NCBI RefSeq assembly: GCF_000024945.1
Contig: NC_013520.1
Span: forward strand, 892,501 to 956,500
Reading direction: 5' to 3'
DNA from: Veillonella parvula DSM 2008
GTDB lineage: Bacteria; Bacillota; Negativicutes; Veillonellales; Veillonellaceae
Length of the DNA stretch: 64,000 nucleotides
Shown here: piece by piece, positions 1 to 64,000 of the stretch
Layout of the letters: each line of letters begins with the position of its first letter
Numbering within the stretch: the first letter of the stretch is position 1
Made by a program: the position numbers and the translations under genes
Notes under the pieces: model-generated
What the model saw: only the letters and a program-made list of their open reading frames with translations
The model's database searches: none
Told to the model about the DNA's origin: nothing

Positions 1-307
1 CCGCGGTAAGCTCCTGAATGGGTTATTGCGCTCGTGTGATAAGCGTACAGTTCCTATGTCCGTGATGGAGCAAGTAGTTAATGATGTAGAGCGTGACATT
101 CGAAATGAAATTAACCAAGAGGTTACAACTGATCGCATTGGTGAGCTCGTGTTACAACAATTGAAAGATATAGATCAAGTTGCATATGTTCGTTTTGCCA
201 GTGTATATCGTAAGTTTGATAATATTGATAGCTTTATGGAAGAGTTAAAAGCTCTGAAGAAGTTAGACGCTAAAAAGCCAAAACGCAAACCTGTCGTAGA
301 AGAATAA
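1..307 (+). CDS. nrdR: NrdR transcriptional repressor, C-terminal part (5' end outside window)
   Basis: NrdR represses ribonucleotide reductase genes and senses nucleotides through an ATP-cone. The frame is open from the window edge: codons from base 2 read RGKLLNGLLRSCDKRTVP, the start of the ATP-cone, and the remainder (DRIGELVLQQLKDIDQVAYVRFASVYRKF) matches the end of the family. The N-terminal zinc ribbon must lie upstream of the window. A TTG at 26 is not the real start, because the homologous sequence continues upstream of it. The tail is lysine-rich. The family is recognised with good confidence. Confidence 0.9.
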   Translation, partial: RGKLLNGLLRSCDKRTVPMSVMEQVVNDVERDIRNEINQEVTTDRIGELVLQQLKDIDQVAYVRFASVYRKFDNIDSFMEELKALKKLDAKKPKRKPVVEE

Positions 308-336
308 TTGATTCTGTATTACTGATTGGTTATACA
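308..336 (+). promoter_or_regulatory. Putative sigma-A promoter for the dipeptidase/heptose operon
   Basis: TTGATT (308-313) and TATACA (331-336) are separated by 17 nt, about 30 nt upstream of the dipeptidase start. It lies just after the nrdR stop, so it could drive the dipeptidase and the LPS genes that follow. Assigned by consensus matching only. Confidence 0.5.
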
Positions 337-367
337 TAGTTTTGAAATTAGCGATGTGTGAGGCTTT

Positions 368-1294
368 ATGATAGATTTACATTGTGATACGATGATGCAA
401 TTGCTAGATCATCCTCATAGTGGTGGTTTATATTGTAATACTTGGAAAATAGATATAGAAAAATTACAAAAGGCTCATAGCAAGATACAAGACTTTGCAC
501 TCTTTATTAATATGGGTGAGACGAATGACCCTTATGGCCGCTATGAAGAGATGCGTAATTTGTGTGTATCACAAATTCATCACTATGGAGAGCACATACA
601 ACATGTGCTCTCTTATCAAGATGTAGAGTCTGTATACAAGACTGGTAAGATTGGGGCACTTATGTCTATTGAGGAAGGTGGCGTACTAGGTGGCGATTTA
701 AATAAACTTAAACAAGCTTACCAAGATGGAGTCAGACTTATAACGCTAACATGGAACTATCCAAATGGACTTGGCGAGCCACATTGTGGTGAGCAACATA
801 AAAAATTAACATCTAAAGGTGTTGAATTTGTAGAAGCTATGCAAGAGTTAGGGATAATTGTTGATTGCTCTCATCTTAACGATGCTGGTACAGAGCAATT
901 AGGGGATATTCTAGAGGTTCCTTTTATAGCATCTCATTCAAATGCACGGGAAGTTCGGGCTCATACGCGAAATTTGCCAGATAATCTTATTAGACTTATC
1001 GCTAATAAGGGAGGTATTATAGGACTTAATTTTGCACAGAATTTTCTCGGCACATCGCCAATTAGTCGCATTGAAGATATTGTTAAACATGGTCTATATC
1101 TCATCGACAAGGGCGGTGAAGATGTAGTGGCATTAGGAACTGATTTCGATGGGATTCCACCCGACACAGAGATTGCAGATATGTCTCAAATGAGTCGTCT
1201 TTATGATGCTTTTAAAGAGGCAGGTTTATCTGTGGAACAATGTGAAAAGTTATTCTGGAAAAATGCAGATAGACTATTAAAGGAGATTTTATAA
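368..1294 (+). CDS. Membrane dipeptidase (renal dipeptidase family, M19)
   Basis: Zinc-dependent dipeptidase of the M19 amidohydrolase-fold family; members cleave dipeptides, including ones with a D-residue. The family landmarks are present: HCDT near residue 5 (metal ligands H5 and D7), SIEEGG near 100 (bridging glutamate), a histidine in DCSHL near 169, ASHSNAR near 189, and GTDFDG near 258. The length of 308 aa is normal. There is no signal peptide, so it should be cytoplasmic. The start ATG follows a GAGG-type ribosome site. Its stop codon overlaps the gmhA start by one base, which implies co-transcription with LPS genes, although no metabolic link is obvious. Confidence 0.88.
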
Positions 1295-1863
1295 TGACTG
1301 ATTTAAATCCAATCATTGCTGATCGTTTTACAGAGCATCTTGAAGTGTTTGGTAAAACGATGGAACATATGGATACCATTCAAGAAATCGGATATCGCTG
1401 TAAAGCGGCTTTAGAAAATGGTAATAAAATTTTGTTCTGTGGTAATGGTGGCTCTGCGGCGGACTCTCAACATTTAGCAGCTGAATTGATTTGTCGCTTT
1501 AAAAAGGAACGGCGCTCTCTTGCAGGCATTGCATTAACTACTGATACATCTGCATTAACAGCTATTGCGAATGACTATGATTTTGAATCTGTTTTTGCAC
1601 GTCAAGTAGAGGGCTTAGGCCGTACAGGTGATGTTCTCATCGGTATTTCTACATCTGGTAACTCCAAGAATGTTGTAAAAGCTGTAGAAATGGCCCGTTC
1701 TATCGGTATGCATACCATTGCTTTCACCGGTGAAGGCGGTGGCAAACTAGCAGAACTATGTGATATTACGCTGGCTATTCCCAGTAATGTGACAGCGCGC
1801 ATTCAAGAAATGCATATCTTAGCTGGGCACATTATGTGCGAAATTATTGAAGAAGATTATTAA
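1294..1863 (+). CDS. gmhA: Phosphoheptose isomerase GmhA
   Basis: Converts sedoheptulose 7-phosphate to D-glycero-D-manno-heptose 7-phosphate, the first step of ADP-heptose synthesis. This is a SIS-fold protein with the family signature [15 protein letters not shown] at about residues 50-64, containing the catalytic glutamate, then STSGNS near 111, and a QEMHILAGH segment near the C-terminus that carries the catalytic histidine. Its 189 aa is the usual length. Translation is coupled to the dipeptidase by a one-base stop/start overlap (TAATG). It is followed by hldE, hldD and gmhB, so the whole pathway is clustered. Confidence 0.95.
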
Positions 1864-1956
1864 CCGATAGGTTTTTACTCATAGATACACATTGTTTCAA
1901 TTAAAAATTTATTTAAATTAGGAACATATGTAATTTTGATAAGGAATAGGTGGATT

Positions 1957-3435
1957 ATGATAAATACTACCATTAGTCAGTTTTTAACAAAGCAACTGCC
2001 AAACTTGAAGATTGCCGTTGTAGGCGATGTAATGGTAGATCGTTATGTTTTTGGTGATGTAAGTCGTATTTCTCCGGAAGCACCGGTTCCTGTAAACCGC
2101 GTGTCCAAGATGAAAGAGGTTCTTGGTGGAGCTGGTAATGTTGCATCTAATCTGTCTAATTTAGACTGTAAAGTATATCTTGGTGCACTAGCAGGTAATG
2201 ATGATCATGGCCGTTTGTTACAACATTTACTTGATACTGATAAAATCGATACGACTGGTTTAATCACTAGTGATGACCGCTCTACTATTACTAAGATGCG
2301 CATATTAGGTGATCGTCAACAGATGATGCGCCTTGATTTTGAAACGATTACAAATTTAACAAATCAAGAAGAGCAAAAATTGTCTGTTTGGTTGGAAAAT
2401 CTATGTAAAACGGGGATAGATGGTATTGTCGTATCTGACTATGGTAAAGGCGTTTGTACACCTACCTTGTTGAAGACAATCTTTGGTTTGGCTAAGGAAT
2501 ATGGTGTTCAAACTATCGTAGATCCTAAGGGTGCAGACTGGTCTAAATACAATGGTGCGACATGTATTACACCGAATGTGAAAGAACTCGGTGAATGTGT
2601 AGGCCGTACATTAGAAAATGATGACGCTACTATCGTAGAGGCTGCTAAGTCTGTACTTGCTACTGTAGATTTAGACTATATTGTGGCCACTCGATCTGCT
2701 AAGGGTATTACGGTTATTGCAAAGGATGGCCGTACATGGCATAATCCTGCTACTCAACAAGAGGTATTCGATGTGAGTGGTGCTGGAGATACCGTTGTAT
2801 CCATGATGATGACTTGTCTTGCAAGTGGTTTATCGATGCGTTTAGCCTTACATATCGCCAATGGTGCAGCGGGTATCGTAGTATCTAAGGTTGGTACGTA
2901 TCCAATACATCGTTCTGAGTTATTAGACTTATGGCATTCCTATAAACATAGTATTCAATCTAAGCCATTATATACGAAGGAAGAGATGAAAGAACTCGTT
3001 TCACAATGGCAAAGCAAAGGTGAAACTGTAGTGTTTACAAATGGTTGTTTTGACATTCTTCACCGTGGACATATCACGTATTTACAAGAAGCTGCGCAGC
3101 TAGGTGATCATTTAATCATTGGATTAAATTCTGATGCATCTGTTCGACGTTTAAAAGGAGAAACACGGCCCATCGTAAGTGAAGCGGATAGAGCGGCCTT
3201 GTTGAGTGCGTTGCAATGTATTGATGGTGTAGTACTATTTGAAGAGGATACACCGGCTGAATTACTGGCGTACCTACGTCCCAATACTCTTGTTAAGGGC
3301 GGAGATTACAAAATAGAAGATATTATTGGACGCGAGTCCGTTGACAATGTAGAGGTTCTTTCATTTAAAGAAGGTTACTCTACATCAGATATTGTAGGGA
3401 AAATAGCCACTATGGCTAAGGAGGGCAAATTATGA
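1957..3435 (+). CDS. hldE: Bifunctional heptose 7-phosphate kinase / heptose 1-phosphate adenylyltransferase HldE
   Basis: Carries out two steps of ADP-heptose synthesis: phosphorylation at C1 and, after dephosphorylation by GmhB, transfer of AMP. The N-terminal ribokinase (PfkB) domain spans about residues 10-320, with DVMVDRY at its start and the anion-hole motif GAGD near 270. The C-terminal nucleotidyltransferase domain begins near 340 with TNGCFDILHRGH (HxGH type). The ATG at 1957 is preferred over an upstream TTG at 1936, because AAGGAATAGGTGG sits just before it. That gives 492 aa, normal for a fused HldE. It overlaps hldD by four bases. Confidence 0.95.
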   Translation: MINTTISQFLTKQLPNLKIAVVGDVMVDRYVFGDVSRISPEAPVPVNRVSKMKEVLGGAGNVASNLSNLDCKVYLGALAGNDDHGRLLQHLLDTDKIDTTGLITSDDRSTITKMRILGDRQQMMRLDFETITNLTNQEEQKLSVWLENLCKTGIDGIVVSDYGKGVCTPTLLKTIFGLAKEYGVQTIVDPKGADWSKYNGATCITPNVKELGECVGRTLENDDATIVEAAKSVLATVDLDYIVATRSAKGITVIAKDGRTWHNPATQQEVFDVSGAGDTVVSMMMTCLASGLSMRLALHIANGAAGIVVSKVGTYPIHRSELLDLWHSYKHSIQSKPLYTKEEMKELVSQWQSKGETVVFTNGCFDILHRGHITYLQEAAQLGDHLIIGLNSDASVRRLKGETRPIVSEADRAALLSALQCIDGVVLFEEDTPAELLAYLRPNTLVKGGDYKIEDIIGRESVDNVEVLSFKEGYSTSDIVGKIATMAKEGKL

Positions 3436-4397
3436 TTATCGTAACAGGTGGTGCTGGTTTTATTGGCAGTAATATTGTGAAAGCACTGAATGATCGTGGT
3501 CGTACAGATATTCTCATCGTAGATGATCTTACAGATGGTCGTAAGATTCGCAATATTCAAAATCTAGAATTTCTAGATTACATCGATTGTGATGATTTTG
3601 ATTGTGCTATTGCTGATGGTACATTCGACGTTGGCCCTATTGAAGTCGTATTTCATGAAGGTGCTTGTGCAGACACAATGGAATATAATGGCAAATACAT
3701 GATGAAGAACAACTATGAAGGTTCTAAAAATCTATTCCATTATTGCCAAGACCGTCGCATTCCATTCATCTATGCCTCCTCTGCATCTACCTATGGTAAT
3801 GGTACAAATGGTTTCGTAGAAAAACCGGAAGCTGAAGAAGCGCTTAACCCATATGCGTATTCTAAATTGTTATTCGACCGTTATGTACGCAAATATGAAG
3901 GTGAATATACTGCGCAAGTTGTTGGGCTACGTTACTTTAATGTATATGGTCCTAATGAAGCCCATAAAGATAAAATGGCTTCTTTAGTACGTCAAATGTT
4001 CTACAAAAATAAAGAAACAGGTATTATTAATCTCTTTGAAGGTACAGATGGCTACGAAGATGGTGGTCAAACACGTGACTTTATCTATGTAAAAGATGTA
4101 GTTAATGTAAACTTCTATTTCTGGGAGCATCCTGAAATCTCTGGTACTTTCAACTGTGGTACAGGTAATGCTCATAGCTTTAACCAATTCATGCAAGCTG
4201 TTATCGACTACAATGGTCAAGGCAAAATTGAATATGTGCCATTCCCAGAGGTGTTAAAGGGTAAATACCAAAGCTTTACAGAGGCTGATACTACTAAATT
4301 GTTAGCCGCTGGCTATGACAAAGGGTTCCATAAAATGGAAGATGCCGTTAAAGAATATTGTGAACTATTAGATAATAACGAAGGGTATTTACGCTAA
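3432..4397 (+). CDS. hldD: ADP-L-glycero-D-manno-heptose 6-epimerase HldD
   Basis: Epimerises ADP-D,D-heptose to ADP-L,D-heptose, the donor for LPS inner core. It is an extended short-chain dehydrogenase: the NADP-binding motif GGAGFIGSN is at residues 6-14, ASSASTYG near 115 supplies the catalytic serine region, and YAYSK near 138 is the YxxxK pair. HEGACADTMEYNG is typical of HldD rather than of UDP-sugar epimerases. The 321 aa length fits. The start overlaps the hldE stop (ATGA), and the stop overlaps the gmhB start, so the three are translationally coupled. Confidence 0.95.
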   Translation: MIIVTGGAGFIGSNIVKALNDRGRTDILIVDDLTDGRKIRNIQNLEFLDYIDCDDFDCAIADGTFDVGPIEVVFHEGACADTMEYNGKYMMKNNYEGSKNLFHYCQDRRIPFIYASSASTYGNGTNGFVEKPEAEEALNPYAYSKLLFDRYVRKYEGEYTAQVVGLRYFNVYGPNEAHKDKMASLVRQMFYKNKETGIINLFEGTDGYEDGGQTRDFIYVKDVVNVNFYFWEHPEISGTFNCGTGNAHSFNQFMQAVIDYNGQGKIEYVPFPEVLKGKYQSFTEADTTKLLAAGYDKGFHKMEDAVKEYCELLDNNEGYLR

Positions 4398-4891
4398 TGC
4401 GCAAGGTATTATTTTTAGATCGCGATGGTGTTATTAACAAGGATGTTAGTTATCTATATAAAATCAGCGATTTAGAGTGGGTAGATGGTGCAAAAGAGGC
4501 CCTTGCTTATGCTTATAGTAAGGGCTATGATCTCATTGTAGTGACAAATCAGAGTGGTGTAGCTCGTGGTTATTATAAAGAATCTGATGTTCAGATTTTA
4601 CATGACTATATGGCTCATGAATTAGATCGCAGTGGAGCACCGATTTTACATTTCTATTACTGTCCACATCATAAAGAAGGTATTGTTCCTCTCTATGCAG
4701 TAGAATGTGAATGTAGAAAGCCTAAACCTGGCATGATTAAGCAAGCCATTAAGGATTATGATGTAAATATATCAAATAGTTTTCTTATCGGTGATAGTCA
4801 GCGTGATGTTGATGCAGCTGAGGCTGCTGGCATTAAGGGGTATCTATTTAAAGGCTCTAATCTATTGGATTTCATTAAAACAATAATTTAA
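4397..4891 (+). CDS. gmhB: D-glycero-beta-D-manno-heptose 1,7-bisphosphate 7-phosphatase GmhB
   Basis: HAD-superfamily phosphatase that removes the C7 phosphate between the kinase and adenylyltransferase steps of HldE. Visible motifs are LDRDGVIN near residue 7 (nucleophile aspartate and second aspartate), TNQSGVARG near 50, a zinc loop with CPHH followed by CECRKPKPGM near 93-115, and GDSQRDVDAA near 136. The 164 aa length is typical. It starts one base inside the hldD stop. With gmhA, hldE and hldD this completes the bacterial ADP-heptose route. Confidence 0.93.
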   Translation: MRKVLFLDRDGVINKDVSYLYKISDLEWVDGAKEALAYAYSKGYDLIVVTNQSGVARGYYKESDVQILHDYMAHELDRSGAPILHFYYCPHHKEGIVPLYAVECECRKPKPGMIKQAIKDYDVNISNSFLIGDSQRDVDAAEAAGIKGYLFKGSNLLDFIKTII

Positions 4892-4961
4892 TCATTTATT
4901 CCATTTAGTTTATTTCGGAAGAATATATTTGGGTTTGTTGTGTTGTATTTGGGGAGGCTTT

Positions 4962-5981
4962 ATGAAAGATTACAAGAATATACTCATCATCAAGATGAGT
5001 TCCTTAGGTGATGTAATTCACGCATTGCCTACCTTGTATGCTGTGCGCAAGAATTGGCCTAATGCGCGTATAACATGGGCTATTCATGAGCAATTCGCTA
5101 GCCTCTTACCTGGTACACCATGGGTTGATGACGTGATTATCATTGACAAAAAACAACTAAAGAAGCCTACGTATTTATATCAATTGCGCAAGGAGCTACA
5201 TAGTCGTCATTTTGATATGACCTTAGACCTTCAATGCATCGCAAAAAGTGCTATTGTTTCTTTATTATCTGGTGCCCCTGAAAAATATGGCTACTGGGAG
5301 CTTCGTGAGGGCAGTAATCTTGTTAATAAAGCATTAGTAGGTGAGCATAAATACGACCATGTTATTGAACGCTATCTGGATACCGTACGCGCCCTTGGTG
5401 GTGAGGTGGAGGAGATTGAATTTCCGATGCCAGCTTACGTTGAGGCTGAAAAATCCATAAAACAAAAGTTGAAATGCCATGGTGTAGATGATGAATATAT
5501 TGTAGTTGTACCAGGGGCACGATGGATTGTTAAGGAGTGGCCACTTCTAAATTTTGGAGAACTTTGTATTCGTTTATGTGAATCTGGTAAGAAGGTTGTT
5601 ATTGTTGGTGCTCCTGATGATGTAGATAAAGGTGCTTTCATAGAAAATTATGTAAAACATAAGAATCTCATCAATTTAGTTGGATCTACAACCATGCCTG
5701 AACTCATTGAGTTGATTCGTCATTGTCAGATTTTTATTAGTGCCGATACGGGACCATTGCATATTGCAAATGCTTTGAAGCGTCCTTTGATTGCCATGTT
5801 TGGTACAACATCACCTAAGCGTACAGGTCCTTATGGTGGTAGTCATGTACATCTCATTATTTCACCTACTTCTAAGGCTACACCTGAGCAACCACTAGTA
5901 GATGATCCAGATTGTATGGCACAAATTCCTGTAGACGCGGTATGGTCAGTGTATGAACAAGTACTTGGAAAGGAACTATAA
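4962..5981 (+). CDS. Family 9 glycosyltransferase, LPS heptosyltransferase I type
   Basis: Predicted to transfer L,D-heptose from ADP-heptose to the lipid A-Kdo core at the inner membrane. The GT9 start ILIIKMSSLGDVIHALP is at about residues 6-22, and the conserved ADP-heptose-binding stretch SADTGPLHIANALKRPLIAMFGTTSP lies near 260 (quoted in part as SADTGPLHIA). The ATG at 4962 follows GGGGAGG; an upstream in-frame TTG at 4929 is less likely. That gives 339 aa. It is most like WaaC, but the exact acceptor cannot be read from sequence. Its stop overlaps the next GT9 gene by one base. Confidence 0.85.
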   Translation: MKDYKNILIIKMSSLGDVIHALPTLYAVRKNWPNARITWAIHEQFASLLPGTPWVDDVIIIDKKQLKKPTYLYQLRKELHSRHFDMTLDLQCIAKSAIVSLLSGAPEKYGYWELREGSNLVNKALVGEHKYDHVIERYLDTVRALGGEVEEIEFPMPAYVEAEKSIKQKLKCHGVDDEYIVVVPGARWIVKEWPLLNFGELCIRLCESGKKVVIVGAPDDVDKGAFIENYVKHKNLINLVGSTTMPELIELIRHCQIFISADTGPLHIANALKRPLIAMFGTTSPKRTGPYGGSHVHLIISPTSKATPEQPLVDDPDCMAQIPVDAVWSVYEQVLGKEL

Positions 5982-7021
5982 TGGAACTAGATTATAAGCG
6001 CATTGTGGTAACCTTTTTAATGCATTTAGGCGATGTTATATTAACGACTCCGTTTTTAGAAGTGCTTCGCAAAGCGGCTCCTCATAGTCATATTACGTAT
6101 GTAATAGATGAAAAATTACAACAAGTAATGGAATATAATCCAAATATTGATGAACTTATTGTTGTAGATAAAAAAGGGCGCCATAATAGCATCTCAGGTC
6201 TCAATGAAGTGGCTCGTGAAATCAATGCTAAGGGAAAAACTGACATAGTCATTAATTTACATCCTAATGAGCGTACTTCATATTTAGCCTGGAAGATTCA
6301 TGCACCTATTACAACTGGTATGAGCCATTTCCTCTTTAGACCATTCATGACAAAGTATACGCGCTTAGATCGTAAAACTCGTCATGCTGCGGATATGTAC
6401 ATTAATGTACTAGAGCAATTAGGTGTAACAGATACTTCCAACTCTGGTTTACATATTGAAATCTGTGAAGAATGGCGTTGTCAGGCTCAAGAGTTTTATT
6501 CTAGTCATGGATTAACTGATACTGATATACTCATTGGATTTAATATCGGTAGCGCCGTTCCTGAGAAACGTTGGCCAGCTGAACGATTTGCGCATGTAGC
6601 AGATTACTTTGGTCGTTTAGGTTATAAGACGGTTTTCTTTGGCGGACCTATGGACCTTGAAATGGTGCAGCCCGTAGTAGAACAAATGGAAACAAAGCCT
6701 ATTGTGGCTACCGGAAAATTCCAGTTAGGTCCTTTGGCAGCGGCTATGAACCGTTGTAATCTATTAATTACTAATGACTCTGGACCAATGCATGTAGGAA
6801 TCAGTCAAGGTGTGCCAATTGTGGCACTGTATGGTCCATCAAATCCATTCTTTTATGGACCTTATCAAGCTCATGCTATCGTTTTAGAAACGATGGATTC
6901 TTATGAGATTGGTAAAAGCATGAAAAAAATTATTAAAGAAGGAAATTATAAAGGTTTATCTGTAATTTCTGAAGAACAGGTTATTAAAGCAGCGGAAACA
7001 TTGCTTTTAGAATCGAAATAA
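5981..7021 (+). CDS. Family 9 glycosyltransferase, LPS heptosyltransferase II type
   Basis: Second ADP-heptose-dependent transferase of the cluster, likely adding the next heptose. It has the GT9 N-terminus (MHLGDVILTTPFLEVL near residue 15), NIGSAVPEKRWPAERFA near 190 (a GSA..KRWP motif typical of WaaF/WaaC) and TNDSGPMHVG near 267. It is divergent from the preceding GT9 but has the same two-domain GT-B layout and 346 aa. It begins at the last base of the upstream stop, so it is coupled to it. WaaF is the nearest functional guess. Confidence 0.82.
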   Translation: MELDYKRIVVTFLMHLGDVILTTPFLEVLRKAAPHSHITYVIDEKLQQVMEYNPNIDELIVVDKKGRHNSISGLNEVAREINAKGKTDIVINLHPNERTSYLAWKIHAPITTGMSHFLFRPFMTKYTRLDRKTRHAADMYINVLEQLGVTDTSNSGLHIEICEEWRCQAQEFYSSHGLTDTDILIGFNIGSAVPEKRWPAERFAHVADYFGRLGYKTVFFGGPMDLEMVQPVVEQMETKPIVATGKFQLGPLAAAMNRCNLLITNDSGPMHVGISQGVPIVALYGPSNPFFYGPYQAHAIVLETMDSYEIGKSMKKIIKEGNYKGLSVISEEQVIKAAETLLLESK

Positions 7022-7025
7022 ACGT

Positions 7026-8009
7026 ATGAACTATATTGTATTTGATTTAGAATGGAACCAACCCTATAGCAATGACATTAGCTTTATGAAGCGCACAAAA
7101 ATGCCGTTGACAGGGGAAATCATTCAAATCGGAGCGGTAAAACTGAATGAAAAGATGGACATTATAGATCATTTTACGATGTTCATCAAACCTCAATATC
7201 TGCCACGGATGCATAAACATGTGCGCGAGTTGACAGGGATAACCACCCATGAGCTCAATCATGGTGTGCCATTCAAGACGGCTATGCAGTACTTTCAAAA
7301 ATGGTGTGGTGATGAATATATGCTGCTTTCTTGGGGATCAGACGATATTCTTATCCTTCGAGAAAATCTTATGCTTCATAAGATGAAAGCATTATCTTAT
7401 GATCAATGGGTAGATGCGCAAATAATTTATTCTTATCAACGCTATGGAACAAGTCAACAGTATTCTGTGGCGCATGCTATGGAGGATCTTAATATATCAA
7501 CGGAGCATTTATCTGCTCATAATGCCTTGCATGATGCAGTTTTTACAGCTCACATTTGTCAGACTTTAGATATTGCACAAGGAATTTTGCATTATGATCT
7601 AATTCGCAAGGAAAGTAGTAATCCTTTCCTATATCCTCCTATTCTTACCTTTTTTATGTATGAAAATTTTTCTGAGAAAAAACGTATTGTTCATGATAGA
7701 AGAGTACGTATGTCCTTCTGTCCGTACTGTCAAACACGTTTAGAAATGACAAGAGCTGAACGATTACAAGGGGATAAGCACCTAGCCATTGGAGTATGTC
7801 CTAAACATGGTGATTTTGCGGTGCAACTTAAAGTTGGAAAGTATACGATTAAGTCCGGCAGTAGTAAATTCTATGTTACTAAGGTACTGACCCATTGTAC
7901 GGATGAAATTCGTTCTCTATATACTCAGAAGTCTGAAATCAATCGCGAAAAAGAGCGAAAATATTTAGAGTATCGTAAGGCGGAACAAGAAAAAGTCCGC
8001 CAAAAATAG
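7026..8009 (+). CDS. DEDDh 3'-5' exonuclease with C-terminal zinc-ribbon-like motif
   Basis: The N-terminal ~190 residues form an RNase T/DnaQ-type exonuclease: FDLEWNQP near residue 6 gives the first two acidic metal ligands, TGITTHEL near 69 is the usual Exo I-II linker, and HNALHDAVFTAHI near 165 supplies the Exo III histidine and aspartate. The resemblance is to KapD-type exonucleases. A later segment has CPYC near 233 and CPKHG near 258, a possible zinc-binding pair, and the C-terminus is a charged K/E/R helix. It starts five bases after the upstream GT9 gene. The substrate is unknown. Confidence 0.75.
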   Translation: MNYIVFDLEWNQPYSNDISFMKRTKMPLTGEIIQIGAVKLNEKMDIIDHFTMFIKPQYLPRMHKHVRELTGITTHELNHGVPFKTAMQYFQKWCGDEYMLLSWGSDDILILRENLMLHKMKALSYDQWVDAQIIYSYQRYGTSQQYSVAHAMEDLNISTEHLSAHNALHDAVFTAHICQTLDIAQGILHYDLIRKESSNPFLYPPILTFFMYENFSEKKRIVHDRRVRMSFCPYCQTRLEMTRAERLQGDKHLAIGVCPKHGDFAVQLKVGKYTIKSGSSKFYVTKVLTHCTDEIRSLYTQKSEINREKERKYLEYRKAEQEKVRQK

Positions 8010-8080
8010 TTATGTAAATTCAAGTTCGTTTTCTGAATTGTACTATATATTAGGATATGAACTTTTAGAAAGGATAGATT

Positions 8081-9472
8081 ATGGAACGTAAATATGCATG
8101 GCATAATTATGATGATGCCACTATGGAAAAGGTATATGCTTTAAGTGATACATATCGTCAATTTTTAGATAATGGTAAAACAGAACGTGAATGTGTTGTG
8201 CAAGCTGTAGAATTTGCAGAAGCAAAGGGCTATATAAATCTAAATGACATTATTAAAAGCAATACGTCAATTAAAGCTGGTGATAAGATTTATTACACAC
8301 ATATGGATAAATCTATTGCTTTATTTAATATTGGTACTGATGATATTGAATTGGGTATGAATATTTTAGGTGCTCATATTGATTCTCCACGCATCGATGT
8401 AAAGCAAAATCCACAATATGAGGATAGTAATTTAGTATTTTGGGATACTCATTACTATGGAGGTATTAAAAAATATCATTGGGTAGCTATGCCTCTTGCT
8501 ATTCATGGTGTTGTGGTAAAAACAGATGGCACCCGCATTAATATCAACATTGGTGATAAAGAAACAGATCCTGTGTTTTGCATTACTGACTTGTTACCTC
8601 ATTTGGGACAAGAACAAATGCAAAAGAATGCAGCTAAAGTAATTGAAGGGGAAGCTCTTGATTTACTCATCGGTAGCCGTCCAGTTAAAGACGAAGAAAA
8701 AGAAGGGGTTACTAAATTTATTAATAGCCTTCTTGAAAAAGAGTATGGATTTATTGAACGTGACTTATTGTCTGCAGAACTAGAAATTGTACCAGCTGGT
8801 AAAGCACGTGATATGGGCTTTGATCGTTCCATGGTAATGGCGTATGGCCAAGATGATCGCGTGTGTGCCTATACATCCTTGGTAGCAATGCTTGAAGTGG
8901 ATAATGTAAAGCGTACTACCTGTTGCTTACTTGTAGATAAAGAGGAAATTGGTTCTGTAGGTGCTACAGGTATGCAATCACGCTTCTTTGAAAATGCAGT
9001 GGCTGAAATTTTAACACTTATGGGTAAACCTAATTCTGTAAGTGTACGTCGTACGTTGGAGAAATCTCGTATGTTATCCTCCGATGTAAGTGCCGGTTAT
9101 GATCCACTCTATGCGTCTGCATATGAAAAGAAAAATGCTTCCTACCTTGGCATGGGCGTAGTATTCAATAAATTTACAGGCTCTCGTGGTAAAGCTGGTT
9201 CTAACGATGCTAATGCTGAGTATATGGGCTTTATCCGTCGTGTCATGGAATCTAACAATGTAACATACCAAACGGCAGAGCTTGGTAAGGTTGATTTAGG
9301 TGGTGGTGGCACCATTGCGTACATCATGGCTCTTTATGGTATGAATGTCATCGACTGTGGTGTAGCCGTTCTTAGCATGCATGCTCCTTGGGAGGTTACA
9401 TCTAAGGCTGATATTTACGAGGCTAAACAATGCTATGTAGCGTTCTTAAATGCAGCTGATGAATCAATCTAA
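8081..9472 (+). CDS. M18 family aminopeptidase
   Basis: Cytoplasmic dizinc aminopeptidase of the M18 (aspartyl aminopeptidase) family, which trims N-terminal residues from peptides. AHIDSPRID near residue 97 contains the first metal histidine and aspartate, DKEEIGSVGATGM near 287 contains the catalytic and metal glutamates, SSDVSAGYDP near 330 follows, and a final SMHAPWEV near 432 carries the last metal histidine. The 463 aa length is normal. The ATG follows AGAAAGGATAG. A 71-bp gap separates it from the exonuclease gene. Confidence 0.9.
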   Translation: MERKYAWHNYDDATMEKVYALSDTYRQFLDNGKTERECVVQAVEFAEAKGYINLNDIIKSNTSIKAGDKIYYTHMDKSIALFNIGTDDIELGMNILGAHIDSPRIDVKQNPQYEDSNLVFWDTHYYGGIKKYHWVAMPLAIHGVVVKTDGTRININIGDKETDPVFCITDLLPHLGQEQMQKNAAKVIEGEALDLLIGSRPVKDEEKEGVTKFINSLLEKEYGFIERDLLSAELEIVPAGKARDMGFDRSMVMAYGQDDRVCAYTSLVAMLEVDNVKRTTCCLLVDKEEIGSVGATGMQSRFFENAVAEILTLMGKPNSVSVRRTLEKSRMLSSDVSAGYDPLYASAYEKKNASYLGMGVVFNKFTGSRGKAGSNDANAEYMGFIRRVMESNNVTYQTAELGKVDLGGGGTIAYIMALYGMNVIDCGVAVLSMHAPWEVTSKADIYEAKQCYVAFLNAADESI

Positions 9473-9522
9473 GATAATGGGGCTTTCACCAATGGTAAAA
9501 GTCCATTCTTTGTGAGGTGTAT

Positions 9523-9900
9523 ATGAAGCAAACAGAATTAGGCGCAGCTATAGAGTCTGCGAAAGGAGAGGCTACAGAGGTCAAGACTGTAAAGGTAGAT
9601 ATTTTTGACATCCCTGAAACGAAGGTTGAGGAATATATTGCTAATCGTAAAGAGGTAGCAGAAGCAGCAGCACAGGTTATGAGATCATACTGTGTTACTG
9701 TAAAACGTGAAACTTTAGATCCTGAAGAAGGGGAAGCAGTGGTTGGTTACTATATAACGGGTGAAATTCTAATGTGCGTCATCTTGGACCCATTTGAAGT
9801 GCCTGTTATGAAGGTAGCTCTTGATAAAGGGACTCTTAAGGACTATATTTTAGCAGCTAATGATTTAACAGAAGACATGTTAGCGTCTCTTGAAAAGTAA
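9523..9900 (+). CDS. Unrecognised small acidic protein
   Basis: I do not recognise this 125-residue protein. It is soluble, has no signal peptide or membrane segment, and is rich in E, V and K. It has a predicted helical stretch near residues 40-60 (IANRKEVAEAAAQVMRSYC), then a strand-rich central part with CVTVKRETLDP, GYYITGEILMCVILDP and VPVMKVALDKG. The ATG at 9523 follows TGTGAGGTG at good spacing; a GTG two codons upstream is less likely. It lies 50 bp behind the aminopeptidase and may be co-transcribed with it. Coding quality and ribosome site suggest a real gene. Confidence 0.6.
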   Translation: MKQTELGAAIESAKGEATEVKTVKVDIFDIPETKVEEYIANRKEVAEAAAQVMRSYCVTVKRETLDPEEGEAVVGYYITGEILMCVILDPFEVPVMKVALDKGTLKDYILAANDLTEDMLASLEK

Positions 9901-9963
9901 AAGGATTTCGTATCTTAATGTGTTCTATAAATGGACAAATGTAAAATACTTTAACCTGCTACA

Positions 9964-9992
9964 TTGATGTAGTAAAGAAATTTGTTTATAAT
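9964..9992 (+). promoter_or_regulatory. Promoter of the tandem binding-protein ABC operon
   Basis: TTGATG (9964-9969) and TATAAT (9987-9992) are 17 nt apart, about 40 nt before the first binding-protein start. This is a strong match to the sigma-A consensus. No T-box or other large leader fits in the short distance between it and the gene. Confidence 0.75.
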
Positions 9993-10031
9993 AGATGTAT
10001 TATAGTCATTGCAGATAGGAAGGAAATCCCC

Positions 10032-11009
10032 ATGAACTTGAAAAAAGGTATTGCCCTAGCGCTCACGGCGGCAGCATTGTTGGCGTTTACAGGCTGTGGC
10101 TCAAATGGAACTACATCGAATGGTGAATATAAAGTTGGTGTTGTACAGCTGGTAGAACATCCTGCACTAGATGCGGCAAATAAGGGCTTTGTTGATGCGC
10201 TAAAAGAAAAAGGTTTGGCAGAAAAGATTACTTTTGATCAACAAAATGCGCAAGCTGATCAATCTAATTTGAATAGTATTGCACAGCGTTTCGTATCCGA
10301 TCGGAAAAACTTGATTTTAGCAATTGCTACGCCAGCGGCTCAATCCATGGCGAATGCAACTCATGATATTCCAATCTTAGGTACAGCAATTACTGATTAC
10401 GAGGCAGCTAAACTTGTTAAATCCAATCAAAAACCTGGTGGTAATGTATCTGGTACGTCTGACATGAATCCAGTAGAGCAACAAGTAGATCTAATTTTAC
10501 GAGTAATGCCAAATGCGAAAACAATTGGTACTATCTATAGCTCAAGCGAAGTAAACTCTCAAATTCAAGTGGAGAAGATGAAAGCTTATGCAGCTACAAA
10601 GGGTATTAAAGTTGAAGAAGTTACAGTTTCCAATGTAAACGATATTCAACAAGCGGCACAAAACCTAGTATCTCAACGTGTGGATGCAGTTTATGTGCCA
10701 ACAGATAATGTGGTAGCTTCTGCGATGAGCAATCTTGTAGCTATTACCGATCCAGCAAAAATTCCTGTGTTTGGCGGTGAAGATAACCACGTAAAAGGTG
10801 GGGCAGTTATGTCCTTGTCTGTAGATTACTACAAACTTGGTTACCAGACTGGTTTGATGGCAGCTAAAATTCTAACTGGCGAAGCTAAAGTTGAAGATAT
10901 GCCTATCGAAATGCAGAAAGAATTTAAATTAGTTGTGGGAAAAGATAAATTAGAAAAATTGGGCATCACCTTACCAGAGGATTTGATGAACAAGGCGACT
11001 ATGATTTAA
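10032..11009 (+). CDS. ABC transporter substrate-binding lipoprotein, first of a tandem pair
   Basis: Extracytoplasmic binding protein of the ABC_sub_bind family (COG2984-like), in which some members bind tryptophan or other aromatic compounds. A lipoprotein signal is clear: MNLKKG start, hydrophobic stretch, and AFTGC with lipidated C22. The fold landmarks VGVVQLVEHPALDAANKGF and QQNAQADQSNLNSIAQRFVSD are followed by LAIATPAAQSMA. It is directly upstream of a close paralogue and then of permease and ATPase genes. AGGAAGGAAATC precedes the ATG. The substrate cannot be read from the sequence. Confidence 0.88.
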   Translation: MNLKKGIALALTAAALLAFTGCGSNGTTSNGEYKVGVVQLVEHPALDAANKGFVDALKEKGLAEKITFDQQNAQADQSNLNSIAQRFVSDRKNLILAIATPAAQSMANATHDIPILGTAITDYEAAKLVKSNQKPGGNVSGTSDMNPVEQQVDLILRVMPNAKTIGTIYSSSEVNSQIQVEKMKAYAATKGIKVEEVTVSNVNDIQQAAQNLVSQRVDAVYVPTDNVVASAMSNLVAITDPAKIPVFGGEDNHVKGGAVMSLSVDYYKLGYQTGLMAAKILTGEAKVEDMPIEMQKEFKLVVGKDKLEKLGITLPEDLMNKATMI

Positions 11010-11033
11010 TACATAACTGGTAAGGAGTTATAC

Positions 11034-12014
11034 ATGAACTGGAAAAAAAGTATTGCAGTGGCACTTAGTGCCATTGCTGTTATGGCAATGGTAGGCGGTT
11101 GTGGTTCCAATACTGCAACTAATGACCAAAAGAAAATTGGTGTTATTCAATTAGTAGAACATCCATCTCTTGATGCTGCTAATAAAGGTTTCGTAGATGG
11201 TTTAGCAGCTAAAGGATTTAAGGATGGTCAAAACATTAAAATTGACCAACAAAATGCACAGGCCGATCAATCTAATCTAAATAGTATTGCACAACGTTTC
11301 GTATCTGATAAAAAGGATTTAGTATTAGCTATTGCAACGCCTGCGGCTCAGACGATGGCAAATGCTTCTCATGACATGCCAATCATGGGTACAGCTATTA
11401 CAGATTACGTGACAGCTAAACTCGTTCAATCTAACGAACACCCTGGTGGTAATGTATCTGGTACATCTGATATGACACCTGTTGAAAAAGAGGTTGATCT
11501 TATCATAGCATTAGTACCGAATGTAAAGCGTATTGGTGCCATTTATACATCCTCTGAGATCAACTCCCAATTGCAAGTTGAAAAAATGAAAGCGTATGCT
11601 GCTACAAAAGGTATTACTGTTGTAGAGGCAACTGTTTCCAATGTAAATGATATCCAACAAGCCGCTACCAATCTTGTGAACCAAGATGTACAAGCTATCT
11701 ATACGCCAACAGATAATGTATTGGCATCTGCTATGGCTAACTTAGCACAAATTACAGATGCTGCTAAAATTCCAGTATTTGCTGCCGATGAAGGTATGAC
11801 AATGACTGGTGGTGTAGCAACTTATTCTGTTGATTACTATCAATTGGGTTATCAAACAGGTTTAATGGCTGCTAAAGTTCTTGCAGGAGAAGCAAAAATT
11901 GCAGACTTAGCTATTGAGACACAAAAAGAGATTAAGTTAACTGTTAACGAAGAACGTGCTAAAAAATTAGGTATTACGATTCCTGAAGCTCTTCGTAAAG
12001 ATATGAAACAATAG
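11034..12014 (+). CDS. ABC transporter substrate-binding lipoprotein, second of a tandem pair
   Basis: A 326-residue paralogue of the preceding gene with the same architecture: lipoprotein signal ending AMVGGC (C23), then IGVIQLVEHPSLDAANKGF and the same QQNAQADQSNLNSIAQRFVSD block. The two diverge mainly in the middle and at the C-terminus (for example FGGEDNHVKGG in the first against FAADEGMTMTGG here), as expected if they bind different ligands for one transporter. It is 24 bp downstream of its paralogue, with AAGGAG before the ATG. Confidence 0.88.
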   Translation: MNWKKSIAVALSAIAVMAMVGGCGSNTATNDQKKIGVIQLVEHPSLDAANKGFVDGLAAKGFKDGQNIKIDQQNAQADQSNLNSIAQRFVSDKKDLVLAIATPAAQTMANASHDMPIMGTAITDYVTAKLVQSNEHPGGNVSGTSDMTPVEKEVDLIIALVPNVKRIGAIYTSSEINSQLQVEKMKAYAATKGITVVEATVSNVNDIQQAATNLVNQDVQAIYTPTDNVLASAMANLAQITDAAKIPVFAADEGMTMTGGVATYSVDYYQLGYQTGLMAAKVLAGEAKIADLAIETQKEIKLTVNEERAKKLGITIPEALRKDMKQ

Positions 12015-12022
12015 AGGAGAAT

Positions 12023-12898
12023 TTGATGTTAGATTTAGTGGTAGGCACCATAACCACAGGCCTTTTATGGTCTTTGTTAGCGGTCGGTGTATTCATAACC
12101 TTCCGCGTATTAGATGTGGCTGACTTAACCGTGGAAGGTACGTTCCCAATGGGGGCAGCCATTTCTGCTATTTTAATTACAAGTGGTATGAATCCAATCC
12201 TTTCCATTTTACTTGCCGGTGTGGGTGGTATGATAGCCGGTGCTGTAACAGGTTGGATACATACAAAATTAAAAATTCCAGCATTATTGGCCGGTATTTT
12301 GACAATGATTGCACTGTACTCTGTAAACCTTCACATCATGGGCAAAGCTAATGTATCTTTGCTTCGAATGGATACAATTTATACGATTCTTGGTGGATTT
12401 TTCCACACGCCGAATATGTGGTCTGCAGCTATCGTAGGTATTATCGTTGCTGTAGTTGTATGTTTGCTCTTATTTTGGTTCTTCGGTACCGAAATTGGTA
12501 CAGCCTTACGTGCTACAGGTGTTAACCCTCAAATGATTCGCGCTCAAGGCGTAAATACTGATAATATGATCGTTCTTGGTCTTTTGATTTCCAATGGCTT
12601 TGTTGGTATGTCTGGAGCTCTTATCGGTCAATTCCAAGGCTTTGCTGATGTAGGCATGGGTATTGGTACCATCGTTATTGGTTTGGCTTCTGTAATCATC
12701 GGTGAAGTAGTATTTGGTACGAAATCCTTCGTACGCAGTCTCATCGCTGTAGTACTTGGTTCTATAGTATATCGTATCGTTATTGCTGCCGTTCTCTACA
12801 TGGGTATGCCACCAAATGATTTGAAATTATTCACTGCAATTCTTGTTGCCATAGCGCTTTCCCTACCTACATTGAAAGCAAAATGGTTGGCTCGTTAA
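12023..12898 (+). CDS. ABC transporter permease of the binding-protein operon
   Basis: Integral membrane permease, 291 aa, with about eight hydrophobic segments; related to branched-chain-type permeases (COG4120 group). The segments include LLWSLLAVGVFITFRVL near residue 12 and SILLAGVGGMIAGAVTG near 57. TALRATGVNPQMIRAQGV near 165 is the cytoplasmic loop that contacts the ATPase in this family. The gene starts nine bases after the second binding protein (AGAGGAG site) and is followed 11 bases later by the ATPase. Together with the two lipoproteins it makes a complete importer. Confidence 0.88.
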   Translation: MMLDLVVGTITTGLLWSLLAVGVFITFRVLDVADLTVEGTFPMGAAISAILITSGMNPILSILLAGVGGMIAGAVTGWIHTKLKIPALLAGILTMIALYSVNLHIMGKANVSLLRMDTIYTILGGFFHTPNMWSAAIVGIIVAVVVCLLLFWFFGTEIGTALRATGVNPQMIRAQGVNTDNMIVLGLLISNGFVGMSGALIGQFQGFADVGMGIGTIVIGLASVIIGEVVFGTKSFVRSLIAVVLGSIVYRIVIAAVLYMGMPPNDLKLFTAILVAIALSLPTLKAKWLAR

Positions 12899-12908
12899 GG
12901 AGGACACT

Positions 12909-13706
12909 ATGTTAGAAGTAAAAAATATGGTAAAAACCTTCTTTAAGGGCACAATTAATGAAAAGACTGCATTACAAGGCATCAACCTTCGCCTAGAAGA
13001 AGGAGATTTCTGTACTGTAATCGGTGGTAATGGTGCTGGTAAAAGTACTTTACTAAACTCCATCGCCGGTGTATTCCCAGTAGATGAAGGCTCCATTACA
13101 ATTAATGATATTGATGTAACAAAAATGCCAGAATACAAGCGTGCTAAATACATTGGCCGTGTATTCCAAGATCCTATGGTAGGTACTGCTGGTAATATGC
13201 AAATTGAAGAAAACTTGATTCTTGCTATGCGCCGTGGTAAAAGCTTAGGCCTTAAATGGGCTTTCAAAGATAGCGAACAAGCATTCTTTAAGGAACGCCT
13301 TGCATTATTAGGTTTAGGACTTGAAGAACGTTTATCTGCTCGTATGGGCCTACTATCTGGTGGTCAACGCCAATCTATTACATTATTAATGGCTACCATG
13401 CTTCGTCCAGAGCTTTTGCTATTGGATGAGCATACTGCGGCACTTGACCCTAAGACTGCAGAAAATGTATTGCAACTAACAGATAAACTTGTTGCAGAGC
13501 ATAATCTAACAACTCTTATGATTACTCATAATATGCGTGATGCATTGCGCTTTGGTAATCGCCTCATCATGATGGACGCTGGTCGAATTATCTATGATGT
13601 AAAAGGAGAAGAAAAGAAACAATTAACTGTTGCGGACTTACTTCAAAAGTTTGAGGTAGCTGGTGAAAATGCACTGAGCGACCGCATGGTGCTAGGTGCT
13701 AAATAA
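12909..13706 (+). CDS. ABC transporter ATP-binding protein of the binding-protein operon
   Basis: ATPase subunit (COG1101 group) that energises the upstream permease. Walker A is GGNGAGKST near residue 38, the Q-loop lies near RVFQDP, the ABC signature is LLSGGQRQS near 155, and Walker B with catalytic glutamate is LLLLDEHTAALD near 175 (histidine follows the glutamate, as is common in this subgroup), followed by the H-loop ITHNM. Its 265 aa is normal. The last gene of the four-gene operon; no strong terminator was seen before the rpsO promoter. Confidence 0.9.
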   Translation: MLEVKNMVKTFFKGTINEKTALQGINLRLEEGDFCTVIGGNGAGKSTLLNSIAGVFPVDEGSITINDIDVTKMPEYKRAKYIGRVFQDPMVGTAGNMQIEENLILAMRRGKSLGLKWAFKDSEQAFFKERLALLGLGLEERLSARMGLLSGGQRQSITLLMATMLRPELLLLDEHTAALDPKTAENVLQLTDKLVAEHNLTTLMITHNMRDALRFGNRLIMMDAGRIIYDVKGEEKKQLTVADLLQKFEVAGENALSDRMVLGAK

Positions 13707-13752
13707 TAGAAGGAAGTTCTAATCTATTTTTTGTTCAATTACTGTATTTTGC

Positions 13753-13781
13753 TTTACAAGATAGGGCAGATACTGTATACT
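13753..13781 (+). promoter_or_regulatory. rpsO promoter
   Basis: TTTACA (13753-13758) and TATACT (13776-13781) with 17-nt spacing. It would start transcription near 13788 and leave a leader of about 90 nt before rpsO. Confidence 0.75.
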
Positions 13782-13802
13782 AAATTAGGTCGTAAGACAT
13801 AT

Positions 13803-13847
13803 CGTAAGCGAAGTATTCGATTCTCCAACGGTTACTTAAGCTTATCG
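13803..13847 (+). promoter_or_regulatory. Structured rpsO leader, candidate S15 autoregulatory element
   Basis: CGTAAGCGAAGTA (13803-13815) pairs with TACTTAAGCTTATCG (13833-13847) through a long stem with small internal mismatches, closing a 17-nt loop. It lies between the rpsO promoter and its strong AGGAGG site. Many bacteria have S15-binding leaders here that repress rpsO translation; the identity of this one is inferred from position and structure only. Confidence 0.5.
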
Positions 13848-13876
13848 GGATTATAATTTTTTAGGAGGTAACATTA

Positions 13877-14143
13877 ATGTTAACTACAGAAGCTAAATTA
13901 ACAGTAATTAAAGAATACGCTACTCATGAAGGTGACACTGGTTCTCCAGAAGTACAAGTTGCGATTTTAACAAGTCGCATTCAATACTTAACTGAGCACT
14001 TGAAAGAGCACAAAAAAGACCATCATTCCCGTCGTGGTTTGTTGAAATTGGTTGGTCAACGCCGTAACATGCTTGACTACCTTCGTCGTAAAGATATCGA
14101 ACGTTATCGTTCTCTTATTGAACGCCTTGGTCTTCGTAAATAA
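13877..14143 (+). CDS. rpsO: 30S ribosomal protein S15
   Basis: Primary-binding protein of the 30S platform; it contacts 16S rRNA helices 20-22. At 88 aa it matches the family throughout: [19 protein letters not shown] near residue 17, [19 protein letters not shown] near 45 and [11 protein letters not shown] near 67. It has a perfect TTAGGAGGTAAC ribosome site. It has its own promoter and a strong terminator, so it is transcribed separately from pnp, although rpsO-pnp adjacency is ancient. Confidence 0.97.
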
Positions 14144-14150
14144 TAAAATT

Positions 14151-14175
14151 AGCCGTCCTAAAGGACGGCTTTTTT
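14151..14175 (+). terminator. rpsO intrinsic terminator
   Basis: AGCCGTCC (14151-14158), TAAA loop, GGACGGCT (14163-14170), followed by a T run. A perfect 8-bp stem starting about 8 bp after the rpsO stop. Confidence 0.9.
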
Positions 14176-14183
14176 ATTTTGAA

Positions 14184-14213
14184 TTGGCTATTTAGCTTTA
14201 ATTGATATATAAT
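14184..14213 (+). promoter_or_regulatory. pnp promoter
   Basis: TTGGCT (14184-14189) and TATAAT (14208-14213) with 18-nt spacing, just after the rpsO terminator and about 40 nt before pnp. Confidence 0.6.
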
Positions 14214-14254
14214 TAGAAGGTATACATATAAGAAGATTTTTAGGAGGAATAGGA

Positions 14255-16324
14255 ATGGAACAATTCCAAATGGACCTAGCTGGTCGTACGCTTACGATTG
14301 AAACTGGGGAACTTGCAAAACAAGCTGGCGGTGCCGTAATGGTTGGTTATGGCGATACTCGTGTACTCGTTACTGCTACAGGCTCTAAAGAGGCGAAGGA
14401 TATTGACTTCTTCCCACTTACAGTAGACTATGAAGAAAAAATGTATGCGGTTGGTCGTTTACCAGGGGGCTTCATTAAACGTGAAGCACGCCCACCTGAG
14501 TCTGCGATTTTGAATAGCCGTTTGATTGACCGTCCTATTCGTCCATTATTTAATAAAGGTGTACGTAACGAAGTACACGTAGTAGCAACAGTTATGTCTG
14601 TGGACCAAGATTGTGATCCAGCCATTTGTGGTATGATTGGTGCTTCTGCGGCATTGTCTATTTCTGATGTTCCTTGGAATGGTCCTATTGCAGGCGTTCG
14701 TATGGGACGTATCAATGGTGAATTTGTTGTAAATCCAACGAAAGCACAATTAGAAGAAACAGATCTTAATATCGTTGTGGCTGGTACTAAAGATGCTATC
14801 CTCATGGTTGAAGGTGGCGCTGAAGAAGTACCGGAAGATATCATTCTTGAAGTTATCATGGCAGCTCACGAAGAAATCAAAAAAATCGTAGCATTCCAAG
14901 AAGATATGACTGCAAAAGTAGGTAAGGAAAAACGCGTATTTGAATGTAAAGATGTTCCTGTTGAAATCAGTGATGCAGTTCGTGCCTATGGTCATGATAA
15001 ACTTGATGCTGCAGTTCGTTGTGCAGATAAACAACAACGTGATGCACAAGAAAATGAAGTACGTGCAGATGTATTAGCTCACTTTGAAGAGATCTACCCA
15101 GATAACTTGGCTGATGTAAATAAAGCATTTGATGCAATGACAAAAGAAATCGTGCGTCATATGATTACTGTTGAAAAAATCCGTCCAGATGGCCGTCAAC
15201 TTGATGAAGTTCGTCCAATCTCTTGCCGTACAGGTGTATTACCACGTACACATGGCTCTGGCTTGTTTACACGTGGTCAAACTCAAGTGTTGAATGTCAT
15301 AACAGTAGCGCCTTTATCCGAAAAACAAACCATCGATGGCCTTGGTGTTGAAACTGAAAAACGTTATATCCATCATTATAATTTCCCATCTTTCTCCGTA
15401 GGGGAAACTCGTTCTTCCCGTGGCCCTGGGCGTCGTGAAATTGGTCATGGTGCGTTGGCTGAACGCGCGTTGGTACCTGTGATTCCAAGTGAAGAGGATT
15501 TCCCATATGCTTTGCGTTTAGTATCTGAAGTATTGGAATCTAATGGTTCTAGCTCCATGGCTTCCGTATGTGGTTCTACATTATCTTTGATGGATGCTGG
15601 TGTACCTATTAAAGCGCCTGTAGCTGGTATCGCTATGGGTCTTGTAACTCAAGGGGAACACTATACAATTTTAACAGATATTCAAGGCATGGAAGATGCT
15701 CTCGGAGATATGGACTTTAAAGTTGCTGGTACAGCTAAAGGCGTAACAGCAATTCAAATGGATATCAAGATTTCTGGATTATCCCGTGAAATCCTTCAAG
15801 AAGCATTAGAACAAGCTCACAAAGGTCGTATGCATATCATGGGTATCATGCTTGATACAATTGCTGAACCACGTCAACAAATGTCCCAATACGCTCCACG
15901 TATTATTACAATGAAAATTGATCCTGATAAGATTCGTGACGTAATCGGTTCTGGCGGTAAAGTAATTCGCAGTATTATCGAAGAAACAGGCGCTAAAATT
16001 GACATAGAAGATGATGGTACAGTATTTATCGCCTCTGTAGAACAAGAAGGGGCTGCAAAAGCTCAAGAAATTATTACAAACCTTACTAAAGAGGTTGAAG
16101 TAGGTGAAGTATATCTTGGTAAAGTAACTCGTCTAATGGCTTTTGGCGCATTTGTAGAAGTATTACCAGGTAAGGAAGGTCTTGTACATATTTCTAAACT
16201 CGCGAAAGAACGCGTTGAAAATGTAGAAGACGTAGTAAGTGTAGGGGATGAAATCATGGTAAAAGTTATCGAAATCGATAAACAAGGACGTGTGAATTTG
16301 TCCCGTAAAGATTGTTTAAAATAA
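14255..16324 (+). CDS. pnp: Polynucleotide phosphorylase PNPase
   Basis: Phosphorolytic 3'-5' exoribonuclease and template-independent RNA polymerase, a trimer central to RNA turnover. Two RNase PH domains come first ([22 protein letters not shown] near 50-70; [14 protein letters not shown] near 330), with the second-core active-site region [16 protein letters not shown] near 450 and [11 protein letters not shown] near 485. KH follows near 560 ([15 protein letters not shown]), then S1 near 620 ([19 protein letters not shown]). It is 689 aa. It ends shortly after S1, with no long acidic tail. The ATG follows TTAGGAGG. The dUTPase gene follows 11 bp later. Confidence 0.97.
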
Positions 16325-16334
16325 GAGGTGTTAC

Positions 16335-16784
16335 ATGGATATTCGCGGCTTTGAAGTAGTTTCTGCTTTTGAAGAACAAGATATCAACTTACCAACACGT
16401 AAAACAACTGAAAGCGCAGGTTATGATATTGAATGTGCTGAAGCTGTTACTTTAGAACCTGGTCAAGTGGTTTTGGTGCCAACGGGTATTAAAGCTTTTA
16501 TGGCATACGATGAATATCTTGCCATTCACATTCGTTCTAGTATGGCTATTAAACGTCATCTGGCACTTGTGAATAGCACAGGTATTATCGATAGTGATTA
16601 CTACAATAATGAGGACAATGAAGGTCATATTATGATTGCCCTTCTAAACTTTGGCAAAGAAATAGTTACCCTTGATAAAGGGGAACGCGTTGCTCAAGGT
16701 ATATTCTCTAAATACCTTATTACAAACGATGATGATGCTACAGGTGTAAGAACTGGTGGCATTGGAAGCACCGGGACTATGTAA
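16335..16784 (+). CDS. dut: dUTPase (deoxyuridine 5'-triphosphate nucleotidohydrolase)
   Basis: Hydrolyses dUTP to dUMP and PPi, which keeps uracil out of DNA and feeds thymidylate synthesis. The five trimeric dUTPase motifs are visible: AGYDIE near residue 27, RSSMA near 67 (usually RSGLA), GIIDSDYYNNEDNEG near 84 in the longer form also seen in Bacillus-type and phage enzymes, GERVAQ near 117, and the glycine-rich tail TGGIGSTG near 140. It has 149 aa. It probably belongs to the pnp transcript and is followed by a strong terminator. Confidence 0.9.
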   Translation: MDIRGFEVVSAFEEQDINLPTRKTTESAGYDIECAEAVTLEPGQVVLVPTGIKAFMAYDEYLAIHIRSSMAIKRHLALVNSTGIIDSDYYNNEDNEGHIMIALLNFGKEIVTLDKGERVAQGIFSKYLITNDDDATGVRTGGIGSTGTM

Positions 16785-16811
16785 ATAATATATGGTTTTG
16801 TATAAAATAGT

Positions 16812-16842
16812 AAAAACCGCTCAACTTTGTTGGGCGGTTTTT
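16812..16842 (+). terminator. Intrinsic terminator after the dUTPase gene
   Basis: AAAAACCGCTCAAC (16812-16825) pairs with GTTGGGCGGTTTTT (16829-16842) across a TTT loop, with one G-U pair. The A-run/T-run symmetry would allow function on both strands. Confidence 0.9.
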
Positions 16843-16874
16843 GTGTGTCAAATAATCACTTTAGCTGTAATTCT

Positions 16875-16903
16875 TTTACATAATACTATATAATAATTAT
16901 TAT
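16875..16903 (+). promoter_or_regulatory. Putative promoter of the methyltransferase gene
   Basis: TTTACA (16875-16880) and TATTAT (16898-16903) with 17-nt spacing in an AT-rich stretch about 27 nt before the gene. AT-rich background makes chance matches more likely. Confidence 0.45.
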
Positions 16904-16929
16904 AGTTAGTAGAAAATTCGGGAGGCTTT

Positions 16930-18555
16930 ATGAAACAGGAGTCTAAACAAAATAAGAACGTAGGTACATCAGTTACGGGGAATGACATTGAGACTACACA
17001 AAATACCATGCATGTATTGGATGAGAATAAGGTTCTTAAAAAGAGTTATGAAGATGTAGTATATATTTCTCAACCTTTTGGGGCGACCTCATTGAACACA
17101 TTAGCAGCGCGAGCTTTGTTATTTGGATTAAATCCTGTATCTTTAAAAAAGGCTCGTGTCCTTGAGCTCGGATGTTCGTTTGGTGGAAATATTATTTCCC
17201 AAGCTTTATATTATCCTGAAGCATCTTTTACGGGCATCGATTTATCGTCTTCCCAGATTAAGATGGGAAATGAACTGATTGCGTCGATGGGACTTACCAA
17301 TATACATTTGATTGAGAAGGATATTCTGGATATTGATGAATCGTTCGGTATTTTTGACTATATTATTGTACATGGTATTTGGTCCTGGGTTCCAGATGTG
17401 GTAAAAGATAAAATTCTATCTATCTGTAATAAGAATTTATCTGATAACGGTGTAGCTTATGTATCGTATAATACCTATCCTGGATGGAAACGATTAGAGC
17501 AGTATCGAGAAATCATGCAATATGCAGAGCAAAAAGAGTTAGAGCTACCGTTGATGGAACGGACTTTATATACGAAGAATATATTGAAACTTGTAGCTGA
17601 TACGATGGGGATGGATAATCGGATAAGTCAAAAAGCGAGCTATAAAATTGATAATATCCAAAATGTGTTAAGCTCTAACGATTATTATGTGGCCCATGAA
17701 TATTTAGAGCCTTTTAATGATCCTGTATATGTACATGAATTTATAAAACGTGCCAATGACCAAGGTTGTGCATATATAGGGGATGTATTTCTTTCACGAT
17801 CTTTCATAAGTTGGTTACCGGAGGATATTCACGATAATATAGCTCAATTGGCAAATGATGATTATATTGCAAAAGAGCAATATTATGATTACATTTATGA
17901 TACGCAGTTTAGAATGTCCCTGTTAACGAAAAATAAACATACTAAAAAAATTGTTCGTAATGAACGAGTTAGTATAGATGTATTATCAAAATTATATTAT
18001 TGCAGCGTTGTTAATACAGGTATTCCTTCCAATATGACGGATAGTATCCATATTGCTATTAAAGAGGTTATGGATCGGGGTGATATATTTACTATTCAGG
18101 ATATAGTAGATCATATACATAGAAAGCTACCTGGTTATACTATAGAAATGGACAGAGTTTATTCTCGTTTACTATATTTAATCATTGTAGATAATCTTGA
18201 TATGTATGCCGAACCATATGAAAGAGTTGCTTTTGAAGATAATAAGGTGTATATACCTCAACGTTTTATAGATTTTATTTCTACTATAGTAGAAAAGGAA
18301 GGCAGCTCCTATATTGGTATAGGCGACATGTACAATAAAGTACAACAAGATATAGATAATGGATTTCTCTTTGTAATAAAGCAAATGGTGGAGCCTACAA
18401 CAAGAGAAAAGATTCTTGCTATTATGGATGACAATATTACAGTTCAGCGTCATACGCGGGATAATATTGATTTTATTGTTCCTAATAAAGTGTACTTAGA
18501 GGAAATTTTACAACGTATAAGAATGCTCGGGTTTTTACATAAAATAGAAGATTAG
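16930..18555 (+). CDS. Class I SAM-dependent methyltransferase with C-terminal regulatory domain
   Basis: A 541-residue two-part protein. The first ~250 residues are a Rossmann methyltransferase: VLELGCSFGGN near 77 is the SAM-binding motif I, followed by FTGIDLSSSQIKMG near 100 and FDYIIVHGIWSWVPD near 138. The following part, with DNIQNVLSSNDYYVAHEYLEPFNDPVYVHEF near 240-270 (partly quoted), resembles the methyltransferase regulatory domain found in large orphan bacterial methyltransferases, some of which act on protein lysines. The target is not known. It is followed eight bases later by a Nudix hydrolase gene. Confidence 0.75.
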   Translation: MKQESKQNKNVGTSVTGNDIETTQNTMHVLDENKVLKKSYEDVVYISQPFGATSLNTLAARALLFGLNPVSLKKARVLELGCSFGGNIISQALYYPEASFTGIDLSSSQIKMGNELIASMGLTNIHLIEKDILDIDESFGIFDYIIVHGIWSWVPDVVKDKILSICNKNLSDNGVAYVSYNTYPGWKRLEQYREIMQYAEQKELELPLMERTLYTKNILKLVADTMGMDNRISQKASYKIDNIQNVLSSNDYYVAHEYLEPFNDPVYVHEFIKRANDQGCAYIGDVFLSRSFISWLPEDIHDNIAQLANDDYIAKEQYYDYIYDTQFRMSLLTKNKHTKKIVRNERVSIDVLSKLYYCSVVNTGIPSNMTDSIHIAIKEVMDRGDIFTIQDIVDHIHRKLPGYTIEMDRVYSRLLYLIIVDNLDMYAEPYERVAFEDNKVYIPQRFIDFISTIVEKEGSSYIGIGDMYNKVQQDIDNGFLFVIKQMVEPTTREKILAIMDDNITVQRHTRDNIDFIVPNKVYLEEILQRIRMLGFLHKIED

Positions 18556-18563
18556 AGGTATAT

Positions 18564-19097
18564 ATGGCAATTAGTAAGGAAATACAGAAGTCTAGTGAAG
18601 TGAAATTTGATGGTAAATTGATTCAAGTTACCTATGATATTGCCGATGTAAATGGCAAAGATGCATGGCGTGAAGTGGTGCATCATCCTGGAGCTACCGC
18701 TATTGTGGCGTTAACAGAGGATAATAAGATCGTTATGGAACGTCAATTTAGATATGCTTTGCAGCAGCCATTACTGGAGGTACCTGCAGGAAAACTAGAT
18801 CCAAATGAAGAACCCATTGTTTGTGCTAAACGGGAGCTTGCTGAGGAAACAGGCTATCGTGCAGCTCAATGGATCTCACTAGGGACTATTGCTACGAGTC
18901 CTGGTTTCTGTAATGAAGTATTACATTTATATCTTGCTAAGGAGCTTACCATGGGGGAAACTAATTGGGATCCTGATGAATATGTAGAGTTAGAATACTA
19001 CACATTGCCAGAACTATTGGAGGCTATCAAGAATGAGACTATTAAGGATAGCAAATCTTTGGCGGCCCTTATGCTTGCTATGCCATATCTTAAGTAA
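18564..19097 (+). CDS. Nudix hydrolase, ADP-ribose pyrophosphatase type
   Basis: Probably cleaves ADP-ribose to AMP and ribose 5-phosphate. It has the full Nudix box: GKLDPNEEP near residue 75 leading to RELAEETGY near 90, which fits Gx5Ex7REUxEExGU. The upstream VMERQFRYALQQPLLEVPAG and the downstream SPGFCNE near 113 are typical of the NudF/ADPRase group. The 177 aa length is normal. Ribose 5-phosphate chemistry connects it to the downstream phosphopentomutase, but the 131-bp gap suggests separate transcription. Confidence 0.85.
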   Translation: MAISKEIQKSSEVKFDGKLIQVTYDIADVNGKDAWREVVHHPGATAIVALTEDNKIVMERQFRYALQQPLLEVPAGKLDPNEEPIVCAKRELAEETGYRAAQWISLGTIATSPGFCNEVLHLYLAKELTMGETNWDPDEYVELEYYTLPELLEAIKNETIKDSKSLAALMLAMPYLK

Positions 19098-19188
19098 GTT
19101 TTAGAAATTTTATCTCTCAATATATTATGTATTTTATTAATTCATATTGATGATTTTAACTGTAATGTGTTACAAAGTATTTTTACAT

Positions 19189-19212
19189 TATATGAGTAAC
19201 TAATCTCATATA
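19189..19212 (+). promoter_or_regulatory. Short inverted repeat upstream of deoB
   Basis: TATATGAG (19189-19196) and CTCATATA (19205-19212) form a perfect 8-bp dyad with an 8-nt loop, ending just before the deoB ribosome site. It could be an operator or a small translation-modulating hairpin. Confidence 0.35.
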
Positions 19213-19227
19213 GATTTAGGAGTACAT

Positions 19228-20400
19228 ATGTATAATCGAATTATTCTACTAGTAATGGATAGTGTCGGTATAGGGCATGCAGCCGATGCGATTAAATTCG
19301 GCGATGAAGGTTCGAATACATTAGGACATATCGAAGCTGTAGCAGGACCTATTCGCTGTCCAAATTTAAAATCTCTAGGTTTAGCTAATATTGCCGATAT
19401 TTCAGCGTTTGATGAGCCTGTTATTGGTGCTTATGGTCGTATGGCGGAAATGAGTACCGGTAAAGATACGACAAGCGGACATTGGGAGATGATGGGACAT
19501 CCTGTAACGGTACCATTTCCGACATTTTATGAAGGATTTCCGAAGGAATTGATGGATACTTTCACGACGGAAACGGGTTATGGCTTTCTTGGTAATGAGG
19601 TAGCATCTGGTACAGAAATTATTGAACGCCTCGGAGAAGAACATATAAGAACAGGTAAGCCAATCGTTTATACATCGGCGGATTCTGTTTTTCAAATCGC
19701 TGCTCATGAGGATATCATTCCTTTAGAAGAGTTGTATCGCATGTGTCAAATTACACGTGATAAGGTATGTGTCGGTGATTATTATGTGGGGCGCATCATA
19801 GCTCGACCTTTTGTTGGTACACCAGGGCATTTTGTACGTACTTCAAATCGTCATGACTATAGTCGCATGCCTGAAAAGAAAATGGTGCAACAAGAGTTAC
19901 AAGACGCAAACATTCCGACAGTGGCAGTTGGCAAAATCGGTGATATTTATGCTCATGTTGGCTGGGATGCATCATATCCGACAAAGTCTAACGCGCATGG
20001 TATGAACGTAGTTCCTTATCTATTGGGCCAAAGCTTTGCACGGGGGTTCATGATGGTCAACCTTGTTGAATTTGATAGTCTGTACGGTCATCGGCGTAAT
20101 GTAGAAGGGTATAAGCGTGCTATTGAAGACTTTGATTACCAATTAGGTGGTTTGTTGGACTTGCTTAAGGATGATGATTTACTTCTTATCACCGCAGATC
20201 ATGGGAATGATCCGACTTGGAAAGGTACAGATCATACGAGAGAAATGGTGCCTTTGCTAGCTTATAGTCCAAGTATGAATTGTTCAGTAGTTTTAGGAGA
20301 TAGACATAGTTTTGCAGATATAGGGGAAACCATATTGCAAAACTTTGGATTGAAACAATGGGGGATTGGGACTTCATTTTTAGATTCCCTGAAGGGATAA
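19228..20400 (+). CDS. deoB: Phosphopentomutase DeoB
   Basis: Interconverts (deoxy)ribose 1- and 5-phosphates in nucleoside breakdown and salvage. It belongs to the alkaline-phosphatase superfamily with two metals: LVMDSVGIGHA near residue 8 (metal aspartate), KDTTSGHWEMMG near 87 (phosphorylated threonine), and ITADHGNDPTWKGTDHTRE near 320 with the remaining aspartate and histidine ligands. The 390 aa length is standard. TTAGGAG precedes the ATG. It is followed by a strong terminator and then by purine salvage genes. Confidence 0.96.
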   Translation: MYNRIILLVMDSVGIGHAADAIKFGDEGSNTLGHIEAVAGPIRCPNLKSLGLANIADISAFDEPVIGAYGRMAEMSTGKDTTSGHWEMMGHPVTVPFPTFYEGFPKELMDTFTTETGYGFLGNEVASGTEIIERLGEEHIRTGKPIVYTSADSVFQIAAHEDIIPLEELYRMCQITRDKVCVGDYYVGRIIARPFVGTPGHFVRTSNRHDYSRMPEKKMVQQELQDANIPTVAVGKIGDIYAHVGWDASYPTKSNAHGMNVVPYLLGQSFARGFMMVNLVEFDSLYGHRRNVEGYKRAIEDFDYQLGGLLDLLKDDDLLLITADHGNDPTWKGTDHTREMVPLLAYSPSMNCSVVLGDRHSFADIGETILQNFGLKQWGIGTSFLDSLKG

Positions 20401-20470
20401 ATCTAGAATTTATATTTATTTAGAGTTGAATAGATTTACATTATTGATTTTATAAATGATTACATATGCG

Positions 20471-20527
20471 AAATACCGCAGTATATATTTACTTTAATTG
20501 AGTTAAATACATACTGCGGTATTTTTT
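20471..20527 (+). terminator. Intrinsic terminator after deoB
   Basis: AAATACCGCAGTAT (20471-20484) pairs with ATACTGCGGTATTT (20511-20524), followed by more Ts. The loop between is AT-rich and could extend the stem. Confidence 0.88.
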
Positions 20528-20563
20528 TATAGAGTAGATTTTAATAAAGAACAGGAAATTCTT

Positions 20564-20587
20564 ACTTATATGTGGAAATATATAAGT
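20564..20587 (+). promoter_or_regulatory. Inverted repeat in the leader of the purine permease gene
   Basis: ACTTATAT (20564-20571) and ATATAAGT (20580-20587) form a perfect 8-bp dyad. It sits directly before an AGGAGA stretch and about 45 nt before the chosen start. It may be an operator or a leader hairpin; no purine riboswitch core was found. Confidence 0.35.
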
Positions 20588-20633
20588 ATAGGAGAATACG
20601 CCCATGATTGTAAGTACGAGAGGAGGAATTATT

Positions 20634-21947
20634 ATGAGAGAACAAGTTCAAGGTAGTGTATGGGACAAAGTATTCAAAATATCAGAACGAGGCTCATCCG
20701 TATCGAGAGAGTTATTTGCGGGAGCCACTACATTTCTTTGCGTTTCTTATGTATTAGCTGTAAATCCTGCTATTCTTGGCGCTGCCGGTATGGATGTAGG
20801 CGCCGTATTCACGGCAACGGCTGTTAGTGCTATCATTATGACATTATTGCTAGCTTTGTATAGCAATATGCCATTCGCCGGCTTATCCGGTATGGGTATC
20901 AATGCATTTTTTGCTTACACTATTGTGGTCCAAATGGGACATAGCTTTGCCTTTGCGTTAACGGCTCAATTAATCGCAGGTTTAGCATTTTTACTAATCG
21001 CAGTTACACCGTTAAAAGAATATCTGTTTAATGCCATACCTCATACAATTAAATTGGCTGTAACAGCGGGTATCGGCTTGTTTATCGCTCTCATTGGTCT
21101 TAGTAGTGCTGGGCTTATCGTCAGCAATCCTGCTACTATTGTGAGCATTGGGGACTTACAGGCACCATCTAGCTTGATATCCATTTTGGGAATCATATTA
21201 ATCGCCGTTTTTACGGGACGCAATGTAAAAGGAGGAATATTTCTAGCCGTTATCATTGCTGCGGTTGTTGGGTTCTTCTGTGGGATTACAAAGTTGCCGT
21301 CGACGATATTTTCTATGCCACCATCGTTGGCACCGATTTGGTTTCATTATGATATGAGCGAACTTTTATCTGTAGATATGGTATTTGTGGCCTTTACGTT
21401 CTTGTTCGTTAATTTATTTAATGTAGTTGGCGTATTGATTGGTCTTACAAATCAAGCTGAGGTGCCTCAAGATAAACAGTTGGGCGTACAAAGCTCTTGT
21501 ATGAAAGTATCTGCATTAGGTACTATCATTGGTAGTGCACTAGGTACATCTCCTCATATCGTAGCGGTTGAATCGGCAGCAGGTATCGCAGAGGGAGGCC
21601 GTACAGGCTTGACCGCTTTAACTATTGCAGGACTCTTTATAGCATCCTTATTTTTAGCGCCGTTACTCATGGTTATTCCTATAGCGGCTACTGCTCCGGT
21701 ACTTATCGTAGTAGGTCTATTTATGATGGCCTCTGTTAAAGATATAAACTTCGGTGATATTTCTGAAGGATTACCAGCATTTTTAACTATAATCATGATG
21801 CCTTTTGCTTATTCCATAGGTGTAGGTATTGAATGGGGTCTCATCAGTTATGTATTAATTAAGGTTTTGACTAGGAAATATCGAGATGTTTCCGGTGTCA
21901 TGTATTTCTTGGCACTTATTTTCATTTTGAAAGAAATCTTTATGTAA
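20634..21947 (+). CDS. NCS2-family purine permease (adenine permease, AzgA-like)
   Basis: Membrane transporter with about 12-14 hydrophobic segments, of the AzgA branch of nucleobase permeases. It opens with SRELFAGATTFLCVSYVLAVNP near residue 24 (partly quoted), and has GLSGMGINAFFAYT near 84 and ALGTSPHIVAVESAAGIAEGGRTG near 305 (partly quoted), which is the conserved substrate-site region. The ATG at 20634 follows AGGAGGA; an ATG at 20604 would add ten residues and also has a GGAG nearby. Adjacency to adenine deaminase, 13 bp downstream, argues for adenine uptake. Confidence 0.88.
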   Translation: MREQVQGSVWDKVFKISERGSSVSRELFAGATTFLCVSYVLAVNPAILGAAGMDVGAVFTATAVSAIIMTLLLALYSNMPFAGLSGMGINAFFAYTIVVQMGHSFAFALTAQLIAGLAFLLIAVTPLKEYLFNAIPHTIKLAVTAGIGLFIALIGLSSAGLIVSNPATIVSIGDLQAPSSLISILGIILIAVFTGRNVKGGIFLAVIIAAVVGFFCGITKLPSTIFSMPPSLAPIWFHYDMSELLSVDMVFVAFTFLFVNLFNVVGVLIGLTNQAEVPQDKQLGVQSSCMKVSALGTIIGSALGTSPHIVAVESAAGIAEGGRTGLTALTIAGLFIASLFLAPLLMVIPIAATAPVLIVVGLFMMASVKDINFGDISEGLPAFLTIIMMPFAYSIGVGIEWGLISYVLIKVLTRKYRDVSGVMYFLALIFILKEIFM

Positions 21948-21960
21948 GGAGGATCCTTAT

Positions 21961-23634
21961 ATGATACAATTTAATGAAAAAATTTCTCGACAGGCACAGG
22001 GGTTGGATAAGGCTACTGTCGTATTAAAGGGGGCATCTGTTTTAAATGTATTCACCGATGAATGGGTAAAAGCGGATGTTGCGATTCATGATGATACGAT
22101 TATAGGCGTTGGTACCTATAGCGGTGAAACAGAATATGATTATAGTGGTAAATATATAGTACCTGGCTTTATCGACAGTCATCTACATTTAGAGTCTACA
22201 TTAGTAAATCCTAAGGAATTAGTCTTTGAAGCCTCTCAAGTAGGGACTTTAGGCTTTATAGTAGATCCTCATGAAGCAGGCAATGTTGCAGGTATTGCAG
22301 GTGTTGAGTACATGATCAATGAAACTGCATCGGCTCAAGGTGATGTATATGTTATGGCTCCATCCTGTGTGCCCGCTGTACCAGGTGAAGATAATGGCGC
22401 TATTTTAGATGGAGATATGTTACATAAGCTACAAGCTAATCCACGTATTTTAGGATTAGGTGAAGTCATGGACTGTTATAGTGTTATCAATAGTGATCCT
22501 TACATGATGAAAAAGTTAGATTACTTTAAAGATACAATTATGGATGGACATATTATTGGACTTTCACCAGAGCAAGTAGTAAGTTATCGTTTGGCAGGCA
22601 TTACTACAAATCATGAATGTATTTCCTACAAAGAAGCAAAAGAGCAAGTTAAAAATGGTATCTATGTATGGATTCGTGAGGGCAGTGCGGCTCATAATCT
22701 AGACTCCATTGTGAAAGGGCTCGTAGAAGAGCAAGGGAATACGGAACGTTATGGTTTCTGTACAGATGATAAACATATTGAGGATATTCGTTCAGAAGGC
22801 CATATCAGCTATAATATTCGTCGTTCTATTGAACTGGGACTGACACCAATCCAAGCTTATAAAATGGCCTCCACTCATCCGGCATCATGCTACGGTTTGA
22901 AACATTTAGGCGCTATTGCACCCGGCTATAGTGCTAATCTTGTAATTCTTAATGATGAACAACGCGTAGATATTCACGAGGTGTTTTATAAAGGAAAAAC
23001 GATTGAACGTGTTCTCGTAAGAGAAGAGAAGGTTGTACCAGCTGAATTACTGCATACGATTAATATAGGTACTTTCACAAAGAATAAATTAGATGTTTTT
23101 GTTGAAGGTCCGCAAGCGATTATTAATATCGTACCTGGGCAAATAGTTACACAAAAAACTGTTGAAGAGGTTCCTGTTGAAAATGGACTGTTCAAGCCTA
23201 ATGCTGAGTACAATAAAATTACTTGTATCGAGCGGTATAAAGCATCTGGTAGAAATGGTATTGGTATTTTGAAAGGCTTCAATTTAAAAAATGGTGCTAT
23301 TGCGTCATCCTTTGCACATGATTCACATAATCTGATTGTTGTTGGCGACAACGATGCAGATATGATGGTTGCTATTGAGCGTATTCGCGAAATTGGCGGC
23401 GGATATGTCATTGCTAGTAAAGGCAAAGTAGTAGAGGAACTAGCTCTTGAAGTAATGGGCTTAATCACAAATCGACCTCACGAAGAAGTAGATGCAAAAG
23501 TAGCTAAGATGAAAGATATTGCTTACGGTATGGGCGTGCCGAAAGGCCTAGATCCTTTTATTAATTTGAGTTTCCTTGCATTAACTGTAATTCCAGAAAT
23601 TAGAATCACTACTACAGGTGTGATGGAGTTCTAG
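21961..23634 (+). CDS. ade: Adenine deaminase
   Basis: Converts adenine to hypoxanthine and ammonia in purine salvage. It is an amidohydrolase with the metal motif PGFIDSHLHLEST near residue 63, VDPHEAGNVAG near 100, and TDDKHIEDI near 265. The C-terminal adenine deaminase domain includes NAEYNKITCIERY near 410 and SFAHDSHNLIVVGDND near 443. The 557 aa length matches the Ade family rather than the shorter adenosine-deaminase-like enzymes. It shares an operon with the purine permease (AAGGAGGA site), a direct uptake-and-use pair, and is ended by a terminator. Confidence 0.95.
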   Translation: MIQFNEKISRQAQGLDKATVVLKGASVLNVFTDEWVKADVAIHDDTIIGVGTYSGETEYDYSGKYIVPGFIDSHLHLESTLVNPKELVFEASQVGTLGFIVDPHEAGNVAGIAGVEYMINETASAQGDVYVMAPSCVPAVPGEDNGAILDGDMLHKLQANPRILGLGEVMDCYSVINSDPYMMKKLDYFKDTIMDGHIIGLSPEQVVSYRLAGITTNHECISYKEAKEQVKNGIYVWIREGSAAHNLDSIVKGLVEEQGNTERYGFCTDDKHIEDIRSEGHISYNIRRSIELGLTPIQAYKMASTHPASCYGLKHLGAIAPGYSANLVILNDEQRVDIHEVFYKGKTIERVLVREEKVVPAELLHTINIGTFTKNKLDVFVEGPQAIINIVPGQIVTQKTVEEVPVENGLFKPNAEYNKITCIERYKASGRNGIGILKGFNLKNGAIASSFAHDSHNLIVVGDNDADMMVAIERIREIGGGYVIASKGKVVEELALEVMGLITNRPHEEVDAKVAKMKDIAYGMGVPKGLDPFINLSFLALTVIPEIRITTTGVMEF

Positions 23635-23660
23635 TGTTAAGTTTAATGAAAAGCTAATAT

Positions 23661-23715
23661 AAAAAGGGGCTGTAACAGAATGTGGTTTTACCACATTCTA
23701 GTTGCAGTCCCTTTT
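23661..23715 (+). terminator. Convergent terminator between ade and the RNA repair gene
   Basis: A long hairpin: AAAAAGGGGCTGTAAC and AGAATGTGGT (23661-23686) pair with ACCACATTCT and GTTGCAGTCCCTTTT (23690-23715), with one or two mismatches. The A and T runs on either side would let it end transcription from both directions. Confidence 0.85.
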
Positions 23716-23749
23716 GCTTTTATCCTTGAAACAGGATGAGTTTATTTAA

Positions 23750-25954
23750 TTATAGCAAGCCTTGATTTTCCATCATATCTTTAATATCAAGTATGGTAGA
23801 TTTACATACTACATCATAATCTAATGAACCAAGGAAGTCTGCAAATTTAGTGTCATCTTCATTTTTACAGTTTCCATATGGAATTTTACCAAATTTTTGA
23901 TATGGCTCTAGAATGCGATTTCGTCTGTGCTTCCACGTATTATAATAAGGACCTTTGAATTTAGTCATAAAACCATTGCTATCGACTAATACAAAGCCTT
24001 CAGATTCATGGAATGAATTTAGTTCCTTATTTATAATGCCTTGGAGTTCATCCATGGTAGAAACTTGTTGAACTGTTTTAACAATGGAAATCAAGTCAGT
24101 GTCATATTTTTGTAAAATCGTATAAAGTTCAGCTAATTTTTCTCTAGAGAAGGGTACATCTATATGCTTACCATTTACGTCTAGAGTATTTTGAATCATA
24201 TCGAGTACATAGAGATGGTCTTGGTCGTATTTAATGATATGAGTATCCTCTTGGCTGATGACCTCAAATATCATAGAGCAGCTATTACGTGCTAATAAAT
24301 CTTTGATTTCTGCTTGTAAGCCTTCCGGTAATCTATGGAATAGGTTTTTAAATAAATCTACATGTACACCATCTGTTGTAGATTTAGAGGCAAATACTAA
24401 TTCTTCGTTGATAACGCCAAGAATGGCAAGGTAACCATTTTCTTTAGTTCTAATTTCAACTGGGAAGGAGAGAGTATTAGCTAGATTATCTAACTCAGTT
24501 TCTGGACGCTCACCAAGATTAAAGAATTTATTATAACTACGTAATTTCACATCTCCTGTTATTCGATCCACAAATAATCCACGAGCTTGTACTGTACTTT
24601 CATTCCATAATCGTTTATGAAATACACGAGAGGTAAAGTTCAAGGAATATAGGTTAGGAAAACATTGTTTTACTTTTACTAATTTTGAATTGCCAATAAT
24701 ATTAATATCTTCATTTTGTGTGAAGATGACATGTTGTGTCATATTTTGGAATTCATGGCGCATATAATCTTTATCATATACATCGTTTTTTATTCCATTT
24801 TTTGTGAAAGTATTAGCTGTAATATCGATGTATTTTAGCTCTCCACCAAACTCAACTTCTCCTTCCAAACAGAAGGAGTACTTTCCATCTGGAACGCCAC
24901 GATGACCGTGAATTTGAATGAAGTCCTGACACATATTTTGCTCGTAATTAGTATCATAAATATTAGCGATATTTGTTTCGTAAGCGCCAAACCCATTAAT
25001 AAAGGTTGAGGTAGCTATGAAGGTCATATTAGGCACATAGGAGATACCACCATGGGAAACTAAATATTTTTTGCCATGAAAGCTAAATGGATAACATTGA
25101 TGAAGTGATTTATAAAAGAGTCGCAGTTCTCGTTGGAGTGATTCCACTTCTTTTTTCGTCATATTCTTTATGATAGGTGCTACCACATCTTTCATAAAGC
25201 GTTTGGAACGATCTAAACTTGTATGGAATGCAAAGTTTGCAATATGTCGCTCGTGATTGCCTTCTAACATAATTGTATTAGGTAATGTGCTGAGACGCAT
25301 CATTTCGTACATCATTTCTTTGTTTTCAATACCGCGTTCTAAATAGTCACCGCAGAAGATGTATAATGTTTTTTCATCCCATGGTGTAATAGCTTGTTGT
25401 AATGCGGTGTAGCAACCGTGAATATCACCGATAACACGCACACGATCATATCTATTTGTTAGATTAACAGTGAAGTAATTGTTGATTTCATCAATAGAGT
25501 TAATTTTTTTACAAAACTTTGGTAATGTACTTGTTTTAATCATTTTGTACATACGATGAATGACTTGCTCTGGCACGCGTTTGTAATCGGCGCGAGTCGC
25601 ATTACGGGCCAAGCAATCCTCTAAGGATGTATCTGGTTCATAGTAATATACAGTATATTTATATTTGTTAAGTAATTCTTTGTAAGCATTAACAGCTTTA
25701 GATGTAGTGTGGGTAGCATCTAAGACGACAAAGTCGCCATTACTCATTCGTTTTTCTAAACAATCTAGTAGGAGCTTCCATGCTGGACCATTATCCTCTT
25801 GTGAAATATACCAGCCATTCTCACTAAGGGAAGGGCTACGTAAAAGCATACGGAAATGATCGGCTTCAAGGGTGTAAGCCTCAAGATTGTTATCACGAAT
25901 CCACTGAGACTTACCACTAGCAGGAGCACCACGCATTAATAATAGTGTTCTCAT
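23750..25954 (-). CDS. Three-domain RNA repair enzyme: polynucleotide kinase, metallophosphatase, Rnl1-type RNA ligase
   Basis: A 734-residue protein with all parts needed to heal and seal broken RNA. The kinase has P-loop GAPASGKS (residues 9-16), an acidic LEAD near 32 and ATRADYKR near 119. The calcineurin-type phosphatase has GDIHG (176-180), GDYLERG (202-208), GNHE (232-235), SHGG (300-303) and HGHRG (349-353). The ligase has RG at 458, KFFNLGE (476-482), nucleotidyl lysine K504 in KENG, FEV (563-565), EGFVLVD (652-658) and TKFKG (664-668), an order like T4 RNA ligase 1. Domain order recalls clostridial Pnkp, but no Hen1 gene is adjacent. It is monocistronic, with GAGG before the ATG. 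All catalytic motifs appear intact. Likely substrates (cleaved tRNAs) are inferred. Confidence 0.85.
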   Translation of the reverse strand: MRTLLLMRGAPASGKSQWIRDNNLEAYTLEADHFRMLLRSPSLSENGWYISQEDNGPAWKLLLDCLEKRMSNGDFVVLDATHTTSKAVNAYKELLNKYKYTVYYYEPDTSLEDCLARNATRADYKRVPEQVIHRMYKMIKTSTLPKFCKKINSIDEINNYFTVNLTNRYDRVRVIGDIHGCYTALQQAITPWDEKTLYIFCGDYLERGIENKEMMYEMMRLSTLPNTIMLEGNHERHIANFAFHTSLDRSKRFMKDVVAPIIKNMTKKEVESLQRELRLFYKSLHQCYPFSFHGKKYLVSHGGISYVPNMTFIATSTFINGFGAYETNIANIYDTNYEQNMCQDFIQIHGHRGVPDGKYSFCLEGEVEFGGELKYIDITANTFTKNGIKNDVYDKDYMRHEFQNMTQHVIFTQNEDINIIGNSKLVKVKQCFPNLYSLNFTSRVFHKRLWNESTVQARGLFVDRITGDVKLRSYNKFFNLGERPETELDNLANTLSFPVEIRTKENGYLAILGVINEELVFASKSTTDGVHVDLFKNLFHRLPEGLQAEIKDLLARNSCSMIFEVISQEDTHIIKYDQDHLYVLDMIQNTLDVNGKHIDVPFSREKLAELYTILQKYDTDLISIVKTVQQVSTMDELQGIINKELNSFHESEGFVLVDSNGFMTKFKGPYYNTWKHRRNRILEPYQKFGKIPYGNCKNEDDTKFADFLGSLDYDVVCKSTILDIKDMMENQGLL

Positions 25955-26048
25955 AGTAATAGTCCTCTAATCTGCCCATAGGGCGTAAAAAAAATATAAT
26001 TGTATAATAAACGAAAAATTATTTTATAATTAAATAAGAAAAGGGCAT

Positions 26049-26084
26049 AAAAAAAACAGTCTCAACGGATATCCGAGAGACTGT
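26049..26084 (-). terminator. rpsT intrinsic terminator
   Basis: On the minus strand ACAGTCTC (26084-26077) pairs with GAGACTGT (26063-26056), followed by a run of Ts down to about 26049. The loop contains the palindrome CGGATATCCG, which could extend the fold. Confidence 0.85.
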
Positions 26085-26101
26085 CTTGCTTGCTTTTAAA
26101 A

Positions 26102-26362
26102 TTATAAAGCGTTTACTTTAGCTGCAAGGTTAGATTTTTTGCGAGCTGCAGTGTTTTTATGAAGTACACCTTTGGAGGCTGCTTTATCAATTACGCTAGT
26201 AGCATGAACAAGTGCTTGTTTTGCTTCTTCTACTGCGCCTGCTTGAACAGCTTCAACGGTTTTACGAGCTGCTGTACGAATTTGAGATTTTACAGCGGCG
26301 TTTTTCGCACGACGTTCAGCATCCGTTTTTACGCTTCTAATACTGGATTTAATGTTTGGCAA
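26102..26362 (-). CDS. rpsT: 30S ribosomal protein S20, TTG start
   Basis: 16S rRNA-binding protein of the 30S body. The sequence MPNIKSSIRSVKTDAERR and the alanine/lysine-rich helices to the C-terminus are typical, and 86 aa is the usual length. I chose TTG at 26362 because the family starts at PNIKS and AAGGAGG lies seven bases upstream of it; the GTG at 26371 would lie inside that ribosome site. A UUG start is also known for E. coli rpsT, where it contributes to autoregulation. It is transcribed alone, with its own promoter and terminator. Confidence 0.95.
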   Translation of the reverse strand: MPNIKSSIRSVKTDAERRAKNAAVKSQIRTAARKTVEAVQAGAVEEAKQALVHATSVIDKAASKGVLHKNTAARKKSNLAAKVNAL

Positions 26363-26402
26363 TTGAGTCACCTCCTTAAAAATCGTTTCTTATACCTGAA
26401 TG

Positions 26403-26431
26403 ATTATATCATACCAAATATTGATACGCAA
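26403..26431 (-). promoter_or_regulatory. rpsT promoter
   Basis: On the minus strand TTGCGT (26431-26426) and TATAAT (26408-26403) are separated by 17 nt, about 40 nt before the rpsT start codon. Confidence 0.7.
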
Positions 26432-26593
26432 GGACTTTTCAGCCCAATATTTTCCTTAATGACATGATTTGTAAAACATTTTCTACTGTTTATTAAGGAA
26501 AGCATATATGTGGTTTTTAAAATCAAATTACTTACTCATTTTCTAGTGTAACAATATATTAATTTTTATTTATGAAAGTTAAAAGTGTCCTTA

Positions 26594-26602
26594 TGTTATA
26601 AT
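26594..26602 (+). promoter_or_regulatory. Putative extended -10 promoter of polA
   Basis: TGTTATAAT is an extended -10 element (TGnTATAAT) about 28 nt before the polA start. No good -35 hexamer is visible, which is common for extended -10 promoters. Confidence 0.5.
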
Positions 26603-26629
26603 GAAGAATAGAATTAAGTGAGGTGTATT

Positions 26630-29251
26630 ATGAAAAAATTAATGATTATAGATGGCAGCAGTTTGTTATTCCGTGCATTTTTTGCATTACCACCATTAAA
26701 ATCCGCTTTGGGAACACCAACCAATGCAGTATATGGTTTCTTGACAATGCTCATTAAATTGTATGAAGAAATTAATCCTGACTATATTGCCGTAGCTTTT
26801 GATAAAGGTCGTCAAACATTCCGTACTGAAATGTATAGTGAATACAAAGGAAATCGTCCAGATGCACCTGAGGATTTGCGTCCACAATTTAGTTTAATTC
26901 AAGATGTATTAAAAGCGTTGGGTATTTGTGTCATCGAAGAAGAAGGCTTTGAAGGGGATGATATTCTTGGATCTTTAAGTAAAAAGTTTGGAGCCCCTGA
27001 AATGGCTGTCCAAATTATTACAGGTGATCGTGATAATTTACAGCTTGTAACAGAACATAGTCATGTGTTCTTAACTAAAAAAGGTATTTCTGATATGTTA
27101 GAAGTTACTCTAGATAATATGGAGGAGCTTTATGGTTATGGTCCTGATAAGGTTATCGAAATGAAGGCGCTTATGGGTGACTCTTCCGATAATATTCCAG
27201 GTGTACCAGGCGTAGGTGAGAAAACAGCGCTTAAATTAATTACCGAATATGGCAATCTTGAATCTGTATACGAACATATTGAAGACATTTCTGGTAAGAA
27301 ATTAAAAGAGCGTCTCGTAGAGAATAAAGAGTTAGCCTTTTTATCTCGTGAGTTGGCAACAATAAAAACAGATATGGAGTTATCTTATAAAGTAGAAGAT
27401 TTTGTACAAAACTTCCATACCTCTGAAGTACAGCCTTTATTTGAAACTTTAGGCTTCACTAAATTAACACCTCGCATTGTTCAAGTAATGGGGGGCGAGG
27501 AAGCAGCTTTTGGAGATCCAGGCTCATTATTTGCACCACAAGAGGAGATTTCCTTAGATGATTTAGCAGATGCTAAAGTATTAACAGCCGACTTCTATAA
27601 AGATAAAACGGTAGCAGTACATGTTATATTAGATGGAAAAACACCATTTAGAACGGTAACGAATACGTATCTATCTAATGGTGATACTATTGTAAAAACA
27701 GACGATACTAAAGCTGTTTTAGCTGTTTTACAAGGTGCTAAAGCCATCGTTACAACTCAGACCAAGGAGATTATCGAAGCCTTTGGTGCAGATGTGCCAG
27801 CTGAGATTTCTTTATTTAATGCTGATAAAACTGCTCGTGTTCACGATATGTCTCTCATTGCGTATTTATTAGATCCTACGCGTACTAATTATGGATATCT
27901 ATATCTAACTGAGCGCTTCTCTGTACCTAGCATTGCTAGCGGTAGTGTAGATGTAGAATGCGTATCCATGGTGAAAGCATTACTCGCCATGAACGAAGCA
28001 GCTTGTGAATCTGCTCGTCGTGAAGAGTTATGGTCTTTATATGAAACGATTGAGTTGCCTTTGATTCATACTTTAGTAGTGATGGAAAAGAATGGTATCT
28101 ATATCGATACAGAGAAGTTAGCGGAAACAACAACTCGTTTTAAAGAGGAACTAGCCCAAGTACAACAAGAGATTTATGAATTAGCTGGAGAAAATTTCAA
28201 TATCAATTCACCTAAACAATTGGGTGTAATCTTGTTTGAAAAGATGAACTTGCCAATCATCAAGAAAACTAAGACCGGCTATTCTACAGATGCGGAAGTA
28301 CTGGATATGCTTCGTCACGAAAGTCCGATTGTTGAAAAAATCTTGGCATACCGTTCTGTTGCTAAATTAGTATCTACCTATTGTGAAGGTTTGGCAGTTC
28401 TTATCAATGATAAGACTCGTCGTATTCATACGACTTTCAATCAAATGGTTACGGCTACAGGTCGACTTAGCTCATCTGATCCGAACTTGCAAAATATTCC
28501 TGTTCGTACCGAAAAAGGCCGTGAAATTCGTGCCTTATTCTATCCGGGTGCTGGATATGATACATTGGTGAGTGCCGATTACTCCCAAATTGAGTTGCGC
28601 ATTTTAGCCCATTTATCTGGTGATGAAGCATTGATTAAAGCCTTTGTAGAAGGCAAGGATATTCACCGTTTTACTGCTGCAGAGGTGCTTGGTAAAGCTC
28701 AAGATGATGTAACTAGCGAAGAACGTTCTCATGCGAAAGCGATTAATTTCGGTATTATTTACGGTATTTCTGACTTTGGTTTATCTCGTGACCTTGGTAT
28801 TACACGGGGTGAAGCTAAAAACTATATTGATCTTTATTTTAGCCGTTATCCTAAGGTTAAAGAGTATATGGATCGAATGGTTCAAGAGGCTCATGAAACA
28901 GGGAAGGTTCGCACTATGTTTGGTCGTCAACGCGAGTTACCTGATATTAATAGTCGTAACTTTAACCGTCGTTCCTTTGCTGAACGAACTGCAATGAATA
29001 CGCCAATTCAAGGTACTGCCGCAGATATTATTAAGTTAGCCATGAACCAAATGGAGCAAAAATTAGAAGAACAAAACTTTAAGTCTCGACTTTTATTACA
29101 AGTACATGACGAACTAGTACTTGAAGTGGTGAACTCTGAATTAGAAGCTATAGAGGAATTATTACGTAATACAATGCAATCTGTTGTAGAGCTACAAGTA
29201 CCTCTTATTGTAGACGTACATCATGCAGAAAACTGGGCATTAGTAAAGTAA
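26630..29251 (+). CDS. polA: DNA polymerase I, proofreading site apparently lost
   Basis: Repair and Okazaki-fragment polymerase. The N-terminal 5'-nuclease (about 1-290) has MIIDGSSLLFRAFFALP, the TGDRDNLQL acidic cluster near 135 and GDSSDNIPGVPGVGEKTA near 185 (partly quoted). The middle 3'-5' exonuclease-like region (about 310-470) lacks the DxE metal motif at its start (HVILDGKTPF instead), so proofreading is probably inactive, as in many Firmicute enzymes. The polymerase domain has DYSQIELRILAHLSGD (motif A), KAINFGIIYGISDFGL (motif B) and LLQVHDELVLEV (motif C). The ATG at 26630 follows AAGTGAGG; an upstream GTG at 26618 is less likely. coaE follows. Confidence 0.96.
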   Translation: MKKLMIIDGSSLLFRAFFALPPLKSALGTPTNAVYGFLTMLIKLYEEINPDYIAVAFDKGRQTFRTEMYSEYKGNRPDAPEDLRPQFSLIQDVLKALGICVIEEEGFEGDDILGSLSKKFGAPEMAVQIITGDRDNLQLVTEHSHVFLTKKGISDMLEVTLDNMEELYGYGPDKVIEMKALMGDSSDNIPGVPGVGEKTALKLITEYGNLESVYEHIEDISGKKLKERLVENKELAFLSRELATIKTDMELSYKVEDFVQNFHTSEVQPLFETLGFTKLTPRIVQVMGGEEAAFGDPGSLFAPQEEISLDDLADAKVLTADFYKDKTVAVHVILDGKTPFRTVTNTYLSNGDTIVKTDDTKAVLAVLQGAKAIVTTQTKEIIEAFGADVPAEISLFNADKTARVHDMSLIAYLLDPTRTNYGYLYLTERFSVPSIASGSVDVECVSMVKALLAMNEAACESARREELWSLYETIELPLIHTLVVMEKNGIYIDTEKLAETTTRFKEELAQVQQEIYELAGENFNINSPKQLGVILFEKMNLPIIKKTKTGYSTDAEVLDMLRHESPIVEKILAYRSVAKLVSTYCEGLAVLINDKTRRIHTTFNQMVTATGRLSSSDPNLQNIPVRTEKGREIRALFYPGAGYDTLVSADYSQIELRILAHLSGDEALIKAFVEGKDIHRFTAAEVLGKAQDDVTSEERSHAKAINFGIIYGISDFGLSRDLGITRGEAKNYIDLYFSRYPKVKEYMDRMVQEAHETGKVRTMFGRQRELPDINSRNFNRRSFAERTAMNTPIQGTAADIIKLAMNQMEQKLEEQNFKSRLLLQVHDELVLEVVNSELEAIEELLRNTMQSVVELQVPLIVDVHHAENWALVK

Positions 29252-29280
29252 TATATATTTATAATTAATAGAAGGTATAT

Positions 29281-29883
29281 ATGTTTAAAATTGGCTTAAC
29301 TGGTGGCATTGCATCTGGCAAAAGTACAGTTCTTACATATTTTAAGGATAAAGGTATACCGTATATCGATGCTGATATTGTGGCTCGTGAAGTTGTAGAG
29401 CCTGGTACAAAAGGGCTAGAAGCAATTGTAGCTGCATTTGGAACCGATGTATTGCACGATGATAGGACATTAAACCGAGAAGCATTAGGGGCTATTATCT
29501 TTCACAATGAAAAAAAACGCCAACAACTGAATGGTTGTTTAAAAGAGCATATTCAAAATCGAATCATGGAGCTCACAGCTCATTATGAGGCACTGCATAC
29601 ACCAGTTTTACTATATGACATTCCTTTACTTATCGAAGGAGAGTGGTATACCATGATGGACGAGGTGTGGCTCGTATATGTGAATGAGTCAACTCAAATT
29701 GAGCGCTTAATGAACCGCAATGGATTTACCAAAGAGGATGCATTGGCTCGTATTAAGAGTCAAATGCGTCTTGATGACAAACGGACTTATGCGGATGTAA
29801 TCATTGATAATAATGGTACAACTTTGGATTTAAAGAAACAATTAGATACCATCTGGAATGAGCGTATTGAATCAGTTCTATAA
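29281..29883 (+). CDS. coaE: Dephospho-CoA kinase
   Basis: Last step of coenzyme A synthesis: phosphorylates the ribose 3'-OH of dephospho-CoA. It has P-loop GGIASGKST at residues 8-16, DADIVAREVVEPGTKGL near 33, and YDIPLLIE near 112, which is the CoA-family substrate loop, then RMNRN-type basic residues in the lid near 145 (LMNRNGFTKEDALARIKSQM). The 200 aa length is standard. It is 30 bp behind polA with an AGAAGG site, a common polA-coaE arrangement in Firmicutes. Confidence 0.94.
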   Translation: MFKIGLTGGIASGKSTVLTYFKDKGIPYIDADIVAREVVEPGTKGLEAIVAAFGTDVLHDDRTLNREALGAIIFHNEKKRQQLNGCLKEHIQNRIMELTAHYEALHTPVLLYDIPLLIEGEWYTMMDEVWLVYVNESTQIERLMNRNGFTKEDALARIKSQMRLDDKRTYADVIIDNNGTTLDLKKQLDTIWNERIESVL

Positions 29884-29941
29884 GAAAATTGATAATTGCC
29901 ATTTTATGTGTCAAATTTGGTATATAAATAATAGTAATAAA

Positions 29942-29950
29942 TGGTATAAT
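29942..29950 (+). promoter_or_regulatory. Putative extended -10 promoter of the transglycosylase gene
   Basis: TGGTATAAT (extended -10) lies about 95 nt upstream of the lytic transglycosylase start in a 160-bp gap that has no other recognised feature. Confidence 0.4.
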
Positions 29951-30043
29951 AAGCCCATAAAACTTAGCATAATATTAGTTTAGCATTTGTTATATGTTAG
30001 ATTTTGATGACTATTTTCAGTTTGTATGTAGAAAGGGGGATAT

Positions 30044-30598
30044 ATGAAACGTGCAACGGCAACGGCACTATCCTGTGTCGTACTAGGATGGTTTTATTTT
30101 ACATATCTAGATGACCATTTCGCGCGTCAAATCGCGTATCCCTTTAACTATAAAGAGGAAGTTATAGCCGCAGCTGAGAAAGAGCAGGTACCTCCGTCTT
30201 TGGTGGCCAGTGTTATCTTAGCTGAAAGCAAGTATAAAAACACAGCGGAGTCTGAAACCGGTGCTCTTGGATTGATGCAACTCATGCCAGATACAGCTCG
30301 TTGGGTGGCACAACAAGTTGGGCATGGCAATTATACAGATCGTCAATTAAAAGAACCTACTATAAATATTGAGCTAGGTACTTGGTACCTAGGTCATTTG
30401 CTGAAGGAGTTTAATGGGGATCAAGTACTAGCATTAGCCGCTTATAATGCTGGTCGTGGTCATGTGGAATCGTGGATTCACGAAAATAACTGGAATGGAA
30501 TGGTTGATACGATTCCGTTTCCTGAGACTCGTAGCTATGTAAAAGCAGTCTTACAGTATCAAGAAAGATATGAGGCATTATATGGAAACGATTATTGA
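30044..30598 (+). CDS. Lytic transglycosylase, SLT domain
   Basis: Cleaves the glycan strand of peptidoglycan between MurNAc and GlcNAc. A hydrophobic N-terminal segment (residues 5-22) anchors or exports it. The SLT domain follows: PSLVASVILAESKYKN near 52 with the catalytic glutamate in AES, GALGLMQLMPDTA near 77, and LALAAYNAGRGHVESW near 135. At 184 aa it is a minimal single-domain enzyme like those found in sporulating and diderm Firmicutes. It has a GAAAGGGGG site. Its 3' end overlaps the next gene by 17 bases, so the two are coupled. Confidence 0.88.
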   Translation: MKRATATALSCVVLGWFYFTYLDDHFARQIAYPFNYKEEVIAAAEKEQVPPSLVASVILAESKYKNTAESETGALGLMQLMPDTARWVAQQVGHGNYTDRQLKEPTINIELGTWYLGHLLKEFNGDQVLALAAYNAGRGHVESWIHENNWNGMVDTIPFPETRSYVKAVLQYQERYEALYGNDY

Positions 30599-31277
30599 AG
30601 CTTGTAAAGCCTTAGACTATTCATGGTTGCCTCAATCTATTGAAGGCTTTACACTAGTTACCTCTACTGAAACTGACTATACAAAGTTAGCTAATCGTAT
30701 TAGTGCTGGTGAAGACGTATTGAAGGTACCTATTTTCCACTATCAAAACGATTTAGGATGGCGTTGGTCAGCCTTATATGATAAAGAGGTAGAGGACTAT
30801 ACAGTACATATAGAAATGCCACTATTTTCCTTTGTGGACATTTCTTTTGTGCGAGCCGATTTAGAGACTTTTTGGATCGGGCTACAAGAACGATGTGTAA
30901 AAGGGTTAACCAATATGTTAATAGAACCTGCTAATAATTTTACCTTTACTTATCGTCGCCGAGGGATTCCTGAATGGGACTTTTCACAAGCTATGCCTGA
31001 AGAGTTAGAAGGTTTTGTACGCGATATTGATCCAGCCCATGCGATTCACATGATTAATGGGTCTTTTATCATCGGCGAATACCGCAAGATGGATGAGTGT
31101 ACAGGCTTACTATTGTATTATAATGAATTGCGTGATGAATACTTTGCGGAACTTCGTTATAAAAGCTATCCAGAAATTGACCATCATTTAGATGCAAAAA
31201 ATCTAGATGATTTAGCATTGTTATTGCGCGAGCATTTAGGTGCTATATTAAAAGGTTTGAATGAGCGCATTGATTAA
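30582..31277 (+). CDS. Unrecognised protein coupled to the transglycosylase gene
   Basis: I do not recognise this 231-residue protein. It is soluble, acidic and rich in aromatic residues, with no signal peptide. Notable stretches are PIFHYQNDLGWRWSALYD near 49, EMPLFSFVDISFVRADLETFW near 72 (partly quoted), FTYRRRGIPEWDF near 113 and LRYKSYPEIDHHLDA near 190. The ATG at 30582 is preferred over one at 30570 because TGAGG lies seven bases before it; both lie inside the end of the transglycosylase gene. The overlap implies co-expression, which hints at a cell-envelope or housekeeping role but does not show one. Confidence 0.6.
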   Translation: METIIEACKALDYSWLPQSIEGFTLVTSTETDYTKLANRISAGEDVLKVPIFHYQNDLGWRWSALYDKEVEDYTVHIEMPLFSFVDISFVRADLETFWIGLQERCVKGLTNMLIEPANNFTFTYRRRGIPEWDFSQAMPEELEGFVRDIDPAHAIHMINGSFIIGEYRKMDECTGLLLYYNELRDEYFAELRYKSYPEIDHHLDAKNLDDLALLLREHLGAILKGLNERID

Positions 31278-31380
31278 AGTTTGGATAGATTTAACTATGC
31301 TATTTTTTATCATTTGTTTGTTTTTATAAAATGACTTATGTGGGATTGGTTTCTTTAATGCCCATTAGAAAACGTAGAAT

Positions 31381-31409
31381 TTGTATATACGCAGTAAATG
31401 TGATATACT
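31381..31409 (+). promoter_or_regulatory. Promoter of the rimP-nusA-infB operon
   Basis: TTGTAT (31381-31386) and TATACT (31404-31409) with 17-nt spacing, about 130 nt before rimP. It probably starts the long translation-factor operon. Confidence 0.7.
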
Positions 31410-31436
31410 ATATATGACTTTTATATAAATCTTTTA

Positions 31437-31463
31437 AAAGAGTGGGCGTATGTCCACTCTTTC
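31437..31463 (+). promoter_or_regulatory. Leader hairpin upstream of rimP, possible attenuator
   Basis: AAAGAGTGG and CCACTCTTT form a perfect 9-bp stem with an 8-nt loop (GCGTATGT) in the rimP leader, downstream of the promoter. Only a weak T-rich stretch follows (TTTCATTT), so it may be a conditional attenuator or a processing site and not a strong terminator. Confidence 0.5.
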
Positions 31464-31540
31464 ATTTATGATTAGCTCAATTTTATAGTGTTTTTATCAA
31501 GAGATATATACAAGATGTAGTAAGTAAGGAGGCGATGGCT

Positions 31541-31999
31541 ATGAAAAGAGAAGCAGTGGAGGAGTTTGTATCCTCTGTGGTTGAAGGTATTATAGCCGGC
31601 ACCGATATGGAACTCGTCGATGTAGACTATGTACGTGAACGGGATTGGTATTTACGTGTCTACCTTGATAAACCAGGTGGTGTAGATTTGGATGACTGTC
31701 AGTTGGTGAGCGAAAAATTAAGTGCTGTCCTCGACGAAAAGGATCCAATTACGGAAAACTATTTATTGGAGGTATCTTCTCCCGGTCTTGATCGAGTTCT
31801 TAAGAAAGACAAGGACTTAGTTCGCTATAATGGCCGTGATGTAGATATTCAGTTGTTTAAGGCTATTAATGGTAGTAAACAATTTACTGGTGCATTACAA
31901 GGTTTTACAGACACAACTATCGAATTTACTATCAATGGTGAAAGCATGACATTTGAACGTTCTACCATTGCACAAATTCGATTACATCTTGATTTTTAA
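31541..31999 (+). CDS. rimP: Ribosome maturation factor RimP
   Basis: Assists late 30S assembly. The protein shows VEEFVSSVVEGIIAGTDMELVDVDY near the start, LRVYLDKPGGVDLDDCQLVSEKLS near 40 (partly quoted) and LEVSSPGLDRVLKK near 83, the family signature. The ATG at 31541 has AAGGAGG eight bases upstream; the ATG at 31535 is only two bases from it, so the inner start is better, giving 152 aa. First gene of the rimP-nusA-ylxR-ylxQ-infB series, a conserved Firmicute order. Confidence 0.93.
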   Translation: MKREAVEEFVSSVVEGIIAGTDMELVDVDYVRERDWYLRVYLDKPGGVDLDDCQLVSEKLSAVLDEKDPITENYLLEVSSPGLDRVLKKDKDLVRYNGRDVDIQLFKAINGSKQFTGALQGFTDTTIEFTINGESMTFERSTIAQIRLHLDF

Positions 32000-32016
32000 T
32001 ATATGGAGGCATACGA

Positions 32017-33093
32017 GTGAGTCAAGAATTAATTCAAGCGGTAATGGTGCTTACAAAGCAAAAAGGTTTTGCTCCTGAGGTTATTTTTGAATCCTTAGAG
32101 GCTGCATTGTTGCAAGCATATCGCAAAGAACCAACATCTAACCCAGATGCGTACGTTGTGATTGACCGCGAAACAGGCGTTTATAAAGTAATGGCTAAAA
32201 AACAAGTTGTGGAAACTGTTGAATTACCTGAAACAGAAATCAGCTTATTGGACGCTCGCAAAAAAGATAAACGTTTTGAGATTGGTGATGTAGTAGAAGT
32301 AGATGTAACTCCTGCCAACTTTGGCCGTAGTGCTGCCCATACTGCTAAACAAATGCTCATTCAACGTTTAAAAGAGGCTGAGCGGAGTGTAGTATACGAA
32401 GAGTATTACAGCCGTGAAGGAGATATCATCACTGGCGTTATTACTCGCGTTGAAGGTAAAAATGTATTTATCAATCTTGGTAAAACGGAAGCGATTTTGC
32501 CTCCAACTGAGCAAATTGTTACAGAAACATACCGTGAAGGAGATCGTATTAAATGCTATATCGTAGAGGTTAAGAAAACTACGAAAGGCCCTCAAATTAT
32601 GATTTCTCGCACACATCCAGGTTTATTGAAACGTCTATTTGAGCTAGAGGTTCCAGAAATCTTTGAAGGCGTAGTAGAGCTTAAGTCTGTAGCTCGTGAG
32701 CCGGGGATGCGTTCTAAAATCGCTGTATATAGTCGTGATGAAAATATTGATCCTGTAGGTGCTTGCGTAGGTCCTAAAGGGCAACGTGTACAACATATTG
32801 TTGATGAATTACACGATGAAAAAATAGACATTGTAAAATGGGATGAAGATCCAGCAATTTACATTGCTAACTCCTTAAGCCCTGCGAAGGTTGTATCGGT
32901 AGATGTAAGCGAAGAAGAAAAATCTTCATATGTAGTAGTACCTGATTACCAATTATCTTTAGCTATTGGTAAGGCTGGTCAAAATGCTCGTTTGGCGGCT
33001 AAGTTGACTAACTGGAAAATCGATATTAAAAGTGAAACTCAAGCTGCTGAAGAACCTTTTACAGGTTTCGGCAATGCTGAGGATGGTGAATAG
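32017..33093 (+). CDS. nusA: Transcription elongation/termination factor NusA (GTG start)
   Basis: Binds RNA polymerase and modulates pausing, termination and antitermination. The N-terminal domain (FAPEVIFESLEAALLQAYRKE near 18, partly quoted) is followed by S1 near 135-200 (GVITRVEGKNVFINLGKTEAILP, partly quoted) and two KH domains (DPVGACVGPKGQRVQ near 247; LAIGKAGQNARLAAKLT near 315). It starts with GTG after GGAGGCATAC. Length 358 aa, without the acidic C-terminal repeats of proteobacterial NusA, as usual in Firmicutes. Confidence 0.96.
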   Translation: MSQELIQAVMVLTKQKGFAPEVIFESLEAALLQAYRKEPTSNPDAYVVIDRETGVYKVMAKKQVVETVELPETEISLLDARKKDKRFEIGDVVEVDVTPANFGRSAAHTAKQMLIQRLKEAERSVVYEEYYSREGDIITGVITRVEGKNVFINLGKTEAILPPTEQIVTETYREGDRIKCYIVEVKKTTKGPQIMISRTHPGLLKRLFELEVPEIFEGVVELKSVAREPGMRSKIAVYSRDENIDPVGACVGPKGQRVQHIVDELHDEKIDIVKWDEDPAIYIANSLSPAKVVSVDVSEEEKSSYVVVPDYQLSLAIGKAGQNARLAAKLTNWKIDIKSETQAAEEPFTGFGNAEDGE

Positions 33094-33095
33094 TC

Positions 33096-33365
33096 ATGAA
33101 ACCAAAATCCCAACCTATGCGTACTTGCGTAGGATGTGGTGAACCTAAGGAAAAACGAGAATTGATTCGCTTAGCCTTGAGTCCTGACGGCAATATCACT
33201 ATTGATCGCAGCGGTAAAGCACCAGGACGTGGAGCTTATTTATGTGAATCCATGTCATGTTTTGAGCAGGCCTATAAGGCAAAACGATTAGAACGGTCCT
33301 TAAAGCATAGCGTATCTAAAGAGATATATGAAGCGTTACAACGTGATTTACAAGAGAATGAGTAA
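33096..33365 (+). CDS. ylxR: YlxR/RnpM RNA-binding protein
   Basis: Small basic RNA-binding protein; the B. subtilis homologue (RnpM) has been reported to bind RNase P RNA and modulate its activity. RTCVGCGEPKEKRELIRL near residue 9 contains the CxxC-like pair, and SGKAPGRGAYLC near 40 is the family signature with GRGAY. Length 89 aa. It lies three bases after the nusA stop and is followed by ylxQ, as in other Firmicutes. Confidence 0.93.
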   Translation: MKPKSQPMRTCVGCGEPKEKRELIRLALSPDGNITIDRSGKAPGRGAYLCESMSCFEQAYKAKRLERSLKHSVSKEIYEALQRDLQENE

Positions 33366-33377
33366 TCACTGATATAC

Positions 33378-33683
33378 ATGAATGAAGATAAAATTTTAAA
33401 TCTCTTAGGCTTAGCGCAACGAGCAGGAAAAGTTATTTCTGGTGATTTTATCGTAGAAAAAGCTATAAAGAGAAAGGAACCGAAATTAGTACTTCTCGCT
33501 AGTGATTGTGCAGCCAATAATGAAAAGAAATATACTCAATTAGCAGAAACCCATCACATTCCACTTCACAGTATTGCCGATAAAGAGGCTTTAGGAACGG
33601 CCATTGGTAAGGAAGTTCGGGTAGTAGTCGCCGTACTAGATGATGGATTTGCAAAGGCATTACTTAAAGAGATTGATCGATAA
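33378..33683 (+). CDS. ylxQ: L7Ae-family ribosomal-like protein YlxQ
   Basis: K-turn RNA-binding protein of the L7Ae/L30e family, 101 aa. ILNLLGLAQRAGKVISGD near residue 5 is the conserved start, and KLVLLASDCAANNEKKY near 34 is the RNA-contacting core. No essential role is established in most hosts. It sits between ylxR and infB, its usual position. Confidence 0.92.
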   Translation: MNEDKILNLLGLAQRAGKVISGDFIVEKAIKRKEPKLVLLASDCAANNEKKYTQLAETHHIPLHSIADKEALGTAIGKEVRVVVAVLDDGFAKALLKEIDR

Positions 33684-33698
33684 TAAGGGGGTATGTAG

Positions 33699-36167
33699 AT
33701 GTCCAAAAAACGCGTTCATGAAATCGCCAAAGAGTTCGGCGTTGAAAGTAAGCAGGTCATTTCTATCTTGCAACAACATAATATTAATGTTACTAAAGCA
33801 GTTAATTCTGTAGATGATTCAGGTTATGAAATTGTAAAAAAACAATTAGGTAAAAAATCTGAAGCTCCTAAAGTAGCACAAAAAAAAGAAAAAAAGGTAG
33901 AATCGAAATCTGCTCCAACTGCAGCCCATAAACAGGAAGCTGCATCACATAAACAACAGCATTCAAATCGTTCTAACGAACAGAAAAAAGATAAACACAA
34001 ACAAGCTGGTCAAAAACAAGACGATCAATCTAAACAAAAGGACCATAAAAAAGGCAATGTCCGTCATGTACAAATCTCTGAGCCTACACGCAAATCCGAT
34101 GGTAAGCAACATGGTGGAGACCGTGCTAACAATCGCCCTAATAATACCCGCAATAATGATAACCGTAATAACGGTCGTTCTAATGATGTGCGTAACAATG
34201 ACAGTCGAAACAACGATAATCGTAATAGCGACAACCGCAATAACGATAACCGCAATTCTAATAATGATCGCCGTAACAAGAAAAATAAAAAAGGTGGTAA
34301 TAACCGCCCCCAATCCTTGTTATCTACATCTATGCAAAAAAAGAAAAATCGCGTAAAACATCGTAACGAGCAGTACCTACAACAAAAAGCAGAAGCTGAA
34401 CGTAAAGCTGAAGCAGCAATTGCTACAGAAATTGAATTGAGCGGGCCTCTAACTGTTAAAGACTTAGCTGAAAAAATGGGTCGCGAAGTATCTGAAATCA
34501 TCAAAAAATTGATGCTTTTAGGTGTTATGGCCAGCATTAACCAAGAGGTTGATGTAGATACAGCTACTATCGTGGCTGAAGAGTTCGGTGTAACTGTAAC
34601 TGAAGTAGAACCTGAAGAAGACCCTACAGATGTTATTGAAATTGAAGATGCACCAGAAACATTAAAACCACGACCTCCTGTAGTAACTATCATGGGTCAC
34701 GTTGACCATGGTAAAACATCCTTGTTGGACGTAATTCGTCAAACTAATGTAACAGCTGGCGAAGCTGGTGGTATCACTCAACATATTGGTGCGTACCAAG
34801 TTCGCTACAAGGATAATAAAATCACATTCCTTGATACACCAGGTCATGAAGCATTTACTGCTATGCGTCTACGCGGTGCGAAATCTACGGATATTGCAGT
34901 TCTTGTAGTCGCTGCCGACGACGGTGTAATGCCGCAAACTATCGAGGCTATTAATCATGCGAAGTCTGCAGATGTACCTATTATTGTAGCCATCAACAAA
35001 ATGGATAAACCAGGTGCTAACCCAGACCATGTTAAACAACAATTGTCTGAACATGGCCTTTTACCAGAAGAATGGGGCGGCGATGTAATTATGGTTCCAG
35101 TATCTGCTAAACAAAAACAAGGTATTGATGACTTACTTGAAAATATCTTGCTCGTAGCAGAAGTTATGGAATTGAAAGCGAACCCTAACCGTAAGGCATA
35201 TGGCGTAGTTATCGAGGCTCAACTTGATAAAGGTCGTGGTGCCGTATGTACTGTCTTGGTACAAAAAGGTTCTCTTCGTGTAGGTGATACAGTACTTGCT
35301 GGTACTGCATACGGTAAAGTACGTGCCATGACAAATGAGCGCGGTGAAAAAGTAAAAGTTGCTCGTCCATCTATGCCGGTAGAAATTTTGGGCTTCTCCG
35401 AAGTTCCACAAGCCGGTGAAATTATAAATGGTATGGATGACAACGAAGCACGTGCAATTGCTGAAAAACGTGTTGCTAAGCAACGGGTTCAAGAATTGCA
35501 AGCTACACATAAAGTTACATTAGATGATATTTTCAACCAAATTCAACAAGGCGAGTTGAAGGATCTTAATATTATCATCAAAGCCGATGTTCAAGGTTCT
35601 GTAGAAGCATTGCGTCAATCTTTAGAAGGCATCAAAAACCCTGAGGTTCGTATTGTTATTGTTCATGCTGCAGTAGGTGCCATTAATGAATCGGATATCA
35701 TGTTGGCATCTGCATCTAATGCGATTGTAATGGGCTTCAACGTACGCCCTGATGCTAATGTTCGACGTGCAGCGGAACAAGAAAAGGTTGACTTGCGTAC
35801 ATATCGTGTAATTTATGATGCTATCAATGACGTTGAATCTGCTATGCGCGGTATGTTGGCGCCTCAATTTAAAGAGGTTGTCGTAGGTCGTGCAGAAGTG
35901 CGTCAGGTTATTTCCACACCAAAGGCTATTGTAGCTGGCTCTTATGTAACAGAAGGTCGTATTACTAACGACTCTGAAGTTCGTTTAATTCGTGACGGCA
36001 TCGTTGTATTTGAAGGTAAGGTTGATTCTTTACGTCGATTTAAAGATGAAGTTAAGGAAGTTAAAACATCCTTTGAATGTGGTATCTCCTTAGAAGGATA
36101 CCGCGATATTAAGGAAGGCGACGTTATTGAAGCTTACTTGATGGAAGAAATTGCACCTCAATTATAG
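33699..36167 (+). CDS. infB: Translation initiation factor IF-2 with Asn/Arg-rich N-terminal linker
   Basis: GTPase that brings initiator tRNA to the 30S subunit and promotes subunit joining. An N-terminal IF2_N module ([16 protein letters not shown]) is followed by a lysine/glutamine stretch (residues 50-130) and an extraordinary low-complexity run of N, R, D and S (about 140-205). A second IF2_N module follows near 255. The G domain has GHVDHGKTS near 331, DTPGHEAF near 378 and NKMDKPGA near 431. Length 822 aa. The AAGGGGG ribosome site is followed by an ATG at 33699. Confidence 0.97.
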
Positions 36168-36176
36168 GAGGTTTAT

Positions 36177-36533
36177 ATGAGTGATGTTCGTGTCAGAAAA
36201 TTACAAGAATTTATCAAACAAGAGGTAAGTCAAATGTTGATGCGTGGATTGAAAGATCCTCGCATCGGTTTTACCACAATTACTGATGTTCATGTAACAG
36301 GTGATTTGCGTGAAGCTACGATTTATGTTTCCTTGTTTGGTTCCGATAAGGAAAAACAAGATACCCTTATCGCATTAAAGCATGCGGCTGGACATATTCG
36401 TACCGAGCTTGGAAAGGTACTTAAATTGCGACATATTCCTTCCATCACTTTTGATAAGGATACGTCCTTGGACTATAGCATGCATATTGAATCCCTTTTG
36501 AACGAAATTAAAAAGGACGAAGAAACAAATTAA
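36177..36533 (+). CDS. rbfA: Ribosome-binding factor A
   Basis: Binds immature 30S subunits and helps 16S rRNA 5'-end maturation, notably in the cold. It shows RVRKLQEFIKQEVSQML near the start, LKDPRIGFTTITDVHVTGDLREATIYVS near 27 (partly quoted) and LRHIPSITFDKDTSLDYSMHIESLL near 87 (partly quoted), the full family signature. Length 118 aa. It lies 9 bp after infB with a TAGGAGG site. Confidence 0.95.
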   Translation: MSDVRVRKLQEFIKQEVSQMLMRGLKDPRIGFTTITDVHVTGDLREATIYVSLFGSDKEKQDTLIALKHAAGHIRTELGKVLKLRHIPSITFDKDTSLDYSMHIESLLNEIKKDEETN

Positions 36534-36550
36534 AACAGAGGATACAGAAC

Positions 36551-37492
36551 ATGAGTAAGATTACTATTAATCAATTACATATGGCTCTGTGTGAAGCTAA
36601 TTCTATTATGCTAACCGTCCATGTTAGACCTGATGGCGATGCTATCGGATCCATGGTTGCCTTTTACGAAGCCCTTGTGGGGCAAGGTAAAACTGTATAT
36701 ATGGTAGTAGATGATGTAGTTCCTGAGAAGTACTCATTCTTACGGTATACGGACCACATCCATGATGTCGCCTATTTTGAAACTAATCAAGTTGATATTG
36801 ATATGCTAATGGTTTTGGATGCTAGCACGTATGAGCGAATTGGCAAAGTAGGTGCACTCTGGAGTGCACCTATTTTTAATATAGACCACCATATTTCTAA
36901 TACGGAATTTGCGGATTATCTATATTTAAAGCCTGACTTTGCTGCTACTGGTGAAATTGTTACCGACTTATGTACAAAATGGAATTGGCCTATCACTGAG
37001 TCTATGGGTATCGCGTTATATATGGCGATAGCTACGGACTGCGGTTTCTTTAAGTTTAGTAATACTACGGCGAATACCCTTGAGATGGCTGCTAAATGTG
37101 TAGCTGCAGGGGCTAGACCAAATGTTATTTCTGAAACCATTGAAGCCGTATCTGCCAGTCGCTTAGAATTAACAAAACAAGTTATGCAAACTATCGAGTT
37201 TCATAAAAATAATACAGTGGCCACTATCGAGCTAAATCGTGATGCCATGAATATTCTTGGCGATGATACAGATGGTTTTGTAGACATTATTAGAAATGTT
37301 GATACTGTAGATGTGGCAATTTTATTAAAAGCAGAAGCTGATAATAGAACACGTGTAAGTTTACGTTCTAAAGGTATTGATGTGAACGCTGTAGCAAGCC
37401 ATTTTGGTGGAGGTGGTCACATTCGTGCTGCTGGATGTACTATTAATTTGCCGTTACAAGAAGCAAAACAGGCTCTCATTGAGGTGATTTAA
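36551..37492 (+). CDS. nrnA: DHH-family nanoRNase / PAP phosphatase NrnA
   Basis: Degrades 2-5-nt RNAs and, in many members, dephosphorylates pAp. It is a DHH/DHHA1 protein with VRPDGDAIGS near residue 26, VLDAST near 82, NIDHHISN near 113 (the DHH motif) and the RNA-binding end FGGGGHIRAAG near 290. Length 313 aa. The rbfA-nrnA-truB-ribF order is the Firmicute standard, consistent with translation/RNA turnover coupling. Confidence 0.92.
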   Translation: MSKITINQLHMALCEANSIMLTVHVRPDGDAIGSMVAFYEALVGQGKTVYMVVDDVVPEKYSFLRYTDHIHDVAYFETNQVDIDMLMVLDASTYERIGKVGALWSAPIFNIDHHISNTEFADYLYLKPDFAATGEIVTDLCTKWNWPITESMGIALYMAIATDCGFFKFSNTTANTLEMAAKCVAAGARPNVISETIEAVSASRLELTKQVMQTIEFHKNNTVATIELNRDAMNILGDDTDGFVDIIRNVDTVDVAILLKAEADNRTRVSLRSKGIDVNAVASHFGGGGHIRAAGCTINLPLQEAKQALIEVI

Positions 37493-37494
37493 TA

Positions 37495-38436
37495 ATGGAT
37501 GGCATTTTACCATTTTTAAAACCTCCTGGTATTACGAGTCATGATGCCGTTGCTATTTGTCGTCGTATTTTAAAAGAAAAGCGCATTGGTCATAGTGGTA
37601 CATTAGATCCTATGGCTTATGGTGTATTGCCTGTATTTCTTGGCAAGGCTACTCGCCTTATAGAATACACCGAGGATTTTGATAAAACTTATGTAGCAGA
37701 ATGTAAATTGGGTACTTTTACAGATACTGAAGATAGCTCAGGACAAACTGTATTGCCAGATACTAATATGGTATTGCGTGATGGCGTTGTATTGAATCAA
37801 GCTATTCAATCTACAGAGATCTCAGCAACTATGGTTAAACCAAGCTTTGAAGAACTGGTTAGTATCTTGAAAAAATTTGCAGGTATTCAGGACCAAAGAC
37901 CGTCTAAGTATTCAGCTATTAAAGTAAACGGCATTCGAGCTTATGAATATGCCCGTAAAGGTATTCCTGTGGAGCTACCATTACGCCAAATTCATATTAA
38001 AAATATTGAGCTCATTGCTTATGGATTCCCTTTTTTCACGGTTCGCGTGACATGCACAGGGGGGACTTATATTCGCTCATTATTACGCGATATTTGTATT
38101 GCTTTAGGTATTCCTGGCACTATGACTTCTTTGGCACGTACTCAAGTAGGGCCTTTTGACATCGGTTCCGCTAAGATGGCTGAAGAGATAATGCTACATG
38201 GTAAAAGCCTTTTGTTACCAACGGATGCGGCGGTTTCTCATCTTTCAAAAGTGACTGTAAATAGTGTACAATTAAGGATGATGGTGCAAGGGAAGGAATT
38301 ACCTATTGAAAGGGAATTTTCTTTTACCGAGCCAGATAATTTTTATAGAGCCTATGGACCTCTTGGTTTCATAGGTATTATGAGACGAACAAACCACTCA
38401 TTAAAGGTGGAAAAAAATATTTTTATTGAAGGATAA
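37495..38436 (+). CDS. truB: tRNA pseudouridine-55 synthase TruB
   Basis: Makes pseudouridine 55 in the T-loop of tRNAs. LPFLKPPGITSHDAV near residue 4 and GHSGTLDPMAYGVLPV near 35 carry the family signature with the catalytic aspartate in TLDP. KYSAIKVNGIRAYEYARKG near 140 and CTGGTYIRSLLRDIC near 185 follow. Length 313 aa. It begins two bases after the nrnA stop. Confidence 0.95.
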   Translation: MDGILPFLKPPGITSHDAVAICRRILKEKRIGHSGTLDPMAYGVLPVFLGKATRLIEYTEDFDKTYVAECKLGTFTDTEDSSGQTVLPDTNMVLRDGVVLNQAIQSTEISATMVKPSFEELVSILKKFAGIQDQRPSKYSAIKVNGIRAYEYARKGIPVELPLRQIHIKNIELIAYGFPFFTVRVTCTGGTYIRSLLRDICIALGIPGTMTSLARTQVGPFDIGSAKMAEEIMLHGKSLLLPTDAAVSHLSKVTVNSVQLRMMVQGKELPIEREFSFTEPDNFYRAYGPLGFIGIMRRTNHSLKVEKNIFIEG

Positions 38437-38438
38437 GT

Positions 38439-39371
38439 ATGAAGCAAATACATTCGTTTGATGAACTACGTCAAATCAAAGATACAAAAGTATATGCCCT
38501 TGGTACCTTTGATGGCATTCATCGAGGTCATCAACGAGTTATACGTAAGGCTGTTGAAGAGGCTACATCAATCAATGGCGTAAGTATTATCATTACCTTT
38601 GAACATCATCCGTTGACTATATTACATCCAGAACGAGTACCTAAACGGGTGATTCAAGAAGAGATTATGGATACTGTGCTAGAAGAGCTCAAAGTTGACT
38701 ATATTTTACGATTACCTATGACTGAAGCATTATTAAAAATGACTGCAGATGAATTCTTACATGATCTCTGCAATGATATGAATGTGGAAGCTATTGTAAT
38801 TGGTGAAAACTTTACATTTGGTGCAAAGGGGCTTGGCAATCCAGAATATATGAAAAAAGTGGTAGCGGATAAGAATATACGAGTTCTTGTACAGCCTTTA
38901 CTGCCATGTGATGGTCGTAGTACACCTATTTCTAGTACAGAAATTAGAAAGGCTATTCATGAAGGACGTTTGGAGGATGCAAATCATTGGCTAGGTAGGC
39001 CATTCCAGTTTAAAGGAACTGTGATTAAAGGTGATCAACGGGGACGCACATTAGGATTTCCAACATTAAATCTATTACTTCCTAATGAAATGGCTACACC
39101 TCCAGATGGAGTCTATGCTAATCGTGTATGTATTGGTGGTATTTGGTATGATGGGGTAGGCAATATTGGAGATAATCCAACCTTTAGAAATCAGTACCAT
39201 AGATGTGAAGTACACGTTTTTAACTTTGACCAGGATATATATGGAAAAGAAGTGATTGTACAGTTCATTTCTTATATTAGAGGAGAAGTTAAATTTAATA
39301 ACTTACAAGACCTTATCGATCAAATGAAGGTAGATGAAGAACAGGCTCTAGCTATTTTAGCTAATGCATAA
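38439..39371 (+). CDS. ribF: Bifunctional riboflavin kinase / FAD synthetase RibF
   Basis: Converts riboflavin to FMN and then FAD. The N-terminal adenylyltransferase has ALGTFDGIHRGHQ near residue 20 (HxGH) and ISSTEIRKAIHEGRL near 167. The C-terminal flavokinase has GTVIKGDQRGRTLGFPTLNL near 193 (partly quoted) with the GFPT motif and DGVYANRV near 225. Length 310 aa. It starts two bases after the truB stop, its usual neighbour. Confidence 0.95.
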   Translation: MKQIHSFDELRQIKDTKVYALGTFDGIHRGHQRVIRKAVEEATSINGVSIIITFEHHPLTILHPERVPKRVIQEEIMDTVLEELKVDYILRLPMTEALLKMTADEFLHDLCNDMNVEAIVIGENFTFGAKGLGNPEYMKKVVADKNIRVLVQPLLPCDGRSTPISSTEIRKAIHEGRLEDANHWLGRPFQFKGTVIKGDQRGRTLGFPTLNLLLPNEMATPPDGVYANRVCIGGIWYDGVGNIGDNPTFRNQYHRCEVHVFNFDQDIYGKEVIVQFISYIRGEVKFNNLQDLIDQMKVDEEQALAILANA

Positions 39372-39384
39372 AAAGGGGGTTCTC

Positions 39385-40149
39385 ATGGATATTAAAGAAG
39401 CTCGAAAACAGATAGATAGTATTGATTCTGTATTAGTTACGGAGTTTGAAAAGCGACTCACATTGATTAAAGAAATTGGTAAATATAAGGATGAACATCA
39501 TTTACCACTTATTGATGAAGAACGGGACGAAAGTATCATTGCTTTACATACTCAAAATTGTAAAGATAAAGTTTTAGCACCTTATGTTGAAAATTATATA
39601 AAAACCGTCGTTTCTATGAGTAATGAGTTCTTAAAAGAACACATGCATAAGCATATTTTTCTCATTGGTATGCCTGGCGCAGGTAAGACTACTGTTGGTA
39701 AGGTTCTAGCTAAAGAGTTGGGGCGAGATTTTTTTGACTTAGACCAAACGATTCAAGACAAAGTGGGTAAATCTGTTCAAAATATCTATATTTACGATGG
39801 TAAAGATGCTTTCAGTGAATATGAATATGCTACAATTAAAGAATTAATTCATAATAAACCATCTGTCATTGCTACAGGTGGCGGTACGGTTACCTATAAC
39901 AAAACTGTTAAATTGATGCGCAATAATGGTCTTGTTGTATTTGTTAACCGCGATGTAAATCATATTTTAGATGATTTGGATCTAGAGATTCGTCCGCTTG
40001 TAAAAGAAAGTATCGAATATATTTTTAATGTATATGAAGAACGATATCCTTTATATGAAAAAGTAGCACATATTAAAATTGGTAACGAAGGCAGTATTAC
40101 CGATGCAGTGCAAGAAATTATTGAAGCCTTGCCGAATACGGAGAAATAA
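39385..40149 (+). CDS. Chorismate mutase-shikimate kinase fusion
   Basis: Two aromatic-pathway domains in one 254-residue chain. Residues 1-88 are an AroQ-type chorismate mutase helical domain (IDSIDSVLVTEFEKRLTLIK; IGKYK; LIDEERDES). Residues 89-250 are a shikimate kinase with P-loop GMPGAGKT (95-102), FFDLDQTIQ (116-124), GGG (165-167) and RPLVKE. The kinase is atypical: the usual GE..FR..E shikimate-binding signature reads GKDAFSEYE, with serine (144) replacing the arginine that holds the substrate carboxylate. The ATG at 39385 follows AAAAAGGGGG; an in-frame ATG at 39364 would overlap ribF. It ends on the first base of recD2. Confidence 0.82.
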   Translation: MDIKEARKQIDSIDSVLVTEFEKRLTLIKEIGKYKDEHHLPLIDEERDESIIALHTQNCKDKVLAPYVENYIKTVVSMSNEFLKEHMHKHIFLIGMPGAGKTTVGKVLAKELGRDFFDLDQTIQDKVGKSVQNIYIYDGKDAFSEYEYATIKELIHNKPSVIATGGGTVTYNKTVKLMRNNGLVVFVNRDVNHILDDLDLEIRPLVKESIEYIFNVYEERYPLYEKVAHIKIGNEGSITDAVQEIIEALPNTEK

Positions 40150-42302
40150 TGGACGCCATACGAGGATTTGTATACCGAACTATATATGAGAATACACAAC
40201 GTACATATTGCGTGTTTATCCTAAAAGATTATAATGAGGAATACATTACTTGTACTGGCAAATTTGAGTCTCCTAAAGAAGGGGAAGACATCGAAGTACG
40301 GGGCCGCTATGTAGAACATGAAAAGTACGGCCGCCAATTTGATGCGAGCAGTGTTGAAAAGTTAAAACCTGATAATATGGGTGCTGCCAAGACTTATTTG
40401 TTGAATCTAGGAATAAAAGGTTTTGGTGAAAAATCCGTAGAGAAGGTACTAGAGTATTTCGGTATTCGTATTTTAGAAATTTTACGGGAAGAACGTCCAG
40501 AAGAGATTAAGGATGTTCCAGGTCTCCGAAAGAGTGTTAAGGATGAATTATTTAATACCTTACTTGGTGAAGGTATTTTATCCGATTTAAATCATTTTTT
40601 TGAAAGTCATCACATTTCATCGAAATGGAGTCGCATTGTATATACCTATTATGGTGTGCAGTCAGTTGCAGTTATAGAGGATAATCCTTATACATTATTA
40701 CGTGTAGCACCGGATATGCTCTTTGGTACGGCCGATACACTAGCAGAGCATCTTGGTATTAATGGTAGTGATACACGCCGTTTAGAGGCTGGTTTAGAAT
40801 GGATTCTACGTAGTTTAGATAATCAAGGTCATACATGTTTACCAGTAGACCAACTTATCGGTCGACTTGACGATTTATTACAAACTGATGTAGATGATAT
40901 TGCGAACTTTATTGAAAGTTTGCTGGAACAAGGTGCACTGTATAGTACGTATTATGAAGACATCTTATATATCTATCCGCCAGAGATGTATGTTTCTGAA
41001 GTGGAAGGGGTCCACTATACTCGTGAGTTTCTATTACAAGCTGATCCAATAGCATTAGATATTTCTAGTTTTATTGAAAAGTTTGAACGAGACAACTACA
41101 TTACTTTTGGTGATGCTCAAAAAGAAGCTATACAGCTCTCATTTTTTGAAAAGTTTTCTCTTATAACTGGTGGTCCTGGTACAGGTAAAACAACTATCAT
41201 CAAGGCGCTAGTAAAAGGTTTCCAACTCGGTGGATTGGGGCGCATTATACTTTGTGCTCCTACGGGACGTGCTGCAAAGCGTCTGACCGAGGCCACTGAG
41301 TTTGAAGCTACTACAATTCATCGTCTATTGGTACCTGTTCAAGGTAGTGACTCCTATGACTTTACAAAGAATGAAGATGATCCTCTAGATATAGATGTCA
41401 TTATCATCGATGAAGCATCTATGCTTAATGTGCGTTTATTCTATTCTTTGATGGCTGCTATTCCAAAGGAAGCCCATGTCATTATTGTGGGTGACGTAGA
41501 TCAATTACCACCTATAGGTGCTGGGTTCGTATTAAAAGATTTATTAGATAGTGATTGTGTGCCCTATACACGACTTAATCAGATTTATCGTCAAAGCTCT
41601 GGTAATACTATCGTTGAAAGTGCTTACGCAATTAACCGTGGTGAAATGCCTAACCTGGAAGGTGTGAGCGAAGAGTTTTCTTTTATTCCTGTTAAATCTT
41701 ATGATATGATGATGAAAGCCATCATTGATGTATATAAACGTGAACAAGAGACGATAGAGGATGAATTAGATATTCAAATTATTTCTCCTATGCGCCGTGG
41801 TGAAGCAGGTAGTACATTGATATCACAATATGTACAACAAGCCGTAAACCCTCCAGACAGCTATAAGGGAGAAGTTCGTGTCAATGGCATTACGTATCGC
41901 GTTGGGGATAAGGTTATTCAAATTCTCAATGATTATGAGTTAGAAGTGTTTAATGGCGAAATTGGCGTTATCTATGCTATTACGCGGACCGATATTTGTA
42001 TTCGATTTATCCATAAAGAGGTTCGTCTACCTATCGATGAAGCACATATGATTATGCCTGCTTATGCTATTACAGTTCATAAGAGTCAAGGTAGTGAGTA
42101 TGGTGTAGTTATTATTCCATTTGTTCCACGTTATGGTGGCATGTTACAACGTAATTTGTTGTATACTGCTGTTACACGGGCAAAGCGTAAAGTAATCATC
42201 GTTGGTACTACGAGCGCAGTTGAACGTGCTGTGCGTACTGTTAATGCCGATGAACGTTACACATTGTTTAAAGAACGACTACAAGGGAGATGTGATTCGT
42301 AA
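40149..42302 (+). CDS. recD2: RecD2 (RecD/TraA-type) ATP-dependent DNA helicase
   Basis: 5'-3' superfamily 1B helicase that works without RecBC, linked to repair and replication-fork stability. The N-terminal OB-like and helix-hairpin-helix part (residues 1-200) includes LGIKGFGEKSVEKVLEYFG. The helicase has Walker A TGGPGTGKTT near 338, VIIIDEASMLN near 415 (motif II), VGDVDQLPPIGAG near 440 and TVHKSQGSEYGVVIIP near 640 (motif V). Length 717 aa. It starts one base inside the preceding stop (TAATGG) and hands over to comFC in the same way. Confidence 0.93.
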   Translation: MDAIRGFVYRTIYENTQRTYCVFILKDYNEEYITCTGKFESPKEGEDIEVRGRYVEHEKYGRQFDASSVEKLKPDNMGAAKTYLLNLGIKGFGEKSVEKVLEYFGIRILEILREERPEEIKDVPGLRKSVKDELFNTLLGEGILSDLNHFFESHHISSKWSRIVYTYYGVQSVAVIEDNPYTLLRVAPDMLFGTADTLAEHLGINGSDTRRLEAGLEWILRSLDNQGHTCLPVDQLIGRLDDLLQTDVDDIANFIESLLEQGALYSTYYEDILYIYPPEMYVSEVEGVHYTREFLLQADPIALDISSFIEKFERDNYITFGDAQKEAIQLSFFEKFSLITGGPGTGKTTIIKALVKGFQLGGLGRIILCAPTGRAAKRLTEATEFEATTIHRLLVPVQGSDSYDFTKNEDDPLDIDVIIIDEASMLNVRLFYSLMAAIPKEAHVIIVGDVDQLPPIGAGFVLKDLLDSDCVPYTRLNQIYRQSSGNTIVESAYAINRGEMPNLEGVSEEFSFIPVKSYDMMMKAIIDVYKREQETIEDELDIQIISPMRRGEAGSTLISQYVQQAVNPPDSYKGEVRVNGITYRVGDKVIQILNDYELEVFNGEIGVIYAITRTDICIRFIHKEVRLPIDEAHMIMPAYAITVHKSQGSEYGVVIIPFVPRYGGMLQRNLLYTAVTRAKRKVIIVGTTSAVERAVRTVNADERYTLFKERLQGRCDS

Positions 42303-42997
42303 TGAGTCTTTGGGATTTCCTATTTCCACCTGTATGCCCTCACTGTGGTGCACCTGTGGCAACACAAGGGGATTGGTGTAAAGCTTGTTTTACAGATTTA
42401 TTACATATTCGTCATATACCACATAAATTTTTACACTATGTAGATGATGTATGTGTGTTGGCCGAATATCGTGGTGGTCTAAAGTCTATGATTTACGATG
42501 TAAAATTTAATGAAAAAAAGGAGCAGTCCAAAGGGGCCGCTCCTTTTTTAGTATCGTACAACTTTTACATGAAATATAATGAGTCTAACATTGTGAACAG
42601 TAATTGTAAAATTATGTATGATTATATTGTTCCCGTACCATCTAGCGAAAAGAAAAAAGCTAAGAGAGGATATAATCAAGTAGATTTATTCTTTCTTGAA
42701 TGGGCTCATTCTTTATGGGAGATAGATAGAAAAAACTTTAAATGGTTAGATTGTATATACAAGTTTGATACTTCTCGAGATATGTGGGGATTAACAAATA
42801 AAGAAAGACATCAAAATATTGATGATGCTTTTGTTATACGCGCCGATTACAAGGATATTGATTTGACAAATAAGAATATTTTAATCGTAGATGATATATA
42901 TACTACAGGTGCTACAATTGAAGCCGTAGCAAAAGTCTTGCAAAAACATAACGCTTTACGCGTTGATGCCCTTACGCTAGCTAGTGGTAGTTTCTAA
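42302..42997 (+). CDS. comFC: ComFC-like phosphoribosyltransferase-fold competence protein
   Basis: Family needed for DNA uptake in transformable bacteria. An N-terminal zinc-finger-like pair is present (CPHCGAP near residue 13; WCKACF near 27), followed by the PRTase-type domain with YNQVDLFF near 121 and the phosphoribosyl-binding motif ILIVDDIYTTGAT near 195. Length 231 aa. It is coupled to recD2 by a one-base overlap. A perfect hairpin with a T-tract lies inside the reading frame (42514-42549, listed separately). The region around it (NEKKEQSKGAAPF) aligns poorly with what I expect of ComFC. Confidence 0.87.
   Translation: MSLWDFLFPPVCPHCGAPVATQGDWCKACFTDLLHIRHIPHKFLHYVDDVCVLAEYRGGLKSMIYDVKFNEKKEQSKGAAPFLVSYNFYMKYNESNIVNSNCKIMYDYIVPVPSSEKKKAKRGYNQVDLFFLEWAHSLWEIDRKNFKWLDCIYKFDTSRDMWGLTNKERHQNIDDAFVIRADYKDIDLTNKNILIVDDIYTTGATIEAVAKVLQKHNALRVDALTLASGSF
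42514..42549 (+). terminator. Terminator-like hairpin inside comFC
   Basis: AAAAAAGGAGC (42514-42524) and GCTCCTTTTTT (42539-42549) make a perfect 11-bp stem with a 14-nt loop, within the coding sequence at codons 71-83. It has the shape of an intrinsic terminator on both strands. Whether it is used when translation fails is unknown. Confidence 0.55.
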
Positions 42998-43111
42998 TCT
43001 TTACTATTAAATGTAGGAATATAATATTTGATTTTATAGTAGCATTATAAAATGTATTCATATCAAATTATGGCGATAATGTTTCTAAAAGAAATAGTTA
43101 ACTTAGTATAT

Positions 43112-43141
43112 AAAAAAGCGTTCACCTGAAGGTGAACGCTT
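43112..43141 (-). terminator. Terminator of the HD-GYP gene
   Basis: AAGCGTTCACC and GGTGAACGCTT (43116-43126 and 43131-43141) form an 11-bp stem with a TGAA loop. The A-run at 43112-43117 gives a U-tract on the minus strand, so it serves the minus-strand gene. It may also block readthrough from comFC. Confidence 0.85.
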
Positions 43142-43151
43142 AATTAACATA

Positions 43152-43754
43152 TTAGCCAAGTACATCAATAAATGCTTTAACAACATCTGGATCAAAGAGA
43201 GAACCGGACGCACTAAAAAGTTCTTCTTTTGCTTTAGCTTTTGTTTTAGCCCAAAATTCAGTAGAAGGATTAACTGTTGTATCATAGTAATCTGCTACAG
43301 CAATAATTCGAGCTCCTAACGGAATATTGGCACCACGTAAATGTTTGGGATAACCAGAACCATCCCATTTTTCATGATGATAACGAATATAAGGTAAAAT
43401 TTGTTGGCAGCAAGGATAGTTTTCAATCATATTGGCACCACTTGCAGCATGTTGTTTATACTTAGACATTTCTTGCTTATTAAGATATGGAGATTTTTGG
43501 ATTAATGCATTAGGAACCATTAATAGACCCACGTCATGAAGTAAAGCTGCGTGACGAATCTGTTCAATTTCATTTAATGGTAAACCCATTTTAGCTGCGA
43601 TGCTAACAGCATAGTTTGAAACCTGAATAGAATGTGTATAGAGATGATAGCTTTTCATTTGTATCATCTGTAAAAGTTGTGCGCTTATGGCTTCTAAACT
43701 GTCTTTCTCCAGTTCATACAAACCTGATGGTTGCATCAATGATAACATAAACAT
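43152..43754 (-). CDS. HD-GYP domain protein, probable cyclic-di-GMP phosphodiesterase
   Basis: A stand-alone HD-GYP domain of 200 aa with no sensor domain. Catalytic motifs appear intact: LLHDVG with H73/D74, a histidine at 102 (QHAASG), HHEKWDGSGYP at 126-136 (the full GYP signature) and ARIIAVADYYDTTVNP near 148. Known family members hydrolyse cyclic di-GMP or related dinucleotides; the specific substrate is inferred. There is no signal peptide, so it is cytoplasmic. AGAGGGG precedes the ATG. It runs against its neighbours and separates comFC from the structured RNA gene. Confidence 0.82.
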   Translation of the reverse strand: MFMLSLMQPSGLYELEKDSLEAISAQLLQMIQMKSYHLYTHSIQVSNYAVSIAAKMGLPLNEIEQIRHAALLHDVGLLMVPNALIQKSPYLNKQEMSKYKQHAASGANMIENYPCCQQILPYIRYHHEKWDGSGYPKHLRGANIPLGARIIAVADYYDTTVNPSTEFWAKTKAKAKEELFSASGSLFDPDVVKAFIDVLG

Positions 43755-43778
43755 AATAAACCCCTCTAACTAACAAAC

Positions 43779-43813
43779 TGAACATATGGTACAACCCCTC
43801 GTACTTATGTTCA
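43779..43813 (-). promoter_or_regulatory. 5'-UTR hairpin of the HD-GYP gene
   Basis: TGAACATA and TATGTTCA (43779-43786, 43806-43813) with inner GTAC/GTAC pairing form an imperfect stem around an 8-nt loop that reads GAGGGGTT on the minus strand. It lies in the predicted leader, about 25 nt from the start. It does not match a cyclic-di-GMP riboswitch core. It could be an operator dyad. Confidence 0.35.
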
Positions 43814-43854
43814 TATCGTACAACTTTAGGCCGTTCTAATTTAACAGTATACAA

Positions 43855-43883
43855 ATTATACACCATAAATAATTTTTTGTGTA
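43855..43883 (-). promoter_or_regulatory. Promoter of the HD-GYP gene
   Basis: On the minus strand TACACA (43883-43878) and TATAAT (43860-43855) with 17-nt spacing, about 100 nt before the start codon. Confidence 0.55.
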
Positions 43884-44170
43884 TGATACGTATGTTCTTA
43901 CAAATATGTTGTATTCATATTTGGCATACAAAAACTAATTGACAATTTAAGAATCCACTAGATATGGTACTTAAAAAATGTGATTTTAGAAATATTAAAA
44001 TATTATGAAGAATATTTTAGGTTTTCTATTCCAATTTTCTATACATCAACAAATAGGGGTTGCAAAATTTATTCTCATTGTTCTAAGAATTATGCGATAG
44101 TATGTTTGGTAAAAAAATATGTTTGGCTACTTAACTATATAATCAAAATTTTTTAAAATAATAGTAAAAC
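43884..44170. other. AT-rich intergenic stretch without a recognised gene
   Basis: Nothing here looks coding. It contains a TTGACA at about 43941 with only a poor -10 (TATGGT) behind it, and a direct repeat of TATGTTTGG near 44101 and 44119. It separates the HD-GYP promoter (minus) from the structured RNA promoter (plus). Confidence 0.5.
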
Positions 44171-44199
44171 TAGACATGAATACTGTTATTCTTTATAAT
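44171..44199 (+). promoter_or_regulatory. Promoter of the structured RNA gene
   Basis: TAGACA (44171-44176) and TATAAT (44194-44199) with exactly 17-nt spacing. Predicted initiation at about 44205 coincides with the first base of the RNA's closing stem. Confidence 0.8.
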
Positions 44200-44203
44200 A
44201 CGT

Positions 44204-44438
44204 CTATACGGGTCTGTGGTTGAAAGTCGAGGCTAGTCGCAGGCAAAACGATCCACATAAGCAGCCCAAAGGGTTGTGAGCATGGTGCGGCTTAGGTGTA
44301 AGTCCTGCCGATAAAATCGAGAGAGGTAGTAGTGGGGAGTCTTGGACTTATGAGCGAACCTTCCAGCAGGCGAGTGTGGGGGCAAAGACCAGGTCAGCCG
44401 TATAGGGGCACATGAGGCTTTTCTCATGTGCTTTTTTT
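44204..44438 (+). ncRNA. Stand-alone structured RNA, about 230 nt, candidate raiA-motif RNA
   Basis: A GC-richer island in an AT-rich gap with all signs of an RNA gene. The closing stem pairs CTATACGG (44204-44211) with CCGTATAG (44398-44405) perfectly. Inside are CAGCCC-AAA-GGGTTG (44262-44276), CGAT-AAA-ATCG (44309-44319), a long-range 7-bp match TAAGTCC/GGACTTA (44299-44305 and 44344-44350) and CCACAT/GTGTGG (44252-44257 and 44374-44379). It starts at a good promoter and ends in a terminator. No ORF in it looks real. It is not RNase P RNA, tmRNA or tRNA by their core sequences. The position between comFC and hpf (raiA) suggests the raiA-motif RNA class, but I cannot confirm this by consensus. 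Confidence 0.82.
44408..44438 (+). terminator. Terminator of the structured RNA
   Basis: GCACATGAG (44408-44416) and CTCATGTGC (44423-44431) with a 6-nt loop, followed by seven Ts. It directly abuts the closing stem of the RNA. Confidence 0.93.
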
Positions 44439-44586
44439 ATACAGTTGTATATTATAAAATCTATAGAAAACCACTAACTATGGGAAAGTTTTTATACATA
44501 GCCGTAATATTTATACAAATAATGCATAAACTTAAAATATAAATATAGTGATTTTGCGATTATATCTAAAATTATATACAAAATTA

Positions 44587-44615
44587 TTGACATAATTATA
44601 CTTAATCTATATACT
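44587..44615 (+). promoter_or_regulatory. Promoter of the polar amino-acid ABC operon
   Basis: TTGACA (44587-44592) and TATACT (44610-44615) with 17-nt spacing, about 40 nt before the binding-protein gene. One of the best promoter matches in the window. Confidence 0.85.
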
Positions 44616-44656
44616 ATTATAAAGTAGTAGTAAGTTAAAATAATGAGGTTGATAAT

Positions 44657-45463
44657 ATGTTAAATAGCAAAGTAAAAAAAATAATTCTTGGCGGTTGTAT
44701 GTTAGTGATGGCTGCTTCTTTAGTTGGTGGATGTGGTTCCTCTAATCAACCTACATCTAATAAACTTATCGTTGGCACTAATGCTACATTTGTTCCATTT
44801 GAGTTTAAAGATGAAAAAACTCAAGATTATACAGGTTTTGATATTGAATTGATTCGTGCGATCGGTAAACGTATTAATAAAGATGTAGAGCTAAAAAATG
44901 TAGCTTTTGATGCTTTGATTCCAGCTTTGAACACACATGATATTGATGTTGCTGCATCTGGTATGACTATTACAAAAGCGAGAAGTGAAAAAGTATTATT
45001 TTCTTCTCCTTATTATGAAAATGCCTTAGCAGTAGTATATAAAGATGGAACGGCTGTGAATTCTCTTGATGACTTAAAGGGTAAAAAAATTGCAGCCCAA
45101 TTAGGTACTACTGGTGCAGATTTAGCTCATAAAATTGAAGGTACTACTGTAAAAGAATTTGACCATAGTAATGAAGCTTTGTTAGAATTACAAAATGGTG
45201 GAGTAGATGCAACTGTAATCGATTTACCTGTAGCTCAATATTACAGTACTAAGCATCCTGACCAACATATTAAATTTATGGCATATCCAAATACTAAAGA
45301 ATACTTGGGCTTAGCAATTAATAAGGATAACAAAGCATTGCAAGAAGAAATCAATAAAGCAATTGCTGATATGAAGGCTGATGGTGAATTTAATACATTA
45401 TATAAAAAATGGTTTAATGTAGATGCACCTGCTGATATGCCAGTAGTTTTAGAATTTAAATAA
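44657..45463 (+). CDS. Polar amino-acid ABC transporter substrate-binding lipoprotein
   Basis: Family 3 (GlnH/HisJ-like) extracytoplasmic binding protein, 268 aa. The lipoprotein signal ends in LVGGC with C26. Mature features are LIVGTNATFVPFEFKD near 37, YTGFDIELIRAIGKRI near 60, DALIPALNTHDIDVAASGMTIT near 85 (partly quoted) and AQLGTTGADLA near 145. ATG follows AATGAGG. It is the first gene of a classical binding protein-permease-ATPase operon. Glutamine or another polar amino acid is likely, but the ligand is not determined. Confidence 0.9.
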   Translation: MLNSKVKKIILGGCMLVMAASLVGGCGSSNQPTSNKLIVGTNATFVPFEFKDEKTQDYTGFDIELIRAIGKRINKDVELKNVAFDALIPALNTHDIDVAASGMTITKARSEKVLFSSPYYENALAVVYKDGTAVNSLDDLKGKKIAAQLGTTGADLAHKIEGTTVKEFDHSNEALLELQNGGVDATVIDLPVAQYYSTKHPDQHIKFMAYPNTKEYLGLAINKDNKALQEEINKAIADMKADGEFNTLYKKWFNVDAPADMPVVLEFK

Positions 45464-45474
45464 TAGGAGAGATT

Positions 45475-46131
45475 ATGAGTTTTAATTGGGGGTTAATTGC
45501 GGATAATTTACCGCTCTTGCTACAAGGTGCTCTAGTGACTGTAGAAATTACAGCCATGTCTGTAGGTTGTGGCTTTTTTATCGGTCTTTTAGTATCTTTA
45601 GCAAATTTATCTAAATTTAAATTAGTTAGATTGCTTGCAAAATGTTATGTAGATATCATTCGTGGTACACCATTACTGGTGCAAATTTTCCTAATTTATT
45701 TTGCCTTGCCTATGATTACAGGTCAACGGATTGATCCATATATTGCGGCTGTTACCGCATGTAGTATTAACTCTGGTGCTTATGTATCTGAAATTTTCCG
45801 TGCTGGTATTCAATCTATTGATAAAGGTCAAATGGAGGCCGGTCGTTCTCTTGGTTTAACTTGGGGACAAACCATGCGTTACATCATTATGCCTCAAGCT
45901 TTTAAAGCAATTATTCCTCCGTTAGGGAACGAATTTATTGCCATGTTGAAAGATTCCTCTTTAGTTTCTGTTATCGGTTTCGAGGAGTTGACACGTCGTG
46001 GTCAATTAATCATTGCTAAAACCTATGCATCCTTTGAAATCTGGGGTACGGTTGCTGTGATTTACCTTATTATGACAGTGACTATCTCACAATTAGTTGG
46101 ATATCTTGAAAGGAAATATAGCATTAAATGA
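45475..46131 (+). CDS. Polar amino-acid ABC transporter permease
   Basis: HisM/GlnP-type permease of 218 aa with about five membrane segments. [18 protein letters not shown] near residue 13 is the conserved start, [19 protein letters not shown] near 57 is the family signature, and [22 protein letters not shown] near 121 (partly quoted) is the EAA loop that contacts the ATPase. It starts 11 bp after the binding protein (AGGAGAG) and overlaps the ATPase start by four bases. Confidence 0.93.
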
Positions 46132-46853
46132 TTAAATTAGAAAATGTACATAAATCTTTTGGTAAAAATGAAGTACTAAAAGGTATTAATTTACATATTG
46201 AACAAGGTCAAGTTGTTGTAATCATCGGTCCTTCTGGTTCTGGTAAAAGTACGGTACTGCGCACTATGAACTACTTGGAGGAACCTACATCTGGTAAGGT
46301 TATCGTAGATGGCATGGATCTTTCTGATAAGAAAAAGTTAAATGACGTTCGTGCTGAAGTAGGAATGGTTTTCCAAAACTTTAATTTGTTCCCACATATG
46401 ACGGTTATGGAAAACCTTACCTTAGCACAAACTAAGGTTCGTAAAACATCTATGGAAGAGGCTAAGAAGATAGGTCAAGCTTTACTTGATCGAGTAGGTT
46501 TGGCGGATAAAGCCAACGCATACCCTGATTCTTTGTCAGGCGGTCAAAAGCAGCGTGTTGCTATTGCTCGCGCTTTAGCTATGAAACCAAAAGTAATGCT
46601 TTTTGATGAACCTACTTCAGCTCTTGATCCTGAAATGGTTAGTGAAGTGCTAGATGTTATGAAGTCTTTAGCTGAGGAAGGTATGACGATGGTCATCGTT
46701 ACTCATGAAATGGGCTTTGCGAAAAAGGTAGCGGATAGAGTGTTATTTGTTGATGGTGGCTTGATTTTAGAAGATAATACACCTGAACGCGTATTTGATG
46801 CACCTACGAATGAAAGAACAAAATCATTCTTAGATAAAATTTTGTTAGATTAA
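46128..46853 (+). CDS. Polar amino-acid ABC transporter ATP-binding protein
   Basis: GlnQ/HisP-type ATPase, 241 aa. Walker [10 protein letters not shown] is near residue 35, [18 protein letters not shown] near 81 covers the Q-loop in a form typical of amino-acid importers, the signature LSGGQKQR is near 137, Walker [16 protein letters not shown] near 156, and the H-loop THEMGFA near 193. It starts inside the permease stop (ATGA) with no separate ribosome site, so translation is coupled. A terminator follows. Confidence 0.95.
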
Positions 46854-46866
46854 ATAATATAATTAT

Positions 46867-46908
46867 AGGAAGCAAATTCTAGAATTAGAAATTGCTTCCT
46901 GTTTTTTT
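46867..46908 (+). terminator. Terminator of the amino-acid ABC operon
   Basis: AGGAAGCAA (46867-46875) pairs with TTGCTTCCT (46892-46900), followed by G and seven Ts. The loop carries a small palindrome (ATTCTAGAAT). Confidence 0.9.
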
Positions 46909-47275
46909 ACATTAAATTTAACCTATCTATTTATATTATATATGTATAGCTTAATATCTATTAATATATTTGATAACCTTTAGAGTGAATTTATTAATTA
47001 TAAAGAGTTTGTATAAAGATTTACAGGGTAGATTAATCTGAAAAACACGATTATTGCTATAAATATTTGTGATATAACAATAATTTATACAGTCATTTTT
47101 AAAAACAATAATTTTTAATTCACATATTTTTATGATTATAAAAATATACAATTAATTTATAGAGCTTATATAATTATTTATGACATGTATAGATATAGGG
47201 ATTTTTGAGATTTACAGCAAATGATATTCTTATTTCTAGTGTTTGTATATTCATTAAAAATGTAAATATTGTTGT
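46909..47275. other. AT-rich intergenic stretch before the cold-shock gene
   Basis: About 370 bp of very AT-rich sequence. A minus-strand frame of 66 codons is present but has poor composition, no clear ribosome site and no recognisable product. I see no hairpin, repeat or other gene here. Confidence 0.5.
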
Positions 47276-47304
47276 TTGATATTTTATACATGCTGTGTTA
47301 TGAT
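47276..47304 (+). promoter_or_regulatory. Promoter of the cold-shock gene
   Basis: TTGATA (47276-47281) and TATGAT (47299-47304) with 17-nt spacing. The resulting leader is only about 50 nt, shorter than the long thermosensing cspA leader of E. coli. Confidence 0.75.
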
Positions 47305-47359
47305 ACACATATAGAGCAAGACAGTAAGACAATATATATATTTTTAGGAGGATGTTACC

Positions 47360-47557
47360 ATGTTAGGTAAAGTAAAATGGTTCAGCGCAGAAAAAGGTTA
47401 TGGTTTTATTGAACGTGAAGACGGTAGCGATGTATTTGTACACTACTCTGCAATCCAAGACGAAGGTTTCAAATCTTTGACTGAAGGTCAAAATGTAGAA
47501 TTTGAGATTGTTGATGGAAACCGTGGACCTCAAGCCGCTAACGTTGTTAAAGCGTAA
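47360..47557 (+). CDS. Cold-shock domain protein (CspA family)
   Basis: Single-stranded nucleic acid-binding protein, 65 aa, made of one OB fold. RNP1 is KGYGFI near residue 13 and RNP2 is VFVHYSAI near 26; [16 protein letters not shown] and [11 protein letters not shown] are textbook ends. Likely an RNA chaperone. TTAGGAGGATG gives a very strong ribosome site. It is monocistronic: own promoter, perfect terminator. Confidence 0.96.
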
Positions 47558-47596
47558 CTACATACCAAAAAAATTATAAAAACAATATATAATTGG

Positions 47597-47627
47597 ACCC
47601 CGATAGTATATACTATCGGGGTTTTTT
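47597..47627 (+). terminator. Terminator of the cold-shock gene
   Basis: A 26-base perfect palindrome from ACCCCGATAGTA to TACTATCGGGGT (47597-47622), followed by further Ts. Confidence 0.93.
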
Positions 47628-47728
47628 GATTTTCTATATACATTTTATACATAATTCTACAAAAAATATAAAATTTTTAGATAAAAAAGAAGGAGTTTTA
47701 CAGTTAGATGTAGAAATACTAAATATAA

Positions 47729-47772
47729 CACGAGAGATAAGGTTATATAATACCACACACTCGCATCTCGTG
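47729..47772 (+). promoter_or_regulatory. Inverted repeat in the hpf upstream region
   Basis: CACGAGA (47729-47735) and TCTCGTG (47766-47772) are complementary and enclose a TATAAT (47746-47751). No -35 partner was found for that -10-like element. It may be a leader hairpin or an operator around a promoter. Confidence 0.35.
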
Positions 47773-47799
47773 GATGATTTTTAGAAAGGGTGTTGACTT

Positions 47800-48327
47800 A
47801 TGAAAGTAGCAATTAGAGGAAAAAACATTGAAGTGACAGATGCCTTAAGAGCATATATCGAAAAAAGATTGAGTAAATTGACTCGTTACTTCGATGATGA
47901 GTTAGATGCACAAGCGGTTTTATCCGTTGTAAAAGATAAATCTACAATTGAACTTACATGTTTTGTTGATAAAATCGTTCTTCGTGGTGTGGAAACTAAC
48001 GATGATATGTACGCAGCTATTGATTTAGTAGTAGATAAAATTGTTCGTCAAATCCATAAATATAAAACTCGTTTAGCTAAACGTTTCAAAAAACAAGAAG
48101 CTTTCCATCCTGAAGCTTTGGCAGCTCCTGTGGAAGAAGAAACTATTGAAGTTGTAAAACGCAAACACTTTGTTGTGCGCCCTATGGATGTTGAGGAAGC
48201 GATTTTACAAATGAATCTTATTGGTCACGATTTCTTTATGTTCTTTAATGCTGAAACTGAAGCGATGAACGTTGTTTATCGTAGACATGATGGTTTCTAT
48301 GGTTTGATCGAGCCAGAACTTCAATAA
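47800..48327 (+). CDS. hpf: Long-form ribosome hibernation promoting factor (HPF/RaiA)
   Basis: Binds the decoding region of idle ribosomes and, in the long form, joins them into 100S dimers. The N-terminal domain (residues 1-100) has IRGKNIEVTDALRAYIEKRLSKL. After a linker, the C-terminal dimerisation domain (about 118-172) has VVRPMDVEEAILQMNLIGHDFFMF (partly quoted) and VVYRRHDGFYGLIEP. Length 175 aa. AGAAAGGGTG precedes the ATG. In B. subtilis too hpf is followed by secA and prfB, as here. Confidence 0.95.
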   Translation: MKVAIRGKNIEVTDALRAYIEKRLSKLTRYFDDELDAQAVLSVVKDKSTIELTCFVDKIVLRGVETNDDMYAAIDLVVDKIVRQIHKYKTRLAKRFKKQEAFHPEALAAPVEEETIEVVKRKHFVVRPMDVEEAILQMNLIGHDFFMFFNAETEAMNVVYRRHDGFYGLIEPELQ

Positions 48328-48336
48328 TATATAATG

Positions 48337-48427
48337 TCGGCTGAACTTAATCCTAACTCCTTTCTACTTTAAATCAGCCGATTATTATATTAAGGTGGAT
48401 GACTTAAAATAGTCATCCACCTTTTTT
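48337..48427 (+). terminator. hpf terminator region with two hairpins
   Basis: TCGGCTGA/TCAGCCGA (48337-48344, 48374-48381) closes a large loop just after hpf. It is followed by a strong terminator: AAGGTGGATGACT (48392-48404), 6-nt loop, AGTCATCCACCTT (48411-48423) and a T run to 48427. Confidence 0.88.
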
Positions 48428-48458
48428 GCAAAAATAATACTATAAATAATCTTGAAAT

Positions 48459-48490
48459 GCCTTGAATTCTTTGACTATTCAAGGCTTTTT
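48459..48490 (+). terminator. Second hairpin, overlapping the secA promoter
   Basis: GCCTTGAAT (48459-48467) and ATTCAAGGC (48477-48485) with a 9-nt loop followed by five Ts. It looks like a terminator, yet its loop contains the -35 of the secA promoter (TTGACT, 48471-48476). Confidence 0.65.
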
Positions 48491-48499
48491 CGTTATAAT
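48471..48499 (+). promoter_or_regulatory. secA promoter
   Basis: TTGACT (48471-48476) and TATAAT (48494-48499) with 17-nt spacing, about 45 nt before the chosen secA start. The -35 lies within the loop of the preceding hairpin. Confidence 0.75.
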
Positions 48500-48545
48500 A
48501 AGTTAGATAAAATAATGTAAGATGTCCCGTAGAGGAGTGATTTGT

Positions 48546-50981
48546 TTGTTAAGCTTTTTACAAAGGCTATTAGGCAATAATAACGCAAAAGAAATTAAAA
48601 AAATGCGTGCTATTGCAGATCATATTAATGAAATTGAACCTAATTATATTAAATTAAGTGATGCTAACTTAGTGGCAAAAACTGATGAGTTTAAACGTCG
48701 TTTACAAAAAGGGGAAACGTTAGACGACCTATTGCCAGAAGCATTCGCTGTAGTTCGTGAAGCATCTAAACGCGTTTTAGGCATGCGTCATTTCGATGTA
48801 CAGTTAATGGGGGGCATTTGCCTGCATAATGGTAATATCGCGGAGATGCGTACTGGTGAAGGTAAAACATTAGTAGCTACATTGCCCGTATATTTGAATG
48901 CATTGACCGGTAAGGGTGTACACGTTGTAACAGTAAATGATTATTTGGCGACTCGTGATAGCGAGCAAATGGGACGTTTATATAATTTCTTAGGACTTTC
49001 CACGGGTCTTATTGTGGCTAATCTTGACTTTAATCAACGTAAAGAAGCCTATGCGTGTGATATTACATATGGTACAAATAATGAGTTTGGTTTTGACTAT
49101 TTACGCGATAACATGGTAACCGATGTTGTTCAAATGGTACAACGACCATTGAATTATGCCATTGTGGATGAAGTAGACTCCATTCTTATTGATGAAGCAA
49201 GAACACCATTAATTATCTCAGGCCCTGGTCAACGTTCCACTGATAATTATTATAAATTGGCTAAAATTGTTCCTCACCTTATAAAAGATGAAGACTATGT
49301 TATCGATGAAAAACAAAAAACTATTGCCCCTACAGATTCTGGCATCGCAAAGGTTGAAAAAATGCTTGGCGTTGAAAACCTATATGATGCAGAAAATATC
49401 GAGTTGAATCATTTGCTTGGTGCTTCTTTGCGTGCTTATGCTATGATGCATCGTGATACTGATTATGTGGTTAAAGATGGTGAAGTTGTTATCGTCGATG
49501 AGTTTACGGGCCGTTTGATGTTTGGACGCCGTTATTCTGATGGTTTGCATCAGGCTATTGAGGCTAAAGAAGGTTTGAAAGTTGAACGCGAAAGCCAAAC
49601 TTTAGCATCTGTCACATTCCAGAACTATTTCCGTATGTATGATAAATTAGCAGGTATGACAGGTACTGCTAAAACAGAAGAAAAAGAATTTATCGATATT
49701 TATGGATTAGAGGTTATACCAATTCCACCGAATAAGCCTTTAATCCGGATGGATTTGCCAGATCAGATTTTTAAAACTAAAGCTGCTAAATATCGTGCCG
49801 TAGTACGTAATGCAGTAGAACGCCACCAAATAGGGCAACCTATTTTGATTGGTACTACATCTATTACACAGTCTGAAGAACTTTCAGATATGTTGTTGCG
49901 TGCAGGTGTACCTCATAAAGTATTGAATGCTAAACATCATGAACAAGAAGCAGAAATCGTTGCAGCTGCTGGCCAAATGGGAATGGTAACAATCGCTACT
50001 AATATGGCTGGCCGTGGTACTGATATTACTCTTGGAGAAGGTGTGCCAGAACTAGGTGGGTTAGCCATTTTGGGGACAGAACGCCATGAAAGCCGACGTA
50101 TTGATAATCAATTACGCGGACGTGCTGGTCGTCAAGGGGATCCTGGTTCTTCTCAATTCTTCTTATCATTAGAAGATGACTTAATGCGTATCTTTGGTGC
50201 TGACAATATTACAGGTATCATGGATAAACTTGGTATGGAAGAGGATGAACCTATCGAGCATTCTTTGATTACTAAATCTATTGAACGTGCTCAAAAGAAA
50301 GTAGAGGATCATAACTATAATATTCGTAAATATGTACTTGAGTATGATGATGTTATGAATCAACAACGTGAAGTATTATACGAACAACGACGCCGTATTT
50401 TACGTAACGAATCCTTGCGTGAAACAATTAATGAAATGATTGACAAGCTTGTTACCGAATCTGTAGATGCTTATGCTGATGAAAAGCTCTATCCAGAAGA
50501 ATGGGATTATGAAGGTCTCTATAAACATTTAAGTCAATATTTCTTAACAGAAGAGATTATGTCTTCTCAAGATATGGAAGAATATAGTCGTCAAGACTTA
50601 TTAGAACGCTTATTAGAAATTGCTCATGAAGAGTATCAAGATCGCGTTGATATGCTTGGAGAGGCTATGTTTAGTCAACTTGAAAAGGCGATTATGTTGC
50701 GCGTTGTTGATAATAAATGGATGGAACATTTGGATAATATGGATATGTTACGAGAAGGTATTGGCCTTCGTGCATATGGTCAAAAGAATCCGTTGGTAGA
50801 ATATAAGTTTGAAGCTTTTGATATGTTCCAAAACATGATTGCAGCTATTCAAGATGAGACAATCATGGCATTATACAAAATTCGTGCACAATTGATTCAA
50901 GAAATCGAAGAACCAGTTGATCACTTAGAAGGTGCACAATCCCATCATGAAGATGTGTTGGAGCCACAAAACATAGATTAA
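48546..50981 (+). CDS. secA: SecA preprotein translocase ATPase (TTG start)
   Basis: Motor that pushes preproteins through SecYEG. NBD1 has [11 protein letters not shown] near residue 101 (Walker A), NDYLATRD near 133 and [17 protein letters not shown] near 207; NBD2 has MAGRGTDI near 485 and [17 protein letters not shown] near 525. The C-terminus ends without the usual zinc-binding CxC tail. I chose TTG at 48546: AGAGGAG lies eight bases upstream, and the sequence then starts [13 protein letters not shown], like other SecAs. The ATG at 48522 precedes that ribosome site. This gives 811 aa. Confidence 0.94.
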
Positions 50982-50990
50982 GATTTGTGA

Positions 50991-51036
50991 ATGGCACGTT
51001 GCTCAAAGGGATTTCCACTGGGCAACGGCCATTTTT
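50991..51036 (+). terminator. secA terminator
   Basis: ATGGC-A-CGTTGC (50991-51002) pairs with GCAACG-GCCAT (51022-51032), an 11-bp stem with one bulge, followed by Ts. Confidence 0.85.
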
Positions 51037-51041
51037 CTATT

Positions 51042-51070
51042 TTGTTAAGGTAATAGTTTATTGATGTAAT
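51042..51070 (+). promoter_or_regulatory. Possible prfB promoter
   Basis: TTGTTA (51042-51047) and TGTAAT (51065-51070) with 17-nt spacing, about 30 nt before the prfB start codon. A moderate match. Confidence 0.4.
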
Positions 51071-51101
51071 AGACTAATTAACTAAAGGTGGTGAACATAA
51101 A

Positions 51102-52209
51102 TTGTTAGAAGATCTAAAACCGATTATTTCTAATTTAGAAGAACGTATTTATGGGATGAGGGATTCACTTTAACATCGCTCAAAAGGAAGACCGAATATT
51201 TACACTTGATGTACAGATGAGTGATCCTACATTTTGGGATAATCCAGATAAAGCTCGTGAGATTTCTCAAGAGGCCACACAATTAAAAAATGCTGTAGAA
51301 AGCTATAAGCAACTTGTTAGTGATATTGAAGATGCTAATGTGATGCTTGAAATGGCTATAGATGAAGATGATCTCTCCATGGAGAGTGAAATCAAGGAAT
51401 ATGTTAAGCAAATAGAAGAAACCTTGGAAAAGCAAGAAGTACTTTTATTGTTAAGTGGTGAATATGATGCAAATAATGCTATTTTAACATTTCATGCCGG
51501 TGCTGGTGGGACTGAGGCACAAGATTGGTGTTCTATGTTAATTCGCATGTACTTGCGCTGGGCTGAAAAATCTGGCTTTTCCATCGAGTTAATGGATGAA
51601 CAACCTGGTGATGAAGCAGGAATAAAATCTGCTACATTCCTTGTTAAAGGTGAAAATGCCTTTGGTTACTTGAAGTCTGAGAAAGGTGTACATCGTCTCG
51701 TTCGTATTTCACCATTTGATGCTGCGGCTCGACGTCACACATCATTTGCTGCTGTCGATGTAATGCCTGAAATCGATGATACTGTGGAAATTAATATCGA
51801 TATGAAAGACGTTCAAGTTGATACATATCGTGCTAGTGGCGCTGGTGGTCAGCATATTAATAAAACCGATTCTGCTGTTCGCATGACACATAAGCCGACA
51901 GGTATTGTAGTACAATGCCAAACACAACGTTCTCAAATGCAGAATAGAGAACAAGCTTTACGTTTGTTACGGGCGAAACTATTTGAGTTAGAGCTCGAAA
52001 AGCAAGCTGAACTTAAAGAACAGATTGGAGGTACCTACCAAGCAATTGAGTGGGGAAGTCAAATTCGTTCCTATGTATTCCATCCATATAATCTTGTTAA
52101 GGATCATCGTACTAGTGTAGAAACTGGTAATGTTCAAGCTGTTATGGATGGCAACTTAGACCCATTTATCGAAGGTTTCTTAAAAAAAGAGGCTAACTTA
52201 ACAATTTAG
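51102..52209 (+). CDS. prfB: Peptide chain release factor 2 with programmed +1 frameshift
   Basis: RF2 releases peptides at UGA and UAA. The gene starts at TTG 51102 (AGGTGG upstream) and reads MLEDLKPIISNLEERIYGM to CTT (51168-51170), then meets in-frame TAA (51171-51173). Skipping T51171 continues NIAQKEDRIFTLDVQMSDPTFW in the long downstream frame, exactly where RF2 homology continues. An SD-like GAGGGA (51158-51163) precedes the shift site. The stop is UAA, where nearly all known sites have UGA. The SPF codon-recognition tripeptide (SPFDAAARRHTSF) and GGQ (GAGGQHINKT) are present. Total about 368 aa. An ATG at 51217 would remove the N-terminus and is not the natural start. Confidence 0.92.
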
Positions 52210-52217
52210 GAGATACT

Positions 52218-52913
52218 ATGAAAAAGTTTTTACTATTCCTATTAGTGCTAATTATTGCTCTTGTAGTGGCATCCCAATTTTTATTACCATCTTTTATTGG
52301 CTCTCGTATTGAAAGTCAATTAAATGAAACATTGAAACCAACGGCTCAAACAGTAAATGTTGAGGCTCAACCTGCTTTCAAAATTTTATATGGTGAGGTG
52401 GATCGTGTTTATGGCACTTTGGAGAATATTAAACTGGGTAAATTGAATTTTGCTAGCTTCCGATATGATGCTAAACAAATTCTTGTTAATCCAATTTCTT
52501 TATTAGCTAGTCAACAAATTGATATCGTTAGTGTTGGGACTGCTAGTATTGATGGGACTATTAATAAAGCTGATTTAGCGACTTTCTTAAGTAATGAAGC
52601 AGGTAGTGATATTCAAGACGTACAAGTTGACATTAGTAAAGATAATATCAGCCTAACCGGTAAAATGAATGTAGGCATGGTGTTTAAAGGAGATGTTAAA
52701 TTAGATGGGAATTTAGAATTAAAGGGCAATACATTATTGTTTTCACCTAAAAAGTTCACCATAAATGGTGCTACAATTCCTGGTATGACATCTAATGTGT
52801 TAGAAAGTACTCAAATTTATGACTTCAACAATTTTCCAATTCCTGTAAAAGCGGAAAGTTTGACTGTTGATAATGGTGAAATTCTCATTAAAGTTAAACC
52901 TGTACTCAACTAG
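52218..52913 (+). CDS. DUF2993 (LmeA-like) envelope protein
   Basis: A 231-residue protein with an N-terminal signal anchor (FLLFLLVLIIALVVASQFLL) and an extracytoplasmic beta-rich domain. The pattern SFIGSRIESQLNETLKP near the anchor and the repeated VDISKDNISLTGKMNVG and GNLELKGNTLLFSP strands resemble DUF2993, a family that includes mycobacterial phospholipid-binding LmeA. Its role here is unknown; lipid handling at the envelope is a guess. It starts nine bases after prfB with TAGGAG. Confidence 0.7.
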   Translation: MKKFLLFLLVLIIALVVASQFLLPSFIGSRIESQLNETLKPTAQTVNVEAQPAFKILYGEVDRVYGTLENIKLGKLNFASFRYDAKQILVNPISLLASQQIDIVSVGTASIDGTINKADLATFLSNEAGSDIQDVQVDISKDNISLTGKMNVGMVFKGDVKLDGNLELKGNTLLFSPKKFTINGATIPGMTSNVLESTQIYDFNNFPIPVKAESLTVDNGEILIKVKPVLN

Positions 52914-52925
52914 AAAGGATTTGTC

Positions 52926-54968
52926 GTGAATCATCGGAACACACAAAAAAGTAAGTACTCATGGATTCTTATACTTTGTATTATTATAGGTCTTTTATCT
53001 TCCTTATACTTAGTATTTGAACGCCATCAGATTGAGAAATCTCAAAATCATATTGAAAATATTGTAGACTATGATGCAGTTTTACGAGCCAGCGCCTTTG
53101 AAAAGCGTAGTCAACAAGAAGCTTTTGATGCATTACGTAATGCTGGTGTGACTGCTTTTGCTATTTATGATCGCACGTTAGAAAAAGCAAAAGATGCGGG
53201 CCAAGTTAAAGTATTAAGCTCTGAAGAGATGGACTCTGTTCGTGTTAATGGCGCTGCGATTAAACCTGGGGCGACTTATGTGGCATTAATTTCAGGTAAA
53301 GAAGGTTATTATAAAGAAATTCGAGAGGATTTATACCACCGTATTGGCAAGGACAAGGTGAAAGAGCTTAATACAAGTATTGGTCCTGTTCTTGAATTGT
53401 ATGGTGCAACAGCAGATAGCTATGCAAAGATGAATCTTGGTATTTCAAAGTTGCAAGCACAAGAGGTTGCAGATCGTGGTTTCAATGTTATCGTTCGTCC
53501 AACAAACTATAGAAACGTAACATCTGAAGATATTCAATATGTATTTAAACGACTTGAAGGCATTCCTCATGTAACAGGGATGATTTTTGCTGGTAAAGAA
53601 GCTCTAGGTGCACCTAATTTAACGGATGAAACATTAGCATTACTAAATAAAAATCATATTCAACTAGTTGGTATCGAAGCTGTAAATCAGTTGCAGTATG
53701 AGCCACAACAAGGTTTCTTGGAAATGGCGGCCAAAAATAATTATAGTGTAGGTCGTGTGTATACTATCGCTAAAGAGGAGTTAAAGAAAATTACCCCTGA
53801 AGAAGCGGCACAACGCTTTTACATTAGTGATATAGAACGAAATATTCGTTTTAACTTGTTTCCGATGTATGAAACAGGTATAAATAATGAAACTGTTTTA
53901 CAGACTACAATCAACTATATTAATATAGCTACAGAGAAATTGGCTGTAAAAGGTTATGAATTTGGTCCAGCGGATATTTATCCTGCTTATACACCAAATC
54001 CATTATTAGTAGTTATTACAATGATCGGGGCTATCGCACTTTTTGTATATGTTCTACAAATGATGTTACCAATGTCTAAGCATACGCAACTTGTGGCCTT
54101 TTTTGGCATTTCTTTGGCATCCATTGTTGTATTTATTCTTACAAGTGGTACCTTAATTACTCAAATATGGGCTCTATCTAGTGCTATTATGGCTCCAGTA
54201 GGTGCTATGATACGCTTGATGGAAGAGTGGCGCCGTTATGATGGTGCACGTCCATTAGGTGCCATTAAGTCTACTATTCTTGCCTTATTATACCTTGTAA
54301 TTGCTGCATTATTTGCTGCTATTGGCGGTATGTATATCGCATCTTTATTGGGCAATACGAAATTCTTTATGGAGTTTGCTCTCTTTAGAGGTGTTAAGTT
54401 GACCTTTGTTCTGCCAATTATTTTAGTTATTATTGCGTACCTTCAACGATTCCCATTGTGGAACGGCCGCATGATTAATTCCAAAGAAGAAGCGAAAACA
54501 TTTGTAGTGGAATTCTTAACTATGGATGTTAAATTATATGTATTCTTTATAATAGCAGCACTTGGTGGCGCAGTATGGGTATTTGTTGGCCGTAGTGGAC
54601 ACACTGCAGGTGTTCCTGTACCAGGCTTTGAACTTATGCTACGTCGTTTTCTTGAAAATGCAATGTATGCGAGACCGCGTGAAAAAGAGTTCATTATTGG
54701 TCATCCTGCTTTAATGCTAGCTACCTTTGCGTTCATGCGTAAGTGGCCTACAGTAATTCATTTCTTGTTAACTCTAGCTGGTGTTATTGGCATTGCTTCA
54801 ATGGTTGAAACCTTCTGTCATCTTAGAACGCCAGTGTTCATGTCCATCATGCGTGGTTATGATGGTTTGTTAATTGGCGCCCTTTTTGGAGTGCTTCTTA
54901 TCATCGCAGTACGGTTTATGATGTACGTAACACAATGGTTCCAAGCTAGGGAGGTTGACCATGAGTAA
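52926..54968 (+). CDS. DUF5693-type multi-spanning membrane protein (GTG start)
   Basis: A 680-residue membrane protein of the kind annotated as DUF5693. One membrane helix at residues 14-32, an extracytoplasmic domain to about 355 (DYDAVLRASAFEKRSQQEAFDALRNAGVTAFAIYDR near 45, partly quoted), then some eight to ten membrane segments. The GTG at 52926 follows AGAAAGGATTT. It overlaps csaB by eight bases, and this pairing with csaB also occurs in other Firmicutes, which suggests a role in cell-wall polymer pyruvylation or export. Function unproven. Confidence 0.72.
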   Translation: MNHRNTQKSKYSWILILCIIIGLLSSLYLVFERHQIEKSQNHIENIVDYDAVLRASAFEKRSQQEAFDALRNAGVTAFAIYDRTLEKAKDAGQVKVLSSEEMDSVRVNGAAIKPGATYVALISGKEGYYKEIREDLYHRIGKDKVKELNTSIGPVLELYGATADSYAKMNLGISKLQAQEVADRGFNVIVRPTNYRNVTSEDIQYVFKRLEGIPHVTGMIFAGKEALGAPNLTDETLALLNKNHIQLVGIEAVNQLQYEPQQGFLEMAAKNNYSVGRVYTIAKEELKKITPEEAAQRFYISDIERNIRFNLFPMYETGINNETVLQTTINYINIATEKLAVKGYEFGPADIYPAYTPNPLLVVITMIGAIALFVYVLQMMLPMSKHTQLVAFFGISLASIVVFILTSGTLITQIWALSSAIMAPVGAMIRLMEEWRRYDGARPLGAIKSTILALLYLVIAALFAAIGGMYIASLLGNTKFFMEFALFRGVKLTFVLPIILVIIAYLQRFPLWNGRMINSKEEAKTFVVEFLTMDVKLYVFFIIAALGGAVWVFVGRSGHTAGVPVPGFELMLRRFLENAMYARPREKEFIIGHPALMLATFAFMRKWPTVIHFLLTLAGVIGIASMVETFCHLRTPVFMSIMRGYDGLLIGALFGVLLIIAVRFMMYVTQWFQAREVDHE

Positions 54969-56061
54969 TATTGTTATCTCTGGTTATTATGGCTTTGGTA
55001 ATGCTGGTGATGAGGCCATGCTTTGTGCTATTATCGATGCTATTCGTAAAGAAGAGGCTGATGCACATATTACTGTAATTTCTGGTAATCCTAAAGAGAC
55101 TAGTAAAAAGCATAATATTAATGCTGTAGGTACATTCTCTGCATTGGGTATCTTAAAAGCAATTGCTCATTCGAATCTTGTTATTAGTGGTGGTGGTAGT
55201 TTATTACAAGATGCTACTAGTATTCGCAATACTTACTATTACTTAAGTATTATGGCGCTAGCAAAGTTGCTTGGGAAAAAAGTAATGCTATACTCCCAAG
55301 GTATTGGTCCTTTAAATCGTTCATCAACACGTCGTGCCGTTGGATTTGTATTGCGTTTTGTAGATACTATTACAGTTAGAGATTCTATTTCAAAGGATGA
55401 ACTAGTTTCTTTGGGAATTGAAGATGTAGAAGTTACTGCAGATGCGGTATTGGCCATGCAACCAGCAGATCTTTCAATTGGCTCTCATATTCTGAAAGGG
55501 TATATATCTAAAATATCTGAAGCAGATGAACAACGTAAACGAATTGGTGTGGCGGTTCGTAGTTGGAAAGAGGATACAGAGTATAGAGAATCCTTAGCTA
55601 ATGTATTGAGCAGATTACAAGAACAAGATAATGTGGAAATTATCTTTATTCCTATGTCACATCCTGAGGATACAAAAGAGGCTAAGATCATTGCCAGCTA
55701 TATGCCGAATGGCGCTATTGTGCTAGAAGGTCCGTTCTCTACAGAGCAACAAGTGTCATTATCTGGAAATGTGGACCTCATGATTGGTATACGTCTTCAC
55801 GCTTTAGTTTTTAGTTCTTTAATGGGAAAACCAGTTATTGGTATTTCCTATGATCCTAAAATTACAAGCTTTTTACATATGATTGGTCAAGAGCCTATTG
55901 GCACAATGACTCATTTGCGTGAAGAAGCCTTATATCAATGGTGTCATAAATTGTTGAATTCTCGTGAGGAGTATCAAGCATCTTATGATCGCATTGAATC
56001 ATTGCGTGTAGATTCCCAACGCAATGCAGAAATTGCTATTTCATTACTTAAAGATTATTAA
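54961..56061 (+). CDS. csaB: Polysaccharide pyruvyl transferase CsaB
   Basis: Family that adds pyruvate ketals to cell-wall polysaccharides; in Bacillus this anchors S-layer-homology proteins. VISGYYGFGNAGDEAML near residue 5, NLVISGGGSLLQDATS near 73, MLYSQGIGPLNRSSTR near 107 and IGIRLHALVFSS near 278 are the family landmarks. The ATG at 54961 follows GGGAGG; an upstream TTG is less likely. About 366 aa. In this diderm host it may modify a peptidoglycan-linked polymer that tethers the outer membrane. Confidence 0.9.
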   Translation: MSNIVISGYYGFGNAGDEAMLCAIIDAIRKEEADAHITVISGNPKETSKKHNINAVGTFSALGILKAIAHSNLVISGGGSLLQDATSIRNTYYYLSIMALAKLLGKKVMLYSQGIGPLNRSSTRRAVGFVLRFVDTITVRDSISKDELVSLGIEDVEVTADAVLAMQPADLSIGSHILKGYISKISEADEQRKRIGVAVRSWKEDTEYRESLANVLSRLQEQDNVEIIFIPMSHPEDTKEAKIIASYMPNGAIVLEGPFSTEQQVSLSGNVDLMIGIRLHALVFSSLMGKPVIGISYDPKITSFLHMIGQEPIGTMTHLREEALYQWCHKLLNSREEYQASYDRIESLRVDSQRNAEIAISLLKDY

Positions 56062-56094
56062 TATATTGGATTTTATCCAGAAAGTGAGGTCTCT

Positions 56095-56931
56095 ATGGCT
56101 ACATTAACACAAGATGTTAAACAATTAGTTCAAGAGAAGGCAAAAGCTATTCGCGTTGGTATTGTACAGTCTGTAACGGCAGCGAAATCCGGTCACCCAG
56201 GTGGTTCATTATCCATCGCCGATGTGATGGCCTTGTTGTACTATGTTGAGATGAATGTAGATCCAGCAAATCCAAAAGCTCCTAATAGAGATCGTTTTGT
56301 CCTTTCTAAAGGTCATGCAGCGCCTGCACTATACGCTACATTGGCTGAAAAAGGTTATTTCCCTAAAGAAGAACTCTTGAACTTACGTAAAATTAATCAT
56401 ATGTTACAAGGCCATCCTGATATGAAACACACACCAGGTGTAGATATGTCTACAGGTTCTTTAGGACAAGGCATTTCTGCAGCTTGTGGTATGGCATTGG
56501 CAGGCAAAATTGATAATGCAGATTACCGTGTATACTCTATTCTTGGTGATGGTGAGCTTGAAGAAGGTCAAGTGTGGGAAGCTGCAATGTTTGCTGGTTT
56601 TTATAAACTGAATAATTTGACAGCTTTTGTCGATTTTAACGGTCTTCAAATTGATGGTGATATTACTAAAGTTCTTTCTCCATTACCAATTCCAGAAAAG
56701 TTCAAAGCTTTCAATTGGAATGTTATTGAAGTTAATGGTCATGATCTTGATGAGCTTCATAATGCTATTGAAACTGCGAAAGCTTTTACAGAAGGCCCAA
56801 CATGTATTATCATGCATACTGTAAAGGGTAAAGGCGTTGAAGAGATGGAAGGTCAAGCAGGCTGGCATGGTAAAGCACCAAGTGAAGAGCAAGGTGTAGC
56901 CTTTGTTAATGAAATTATGGGGGTGCAATAA
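56095..56931 (+). CDS. Transketolase, N-terminal subunit
   Basis: First half of a split transketolase of the pentose phosphate pathway; binds thiamine diphosphate phosphate groups. AKSGHPGGSLSIADVMALLY near residue 30 is the family signature, SKGHAAPALYATLAEKG near 65 follows, and GDGELEEGQVWEAAMFA near 143 contains the metal-binding motif. Length 278 aa. The partner subunit starts exactly at the last base of the stop, so the two are made together. Confidence 0.94.
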   Translation: MATLTQDVKQLVQEKAKAIRVGIVQSVTAAKSGHPGGSLSIADVMALLYYVEMNVDPANPKAPNRDRFVLSKGHAAPALYATLAEKGYFPKEELLNLRKINHMLQGHPDMKHTPGVDMSTGSLGQGISAACGMALAGKIDNADYRVYSILGDGELEEGQVWEAAMFAGFYKLNNLTAFVDFNGLQIDGDITKVLSPLPIPEKFKAFNWNVIEVNGHDLDELHNAIETAKAFTEGPTCIIMHTVKGKGVEEMEGQAGWHGKAPSEEQGVAFVNEIMGVQ

Positions 56932-57863
56932 TGGGTAAAGCAACACGTGAAGCATATGGTAATGCGCTAGCTCGCATTGGTAAAGAGAATACTAATATTA
57001 TCGTACTAGATGCGGATTTATCCAAATCTACCAAAACAGACACATTTAAAGCTGTGTGCCCAGAACGTTTCTTTAACGTAGGTATTGCAGAGCAAAACTT
57101 GATTTCTGTTGGTGCTGGACTTGCAGCGGCAGGTAAGATACCATTTGTATCATCTTTCTCCATGTTTGCTACAGGACGTGCATTTGAACAAATCCGCAAT
57201 GCTGTATGCTATCCTAAATTAAACGTGAAAGTATGTGCTACACATGCGGGCATTACTGTTGGTGAGGATGGTGCAACGCACCAAAGTTTAGAGGATATTT
57301 CCTGTATGCGTACATTGCCAAATATGACTGTAGTGGTACCTGCTGATGAGCGTGAAACAGAGGCTGTTATCGAATGGGCTGCATCTTATAACGGCCCAGT
57401 ATACGTTCGTTTGGGGCGTGCTGGTGTAGATGATGTAACAACAGAAGGCTACTCATTTGTGCCAGGTAAATCTACTATTTTGGTAGATGGTTCTGATGCT
57501 ACAATTATTGCTTGTGGTGCATTAGTTGGACCTGCTGTAGAGGCATCTAAAACTTTATCTGAATCTAATATATCTGCTCGCGTTATTAATATGGCATCTA
57601 TTAAACCTATTGATGCTGAAGCAATTGTAAAAGCGGCTACTGAAACTGGTGCTATTGTTACAGCCGAAGAACATAATATCATTGGCGGTCTTGGTTCTGC
57701 AGTATCCGAAGTAGTAGTAGCTAATAAGCCTGTACCTATGGAATTCGTTGGTGTTCAAGATACATTTGGGGAGAGTGGAACACCAAAAGAATTGATGAAA
57801 AAATATGGCTTAACTGCAAATGACATTGTAGAAGCAGTAAAACGTGTAATCGCTCGTAAATAA
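56931..57863 (+). CDS. Transketolase, C-terminal subunit
   Basis: Second half of split transketolase: pyrimidine-binding and C-terminal domains. VLDADLSKSTKTD near residue 24, FFNVGIAEQNLISVGAGLAAAG near 46 (partly quoted, with the catalytic glutamate in AEQN), FSMFATGRAFEQIR near 71 and ATHAGITVGEDGATHQ near 98. Length 310 aa. The split form is common in anaerobes and archaea. It probably provides sedoheptulose 7-phosphate, the entry substrate of the LPS heptose cluster at the start of this window. Confidence 0.94.
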   Translation: MGKATREAYGNALARIGKENTNIIVLDADLSKSTKTDTFKAVCPERFFNVGIAEQNLISVGAGLAAAGKIPFVSSFSMFATGRAFEQIRNAVCYPKLNVKVCATHAGITVGEDGATHQSLEDISCMRTLPNMTVVVPADERETEAVIEWAASYNGPVYVRLGRAGVDDVTTEGYSFVPGKSTILVDGSDATIIACGALVGPAVEASKTLSESNISARVINMASIKPIDAEAIVKAATETGAIVTAEEHNIIGGLGSAVSEVVVANKPVPMEFVGVQDTFGESGTPKELMKKYGLTANDIVEAVKRVIARK

Positions 57864-57877
57864 TCAAAGGGGATCCC

Positions 57878-58564
57878 ATGATTGAATTTAAGAATGTTAG
57901 TAAAGTCTATGATAATGGTTCTGTTGCATTAGACGATGTGTGTTTAACTATTAACGAAGGTGAATTTGTTCTCGTTTGTGGTCACAGTGGTGCAGGGAAA
58001 TCAACTTTATTTAAGTTATTAACGCATGAAGTAGTGCCAGATGCTGGTACTGTCATTGTTGATGACTTTGATGTTACGCGTATGAAGCGCAGTAAAATTC
58101 CTAAATTGCGGAGAAAGCTTGGCGTTGTATTCCAAGACTTCCGTTTATTGCCTAATAAAACAGTAGCAGAGAATATTGCTTTTGCTCTTGAAGTTATTGA
58201 AGAAAAACCAAAAATCATTAAAGAAAAGGTGAGTCATGTATTAGACCTTGTTGGTTTATCTGAGAAGGCTAATGACTTACCAGAGGATCTTTCTGGCGGG
58301 GAACAACAACGTGTTGCTATTGCGCGTGCAATTGTTAATCGCCCAACAGTATTAATTGCTGATGAACCTACTGGTAACCTTGATCCTGATACTAGTAAGG
58401 ATATTGTTGAATTGTTTAAGCATATTAACAATTTCGGCACTACCGTTATTATGGTTACCCATAATATGGATCTTGTTTCATACTTGAATAAACGCGTTAT
58501 TCGTTTAAAAGACGGCCGTGTTCAAAGTGATAATATGAGAGGTGCAGAAATTAATGAAGCCTAG
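57878..58564 (+). CDS. ftsE: Cell division ATP-binding protein FtsE
   Basis: ATPase partner of FtsX; the complex controls septal peptidoglycan hydrolases. Walker [10 protein letters not shown] near residue 36, the Q-loop [14 protein letters not shown] near 85, signature [16 protein letters not shown] near 138, Walker [14 protein letters not shown] near 158. Length 228 aa. AAAGGGGATCCC precedes ATG. The 3' end overlaps ftsX by 11 bases. Confidence 0.95.
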
Positions 58565-59441
58565 AACGATAAAATACTATTTTAAAGAAGCACTGAAGTC
58601 TATGAAACGTAATGGACTTATGACATTAGCGTCCATTTCTACAGTGGCTTTATCCTTATTTATGCTCGGTGTATTCCTTTGTGGTGTCATTAATTTGAAT
58701 AACATGGCATCCAGTCTAGAAAATCAAGTACAGTTAAGTATTTACTTAAAGGATGGTTTAACAACTGATCAAATTATGGCAGTAGGAAAGCAAATTAAGG
58801 CTATACCTAACTTAAAGCATTTAGAATTTGTTAATAAAGAGCAAGCTATGAAGGAGTTTAAAGAACGCCTTGGTGATCAGCAACAATTGGTAAATGCTTT
58901 AGGTGATGTTAATCCGTTGCCTAACTCGTATGTGTTGACCTTTGATAATCCTAGCGATGTAAAAGCAACTGCAAAATTAGCTACGACATTCCAAGGCGTA
59001 GAAAGTACACATTATGGTCAAGATATTGTAGAAGAGCTTTTCCGCATTACGCAAGTAATTCGTATTGGTGGGATTGTATTGATTGCTTTCCTAGCAGCTG
59101 CAACACTATTCATCATTTCAAATACAATTCGGTTGACTGTATTCGCACGTCGTAAAGAAATTGCAATCATGAAATATGTAGGTGCTACTAATGGATTTAT
59201 TCGTTGGCCATTTTTGATTGAAGGCATGTTGTTAGGCTTAATTGGTGCTATCATTGCCGTTCTTTGCGTTGGTGAATTTTATCACTTCATCACACTGGAA
59301 GTTTCTGAATCATTAGCATTCTTCCCTTTAGTACCAATGTTCCCATTCTTCTATGATGTAGCCCTTTATATCTTAGGTGGCGGCATAGTAGTAGGTGCTA
59401 TTGGTAGTACTATTTCTTTGAAACAATACATGAAGGTGTAA
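58554..59441 (+). CDS. ftsX: Cell division permease-like protein FtsX
   Basis: Membrane partner of FtsE that transmits ATP hydrolysis to an extracytoplasmic peptidoglycan hydrolase. One membrane helix near residues 22-45, the extracytoplasmic domain (VQLSIYLKDGLTTDQI onward) to about 165, then three helices (IVLIAFLAAATLFIIS; LLGLIGAIIAVLCVG; FYDVALYILGGGIVVGAIG). ARRKEIAIMKYVGATNGFIRWPF near 201 (partly quoted) is the FtsX/MacB family motif. ATG at 58554 has GAGAGG upstream; the GTG at 58542 overlaps it. About 295 aa. One-base overlap with the M23 gene. Confidence 0.93.
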   Translation: MKPRTIKYYFKEALKSMKRNGLMTLASISTVALSLFMLGVFLCGVINLNNMASSLENQVQLSIYLKDGLTTDQIMAVGKQIKAIPNLKHLEFVNKEQAMKEFKERLGDQQQLVNALGDVNPLPNSYVLTFDNPSDVKATAKLATTFQGVESTHYGQDIVEELFRITQVIRIGGIVLIAFLAAATLFIISNTIRLTVFARRKEIAIMKYVGATNGFIRWPFLIEGMLLGLIGAIIAVLCVGEFYHFITLEVSESLAFFPLVPMFPFFYDVALYILGGGIVVGAIGSTISLKQYMKV

Positions 59442-60628
59442 TGTTTATGAATAATAGTATATTTAAATCTCGCTTCGTAGCGGCAATTTTGACTGGTATA
59501 GTGGTATTGGGAACACCATTATACATCGTTGCAGAGGACGAAGATTTAACAAATCAACTTGATTCAATTCAACAACAAGTTAATCAACAAAATGCTAAAA
59601 AGGCAGATGCTGAAACTGTAATAGTCAGTGTATCCGAACAGTTACGTCAAATCGAAGAACAATTACGTCAGGCTCAGCAACAATTGGATTCTATTCAACA
59701 ACAACGTATATCTGTTGAAAATGATATTACAGTGAATGAAAAATTACTTGCTGAAGCACAAAAGCGACTAGAAGGGCGAGAAGCCGTATTTTATAAGCGT
59801 GTACGTGATATTTATATTAACGGTCGTTTAAGTTATTTAGATGTAGTTATTGGATCTAAAGATTTTACAGACTTTGCTAATCGTTTAGAAATTTTAAAAC
59901 GAATTATTGATTCTGATATTAAATTAATTGAGGAAATCAAAAAAGAGCGCGCTGAAATAGCGGCTCGAAAGCAAGCACTAGAACAGTCTCGTGCAAAACT
60001 AGTTGAGATTGAAAAAGCAGCTGCGGCAAAACGAGCTGAAATAGAGCAAAAGAAGAAAGAACGTGAGGTAGTTCTTCAAAAGGCTCAAAATGATCGTGCT
60101 ACAGCAATGCAAGCAGTAGAAGAATTAAATGCATCTTCTGCACAGATTACAGCGTTATTGAAAGCACGTCAAGCAGAGCGTGCCGCTGCTCGTGCTGCGG
60201 CAGCGGCTCAACAATCTTCACCAACTTACTCTTGGGTACAAGGGTCTGGTCAACTTGGGTGGCCTGTAAGTGGTGAAATTACCTCTCCATATGGCTATCG
60301 TACACATCCGATTTGGGGCACTACAATTTATCATTCTGGCATTGATATTGGTGTTGATGAAGGTACACCTGTTCATGCTGCAGATGGTGGTACTGTTGCT
60401 TGGTCGGGTTGGATGGGTGGCTATGGTTATGCCGTAGTTATCGATCATGGTAATGGCATGTCTACTCTTTATGGACATAATTCTGAACTTGCTGTCTCTG
60501 AAGGGCAAGATGTGGGTAAGGGTCAAGTTATTGCCTATGCTGGTAGCACAGGCAATAGTACAGGGCCACATGTACATTTTGAAGTTCGTATAAGTGGGGA
60601 TCCTGTGGATCCTATGGGATATTTATAA
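59441..60628 (+). CDS. M23 (LytM) peptidoglycan endopeptidase with coiled coil, EnvC-like
   Basis: A 395-residue exported protein: hydrophobic signal near 10-28, a long coiled coil from about 32 to 260 (QQQVNQQNAKKADAE, then repeated A/E/K/R heptads), and a LytM domain from about 275. It is predicted to be the hydrolase (or hydrolase activator) controlled by FtsEX, whose genes lie directly upstream. Unlike E. coli EnvC, whose LytM site is degenerate, the zinc motifs look intact: YHSGIDIG (HxxxD) and GPHVHFEV (HxH). This favours a directly active endopeptidase. A second in-frame ATG at 59447 could also be the start. Confidence 0.88.
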   Translation: MFMNNSIFKSRFVAAILTGIVVLGTPLYIVAEDEDLTNQLDSIQQQVNQQNAKKADAETVIVSVSEQLRQIEEQLRQAQQQLDSIQQQRISVENDITVNEKLLAEAQKRLEGREAVFYKRVRDIYINGRLSYLDVVIGSKDFTDFANRLEILKRIIDSDIKLIEEIKKERAEIAARKQALEQSRAKLVEIEKAAAAKRAEIEQKKKEREVVLQKAQNDRATAMQAVEELNASSAQITALLKARQAERAAARAAAAAQQSSPTYSWVQGSGQLGWPVSGEITSPYGYRTHPIWGTTIYHSGIDIGVDEGTPVHAADGGTVAWSGWMGGYGYAVVIDHGNGMSTLYGHNSELAVSEGQDVGKGQVIAYAGSTGNSTGPHVHFEVRISGDPVDPMGYL

Positions 60629-60629
60629 T

Positions 60630-61769
60630 ATGAAATTTGATACACGTACGGTGTTATGGAGTCTATTGAAATATATAGGCTCTGGCATCGTTATTATGTG
60701 GCTTACATTTTGGTACCTTTCCGGTTCATTTTGGGGTCTGCCAAGATTATTTATAGCCTATTATACTGCGAGTCAAGTTTTTATGACACCTATGGCTAAA
60801 AGTACCCTTTATGATGGTATGCTAAAGGGGTTAATTGACTCTTTGGGAGAACCGCATAGTGTTTATTTAAATGCAGAAGAATATAAGTCCATGAAAATGC
60901 AAACATCTGCAACATATGCTGGTGTCGGTATGGTCCTTGGTACTGATGATAAAGGTCTATATGCTGTTAGCGTTATGGAAGACCAACCAGCTTTCAAAGC
61001 TGGAATTAAACCTGGAGACCACATTATTGCTATCGATGGACAATCTACTACTGAAATTCCGGTAGAGGAAGCATCTTCTCGTATTCGTGGCGAAGCAGGT
61101 ACTACTGTAGCTCTTGATATTGAGCGTAATGGTGAAAAGTTGCATTTTGATATCACTCGTGAATCCATTGTTTTGCCTACTGTTAAAAGTAAAATGCTAA
61201 CTAGCACAGTTGGGTATATTCGTATTAGTCAGTTTGCAGAAAATACCGCAGAAGATTTTGCCACTCAATATAAAGAGCTTCAATCTCAAGGTATGAAGGC
61301 CCTTGTCTTGGACTTACGAGATAATCCAGGCGGTTTATTATCTACTACTGAAAAGATATCTAACTATATTATGCCTCCAGGTACACTCGTAACAGTACAA
61401 AATCGATCAGGTAAAAAGGATACTTATAAGTCAGATGGACCTGATGTAGCTATGCCATTGGTTGTTTTAGTTAATAAGGGCTCTGCTAGTGCATCAGAAA
61501 TCATAGCAGGCGCTGTTCAAGATCGTAAATTAGGCACTATCGTAGGTACTAATACATATGGTAAAGGTACCGTTCAAACTATTTTCCCTAGTTTAGATGA
61601 TGAAGGAATTAAAGTAACTATTGCTAAGTACCACACGCCAAGTGATCGTGTTATTGATGGAACAGGTATTAAACCTGATGTAGAAATCGATTTACCAAAA
61701 GGTGTACATCCATCTAGTACATTAGATGATATTCAAATTAAAAAGGCATTAGAGCTATTACAGCAATAA
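60630..61769 (+). CDS. Carboxyl-terminal processing protease CtpA (S41)
   Basis: Exported serine protease with PDZ domain. A membrane segment near residues 11-35 is followed by MLKGLIDSLGEPHSVYL near 70, the PDZ domain (SATYAGVGMVLG to about 180) and the S41 core with VLDLRDNPGGLL near 223, NKGSASASEIIAGAVQDR near 283 (catalytic serine after SA) and TYGKGTVQ near 309 (catalytic lysine). ATG at 60630 lies one base after the M23 stop and has only a weak ribosome site, so translation is probably coupled. About 379 aa. It may regulate the neighbouring cell-wall hydrolase; this is inferred from adjacency. Confidence 0.93.
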   Translation: MKFDTRTVLWSLLKYIGSGIVIMWLTFWYLSGSFWGLPRLFIAYYTASQVFMTPMAKSTLYDGMLKGLIDSLGEPHSVYLNAEEYKSMKMQTSATYAGVGMVLGTDDKGLYAVSVMEDQPAFKAGIKPGDHIIAIDGQSTTEIPVEEASSRIRGEAGTTVALDIERNGEKLHFDITRESIVLPTVKSKMLTSTVGYIRISQFAENTAEDFATQYKELQSQGMKALVLDLRDNPGGLLSTTEKISNYIMPPGTLVTVQNRSGKKDTYKSDGPDVAMPLVVLVNKGSASASEIIAGAVQDRKLGTIVGTNTYGKGTVQTIFPSLDDEGIKVTIAKYHTPSDRVIDGTGIKPDVEIDLPKGVHPSSTLDDIQIKKALELLQQ

Positions 61770-61786
61770 TGCATAGGAGTTAAATT

Positions 61787-63058
61787 ATGTTTATAGATAG
61801 AGCGCGTGTCTTTGTTAAAGCTGGTGACGGTGGGGATGGTATGTCCAGCTTCCGTCGAGAAAAATACGTGCCAAATGGCGGCCCTAGTGGTGGTGATGGT
61901 GGTAAAGGTGCGGATGTTGTTTTTAAAGCTGACAAGAATATTAATACGCTTGTAGACTTTAGATATAAACGTCAGTTTAAGGCACCAGCTGGCGGTAATG
62001 GTGAAAGCTCTAATAAGCACGGTCGAGGTTCTGATCCTCTTATCATTCCAGTTCCATTGGGTACAGTAATTATAGATGAGGAAACAGGAAAAATCTTTTG
62101 CGACCTTGTTAACGATGGCGATACCTTTGTTATTGCCAAAGGTGGTCGTGGCGGCCGTGGCAATGCTCGATTCCAAACTAGTGCTAACCGTGCACCAACC
62201 TTTGCAGAAAAGGGTGAACCTGGTGAAGAATTCTGGTTACAATTAGAGCTTAAAGTATTAGCTGATGTAGGTTTATTAGGTTATCCATCTGTTGGTAAAT
62301 CTAGTATTTTGCGAAAAGTATCTAAAGCTCAACCAGAGGTGGCAGCATATCACTTTACTACACTAACACCAGTACTCGGGGTAGTTACAATTTCTGGAGA
62401 TCGTAGCTTTGTTTTGGCCGATATTCCGGGCCTTATTGAAGGGGCTAGTGAAGGTGTAGGTTTAGGTCACAATTTTCTACGTCATGTTGAACGTACGAAT
62501 ATTTTAATTCATGTTTTAGATGTATCTGGTATGGAAGGCCGAGACCCTAAGGTCGACTTTGATGCGATTAATGAAGAGTTACGTAAATACTCTGAAAAAT
62601 TGGCTAATAAGAAACAAATTGTAGCTCTCAATAAGATCGATATGGTCTTTGATGATACGACGATTCCCGAAACAAAAAAATATTTTGAAGACAAAGGCTA
62701 TGAAGTATTTCTCATTAACGCCTTAAGTGGTGAAGGTTTGTCAGAGCTTATGGAACGAGCTTACTACTATGTAGAAAACTACGAACCAGAGCCTGAAGCA
62801 AATGATGATACAGTTGTATACGAAGCAAAACAAGATGTAGAATTTGTCATTACTCGCGGTGATGATGCTGCTTTCTACATTACTGGTAAACGTATTGAAC
62901 GATTAGTAGCTATGACAAATCTTGACGATGATCAATCTCTTCGTAGATTCCAACGCATTTGGCGCTTTATGGAGCTTGATGCAAAATTGAAGGAAAAAGG
63001 CTGTAAAGACGGTGATGAAGTTGTAATCGGCGATCAGCGCTTTACTTTCCAAGAGTAG
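61787..63058 (+). CDS. obgE: Obg GTPase
   Basis: Essential GTPase in 50S ribosome assembly and stress control. The Obg domain (1-158) shows the glycine-rich GGDGGDGMSSFRREKYVPNGGPSGGDGGKG pattern (partly quoted). The G domain has GYPSVGKSS near 165, FTTLTPVLGVV near 190 (switch I), DIPGLIEGASEGVGLG near 211 and NKIDM near 283. The C-terminal OCT domain (about 345-423) contains FYITGKRIERLV and RRFQRIWRFMELD. Length 423 aa. AGGAG precedes the ATG. Confidence 0.97.
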   Translation: MFIDRARVFVKAGDGGDGMSSFRREKYVPNGGPSGGDGGKGADVVFKADKNINTLVDFRYKRQFKAPAGGNGESSNKHGRGSDPLIIPVPLGTVIIDEETGKIFCDLVNDGDTFVIAKGGRGGRGNARFQTSANRAPTFAEKGEPGEEFWLQLELKVLADVGLLGYPSVGKSSILRKVSKAQPEVAAYHFTTLTPVLGVVTISGDRSFVLADIPGLIEGASEGVGLGHNFLRHVERTNILIHVLDVSGMEGRDPKVDFDAINEELRKYSEKLANKKQIVALNKIDMVFDDTTIPETKKYFEDKGYEVFLINALSGEGLSELMERAYYYVENYEPEPEANDDTVVYEAKQDVEFVITRGDDAAFYITGKRIERLVAMTNLDDDQSLRRFQRIWRFMELDAKLKEKGCKDGDEVVIGDQRFTFQE

Positions 63059-63066
63059 GAGTAATA

Positions 63067-63351
63067 ATGACAGGAAAACAAAAACGGTATTTACGTTCAT
63101 TGGCGGCTACAATACCACCAGTTGTCCAAATTGGTAAAAATGGTTTAGAGGATAGTGTTATAGATAGTGCTCGTGCAGCGATTACAGCACGTGAACTTAT
63201 TAAGGTTAAATTACATAATAATAGTCCTGAAGATAAGACAATTTTTCAAGACTTAGCAGATATGCTTGGCGCTGAATTAGTTCAAGTGATTGGCTTTAAT
63301 GGTGTTTTATATAAAGCTAAAAAAGAACCTAAAATCATTTTGCCAAAATAA
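63067..63351 (+). CDS. yhbY: YhbY-family (CRM domain) RNA-binding protein
   Basis: Small CRM-domain protein that associates with pre-50S ribosomal particles. TGKQKRYLRSLAATIPPVVQIGKNGLEDSVI near the start (partly quoted) carries the conserved GKNGL loop; ELIKVKLHNNS near 46 and FNGVLYKAKKEPKI at the end complete the fold. Length 94 aa. Eight bases after obgE; the obgE-yhbY-proB order occurs in other Firmicutes. Confidence 0.93.
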   Translation: MTGKQKRYLRSLAATIPPVVQIGKNGLEDSVIDSARAAITARELIKVKLHNNSPEDKTIFQDLADMLGAELVQVIGFNGVLYKAKKEPKIILPK

Positions 63352-63423
63352 TTTTATAATCTAGTAAATCATAAAAATTTGTATACATCGTAGTTAAGAA
63401 TTTCAACCTTAGGAGGTTAGTCT

Positions 63424-64000
63424 ATGCGCAGCGCTATCGTTAATGCAAAACGAATTGTAGTCAAAGTTGGTAGCAGTACGCTTTGTTACACTAACGGACA
63501 TTTAAATTTGGAGCGTATTGAAAGATTAGTGCGCCAATTATCAGATTTGGCTAACCAAGGTAAAGAGATTATTCTTGTTTCCTCTGGTGCTACTGGTGCA
63601 GGTCTTGCCCCTTTAGGCTTTAAAGAAAAGCCTAGAGATCTCGTATTAAAACAAGCAGCTGCTGCAGTAGGTCAAGGTATTCTCATTCATATGTACGAGC
63701 GCATGTTCCGAGAATATGGTCGCACCGTAGGGCAAATTCTTTTAACGAAAGAGGATAGTACTGGACGACATAGTTATCTTAACTTGCGTAATACATTACA
63801 TACTTTATTGCAACTTAACGTTATTCCTATTATTAATGAAAATGACGTGGTTGCTATCGAAGAATTTAAAATCGGTGATAACGATACATTATCTGCTACT
63901 GTTGCAGGTATTGTAGATGCAGATTTACTTATCATTTTGTCAGATATTGAAGGCTTATATACAGCTAACCCAGCCATCAATCCAGATGCTACTTTGATAG
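63424..64000 (+). CDS. proB: Glutamate 5-kinase ProB, N-terminal part (3' end outside window)
   Basis: First step of proline synthesis: phosphorylation of glutamate. The frame opens at ATG 63424 after TTAGGAGG and stays open to the window end (192 codons). It reads [11 protein letters not shown] near residue 10 (nucleotide-binding start), [15 protein letters not shown] near 51, [19 protein letters not shown] near 121, [18 protein letters not shown] near 145 and [12 protein letters not shown] near 175, all amino-acid kinase landmarks. The rest, including any PUA domain, lies beyond the window. Confidence 0.95.

Follow-up and report, generated by a model that had tools for sequence, protein, structure and literature searches.

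A single-copy raiA-motif (ModT) RNA gene in Veillonella parvula, a genome in which neither Spo0A nor GGDEF proteins are detected

Introduction

What is encoded by the GC-rich tract that lies between the competence gene comFC and hpf in Veillonella parvula DSM 2008, and what could it do in this host? The initial annotation of the window (the whole 64,000-nucleotide stretch of contig NC_013520.1 that was analysed) proposed a structured RNA of the raiA-motif class, with a new RNA as the alternative. Found in more than 2,500 species, the raiA RNA, or ModT, ranks with the most conserved of the bacterial RNAs that still have no assigned molecular function (PMC11706538). In Clostridioides difficile, loss of ModT affects sporulation via c-di-GMP (PMC11706538).

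Results

The element is a full-length raiA-motif RNA

A covariance model search of Rfam, a check that the initial annotation had suggested, matched RF03072 on the forward strand over the entire model (positions 1-209 of 209), with a score of 198.2 bits (E = 6.8e-51) against a curated gathering threshold of 101.3 bits. The proposed class thus holds, and this full-length score led us to reject a different Rfam class or a new RNA. The 2.13-Mb genome contains one copy of RF03072. As had been noted from the sequence, the RNA is GC-richer than its surroundings (53-54% versus ~19-25% in the flanks). Together with the covariation described below, these results identify the element, with next to no doubt, as the single-copy raiA-motif (ModT) RNA gene of Veillonella – a member of a widespread RNA class that is already known. 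Coordinates of the gene, its parts and its neighbours are given in Table 1.

Table 1. Features of the raiA RNA locus (positions in the window)
Feature	Position	Strand	Basis or remark
raiA-motif (ModT) RNA, full length	44203-44406	+	Rfam RF03072
Sigma-70 type promoter	44171-44199	+	-35 TAGACA 44171-44176, 17-nt spacer, -10 TATAAT 44194-44199
P1 (a-c), 5' strand	44203-44221	+	pairs with 44387-44406; Rfam structure mapped
P3 stem	44227-44251	+	44227-44229/44249-44251 and 44233-44234/44242-44243
P3 loop, 5' half of pk-1	44235-44241	+	pairs with 44286-44292
P5, variable hairpin GCAGCCC-AAA-GGGTTGT	44260-44277	+	predicted, single-sequence folding
pk-loop, 3' half of pk-1	44286-44292	+	mapped structure, covariation
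P6 44304-44308/44366-44370; P7 44309-44311/44317-44319	within 44304-44370	+	
P8 44323-44326/44360-44363 and inner pairs	within 44304-44370	+	
P1 (a-c), 3' strand	44387-44406	+	Rfam structure mapped, covariation
Intrinsic terminator GCACATGAG-GCTTTT-CTCATGTGC-TTTTTTT	44408-44438	+	hairpin, T7 tract
comFC	42302-42997	+	TIGR00201 85 bits, below curated cut-off; Pfam Pribosyltran and DZR_2 above cut-off
Lone HD-GYP domain protein, 200 aa	43152-43754	-	PF13487 126.5 bits; divergent from RNA
Polar amino-acid ABC transporter (substrate-binding protein, permease, ATPase)	44657-46853	+	NCBIfam; downstream of RNA terminator
Long-form hpf (raiA gene family)	47800-48327	+	TIGR00741, PF02482, PF16321

A further suggested check was an alignment for covariation. 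We scored the Rfam structure plus P3 on an alignment of 38 homologues, drawn from Negativicutes, Clostridia and Actinomycetota and 68-92% identical to the Veillonella RNA. Standard pairs occupied 86.6% of cells, versus 78.0 +/- 0.4 in shuffles and at most 45.6% when the structure was slid along the alignment. Pairs changed on both sides numbered 34, versus 22.0 +/- 1.6 in shuffles, and none of 500 shuffles reached as high a number.

The signal extends across the conserved parts of the fold, including the pseudoknot. The perfect 8-bp closing stem described in the initial annotation reappears in the mapped Rfam structure, where 44204-44211 (CTATACGG) pairs with 44398-44405 (CCGTATAG), flanked by a wobble pair between 44203 and 44406. 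P1 as a whole comprises 17 pairs, with both-sided changes in 11 of its 12 outer pairs. P3 is paired in 100% of cells with compensatory changes in 2 pairs, and P6, P7 and the base of P8 are paired in 97-100% of cells, also with compensatory changes. All 7 pairs of pk-1 can form here; across the homologues 98.5% of their cells are paired and 3 pairs show both-sided changes. Conserved, covarying helices P1, P3 and P6-P8 thus mark this RNA as a member of RF03072. P5 differs in sequence and length among homologues, and its columns mapped out of register (47% paired), so it is excluded from our claims. The folding energy of the single sequence is better than expected by chance, though only modestly so (z = -2.58); the decisive evidence for the RNA is the Rfam score and the covariation rather than this energy.

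An Rfam scan of 42950-44700 by E-value returned, besides raiA, only one sub-threshold match, to the L20 leader (43104-43234, reverse strand, 36.2 versus a threshold of 58.7 bits); it overlaps the HD-GYP gene at its 3' end and is probably due to chance. Elsewhere in the window, 39364-40149 (forward strand) encodes a 261-aa protein that appears to be a fusion of chorismate mutase and shikimate kinase domains, with all NCBIfam scores below curated cut-offs.

A dedicated promoter and terminator are conserved in the genus

All 14 Veillonella genomes contain exactly one copy of the RNA (186.8-198.4 bits), and in each of them TAGACA-17/18-TATAAT occurs at the same place, ending 3-4 bases 5' of the model start. 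The promoter here, which had been recognized in the initial annotation, matches the consensus at 11 of 12 positions, and the end of its -10 box at 44199 places the predicted transcription start at ~44204-44207, a few bases from the first base of the stem. A literature search for published Veillonella transcript-start data found none.

A strong terminator had likewise been noted directly after the stem. Region 44405-44440 has a folding energy of -16.4 kcal/mol, and a direct hairpin search found a terminator hairpin 3' of P1 in 14/14 genomes; an automated terminator scan, which listed none here, missed this real terminator, and absence from that scan carries no weight. At the sequence level, the sigma-A-type promoter and intrinsic termination characteristic of ModT-type genes are therefore present throughout the genus. 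The raiA gene would form a transcription unit of its own, read from a housekeeping-type promoter as far as the strong intrinsic terminator; the predicted RNA is ~234 nt long, or ~202 nt once the terminator hairpin is trimmed.

The comFC–hpf address reflects a flagellar gene segment

Published members of the class have comFC nearby in 74% and raiA in 66% of cases (PMC11706538). In Veillonella the gene order is comFC (+), HD-GYP (-), RNA (+), amino-acid ABC transporter (+), cold-shock (+), hpf (+) and secA (+). The location between comFC and hpf given in the initial annotation is therefore correct in that both genes flank the RNA at a distance, but neither is an immediate neighbour, with the HD-GYP gene intervening on one side and the transporter and cold-shock genes on the other.

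Flagellated relatives (L202, L203 and L205) have the order recD2, comFC, HD-GYP (-), flgM, flgN, flgK, fliW and flagellin, and in L202 flagellin is followed by fliD, the raiA RNA and the transporter. Judged from this gene order, the 'comFC...hpf' address represents the two ends of a conserved comF-flagellar-hpf-secA segment. A search of the Veillonella genome for a flagellin gene found none; the flagellar block is gone, with the comF and hpf-secA ends closed up on the RNA.

Neighbours vary further afield. L009, a member of the genus, has the RNA but lacks comFC and the adjoining HD-GYP gene, and at five loci from two other families (L059, L066, L067, L075 and L078) a search within 6 kb of the RNA matched none of ComFC, HPF and the transporter. 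A set of 120 matches from elsewhere, most of them in Clostridia and Actinomycetota, had ComFC detected close to the RNA in 40 cases and HPF in 45, even with short flanks and distant queries. The raiA unit, with its promoter and terminator, persists when its neighbours change.

Many hosts retain the RNA without Spo0A or GGDEF proteins

Within a sample of 300 genomes drawn from the host's class, 181 contain the raiA RNA. Nearly all of the 119 RNA-negative genomes (109) belong to a single family (f14), and laxer filters applied to 22 RNA-negative genomes, 16 of them from f14, yielded no raiA match above threshold. The best HD-GYP matches in f14 are distant (E ~1e-12 to 1e-32), and the comFC-linked orthologue appears to be absent there too. 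On the upstream side of secA, ~13 kb in three f14 genomes gave no ComFC or HPF match.

Spo0A is present in 56 and GGDEF in 216 of the 300 genomes. Among the 181 RNA-positive genomes, 51 have Spo0A and 130 do not, while 103 have GGDEF and 78 do not; those 78 also lack Spo0A. Fisher values for these overlaps take no account of phylogeny and are set aside; the counts speak to the existence of such hosts. Many complete genomes thus retain the raiA RNA without detectable Spo0A or diguanylate cyclase. Veillonella is among them: searches with PF08769 (Spo0A) and PF00990 (GGDEF) detected neither in its genome, nor was either detected in any of the 14 genus genomes. The pairing of Spo0A and a diguanylate cyclase that would go with a ModT-type regulator of sporulation and c-di-GMP is accordingly undetected in this host.

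Taken with the C. difficile phenotype, the 78 genomes in which both are undetected imply that sporulation and c-di-GMP outputs cannot be a shared ancestral function in these hosts, and cannot be the conserved raiA function wherever Spo0A and GGDEF are missing. The core job of the RNA in Veillonella is probably something else, and the clostridial sporulation and c-di-GMP effects would be lineage-specific outputs.

Discussion

A trans-acting RNA is the favoured reading

We consider a single-copy, trans-acting raiA (ModT) RNA with its own promoter and terminator to be the best overall explanation of the locus, and hold it with good confidence; that the RNA is free-standing and acts in trans is, taken alone, very probable. 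It would fold into a compact pseudoknotted structure and work in trans, not as the leader of either hpf or the transporter downstream. Consistent with this, ModT complements knockouts in trans in both C. difficile and Clostridium acetobutylicum (PMC11706538), and the raiA RNA is a monomer with a compact fold (PMC11751092, PMC12286853).

How it might act is a more tentative matter. ModT is transcribed in C. difficile from a SigA promoter to an abundance near that of stable RNAs, and its Grad-seq sedimentation suggests a protein complex (PMC11706538). In the most likely mode, the Veillonella RNA would be an abundant, stable structured RNA that binds a protein or ribosome-linked partner, and this binding might adjust the shift out of growth into stationary phase. 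We give such an RNA–protein mode, as the core mechanism, slightly less than an even chance. The functional data covered come from Clostridia, the Veillonella copy may have drifted in function, and the literature covered yielded no molecular partner of any raiA RNA.

Two other trans-acting modes are unlikely, in our judgement to the same degree. A ribozyme or RNA-processing factor, acting for example on tRNA or rRNA precursors, would fit the very high conservation of unpaired columns in the raiA alignment, the compact rigid fold, and the raised tRNA and 5S in the C. difficile knockout (PMC11706538, PMC11751092). However, no cleavage or catalysis is reported in the literature covered, and nothing in the sequence indicates an active site. 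The RNA might instead be a former riboswitch that now senses a nucleotide second messenger or metabolite in trans, as shifts in DMS reactivity between growth phases in C. difficile could suggest (PMC11706538), but raiA RNA has no known ligand, and because GGDEF is undetected in 78 of the 181 RNA-positive genomes, c-di-GMP cannot be its general ligand.

The adjacent HD-GYP protein raises the possibility of a functional partnership between the RNA and a phosphodiesterase. HD-GYP enzymes degrade cyclic dinucleotides, and the nearest solved relatives of this protein are cyclic-dinucleotide phosphodiesterases. It retains the HD pair and HHExxDGxGYP, though its HDVGL lacks the lysine of the usual HDIGK, and it is the sole match in a genome without a GGDEF domain. 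It is also nearly invariant in the genus – comparisons with four congeners gave 0 nonsynonymous and 54-67 synonymous codon changes – while the adjoining ComFC drops to 39-76% identity in many congeners. ModT loss in C. difficile changes c-di-GMP (PMC11706538). Where both RNA and HD-GYP could be placed (120 genomes, positions among the matches listed), they lie less than 2 kb apart in 63 and 10-55 kb apart in 32; another 4 have them on one contig but more than 100 kb apart, and the other 21 have them on separate contigs.

The 63 cases made partnership look strong at first, but the ancestral order weakens it. In flagellated relatives HD-GYP sits next to comFC, and flagellar genes separate it from the RNA by 10-55 kb; the adjacency thus arose by deletion, through loss of the flagellar genes, and by itself is no evidence of partnership. 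Moreover, three RNA-positive genomes (G190, G199 and G217) have no match to the protein, two (G030 and G088) have weak paralogue-level matches only, and other classes do not have the protein beside the RNA in this arrangement. We therefore regard the partnership as very improbable, and equally so its specific form, in which a raiA core function independent of sporulation and c-di-GMP may pair in Veillonella with the lone HD-GYP protein on another cyclic nucleotide or an RNA-linked substrate. Separately, an HD-GYP-like protein (33-40% identity) is encoded on the RNA's strand ~2-7 kb downstream, beyond hpf, in L082, L110, L125, L127 and L200 (Slackia, Coriobacteriia and other records).

Slightly less credible still, and very unlikely, is cis control of the ABC transporter by conditional termination, with the RNA as a leader or riboswitch. 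Rfam types RF03072 as 'Cis-reg; riboswitch', a terminator directly follows P1, and many families of the host's class have a transporter operon 3' of the RNA. The transporter, however, has its own promoter-like site (TTGACA-17-TATACT, 44587-44615); the five loci from two other families have no such gene near the RNA; and the genes flanking the RNA in Clostridia and Actinomycetota are instead ComFC and HPF. The downstream gene varies across families and phyla, in place of the constant linkage expected of a cis-riboswitch. We reject cis control on this synteny and because both C. difficile and C. acetobutylicum knockouts are rescued in trans (PMC11706538), a result with which the Rfam label conflicts.

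The weakest alternative, a chance GC-rich island or coding region with no RNA gene, could appeal to an overlapping 64-aa antisense ORF (44233-44427, the longest), but this ORF has no match in a family search and shrinks to 26-27 aa in 5/14 congeners, which bears out the initial view that no convincing ORF is present, and the Rfam match, covariation and conservation in 14/14 genus genomes leave it a negligible chance.

Comparison with known raiA systems

Having favoured a trans-acting raiA RNA, we note what Veillonella adds to a known class: a host missing its two best-studied outputs, and an account of how the comFC-hpf synteny came about. The RNA is kept with its promoter and terminator although Spo0A, GGDEF and flagellin are undetected in the genome. 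Veillonella thus offers a stripped-down host, in which the basic raiA function could be examined free of the phenotypes in sporulation and c-di-GMP by which clostridial work is complicated.

Relative to the RF03072 raiA motif, the Veillonella RNA has no structural difference: the match is full-length, includes all paired regions and pk-1, and is single-copy. As in that class, comFC lies some way upstream and hpf some way downstream, though the immediate neighbours differ (HD-GYP on the reverse strand and the amino-acid ABC transporter). Like ModT of C. difficile, it has a housekeeping-type promoter directly upstream, an intrinsic terminator immediately 3' of the conserved domain, and a GC-rich sequence within an AT-rich genome (PMC11706538); unlike the ModT host, Veillonella has no detectable Spo0A or GGDEF machinery for sporulation and c-di-GMP outputs. 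The C. acetobutylicum raiA RNA differs in that no terminator hairpin is predicted there (PMC11706538), whereas in Veillonella one follows at once. By alignment, the two RNAs share P1, P3, P6-P8 and pk-1 (cryo-EM structures 9CXF and 9ELY; PMC11751092, PMC12286853), the last of which was seen by cryo-EM in the C. acetobutylicum RNA (PMC11751092).
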